NCBI GenBank assembly: GCA_017545325.1
Contig: JAFWOX010000075.1
Coordinates: forward strand, 1 to 13,487
Direction of reading: 5' to 3'
Length of the DNA stretch: 13,487 nucleotides
Origin: Oscillospiraceae bacterium
GTDB lineage: Bacteria > Bacillota_A > Clostridia > Oscillospirales > Oscillospiraceae
Below are positions 1 to 13,487 of this stretch, in pieces. Both the position numbers and the translations under genes were made by a program. Numbering within the stretch: position 1 is the stretch's first letter; the number at the start of each line of letters is the position of its first letter. The notes under the pieces are model-generated. The model worked only from the letters and a program-made list of their open reading frames with translations, was not told the DNA's origin and did not search any database.

Positions 1-826
1 CCTTGCCGGAGAAAGCGCCGCCCCCGTGGGGGGCATAGCCGCCGTAGGTATCCACGATGATCTTCCGGCCCGTAAGGCCGCTGTCCCCATGGGGGCCGCC
101 GATGACGAAGCGGCCGGTGGGGTTGACATAATACTTTGTATTCCCGTCCAGGAGCGCAGCGGGCACCACGGGCTCCACCACATGCCGGATCATATCCCGG
201 CGGATGGTATCCAGCTCCGCCTCGGGATCATGCTGGGTGGAGATGACGATGGTATCCACCCGGCGGGGCTTTCCGTCCTCCCCATACTCCACCGTCACCT
301 GGGTCTTCCCATCGGGCCGGAGGTAAGGCAGGGTGCCGTCCTTCCGCACCTTGGCCAGGCGCAGAGCCAGCTTATGGGCCAGGGAGATGGGCAGGGGCAT
401 GAGCTCCGGGGTCTCGGTGCAGGCATAGCCGAACATCATGCCTTGGTCCCCGGCGCCGTTCATCAGCTCATCCGTCTTCTCTCCCCGGATCTCCAGGGCC
501 CGGTCCACGCCCATGGCGATATCCGCGCTCTGCTCATGGATGCTGGTGAGGACGGCGCAGGTCTCCGCGTCGAACCCGTAGGCGGAGTCCGTATAGCCCA
601 CCTCCCGGATCACGTCCCGGGCCACCTTGCCGATATCCACATAGCAGTTGGTGGTGATCTCCCCCATGATGTAGATGACCCCGGTGGTGGCGGTGCATTC
701 GCAGGCCACGCGCCCGGTGGGGTCCTGGGCCAGGATGGCGTCCAGCACCGCATCAGAGATCTGGTCGCAAAGCTTATCGGGATGGCCCTCCGTTACGGAT
801 TCCGAGGTAAACAGCCGCTTGCTCAT
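1..826 (-). CDS. metK: S-adenosylmethionine synthase (methionine adenosyltransferase), 3' end cut by window edge
   Basis: Makes S-adenosylmethionine from methionine and ATP in the cytosol, the methyl donor that AhcY next door helps recycle. About 275 residues are visible from the ATG at 826, out of roughly 390-400 usual for the family. The N-terminus reads [18 protein letters not shown], with the conserved HPDK at residues 15-18. The family motif GAGDQG follows in mid-protein, and the sequence leaves the window within GGGAFSGK, the phosphate-binding P-loop-like motif of MetK. The start is supported by AAAGGAG a few bases upstream. The gene lies 21 bp after the ahcY stop with no terminator between, so it is probably cotranscribed and shares the SAM-I riboswitch control. 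Nothing looks broken; the missing C-terminus is only the window edge. Confidence 0.97.
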
Positions 827-847
827 TCTACTCTATCTCCTTTCATA

Positions 848-2089
848 TCAGACCTGCCAGCTATGGAGGTATTGATCCTGCTCCGGGGTGAGGACGTCGA
901 TGCTGAGGCCCATGGCCGCCAGCTTCACCCGTCCGATCTCCTCGTCGATCTCCTCCGGCACGGCATACAGCTTTTTTTCCAGATGATCCTGTTTGACGAT
1001 CCACTCCGCGGTAAGGGCCTGGACGGCGAAGGACATATCCATGATCTCCGCCGGGTGACCGTTGCCGCAGGCCAGGTTCACCAGTCTCCCCTCCCCCAGC
1101 ACGTTCAGGATCCGGCCGTCCGGGAGGGTGTAGCCCCGGATATTCTCCCGGCGCTCCTCCTCCTTCACGGCCATGGCCCGGAGTCCCGCCACATCCACCT
1201 CCACGTCGAAATGGCCGGCGTTGCACAGGATGGCGTTGTGCTTCATCCGGGCGAAATGGGCCGGTGTGATCACATCCCGGCAGCCGGTGACGGTGATGAA
1301 GATATCCCCCAGGGCCGCCGCCTGCTCCATGGGCATGACCCGGAAGCCCTGCATGGTGGCGTCCAGCGCCTTGAAGGGGTCCACCTCCGTGACGATCACG
1401 TCCGCCCCCAGCCCGGCGGCCCGCAGGGCGACGCCCTTGCCGCACCAGCCGTAGCCCGCCACCACCACGGTCTTCCCCGCCACGATGAGGTTGGTGGTAT
1501 GGAGGATGCCGTCCCACACGGACTGGCCGGTGCCGTACTTATTGTCATAATAGTGCTTGGCCTTGGCGTCGTTCACCGCCACCATGGGACAGGGAAGGCA
1601 GCCCTCCCGCTCCCGGGCCTTCAGCCGCAGGATGCCGGTGGTGGTCTCCTCGCAGCCCCCCAGGAGGCAGTCCCCATACTCCGCACAGTCCCCGCCGACT
1701 AGGTTCACCAGGTCACCCCCGTCGTCGATGAGGATATGGGGATGGCATTTCAGGGTCTCCCGCAGGAGACGGTCATAGCCCTCCCCGTCCACGCCGTGGA
1801 TGCCGAAGGTCTCCACCCCCAGGGAGGCGACGCCCGCCGCCACGTCATCCTGGGTGGACAGGGGGTTCGAGCCTGTTAGGAAGACCTCCGCCCCGCCCTG
1901 CTTCAGCACCAGGGCCAGATTCGCGGTCTTGGCCTCCAGATGCACGGAAACGGCGATGCGCTTCCCCGCAAAGGGCTTCTCCCGCGCAAAGCGGGCCTCG
2001 ATCCCCGAAAGGGCGGGCATAAAATCCCGCACCCAGCGGATCTTCTGCCGCCCGGCCTCCGCCAGGGCGGGATCCTTGATGATGCTCAT
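848..2089 (-). CDS. ahcY: Adenosylhomocysteinase (S-adenosyl-L-homocysteine hydrolase), short form
   Basis: Hydrolyses S-adenosylhomocysteine to adenosine and homocysteine with bound NAD, relieving product inhibition of methyltransferases. The protein is 413 aa. Visible motifs are SNPLSTQDDVAA (residues 74-85), EETTTG (147-152), VNDAKAK with the likely catalytic Lys178 and Asp182 (172-182), and the NAD-binding Rossmann motif GYGWCGKG (212-219). It lacks the KPDHYRY-type C-terminal tail of the long eukaryotic/proteobacterial enzymes and ends QYLHSWQV, as in the shorter archaeal/Thermotoga-like forms. In that group some enzymes prefer S-inosylhomocysteine, so the true substrate could differ (inference). 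The ATG at 2089 follows AAGGGGGAG. First gene after the SAM-I riboswitch, upstream of metK. Confidence 0.95.
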   Translation of the reverse strand: MSIIKDPALAEAGRQKIRWVRDFMPALSGIEARFAREKPFAGKRIAVSVHLEAKTANLALVLKQGGAEVFLTGSNPLSTQDDVAAGVASLGVETFGIHGVDGEGYDRLLRETLKCHPHILIDDGGDLVNLVGGDCAEYGDCLLGGCEETTTGILRLKAREREGCLPCPMVAVNDAKAKHYYDNKYGTGQSVWDGILHTTNLIVAGKTVVVAGYGWCGKGVALRAAGLGADVIVTEVDPFKALDATMQGFRVMPMEQAAALGDIFITVTGCRDVITPAHFARMKHNAILCNAGHFDVEVDVAGLRAMAVKEEERRENIRGYTLPDGRILNVLGEGRLVNLACGNGHPAEIMDMSFAVQALTAEWIVKQDHLEKKLYAVPEEIDEEIGRVKLAAMGLSIDVLTPEQDQYLHSWQV

Positions 2090-2106
2090 CTCTCTCCCCC
2101 TTCAGC

Positions 2107-2138
2107 AAAAAAAGCGCTCCGTCTCACCGACGGAGCGC
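2107..2138 (-). terminator. Intrinsic terminator of the SAM-I leader
   Basis: On the minus strand a perfect 10-bp stem (GCGCTCCGTC / GACGGAGCGC, plus-strand 2114-2138) with a 5-base loop is followed directly by seven T residues (2107-2113). It lies between the SAM-I aptamer and the ahcY ribosome binding site, as expected for the expression platform of a transcriptional off-switch. A competing antiterminator can be drawn: GGCGC, which overlaps the 3' strand of aptamer helix P1 (2154-2158), can pair with GCGCT, the first bases of the terminator (2134-2138), with an inner CAG/CTG helix. Confidence 0.93.
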
Positions 2139-2155
2139 GAACAGGCTTCTGCAGC

Positions 2156-2265
2156 GCCTTATCTTTCGTTTCGTCCGTCGGATTTGGCACCTTGCAGAGG
2201 GCGAAACCCCCATGCAGGTTGTCGTGGCTTCACAGGGCCGATCCCTCCGCCACTCTCGATAAGGC
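2156..2265 (-). promoter_or_regulatory. SAM-I riboswitch (S-box) aptamer upstream of ahcY-metK
   Basis: The minus strand carries the S-box landmarks in order. P1 is GCCTTATC (2258-2265) paired with GATAAGGC (2156-2163), 8 bp. The 5' core then reads CGAGAGTGGCGGAGGGAT, followed by GGCCCTGTGAAGCCACGACA, a helix around CATGGGGGTTTCGCCC, and the conserved AGGTGCCAAATCC core. In this class SAM binding stabilises P1 and lets the downstream terminator form. High SAM should therefore shut off ahcY and metK, and low SAM should allow read-through. The aptamer begins about 12 bases after the predicted transcription start. Confidence 0.95.
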
Positions 2266-2281
2266 TATTCATTTTGCCCAC

Positions 2282-2311
2282 AGTATACCCGCGGGGCGGC
2301 GGGCTTGTCAA
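2282..2311 (-). promoter_or_regulatory. Sigma-A promoter for the riboswitch-ahcY-metK transcript
   Basis: Minus-strand TTGACA (2306-2311) and TATACT (2282-2287) are separated by 18 bp. The expected start is near 2275, about 10-12 bases before the SAM-I aptamer. The -35 box lies 7 bp from the -35 box of the divergent metal-operon promoter, so polymerase footprints at the two promoters should overlap. Confidence 0.85.
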
Positions 2312-2318
2312 TACGCCC

Positions 2319-2347
2319 TTGACAGTTTTTTTGCCCTGGCCTATAAT
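2319..2347 (+). promoter_or_regulatory. Consensus sigma-A promoter of the metal-uptake operon
   Basis: TTGACA (2319-2324) and TATAAT (2342-2347), both perfect, are separated by the ideal 17 bp. The predicted start is near 2354, followed by the Fur-type box and the start codon of the regulator at 2409. Such a strong promoter fits a gene set normally held down by a repressor. Confidence 0.9.
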
Positions 2348-2355
2348 GGCATCAC

Positions 2356-2376
2356 AATTGAAACTGATTTTCATTT
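2356..2376 (+). promoter_or_regulatory. Fur-family operator (7-1-7 inverted repeat)
   Basis: TGAAACT-G-ATTTTCA (2359-2373) is a 7-1-7 inverted repeat with 6 of 7 matching pairs, extendable by two more A/T pairs on each side. This is the architecture of Fur/Zur/PerR boxes. It starts about 5 bases after the predicted transcription start, so a bound dimer would block initiation. The adjacent gene encodes a Fur-family protein, so autoregulation is the simple reading. Which metal is sensed cannot be read from the box. Confidence 0.7.
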
Positions 2377-2408
2377 TCATATTCTATCGAGACAAGGGAG
2401 CGGGGACC

Positions 2409-2813
2409 ATGGCGTATGAGACAAGACAGGGCAGGCTGCTGCAGGAATACCTGGAGGGCCTGGGCGGCCGGCATGTGAGCGTGCAGGAGATCGCGGAAAA
2501 CCTGCCGGAGAAGGTGGGGATCTCCACCATATACCGGCAGCTGGAAAAGCTGGAGGCCCGGGGGCTGGTGCGGAAATACATCAACGACGGGGAGCCCGCC
2601 TGCTACCAATATACCGAGGACGGCACCCCCGGCTGCCACGGACACCTCCACCTGAAATGCGGCGGATGCGGCCGGCTCATCCATGTGGAATGCGAGGAGT
2701 TCGACCGGCTGGCGGAGCATCTGCTCCGGGAGCACGGCTTCCGTACGGATCCCCTGCGCACCTCCGTCTACGGAGTCTGCCGGGACTGTCTGGCAAAGGA
2801 GCAGAAGGCATGA
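2409..2813 (+). CDS. Fur-family metal-responsive transcriptional repressor (Zur-like by context)
   Basis: A 134-aa DNA-binding regulator that should repress when loaded with its metal. The N-terminal winged helix (residues ~20-60) contains GISTIYRQLEKLEARGLV, the Fur recognition-helix region. The C-terminal half has the histidine cluster H77/H79/H81 (HGHLHLKC) and two CxxC pairs, C84/C87 and C124/C127, which form the structural zinc site of the family. The ATG at 2409 is chosen because AAGGGAG lies 8 bases upstream and the family N-terminus fits; longer in-frame extensions cross the promoter. The gene overlaps the next one by ATGA. Its place at the head of a zinc/manganese ABC operon suggests Zur, but Fur or PerR subtypes cannot be excluded from sequence alone. 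Confidence 0.92.
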   Translation: MAYETRQGRLLQEYLEGLGGRHVSVQEIAENLPEKVGISTIYRQLEKLEARGLVRKYINDGEPACYQYTEDGTPGCHGHLHLKCGGCGRLIHVECEEFDRLAEHLLREHGFRTDPLRTSVYGVCRDCLAKEQKA

Positions 2814-3739
2814 AGCGGATATCGCTGTTTTTCCTCCTTGGGATCCTGCTTCTCTACGGCTGCGCCGGGAAGCCCTCCGGGAGCGGGGATAAGCTGCAGG
2901 TCGCGGCGGCCGCCTTTCCGGAATATGATTTCGTCCGGGCGGTGGCGGGGGACCTGGCGGAGATCACCCTGCTCCTGCCGCCCGGGGCGGAGGCCCATTC
3001 CTACGAGCCCACCCCCCAGGATATCGCCCGCATCGGCTCCTGCCGGGTCTTCGTCTATGGCGGCGGGGAGAGCGACGTGTGGCTGGACCGGATCCTGGAC
3101 AGCGGGAACCGGGAGGGAAAGGCCATCCTCTCCCTGATGGACTGCTGCGCCCTCCGGGAGGAGGAGATCCAGGAGCACATGACCGCGGAGGAGGAAGAGG
3201 GGGAGGAGACGGAGTACGACGAACATGTCTGGACTTCCCCGGTGAACGTCATAGCCATCACGGAGGCGGTGCGGGACGCCCTGAGCGCGGCGGATCCGGA
3301 AAACGCCGCCGCCTATGCCGCCAACGCAGAGGACTATATCCGGCGGCTGCGGGAGCTGGATTCCGCCCTCCGGGAGCTGGTGAGGGGCTCCAGGCGGCAG
3401 CTGCTGGTCTTCGGGGACCGCTTCCCCTTTCTGTACTTCGTGCGGGAATACGGCCTCAGCTATGCCGCTGCCTTCCCCGGCTGCTCCAGCGGCACGGACG
3501 CGAACCCCGCCACCGTCGCCCACCTCATCGACCTGGTGAAGGCGGAGGAGATCCCCGTGGTCTTCCGCTGCGACCTGAGCGCCGGGAAGATCGCGGACAC
3601 CATCGCCGAAGCCGCCGGAGCCAGGGTCCTCACCCTCTGGTCCGGCCATACCGTCTCCCGGGAGGCCTTCCGGGCCGGGGAGACCTACCTGACCCTCTGG
3701 GCCAAGAACCTGGAGGCGCTGAAGGAGGCGCTGTACTGA
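2810..3739 (+). CDS. znuA: Metal ABC transporter substrate-binding lipoprotein (ZnuA/AdcA/TroA family)
   Basis: Captures a divalent metal, probably Zn2+, outside the membrane and hands it to the permease. The 309-aa protein begins with a lipoprotein signal peptide, hydrophobic residues 5-17 and lipobox LYGC with Cys18. Putative metal ligands are His63 (AHSYEPTP), His139 (DEHVW), Asp203 (GDRFPF, where many ZnuA proteins have His) and His280 (SGHTVS). Between the first two lies a strongly acidic stretch (residues 117-138) where zinc-specific proteins usually carry a His-rich loop. The ATG at 2810 overlaps the regulator's stop (ATGA), which settles the start; an in-frame upstream extension lies inside the regulator gene. 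Mn2+ is a possible alternative substrate. Confidence 0.9.
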   Translation: MKRISLFFLLGILLLYGCAGKPSGSGDKLQVAAAAFPEYDFVRAVAGDLAEITLLLPPGAEAHSYEPTPQDIARIGSCRVFVYGGGESDVWLDRILDSGNREGKAILSLMDCCALREEEIQEHMTAEEEEGEETEYDEHVWTSPVNVIAITEAVRDALSAADPENAAAYAANAEDYIRRLRELDSALRELVRGSRRQLLVFGDRFPFLYFVREYGLSYAAAFPGCSSGTDANPATVAHLIDLVKAEEIPVVFRCDLSAGKIADTIAEAAGARVLTLWSGHTVSREAFRAGETYLTLWAKNLEALKEALY

Positions 3740-3740
3740 A

Positions 3741-4430
3741 ATGTCGCTCATCGCCTGCAGGGACCTGTGCCTGGCCTACGAGGGCAAAACAGCGGTGCAG
3801 GACCTGACCTTTTCCGTGGAGCCCGGGGACTACCTCTGCATCGTGGGGGAGAACGGCTCCGGCAAAAGCACCCTCATCAAGGCCCTCCTGGGCCTGAAGA
3901 AGCCCAAAAGCGGCTCCATCACCTACGGGGACGGCCTCCGGCAGACGGAGGTGGGCTACCTGCCCCAGCAGACCCCGGCCCAGAAGGATTTCCCCGCCAG
4001 CGTGGGGGAGGTGGTCCTGTCCGGCTGCCGGGCAAAGCCCTTTTACCCCCGATCGGAGAAGCGCCGGGCGGCGGAATGCCTGGAAAAGCTGGGGCTGACC
4101 GGGCTGAAAAACGCCTGCTACCGGGATCTGAGCGGCGGGCAGCAGCAGCGGGTGCTCCTGGCCCGGGCCCTGTGCGCCACGCGAAAACTCCTCCTGCTGG
4201 ATGAACCCGTCACCGGCCTGGACCCGGTGATCAGCGCGGAGCTGTACCGGATCATCCAGGACCTGAACCGGGAGGGGGTCACCATCATCATGGTCTCCCA
4301 TGACGTGGACTGCGCCATCGAGCGGGCCAGGACCATTCTCCATCTGCGCACCGTTCCGCTCTTCTTCGGCCCGGCGGAGGCGTACGCCGACAGCGAGATC
4401 GGCCGGACCTTCATGGAAGGCCGGGACTGA
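3741..4430 (+). CDS. znuC: Metal ABC transporter ATP-binding protein (ZnuC-like)
   Basis: The cytosolic ATPase that powers metal import through the permease encoded next. The 229-aa length is normal. All motifs are intact: Walker A GENGSGKST (36-44), Q-loop Gln76 in YLPQQ, signature LSGGQQQR (130-137), Walker B LLLLDEP (150-156), and the switch His187 (SHD). It starts one base after the lipoprotein gene's stop, with AAGGAGG inside the end of that gene. Its intact motifs contrast with the degraded second ATPase further down the same operon. Confidence 0.93.
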   Translation: MSLIACRDLCLAYEGKTAVQDLTFSVEPGDYLCIVGENGSGKSTLIKALLGLKKPKSGSITYGDGLRQTEVGYLPQQTPAQKDFPASVGEVVLSGCRAKPFYPRSEKRRAAECLEKLGLTGLKNACYRDLSGGQQQRVLLARALCATRKLLLLDEPVTGLDPVISAELYRIIQDLNREGVTIIMVSHDVDCAIERARTILHLRTVPLFFGPAEAYADSEIGRTFMEGRD

Positions 4431-4445
4431 GAGAGGGGGACGGAC

Positions 4446-5270
4446 ATGCTGGAAACTCTGCGGGAAATGCTCTCCTATACCTTCCTCACCCGGGCCCTGC
4501 TGGTGGGCACCCTGGTGAGCCTCTGCGCCGCCCTCCTGGGGGTCAGCCTGGTGCTGAAGCGGTACAGCATGATCGGGGACGGGCTGAGCCACGTGGGCTT
4601 CGGGGCCCTGGCTGTCGCCACCGTTCTGAACGCCGCTCCCCTGGCCGTGGCCATCCCCGTGGTGGTGGCCGCCGCCTTCCTGCTCCTGCGCATCTCCTCC
4701 AGCGGGCGGATCAAGGGTGATGCGGCCATCGGGCTTCTCTCCACCTGCGCCCTGGCGGTGGGGGTCATCCTCATTTCCCTGTCCACGGGGATGAATACGG
4801 AGGTGAACAATTACCTCTTCGGCAGCATCCTCTCCATGTCCCGGGAGGACGTGATCCTCAGCGCCGCCATCGCCCTTACGGTGCTGATCCTGTTCATCCT
4901 CTTCTACAATCGGATCTTTGCCGTCACCTTCGACGAGACCTTCGCCCGGGCCACCGGCGTGCGGGTGGGAGCCTACAACGGCCTCATCGCCCTGCTCACC
5001 GCCCTCACCATCGTGGTGGGCATGCGGATGATGGGGAGCATGCTCATCTCCGGTCTGCTGATTTTTCCCGCTCTCAGCGCAATGCGCTTGTGCAAGCGCT
5101 TCCGCAGTGTTATAATTGTTGCGGCGATAATTTCCGTTTTCTGCTTCTTCCTGGGGACCCTGGTATCCTACCTGGGCGCCATCCCCACGGGGGCCAGCGT
5201 GATCTGCGCGAATATGATCGTCCTGCTGCTGCTCACCGCGGCGGGCAGGCTGAGGGAGAGGATAAAATGA
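4446..5270 (+). CDS. znuB: Metal ABC transporter permease (ZnuB-like, ABC-3 family)
   Basis: Membrane channel for the metal importer: 274 aa and strongly hydrophobic along its length, consistent with the usual 7-9 helices. Conserved ABC-3 segments are visible: GDGLSHVGFGALA near residue 40-52, and GSMLISGLLIFPALSAM near residue 200, just before the cytoplasmic coupling region. The ATG at 4446 is preceded by GAGAGGGGG. The stop overlaps the next start (ATGA, 5267-5270), so the downstream ABC-2 pair is translationally coupled. Codon use changes abruptly around 5105-5145 (ATA, ATT and GTT codons in an otherwise GC-ending gene), where a candidate internal promoter lies. Confidence 0.93.
   Translation: MLETLREMLSYTFLTRALLVGTLVSLCAALLGVSLVLKRYSMIGDGLSHVGFGALAVATVLNAAPLAVAIPVVVAAAFLLLRISSSGRIKGDAAIGLLSTCALAVGVILISLSTGMNTEVNNYLFGSILSMSREDVILSAAIALTVLILFILFYNRIFAVTFDETFARATGVRVGAYNGLIALLTALTIVVGMRMMGSMLISGLLIFPALSAMRLCKRFRSVIIVAAIISVFCFFLGTLVSYLGAIPTGASVICANMIVLLLLTAAGRLRERIK
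5088..5116 (+). promoter_or_regulatory. Candidate internal promoter in the 3' end of znuB
   Basis: A perfect TATAAT (5111-5116) carries an extended -10 TGT just upstream (5108-5110). Seventeen bases upstream of the TATAAT is TTGTGC (5088-5093), a weak -35 with 3 of 6 matches. It sits in a locally AT-rich patch with unusual codons and would start about 145 bases before the ABC-2 ATPase gene. It could give that pair metal-independent expression. The motif may be chance, since the amino acids here are hydrophobic residues with AT-rich codons available. Confidence 0.35.
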
Positions 5271-6019
5271 CGGACACCCTGTTTCGGGCAGCCGGTCTCA
5301 CCAAGCGCTATGGCGGCGCCGCCGCGCTGGATGGGCTGGATCTGCAGCTGGAGAGCGGGCGCATCTATGCCCTGCTGGGCGACCCGGGCAGCGGCAGGAG
5401 CACCCTGCTGCGCTGCGCCGCAGGCCTGGTCAAGCCGGATTCCGGCGAGGTTGAGCTCCTGGGGGAGACGGGCGAGGGCCTGTACGCCGCCCGGCGCCAG
5501 GTGGGGATGCTCATCGATTCCCCCGCTCTGTACCGGGATCTGAGCATCCGCAACAACCTGAAGCTCCAGGGCCGTATCCTGGGGGATCTGCCCAAGGGGC
5601 GGATCGGCAAGCTGATGAAGGCCCTGGCCATCACCCCGCGGGATACGGGCAACCGCACCGTCGGGGGCTGCCCCGCGGGACTGAAGATGAAATGCGCCAT
5701 CGCCATGGCTCTGCTCCCCTTCCCCCGCCTCCTGATGATGGACGAGGTTTTCGGAGGGCTGGATACGGACGACAGCGCCCTGTTCCGCGACCTGATCGCC
5801 GGAGAGATGGCGGAGCGGCCCATGGCCGTTCTGATCACCGGCCAGTTCTTCAGCGAGCTCTACCCCTTTGCGACGGATTACCTCCTGCTGGAGAAGGGCC
5901 GGATCCTCCGGAGCTACACCCGGGAGGCGCTGCAGGCCAGGATCCCGGAGGACCTGCACCGGACCCAGGAGCTGGAGGACGCCTTCAAGACCATCCGAAA
6001 GGAGGACCTTGGCGCATGA
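5267..6019 (+). CDS. ABC-2 type transporter ATP-binding protein (BcrA-like) with degenerate catalytic motifs
   Basis: A 250-aa ABC ATPase of the BcrA-type exporter subfamily, partner of the permease that follows. The fold is clear: N-terminal LTKRYGG, Walker A region GDPGSGRST (38-46), BcrA-like MLIDSPALYRDL (81-92), Walker B LLMMDEVFGGLD (155-166). Three key positions are altered. The Walker A lysine is Arg44, encoded by AGG. The signature LSxGxxQR reads CPAGLKMK (135-142). The H-loop histidine is Gln193 (ITGQFFSEL). ATP hydrolysis is therefore doubtful, though the reading frame and Walker B are intact. Its start overlaps the znuB stop and its stop overlaps the permease start, both by ATGA. 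Substrate unknown. Confidence 0.88.
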   Translation: MTDTLFRAAGLTKRYGGAAALDGLDLQLESGRIYALLGDPGSGRSTLLRCAAGLVKPDSGEVELLGETGEGLYAARRQVGMLIDSPALYRDLSIRNNLKLQGRILGDLPKGRIGKLMKALAITPRDTGNRTVGGCPAGLKMKCAIAMALLPFPRLLMMDEVFGGLDTDDSALFRDLIAGEMAERPMAVLITGQFFSELYPFATDYLLLEKGRILRSYTREALQARIPEDLHRTQELEDAFKTIRKEDLGA

Positions 6020-6885
6020 AGAGCGTATTTCGAGGCGAGCTGTTCCGCCTCAGCCGGAGCGCCGTGCTGCTGCTGGCGATAGTGGTGCTGCTGGTATGCG
6101 ACCTGTTCATCAGCTCCCGGAGCAAGGTGACCGAGACCAATATGTATGACCTGGCGGAGCTTCCCGGGGCGGGCACCTTCGTGAACTACTTTCAGGATAA
6201 CAAGACCAGCCCGGAAGGGGCCGCCGCCCGCATGCGTCTGCCCCGGGTGAAGAATCAGCCGGAGACGATCGTCCTGCGGGATGATCCGGCCACCGCGAAG
6301 TATGAGAATCTGATCGAGGTATACTGGGCCTGCTCCCCCTACTATTTCCGCTGGGTCCTGGCCAGCAACCAGGGACTCATGGTGATCCCCCTGATCTTCG
6401 CGGTGATGTTCCTGGCCCGGGACTTCCCCAACCGGGTGTTCAACGATTCCCTGTATATCGGCAAGCGGCGGCGGGAGATCTTCTGGGGCAAGACCCTGTT
6501 CTACTTCCTCCTGGCCTTCCTGATCTCCCTGGCGGGGATCCTGCTCCTGGCCCTGGTGTATGCCAGCGCCGTATTCCGGACCCTGCCGGCGGGCTATGTA
6601 TGGAGCCGCATCCTCCTCCATGCCTTTGTGGATACCTGCCTCATGGCGGTGCCCTTCCTCCTGGCCTTCCTCACCCGGAACCCGGTGGTCACGGGCATCC
6701 TCAGCGCCCTGTACGGGGTGCTCATCCGGTACACCGGCCTGATCTATCCCGCAAAGCTCAAGGCGGATATGGCCGCCTGGGAGCAGGGGACCTTCCCCCT
6801 GACCATGGCCCTGATCTGCCTGGCGGTCCTGGCGGTGTGCATCGCCGTTTCCCGCCTGCTGTTCGAGAAGCAGGATATCAAATAA
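6016..6885 (+). CDS. ABC-2 type transporter permease subunit
   Basis: A 289-aa integral membrane protein expected to pair with the preceding ATPase. Six hydrophobic segments are visible at about residues 15-33, 119-135, 161-183, 199-220, 222-240 and 261-283. A soluble loop of ~85 residues sits between the first and second. The segment after helix 2 (LARDFPNRVFNDSLYIGKRR) matches the pattern of ABC-2 permeases, in which this cytoplasmic stretch meets the ATPase. The ATG at 6016 overlaps the ATPase stop. Last gene of the metal operon, with a terminator 85 bases on. Such pairs often serve peptide or bacitracin resistance or lantibiotic immunity; here the role is unknown. Confidence 0.82.
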   Translation: MKSVFRGELFRLSRSAVLLLAIVVLLVCDLFISSRSKVTETNMYDLAELPGAGTFVNYFQDNKTSPEGAAARMRLPRVKNQPETIVLRDDPATAKYENLIEVYWACSPYYFRWVLASNQGLMVIPLIFAVMFLARDFPNRVFNDSLYIGKRRREIFWGKTLFYFLLAFLISLAGILLLALVYASAVFRTLPAGYVWSRILLHAFVDTCLMAVPFLLAFLTRNPVVTGILSALYGVLIRYTGLIYPAKLKADMAAWEQGTFPLTMALICLAVLAVCIAVSRLLFEKQDIK

Positions 6886-6893
6886 CGCTTCGC

Positions 6894-6934
6894 GTTTCGA
6901 CCGGGACCCGCTTCGTTGGGCTCCCAGTCGAAGC
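6894..6934. repeat. Long imperfect palindrome after the ABC-2 permease gene
   Basis: GTTTCGAC (6894-6901) pairs with GTCGAAGC (6927-6934) with one G-U pair. Inside, GGGACCC (6903-6909) pairs with GGGCTCCC (6918-6925) with one bulged base, closing a GCTTCGTT loop. No T-run follows on either strand, so it is not a standard terminator. The heptamer CGCTTCG recurs at 6886-6892 and 6909-6915. It could be an intergenic palindromic repeat, an mRNA-stabilising hairpin or part of a tandem termination region. Confidence 0.5.
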
Positions 6935-6969
6935 ATATCAAATTCCGCCGATACGCTTATCACGCGCAT

Positions 6970-7000
6970 GGGGGCAGCCAGACGGCTGCCCCCGAAGTTT
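6970..7000 (+). terminator. Terminator between the convergent metal operon and the anti-sigma gene
   Basis: A perfect 10-bp stem GGGGGCAGCC / GGCTGCCCCC (6970-6979 and 6984-6993) with an AGAC loop is followed by GAAGTTTTG. The T-run is short and offset, but the stem is very stable. It closes the plus-strand operon. Its position 19 bases after the anti-sigma stop codon means it may also act on the minus strand, where no T-run follows. Confidence 0.72.
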
Positions 7001-7011
7001 TGTCGGTTTTC

Positions 7012-8433
7012 CTATACTGTCCGCTCCAGGTCCAGGACGATGCGGTCCCCCGCGGGAGGCGTCCATACCAGGCGCAGGGCGGTGACCTTGCCGAAATCCC
7101 CGTCGAAGGCGGCGTTATTCGCGGATTCCCGGGTGAAATCCAGACTCAGCGCGAACACCCGCTCCCCGGTCTCGGCGTCGTAAAAGCTCGTTTTGCCGCC
7201 GGTCCAGCTTATTCCAAGCACCGTGCCGTCCACGCAAAGATATGGAGCGATATCCCTCTGGTCCAGGAGCCGGTCATAGGCCCCCTTCAGTACCGAGGCC
7301 TTAATCCAGGCCCGGAGGTGCAGCTCCTCTTCGTTCCCCCACAGGGCCAGACTCCGGGTCTCCAGACGGTAGACCCCGTTGTCCGCTGCGTATTCCACCT
7401 CCTCCGGGGTGCAGTCCGCAAAGAGGCTTTCCCGGAGCGCCTGCCGGTCTTCCGCCGAGAGCTCCGGAACCTGGGTCTGTTCCATAGGCTGCTGAGGCTG
7501 CTTCGGAATCGGTCCCGTCTCCAGGGGGTATTCCACCCCGTCGATACGCAGGGCGACGATGCCCCGGATATCTACCGGCTGCCGGAACCAGGCGCTCATC
7601 ACGGCCACATCCTGCCGCACCGGGTCCGGCCGAAGCCCCGGGGAGTCAAAGATCTTCTGCTCCTCCTCTCCTTCCCGGTAGACGTACTCCAGCTTCCCCC
7701 GGAAGGGCTTGCCATTGCCCAGCTTTTTCATGTCCATCCCTGCCACGTCCGCCCGAAGTCCGAAGGGGGAGAGAACGATGTTGGAATAAACGCCATCCCC
7801 CTGCTCTTTGGAGATTTTCGCCAGGCAGGGCTTCAGCTCCGCCTCCGCCTCCAGATAGCCGGGGTTAAAGGTCTCCCCGGTATCGTAGTTTTTCAGGCCG
7901 AAGAGACGGAACCGTATGCGCCCCGTGTTCATCTGGCTTTCGTTGTACCAGAGATAGACCCACCGGTTGGGGTTCCCCTGGCCCGGATCGTCCCCGTCCA
8001 GGGGCTGGCGGACACCGCCCCCCAATTTCACAGGATAGCCCTCTTCCGTCAGGGGGGTGATCACGTGATCCGTGTCATCCCAATCCTCCAGGTTCCCCCG
8101 GAGCAGCTCCACGCTGTACACCAGGTAGGTATTGTATCCGTCCGTCACCGCCTCATGGAGGGTGAGCCGCAGACCTTCGTTTTCCACGGTCACGCCGATA
8201 TGGTTTACATAATCTTCAAAGGTCTCATACTTCTCCCCGGGGAAAAGGCGTTCTAGGAAGCCCGTCTCCCTGGCCGCCACCCCCAGCAGGGCCAGGAGAG
8301 CGATCACCGCCGCCAGGATGAGAGCGGCGCGGACGGGGCGGCTGAGCTTTCTCTTCGCCGGGGGGCTGAAAACGGTCTTCGCGTAACGGTCCTCCGTCTC
8401 GCCCATAGCCATGGCCAGTTCCAAAGCCGTCAT
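7012..8433 (-). CDS. Membrane-anchored anti-sigma factor, DUF4179-like
   Basis: Probable partner and inhibitor of the ECF sigma factor encoded just upstream. The 473-aa protein has a short cytosolic N-terminus (~31 residues, containing MGETEDRYAKTVFSPP, typical of this Firmicute group) and one membrane helix at about 32-53. A large external part of ~420 residues follows. There is no HxxxCxxC zinc-binding anti-sigma motif. The external part begins GEKYETFEDYVNHIGVTVEN, which resembles DUF4179-type sensor regions, and has a Pro/Gln-rich linker near residue 310-325 (PKQPQQPMEQ) separating two beta-rich halves. The ATG at 8433 overlaps the sigma stop (ATGA) and follows GAAGGAGGG. The signal it senses cannot be read from sequence. 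The DUF assignment is from recognition, not a search. Confidence 0.75.
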   Translation of the reverse strand: MTALELAMAMGETEDRYAKTVFSPPAKRKLSRPVRAALILAAVIALLALLGVAARETGFLERLFPGEKYETFEDYVNHIGVTVENEGLRLTLHEAVTDGYNTYLVYSVELLRGNLEDWDDTDHVITPLTEEGYPVKLGGGVRQPLDGDDPGQGNPNRWVYLWYNESQMNTGRIRFRLFGLKNYDTGETFNPGYLEAEAELKPCLAKISKEQGDGVYSNIVLSPFGLRADVAGMDMKKLGNGKPFRGKLEYVYREGEEEQKIFDSPGLRPDPVRQDVAVMSAWFRQPVDIRGIVALRIDGVEYPLETGPIPKQPQQPMEQTQVPELSAEDRQALRESLFADCTPEEVEYAADNGVYRLETRSLALWGNEEELHLRAWIKASVLKGAYDRLLDQRDIAPYLCVDGTVLGISWTGGKTSFYDAETGERVFALSLDFTRESANNAAFDGDFGKVTALRLVWTPPAGDRIVLDLERTV

Positions 8434-8987
8434 AGGTCGATTCCCTCCTTCTGCAAATAGTTTCGCAGCCCTTCCCGCAGTTTGCCCAGCTGCTTATGGA
8501 TGCCGCTTACGGATCTTCCCCGCTGCTTCGCCAGGTTTTCCAGGGTCTCAAAAGCCAGGTATCGCCGCAGGAACAGGTCTCTCTCCCCCTCCGAGAGACT
8601 TTCCAAAAAGCCGTTCAGGGCACGGGTGAGCTCCCGGCGCTGCACCTCGTCCTCCAGGCTCTCTCCGGAGACCACCTCCTCCAGTTCCTCCAGGACCAGA
8701 GGGGTCTCTCCCGCATAGCGTTTTGCGGTGTGGTCCCGCCGCCACCGGTCCAGGGCCAGATTCCGGCAGATTTTTGCCAGGAAGGGTCCAAGGGGGTCCG
8801 GTCTCTTGGGGGGAATGGCGTTCCAGGTCCGGAACCAGGTATCTGAGACGCACTCCTCGCTGTCCTCCGGGACGGCCAATATCCTCAGGGCCACGCTCCG
8901 GCAGAGGGGGCCGTACTTTCCATCCGATTCCGTGATGGCCCGCTCGTCCCGGTCCCAGTAGAGCTGTACGATTTCTCTGTCTTCCAC
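8430..8987 (-). CDS. ECF-type RNA polymerase sigma factor
   Basis: Directs RNA polymerase to a small regulon when released from its membrane inhibitor. From the proposed GTG start the protein is 185 aa. Region 2 spans about residues 5-92, with EECVSDTWFRTWNAI and the FLAKICRNLALDRWRR region 2.4-like stretch. An acidic linker follows at 100-115, then region 4 at 118-180 with LSEGERDLFLRRYL and the helix-turn-helix ETLENLAKQRGRSVSGIHKQLGKLREGL. The GTG at 8987 is chosen because AGGAGG (8995-9000) sits 7 bases upstream and the conserved part begins there; the frame stays open to an ATG at 9074 but that extension is not sigma-like. Stop overlaps the anti-sigma start. Confidence 0.88.
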   Translation of the reverse strand: MEDREIVQLYWDRDERAITESDGKYGPLCRSVALRILAVPEDSEECVSDTWFRTWNAIPPKRPDPLGPFLAKICRNLALDRWRRDHTAKRYAGETPLVLEELEEVVSGESLEDEVQRRELTRALNGFLESLSEGERDLFLRRYLAFETLENLAKQRGRSVSGIHKQLGKLREGLRNYLQKEGIDL

Positions 8988-9000
8988 TTCCTCGCCTCCT
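8985..9000 (-). promoter_or_regulatory. Ribosome binding site deciding the sigma factor start (GTG)
   Basis: Minus-strand AGGAGG (8995-9000) precedes GTG (8985-8987) with 7 bases between, the best Shine-Dalgarno match in this leader. It favours the GTG over the in-frame ATG at 9074, which would add 29 low-complexity basic residues. Confidence 0.7.
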
Positions 9001-9049
9001 TCACCCTTGATAACGGCTTTTTCCCCTCTTTTTTCACGATTCCGGGTTT

Positions 9050-9151
9050 TCACAAAAAATCCGCCTTTCCGCATCCGCTGCCGGATCTGTGGAGGGGCAG
9101 GCCTTGTTTTCCCATGCGCTTTATGGTCCGGCTTTGATATCGCCTGCTCAT
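9050..9151 (-). CDS. Possible small leader ORF (33 aa) upstream of the sigma factor
   Basis: ATG at 9149-9151 is preceded by AAAGGA with 6 bases of spacing. It opens a 33-codon frame beginning MSRRYQSRTIKRMGKQ, strongly basic and ending TGA at 9050-9052. It lies 62 bases before the sigma factor GTG on the same strand. I recognise no family. It might be a regulatory leader peptide or simply a chance frame with a good ribosome site. Confidence 0.25.
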   Translation of the reverse strand: MSRRYQSRTIKRMGKQGLPLHRSGSGCGKADFL

Positions 9152-9214
9152 GTTTTTTCCTTTGTAAATATCCTACTCAAAAGCGGACCGAAAGGCAAGG
9201 GACAGCGGACATAC

Positions 9215-9237
9215 TGCGGGGATCCCGCACCCTTTTT
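9215..9237 (+). terminator. Weak terminator-like hairpin in the sigma/racemase-like intergenic region
   Basis: TGCGGG-GAT-CCCGCA (9215-9229) is followed by CCC and five T residues (9233-9237). The stem is short, but the plus-strand arrangement is terminator-like. No plus-strand gene ends here, so a short unannotated RNA or a relic would be needed to explain it. Confidence 0.3.
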
Positions 9238-9242
9238 CCGGC

Positions 9243-9274
9243 GGGGACGCTTCCGCGCGGCGTCCCCAGTTTTC
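9243..9274 (+). terminator. Second GC-rich hairpin with trailing T residues
   Basis: GGGGACGC (9243-9250) pairs with GCGTCCCC (9260-9267) around a 9-base loop, followed by AGTTTTCT. It stands 14-20 bases upstream of the -35 box of the next promoter. It could end a short plus-strand transcript or act as a structural or binding element; evidence for either is thin. Confidence 0.3.
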
Positions 9275-9287
9275 TCTTGCGCTTTCG

Positions 9288-9316
9288 TTGACTGAAACGC
9301 AAAAAACGCGTATACT
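9288..9316 (+). promoter_or_regulatory. Sigma-A promoter of the racemase-like/mutL operon
   Basis: TTGACT (9288-9293) and TATACT (9311-9316) with a 17-bp spacer, each one mismatch from consensus. The predicted start is near 9323, about 20-25 bases before the first codon. Confidence 0.82.
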
Positions 9317-9334
9317 AAAGGATACAGAAGAAAT

Positions 9335-9351
9335 AAGGGGGGATGAGCTTG
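9335..9351 (+). promoter_or_regulatory. Ribosome binding site with ambiguous start (ATG 9343 or TTG 9349)
   Basis: AAGGGGGG (9335-9342) abuts the ATG at 9343 with no spacer, but stands 6 bases from an in-frame TTG at 9349. By spacing the TTG is the better start, shortening the protein by two residues. The ATG is kept as the nominal start because it is the conventional codon. Confidence 0.5.
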
Positions 9352-10440
9352 CGTTCTCTGCAGATCGACAAAAACGGCCTGCGGTTCAACCTGAACGAGA
9401 TCCGGGCCAGAGCGGGCAGCGCAGACATCGTGGCGGATCTCAGCGGCGATGGCCAGGGGGTCGGCCTCCTGCGCATGGCCCGCTTCCTTCAGGAGGAGGG
9501 ACTGGGCAGCTTCGCCGTGAGCGAGCCCCAGGATGCGGCGCTTCTCCGCCGCAGCGGCTTTTCCGAGGAACGGATCCTGATGCTCCGCAGCATCACCAAC
9601 CAGGGGCAGATCAGCGAGCTTCTGGACGCGGGCGTGACCTTTACCCTGGGCTCCTATGAGGCGGGGATCGCGCTGAACGCCCTGGCGGGGGAGCGGCGCA
9701 CGGTGGCGGAGGCCCGGATCCGCATCGACTCCGGCCTGGGCCAGTACGGCTTTCTTCCCCGGGAGACGGACAAGATGCTCACCCTGTACCGGCAGATGCC
9801 GAATATCGCCATCACCGGCCTGTACACTCTGCCCGCCTCCACCAACATCCTCTCCGAGACCCAGAAGCAGGTTGAGGATTTCATGACCGCCGCCCGGACC
9901 CTCCAGAACCAGGGGGTGAATACCGGCATCCTGATGGCGCTGGATTCCGCCGCCCTGTTCCGGGGAGAATTCGGGGAGCAGAGCGCCGTCTGCGTCGGCC
10001 CCGCCCTGATCGGCAGGATCCCGGTAAAGGCTGGCTCCGGGCTCGCCAAGGTCGGGGTGCTGGAGGCCTCCCTGGAGGAACTGAACTGGCTGGATAAGGG
10101 CACCCGGATCGGCGCGGGCAAGGGCGTCACCCTGAAGAAGACCACCCGGGTCGCGGTGCTGGACGTGGGCTGGTTCAACGGCGTCGGCACCCTTCGGCCC
10201 GACGACCGGGTGGAGCCCATCCTGCTGGGCAGGGTGAAAGCCGGCCTGGCCAGGAAGACCGCCTTCTCCCCCGTATTCCGGGTCAACGGGAAAAGAGCCC
10301 GGGTCCTGGGGCAGGTGGGCATGACCGGCCTGGTCCTGGACGTGACCCGATGCAACCCCGTCCCCGGGGACACGGCCACCCTGGAGGTGGACCCCCGGTA
10401 TATCCGGGGGGTGCCCGTAAAGATGAGTGAAGGCGAATGA
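9343..10440 (+). CDS. Alanine racemase-like protein lacking the catalytic and PLP-binding residues
   Basis: 365 aa with the two-domain layout of alanine racemase. The fold-III barrel half includes EEGLGSFAVSEPQDAALLRRSG (49-72), RIDSGLGQYGF (127-137) and MALDSAALF (198-206). The C-terminal beta domain contains TTRVAVLDVGWFNG (267-280), VNGKRARVLGQVGM (314-327) and PGDTATLEV (341-349). Against the family pattern, the PLP lysine motif (VVKANAYGHG type) reads IVADLSGDGQG (29-39) with no lysine. The KVDTGMGRLG arginine and carbamylated lysine become Gln134 and Arg127. The FTHFA histidine is lost at YTLPA. The RPGIALYG arginine is Cys or Val near 217-218. The catalytic tyrosine of GYADGY is Trp277. 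Racemase activity is therefore unlikely; a ligand-binding or structural role is inferred. It overlaps mutL by ATGA. Confidence 0.82.
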   Translation: MSLRSLQIDKNGLRFNLNEIRARAGSADIVADLSGDGQGVGLLRMARFLQEEGLGSFAVSEPQDAALLRRSGFSEERILMLRSITNQGQISELLDAGVTFTLGSYEAGIALNALAGERRTVAEARIRIDSGLGQYGFLPRETDKMLTLYRQMPNIAITGLYTLPASTNILSETQKQVEDFMTAARTLQNQGVNTGILMALDSAALFRGEFGEQSAVCVGPALIGRIPVKAGSGLAKVGVLEASLEELNWLDKGTRIGAGKGVTLKKTTRVAVLDVGWFNGVGTLRPDDRVEPILLGRVKAGLARKTAFSPVFRVNGKRARVLGQVGMTGLVLDVTRCNPVPGDTATLEVDPRYIRGVPVKMSEGE

Positions 10441-12356
10441 ATATCATCCACAAGCTTGATCCCCATGTGGCGGATCTGATCGCCGCCGGAGAGGTGGTGG
10501 AGCGCCCCGCCTCCGTGGTGAAGGAGCTGCTGGAAAACAGCTTCGACGCGGGAGCCACCCAGGTGACGGTGGAGATCCAGCGGGGAGGCATGGGCCTCAT
10601 CCGGGTGACGGACAACGGCTGCGGCATGAGTCCGGAGGACGCGGGCACCGCCTTCCTCCGCCATGCCACCAGCAAGCTCCGGGACGCCCGGGGCCTGGAG
10701 GCCATCGGCACCCTGGGCTTCCGGGGAGAGGCGCTGGCGGCCATCGCCGCCGTCTCCCGGATCCAGCTCCTCACCCGGGAGCGGGGCGCCCAGGAGGGCA
10801 CCGTGCTCACCCTGGAGGCGGGAGAGGAGATCTCCCGCTCCCCCGCCGGTTGCCCGGAGGGGACCACCATCCTGGTTCGGGACCTGTTTTACAATACCCC
10901 CGCCCGGCTGAAATTCATGCGGAAGGATTCCGCAGAGGGGGCCGGCGTCACCGCCGCCGCCCTGAGCTGCGCCATGAGCCATCCCCACGTGGCGGTGCGG
11001 TATCTCCGGGAGGGGAAGGAGGAATTCCATACCCCGGGCAACGGCCGGCTGGACGCCGTCATCTATTCCCTCCTGGGGCGCGACTTTGCCAAAACCATGC
11101 TCCCCGCCCAGGGCTCCGGGGAGGGGATCACGGTGGAGGGGTACATCTGTCCCCCCGCAAACGCCCGGGGCAACCGGAAGCAGCAGTTTTTCTTCGTCAA
11201 CGGAAGATATGTGAAATCCATCCTGCTCCAGACCGCTCTGGAGCAGGCCTATAAGAACCAGCTCTTTACCGGGCGCTTCCCCGCCTGCGTCCTGTTCCTG
11301 GAGCTCCGGCGCAGCGCCGTGGACGTAAACGTTCACCCCGCAAAAACCGAGGTCCGCTTCCTGCAGGAGCGGCAGGTCTTCGACGCGGTGTACCGCAGCG
11401 TTCAGGCCGCCCTGCGAGGGGAGGCCGCCCAGCCGGAGCTGCATCTGCCGAAGCCGGAGGAGCCTGAGCCGGGAGCGGAGGCGGAGGTGCGGGAGGAACC
11501 CGCGCAGACCGCGAGGCCGAAGGCGGCGGTGCCCGTCACCGGACGGGTCTACAGCCGGGAGAGCGTACCCAAGGCGCCTCCGGCGGATATGCCGAAGATC
11601 GTGGAGCAGCTGGTTTTCCGCCAGCCCGCTGCGGAATACGGCCGGGAGGAGCCCCCCCGGGAGGAGGTCCCGGTGCACCGGGTGGATCTGACGGAGCCCC
11701 CCGCCCCGTCCAGGCCGCCGGAGCCCGCGCCGGCTCCGGAGAAGGAACCGGAGAAGGCGCCGGAGCCGCCCCGGGAAAAGCCCCTGCCCCCCTACCGCAT
11801 CCTGGGAGAGGCCTTCCGGGAATACGCGGTGGTGGAGACGGAGGAGGGACTTCTGCTCATCGACAAGCATGCCGCCCATGAGCGCATCCTCTTCGACCGG
11901 CTGAAGGCCGGGGAACGGGGACCCATGAGCCAGCTGCTTCTGGAACCCCAGGTGGTCAAGCCCGGGGCGGAGGACGCCGCCCTGCTTCTGGACCACCTCC
12001 CCCTGCTGGAGGAGCTGGGGCTGGAGGCGGAGGATTTTGGCGGCGGAGCATTGCTGGTGCGCCGTATGCCGGAGGGCGTCAGCCCGGAGGACTGCGCCGC
12101 CCTGCTGGAGGATACGGCGGAGGCCCTGCGCCTGGGCAGGCGGCCCGGCAGCCTGGGCCAGCGGGACGAGGTCCTGGCCTCCATGGCCTGCAAGGCGGCG
12201 GTGAAGGCGGGGATGGACGGGGAACTGTGGGAGCTGATCCCCGTGGTGGAGGCCGTCCTCTCCGGGCGGGTGAAATACTGCCCCCACGGCAGACCCGTCT
12301 CCATGCTCCTCACCAGGGCGCAGCTGGACAGGAATTTCAAGCGCACCGGCGGCTAA
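10437..12356 (+). CDS. mutL: DNA mismatch repair protein MutL (endonuclease type)
   Basis: Links mismatch recognition by MutS to strand incision. 639 aa. The N-terminal GHKL ATPase has KELLENSFDAGA (E30, N34), DNGCGM (59-64), HATSK (76-80), GFRGEAL (94-100) and DLFYNTPAR. A Pro/Glu/Ala-rich linker covers roughly residues 330-448. The C-terminal dimer/endonuclease domain has DKHAAHERILFD (476-487), ACKAAVKA (584-591) and CPHGRP (615-620), so it is the metal-dependent nicking type used in bacteria without MutH/Dam. The consensus DQHA(X)2E(X)4E is altered to K477 and D487. QLLLEP (499-504) fits the beta-clamp binding motif. The ATG at 10437 overlaps the preceding stop. mutS, the usual upstream neighbour, is not in the window. 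Confidence 0.97.
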   Translation: MNIIHKLDPHVADLIAAGEVVERPASVVKELLENSFDAGATQVTVEIQRGGMGLIRVTDNGCGMSPEDAGTAFLRHATSKLRDARGLEAIGTLGFRGEALAAIAAVSRIQLLTRERGAQEGTVLTLEAGEEISRSPAGCPEGTTILVRDLFYNTPARLKFMRKDSAEGAGVTAAALSCAMSHPHVAVRYLREGKEEFHTPGNGRLDAVIYSLLGRDFAKTMLPAQGSGEGITVEGYICPPANARGNRKQQFFFVNGRYVKSILLQTALEQAYKNQLFTGRFPACVLFLELRRSAVDVNVHPAKTEVRFLQERQVFDAVYRSVQAALRGEAAQPELHLPKPEEPEPGAEAEVREEPAQTARPKAAVPVTGRVYSRESVPKAPPADMPKIVEQLVFRQPAAEYGREEPPREEVPVHRVDLTEPPAPSRPPEPAPAPEKEPEKAPEPPREKPLPPYRILGEAFREYAVVETEEGLLLIDKHAAHERILFDRLKAGERGPMSQLLLEPQVVKPGAEDAALLLDHLPLLEELGLEAEDFGGGALLVRRMPEGVSPEDCAALLEDTAEALRLGRRPGSLGQRDEVLASMACKAAVKAGMDGELWELIPVVEAVLSGRVKYCPHGRPVSMLLTRAQLDRNFKRTGG

Positions 12357-12392
12357 GGCCGGGATACTTTGCCGAAGCAGGTGATCGAATTG

Positions 12393-13235
12393 ATGATGGA
12401 CGACAGCTTCTTCTGGTTCAGGCGGAACCGGATCTCCATCCCCGGGGTGCGGGGAGAGCATCTTTTCCTGCATATCACGGATACCCATATCAACGCCGCG
12501 GACGAAGAGAGTTCTCCCGAGGAGCGGGCGGAATCGGAAAAGCAGGAGACCATGTGGGCCTCCTTCAAGGAGAAATTCGCCCGGGGGCAGCTGCCCTTCT
12601 CCGTGGGGAACGACGAGCCCTACGGGGATCCCCAGCGGATCACCACCCTGGAGGCCTTTGAGAAGCAGCTCGCCCTGGCGGAGGAGCTGAAGCCGGAGGC
12701 CCTGCTCCTCTCCGGGGACAACCTGGAGCGCATGCACGGCGCCGGGGAACGGTACCTGAGGCGGAAGCTCGCCGCCTACAGCGGGAAATTCCTCTGCGTT
12801 CCCGGGAACCATGAGGCGCCGGCCTGCGACGGTTGCTGGGCGCCCGGGGTTCGCACCCTGGATTTCGACGGCTTCCGGATCGCCGCGGTGGACAACAGCC
12901 GGAAGACCGTCTCCCGGGAGGATTTGGACGCCCTCCATGCTCTCTGCGATGAGGGCACGCCCCTGATCATCCTCTGCCATGTGCCCATTTGTACCCTCTG
13001 CTGCAAGGAGGAGCTCCATCGGGTGATGGACTATTTCTACATCGACGAGGAAACGGCGGACGAGAACGGGAAGGAATTCGTGGAACTCTGCGAAAAGAAC
13101 GACACCGTCAAGGCCGTGCTCTGCGGCCATGTTCACGGGTATCACGCCACGGAGCTGGTCCCCGGCAAACCCCAGATCATCGGGTCACAGGGGATGGCCG
13201 GAGCCGTACATCTCTTTACGGTGGCCGGAGAATAG
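12393..13235 (+). CDS. Calcineurin-like metallophosphoesterase
   Basis: A two-metal phosphoesterase of about 280 aa; substrate unknown. The motif series is complete: ITDTHIN (D30, H32), SGDN (D109), GNHE (N139, H140), CHVP (H196) and GHVHGYH (H246, H248). Between the first two motifs is an unusually long charged insertion (~75 residues, 35-105). No signal peptide or membrane helix, so probably cytosolic. The ATG at 12393 is preferred because AGGTGAT lies about 8 bases upstream; the frame is open to a TTG at 12369 with only a weak site. It starts 36 bases after mutL and is probably cotranscribed. A link to DNA repair is not shown by sequence; it could be a general cyclic-nucleotide or phosphoprotein phosphatase. 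Confidence 0.85.
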   Translation: MMDDSFFWFRRNRISIPGVRGEHLFLHITDTHINAADEESSPEERAESEKQETMWASFKEKFARGQLPFSVGNDEPYGDPQRITTLEAFEKQLALAEELKPEALLLSGDNLERMHGAGERYLRRKLAAYSGKFLCVPGNHEAPACDGCWAPGVRTLDFDGFRIAAVDNSRKTVSREDLDALHALCDEGTPLIILCHVPICTLCCKEELHRVMDYFYIDEETADENGKEFVELCEKNDTVKAVLCGHVHGYHATELVPGKPQIIGSQGMAGAVHLFTVAGE

Positions 13236-13251
13236 GCCCGGAATCGATTTG

Positions 13252-13286
13252 GGGGGTGGAGCCGTTTGGCTCCACCCCCTGGTTTA
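13252..13286 (+). terminator. Terminator after the mutL operon
   Basis: A perfect 12-bp stem GGGGGTGGAGCC / GGCTCCACCCCC (13252-13263 and 13268-13279) with a GTTT loop, then TGGTTTAT. It follows the phosphoesterase stop by 16 bases and lies 15 bases beyond the stop of the convergent ABC gene. It could therefore serve both, though the minus side has no T-run. Confidence 0.8.
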
Positions 13287-13294
13287 TCCTTCGC

Positions 13295-13487
13295 TCATTC
13301 CGCCGCAAGTTCTCCGTCCTTCATGCGCAGGACCAGGTCGGCCGCTTCTGCTACCTCCGGGTCGTGGGTCACCACGATAACGCAGCGGCCCTCCTCATGG
13401 GCCAGGCGGCGGAGGATCTCCATGACGATCTTCGTATTCTCCCCGTCCAGGTTGCCGGTGGGTTCGTCCGCCAGGAGGACAGGGGCC
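13295..13487 (-). CDS. ABC transporter ATP-binding protein (MacB/LolD-type), C-terminal fragment cut by window edge
   Basis: The last 63 residues of an ABC ATPase, with the start beyond the right edge. Walker B and D-loop read VLLADEPTGNLD, a form characteristic of the MacB/LolD/FtsE-type subfamily. The H-loop is VIVVTHDPEVAEAAD, and the protein ends DGELAAE. Such ATPases work with FtsX/MacB-like permeases in peptide sensing, antimicrobial resistance or lipoprotein transport. No partner gene follows its stop, so any permease must lie upstream, outside the window. Confidence 0.92.
   Translation of the reverse strand, partial: APVLLADEPTGNLDGENTKIVMEILRRLAHEEGRCVIVVTHDPEVAEAADLVLRMKDGELAAE

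Follow-up and report, generated by a model that had tools for sequence, protein, structure and literature searches.

The locus studied here raises the question of what a protein with the fold of alanine racemase (Alr), and with other residues at the expected catalytic positions, does directly in front of mutL. The window, a 13,487-nt stretch of DNA from an Oscillospiraceae bacterium of the gut that was analysed at its full length, encodes this 365-amino-acid protein at 9343..10440 on the forward strand. Pfam identified both Alr domains in the one chain, Ala_racemase_N (E-value 1.6e-30) and Ala_racemase_C (2.4e-8), each above its gathering score, and structure prediction gave a complete two-domain Alr fold with fold type III architecture over the full length, the model being of low confidence at an insert of about residues 281-313. 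An earlier note on this DNA had proposed that the Alr fold is kept, and the domains and predicted fold bear this out. The protein reached 106 bits against the Alr equivalog TIGR00492, short of the cut-off of 168. Canonical Alr (TIGR00492; C. difficile 4lus) and the VanTg serine racemase 4ecl have the same two-domain fold type III and both Pfam domains; unlike the window protein, canonical Alr has the PLP lysine, Tyr265, Arg219 and the Tyr354 segment.

The reading frame is open from 9343 to 10440 (365 codons) and is preceded by a σ70-like promoter, TTGACT-17-TATACT, at 9288..9316 (+; 10 of 12 matches, shuffled mean 0.2), in agreement with the earlier description of an intact frame with a good promoter of its own. 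Translation may in fact begin at TTG 9349 rather than ATG 9343, since TTG 9349 fits the N-termini of the homologues and has a well-spaced, putative Shine-Dalgarno-like sequence, AAGGGGGG (9335..9342, +), 6 nt upstream; the same motif abuts ATG 9343. At the other end of the gene, the start of mutL (10437..12356, +; assigned by Pfam and synteny) overlaps the stop codon by 4 nt (ATGA).

For mapping of the active site, the window protein was aligned with 36 Alr proteins, to which it is 21-27% identical. Residue numbers follow the G. stearothermophilus enzyme and, like the residue roles, are those we take to apply, anchored on motifs. All six sites at which the earlier note had named a lost catalytic residue differ in this alignment: K39 is replaced by S34 (codon 9442..9444, +; the position of the PLP-binding lysine), K129 by R127, R136 by Q134, H166 by L163, R219 by C217 and Y265, the catalytic tyrosine, by W277 (codon 10171..10173, +). 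Further replacements were seen at Y43 (Q38), N203 (D201), C311 (G326) and D313 (T328); among the family rows listed, none has a residue in the Tyr354 column. Residues kept are the phosphate-side Ser204 (S202), Gly221 (G219) and Met312 (M327).

Relatives were collected in three ways. A protein search that scored 7998 candidates, those sharing most words, returned 66 matches, comprising 60 family members (36-100% identity) followed by six ordinary Alr proteins (25-28%). From a genome scan, the best 80 of 396 loci encoding relatives were taken, and these belong to Oscillospiraceae, Clostridiales or Clostridia, Ruminococcaceae, Papillibacter, Candidatus Alloscillospira, Sporobacter and one Bacillota bacterium. 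Sporobacter termitidis DSM 10068 carries a member of what is called below the sister clade (L016), and when 394 genomes of its order were searched with the family alignment, 368 gave matches at 1e-20, ordinary Alr included; 30 and then 80 loci were taken from the matches listed, leaving out 21 at E ≤2.3e-56 and weaker ones. The PLP-lysine position was scored over 191 loci, window included: 94 have Lys, 63 Ser, 32 Thr, one Asn and one Ala.

A tree of 113 rows, with canonical Alr as the root, was built without rows at least 72% identical to a kept row. In it the 107 family rows (window included) separated from the six Alr with an SH-aLRT of 100, which groups the window protein with a paralogous family, here named Alr2, and 41 of the 42 non-lysine rows formed one clade (SH-aLRT 93) inside the lysine-bearing rows. 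FastTree, run without 14 active-site columns, recovered 152 rows as a clade (118 with Ser, 33 with Thr and one with Asn) with a support of 0.714, and 95 Lys rows and one Ala row fell outside. With moderate clade support in both cases, the trees point to one origin of the lysine-free clade, and they place it as derived from a mostly femX-linked Alr2 paralogue that retains the PLP lysine. One locus with Ala at the lysine position (L200) fell outside the lysine-free clade on the 113-row tree, and a single common lysine loss including it was rejected (p-AU 0.035, for a group named after the tree had been seen); L200 apparently represents a second, independent loss of the PLP lysine in the Alr2 family. 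At least three database proteins (P0028, P0050 and P0052) with Ser at this position carry the name alanine racemase in their source records; judged by the aligned residue, that name must be wrong as far as the known chemistry goes.

The lysine-retaining Alr2 proteins are the nearest family on the tree, and they too lack the Tyr354 segment in the four Lys-type rows listed. They differ in having Lys39 in 84 of 85 rows and Tyr43, Arg136, His166 and Arg219 in nearly all. Their surroundings differ as well: outside the lysine-free clade, where 93 rows have Lys and one has Ala, femX lies just upstream in 79/94 and mutL is next in 0/94, whereas the window has neither the PLP lysine nor a femX neighbour and femX lies just upstream of none of 92 lysine-free rows. 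The lysine-retaining family (L078-L080 and the Lys-type loci among L117-L220) looks uncharacterised. Its Tyr265 position is variable, with Tyr in 44/85 rows, and the gene is often followed by Orn/Lys/Arg-decarboxylase-like, cyclic-di-AMP receptor, holB-like and PSP1-domain genes. Window protein and Alr2 relatives have in common a similar insert in the C-terminal domain (residues ~281-313; 10183..10281, +), which is basic and amphipathic, with a median net charge of +3 to +4 in lysine-type and lysine-free members. It is shorter in the canonical Alr compared, for which the pattern matched 5 of 30 sequences and the segment was cut differently from the family rows. That the insert contacts membrane or nucleic acid is a guess.

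Within the lysine-free clade, Ser, Thr or Asn stands at the Lys39 position in 152/152 rows. Relocation of the Schiff-base lysine across the clade was rejected: the best conserved lysine column, K144, reaches 0.89 in the sub-clade that contains the window (the window clade) and 0.84 over 150 lysine-free rows. Lysine occupies the columns of window residues 4 and 355 throughout the sister clade (100% of rows) and that of residue 252 in 0.96, a feature of that clade alone that the window clade does not share. No His column above 0.8 and no recognisable catalytic set were found. The alignment check that the earlier note had suggested thus gave Ser34 at the Schiff-base position and no lysine clearly relocated. 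We infer that the window protein forms no PLP internal aldimine and does not racemise alanine by the Alr mechanism. Because Ser202, Gly219 and Met327 remain, PLP or a phosphate compound may still bind weakly without a covalent link.

Conservation was counted without rows at least 85% identical (90% for a third lysine-free group), leaving 29 rows below 85% identity in the window clade, which was defined from a tree built without the tested columns. Here Ser34 (29/29), Gln38 (28/29), Trp277 (29/29), Asp201 (28/29) and Asn279 (26/29) lie in the 92nd to 100th percentile of column conservation, and pocket columns as a set are more conserved than other columns (p 0.0015). The only columns conserved with different residues in the window clade (≥0.9) and the lysine family (≥0.75) are 34, 38 and 201. 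The positions of Lys129, His166 and Arg219 are weakly to moderately conserved (28th, 47th and 60th percentile), so strong constraint does not extend over the whole pocket; Arg219 has become Cys or Leu in 26/29 rows and Arg136 has become Gln in 21/29. On this pattern of residues the window-clade pocket appears rebuilt, not relaxed. In the sister clade (44 rows), Lys39 and His166 are replaced in 44/44, and Arg136 (40/44), Arg219 (43/44) and Tyr265 (40/44) are kept, so the degree of active-site loss differs among sub-clades.

Gene neighbourhoods were counted over loci of different genomes with a simple ORF caller, leaving out L111, L112, L114, L115 and L117, whose genomes were already counted; neighbours were named from one Pfam-checked representative per cluster and otherwise by sequence recognition. 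Directly downstream of the lysine-free gene, mutL was found in 14/14 loci of the window clade (window included), 58/64 of the sister clade and 0/14 of the third group; in the remaining six sister-clade loci mutL is in second place (three) or the contig ends (three). The sister clade also has miaB head-to-head within two genes in 48/64, followed by mutS in 23/64 and by a RACo-type gene instead in others, and miaA no more than three genes downstream in 50/64, often followed by hfq, yggS, sepF, divIVA and ileS. In the window clade miaB is adjacent in 4/14, mutS is close in 4/14 and miaA lies within three genes in 0/14, so that the mutL link outlasts the other neighbours, the 14 rows being a few related arrangements rather than 14 independent events. 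Over the two mutL-linked clades, mutS is close in 27/78 loci. The window itself has a divergent sigma-70 region 2 protein and then a DUF4179 protein (7012-9074, -) in the place of miaB in most sister-clade loci, and a calcineurin-like phosphoesterase after mutL (12369-13235, +) in that of miaA. Among 12 third-group loci with wider flanks, miaB, mutS and mutL lie upstream on the opposite strand in 9/12 and dtd, of the D-Tyr-tRNA deacylase family, lies downstream in 8/12; the gene leads a dtd-containing unit in 8/14, and L226, L228-L231 and L233-L235 are those followed by dtd. A D-amino-acid or aminoacyl-tRNA theme joining femX and dtd is suggestive only, and dtd with an MBL-fold gene next to it may be a common pairing in its own right.

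The PLP lysine is lost, and related bacteria retain proteins of this kind next to a gene for DNA repair, so this pseudoenzyme probably has a new, non-racemase job. Our main reading, to which we give a probability of roughly 0.6, is a non-catalytic, lysine-free protein whose rebuilt pocket accepts a different small ligand and which serves as a regulator or adaptor made with MutL. The old cofactor pocket, rebuilt around Ser34, Gln38, Asp201, Trp277 and Asn279, would hold the ligand; the protein would probably be a dimer, by analogy with Alr; it and MutL would be made together from one message; and it would read the ligand and act on it as a regulator or adaptor. The earlier note had offered small-ligand binding or a scaffolding role as inference, and that standing is unchanged here.

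The intactness of the gene bears on the least probable alternative, that it is a decaying pseudogene or an assembly error. Three entries are short or chimeric, namely P0020 (a second Pfam domain), P0045 (228 aa) and P0060 (215 aa), and these were left out of the tree and the conservation counts as chimera or fragments; P0020, on a contig of 1021 bases, has AMMECR1 as an additional domain and is possibly a chimeric assembly. Against this, the frame is open over at least 348 aa in 92/92 lysine-free loci, where frameshifted homologues would have indicated decay, and dN/dS (Nei-Gojobori) was 0.008-0.254 in 18 of 20 pairs, the other two being saturated. Values for the window gene against its three nearest loci, the close relatives for which this check had been suggested, were 0.148-0.210. 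The ratio was below that of mutL in 12 of 17 comparable pairs and higher in five, in each of which the window or L003 is paired with another of the four nearest loci. Purifying selection and the open frames led us to reject decay, which we regard as extremely improbable; with the full predicted fold and a lysine-free clade that conserves its replacement residues, the earlier view of a maintained pseudoenzyme holds. A new enzyme, working in the rebuilt pocket either free of PLP or with PLP bound non-covalently, would account for the near-invariance of Ser34, Gln38 and Trp277 in the window clade and for the arginines and Tyr265 kept in the sister clade, but replacement of both arginines in most window-clade rows and the failure to find a conserved His column or recognisable catalytic set make it unlikely.

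Two subunits contribute to each Alr active site, and for this reason the protein might instead act on canonical Alr or lysine-retaining Alr2 as a regulatory partner, entering mixed dimers and altering their activity. Canonical Alr over the cut-off is indeed present in 35/37 genomes, comprising 32/34 with a lysine-free locus and 3/3 with a Lys-type locus, and of the two genomes without it one had a partial match and one had none. The low identity to Alr and the missing Tyr354 segment speak against such a partnership. A second Alr2-type protein of at least 300 bits was found in only 4 of 50 lysine-free genomes (50 of 77 candidate loci), always lysine-type, and in none of the other 46, most genomes being metagenome assemblies in which absences may be gaps; lysine-type Alr2 is therefore not a general partner, and mixed dimers seem improbable. 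The same count rejects duplication beside a lysine-type Alr2 in every genome. A stronger competitor, though one we hold at somewhat under even odds, is that adjacency to mutL is only historical and that a ligand-binding or scaffold protein has no tie to mismatch repair. The sister-clade island consists of unrelated housekeeping genes, mutS is close in little more than a third of mutL-linked loci, and in the third group the gene leads a dtd-containing unit in 8/14 loci, with mutL never next; set against these is the window clade, which keeps mutL throughout though miaB and miaA have mostly or wholly gone from beside it.

Other fold type III proteins offer partial parallels to the pseudoenzyme with a rebuilt pocket. 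Antizyme inhibitor is a pseudoenzyme derived from ornithine decarboxylase, in which the fold was kept and catalysis lost; it is eukaryotic and from another subfamily, the likeness is an analogy, and nothing in the window points to antizyme. YggS/PLPBP is a fold type III barrel that binds PLP and for which no enzyme activity is known (PMC9605639). It differs in being single-domain and PLP-bound, whereas the window protein has a C-terminal Alr domain and lacks the PLP lysine. The YggS-like gene in the sister-clade island was named by sequence, and Pfam shows Ala_racemase_N alone. In the accessible portion of PMC6522883, no lysine-free Alr-like protein is among the B. subtilis PLP proteins. No description of the lysine-free Alr2 family was found in the parts of the open-access literature available, which is weak evidence of absence.

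The family provides a clean, tree-placed case in which a PLP enzyme family gave rise to a conserved PLP-free protein while lysine-retaining relatives are still living, with three derived sub-clades representing loss of the active site to different degrees. More specifically, though with low probability, a PLP enzyme that once belonged to a cell-wall (femX) context may have lost its cofactor and been recruited beside mutL in Oscillospiraceae and their kin, where its rebuilt pocket would sense a small molecule such as an amino acid, nucleotide or aminoacyl compound and the protein would set the activity or level of MutL. The conserved mutL neighbour makes a direct genetic test possible and, if the proposal is true, mismatch repair would receive a metabolic input.
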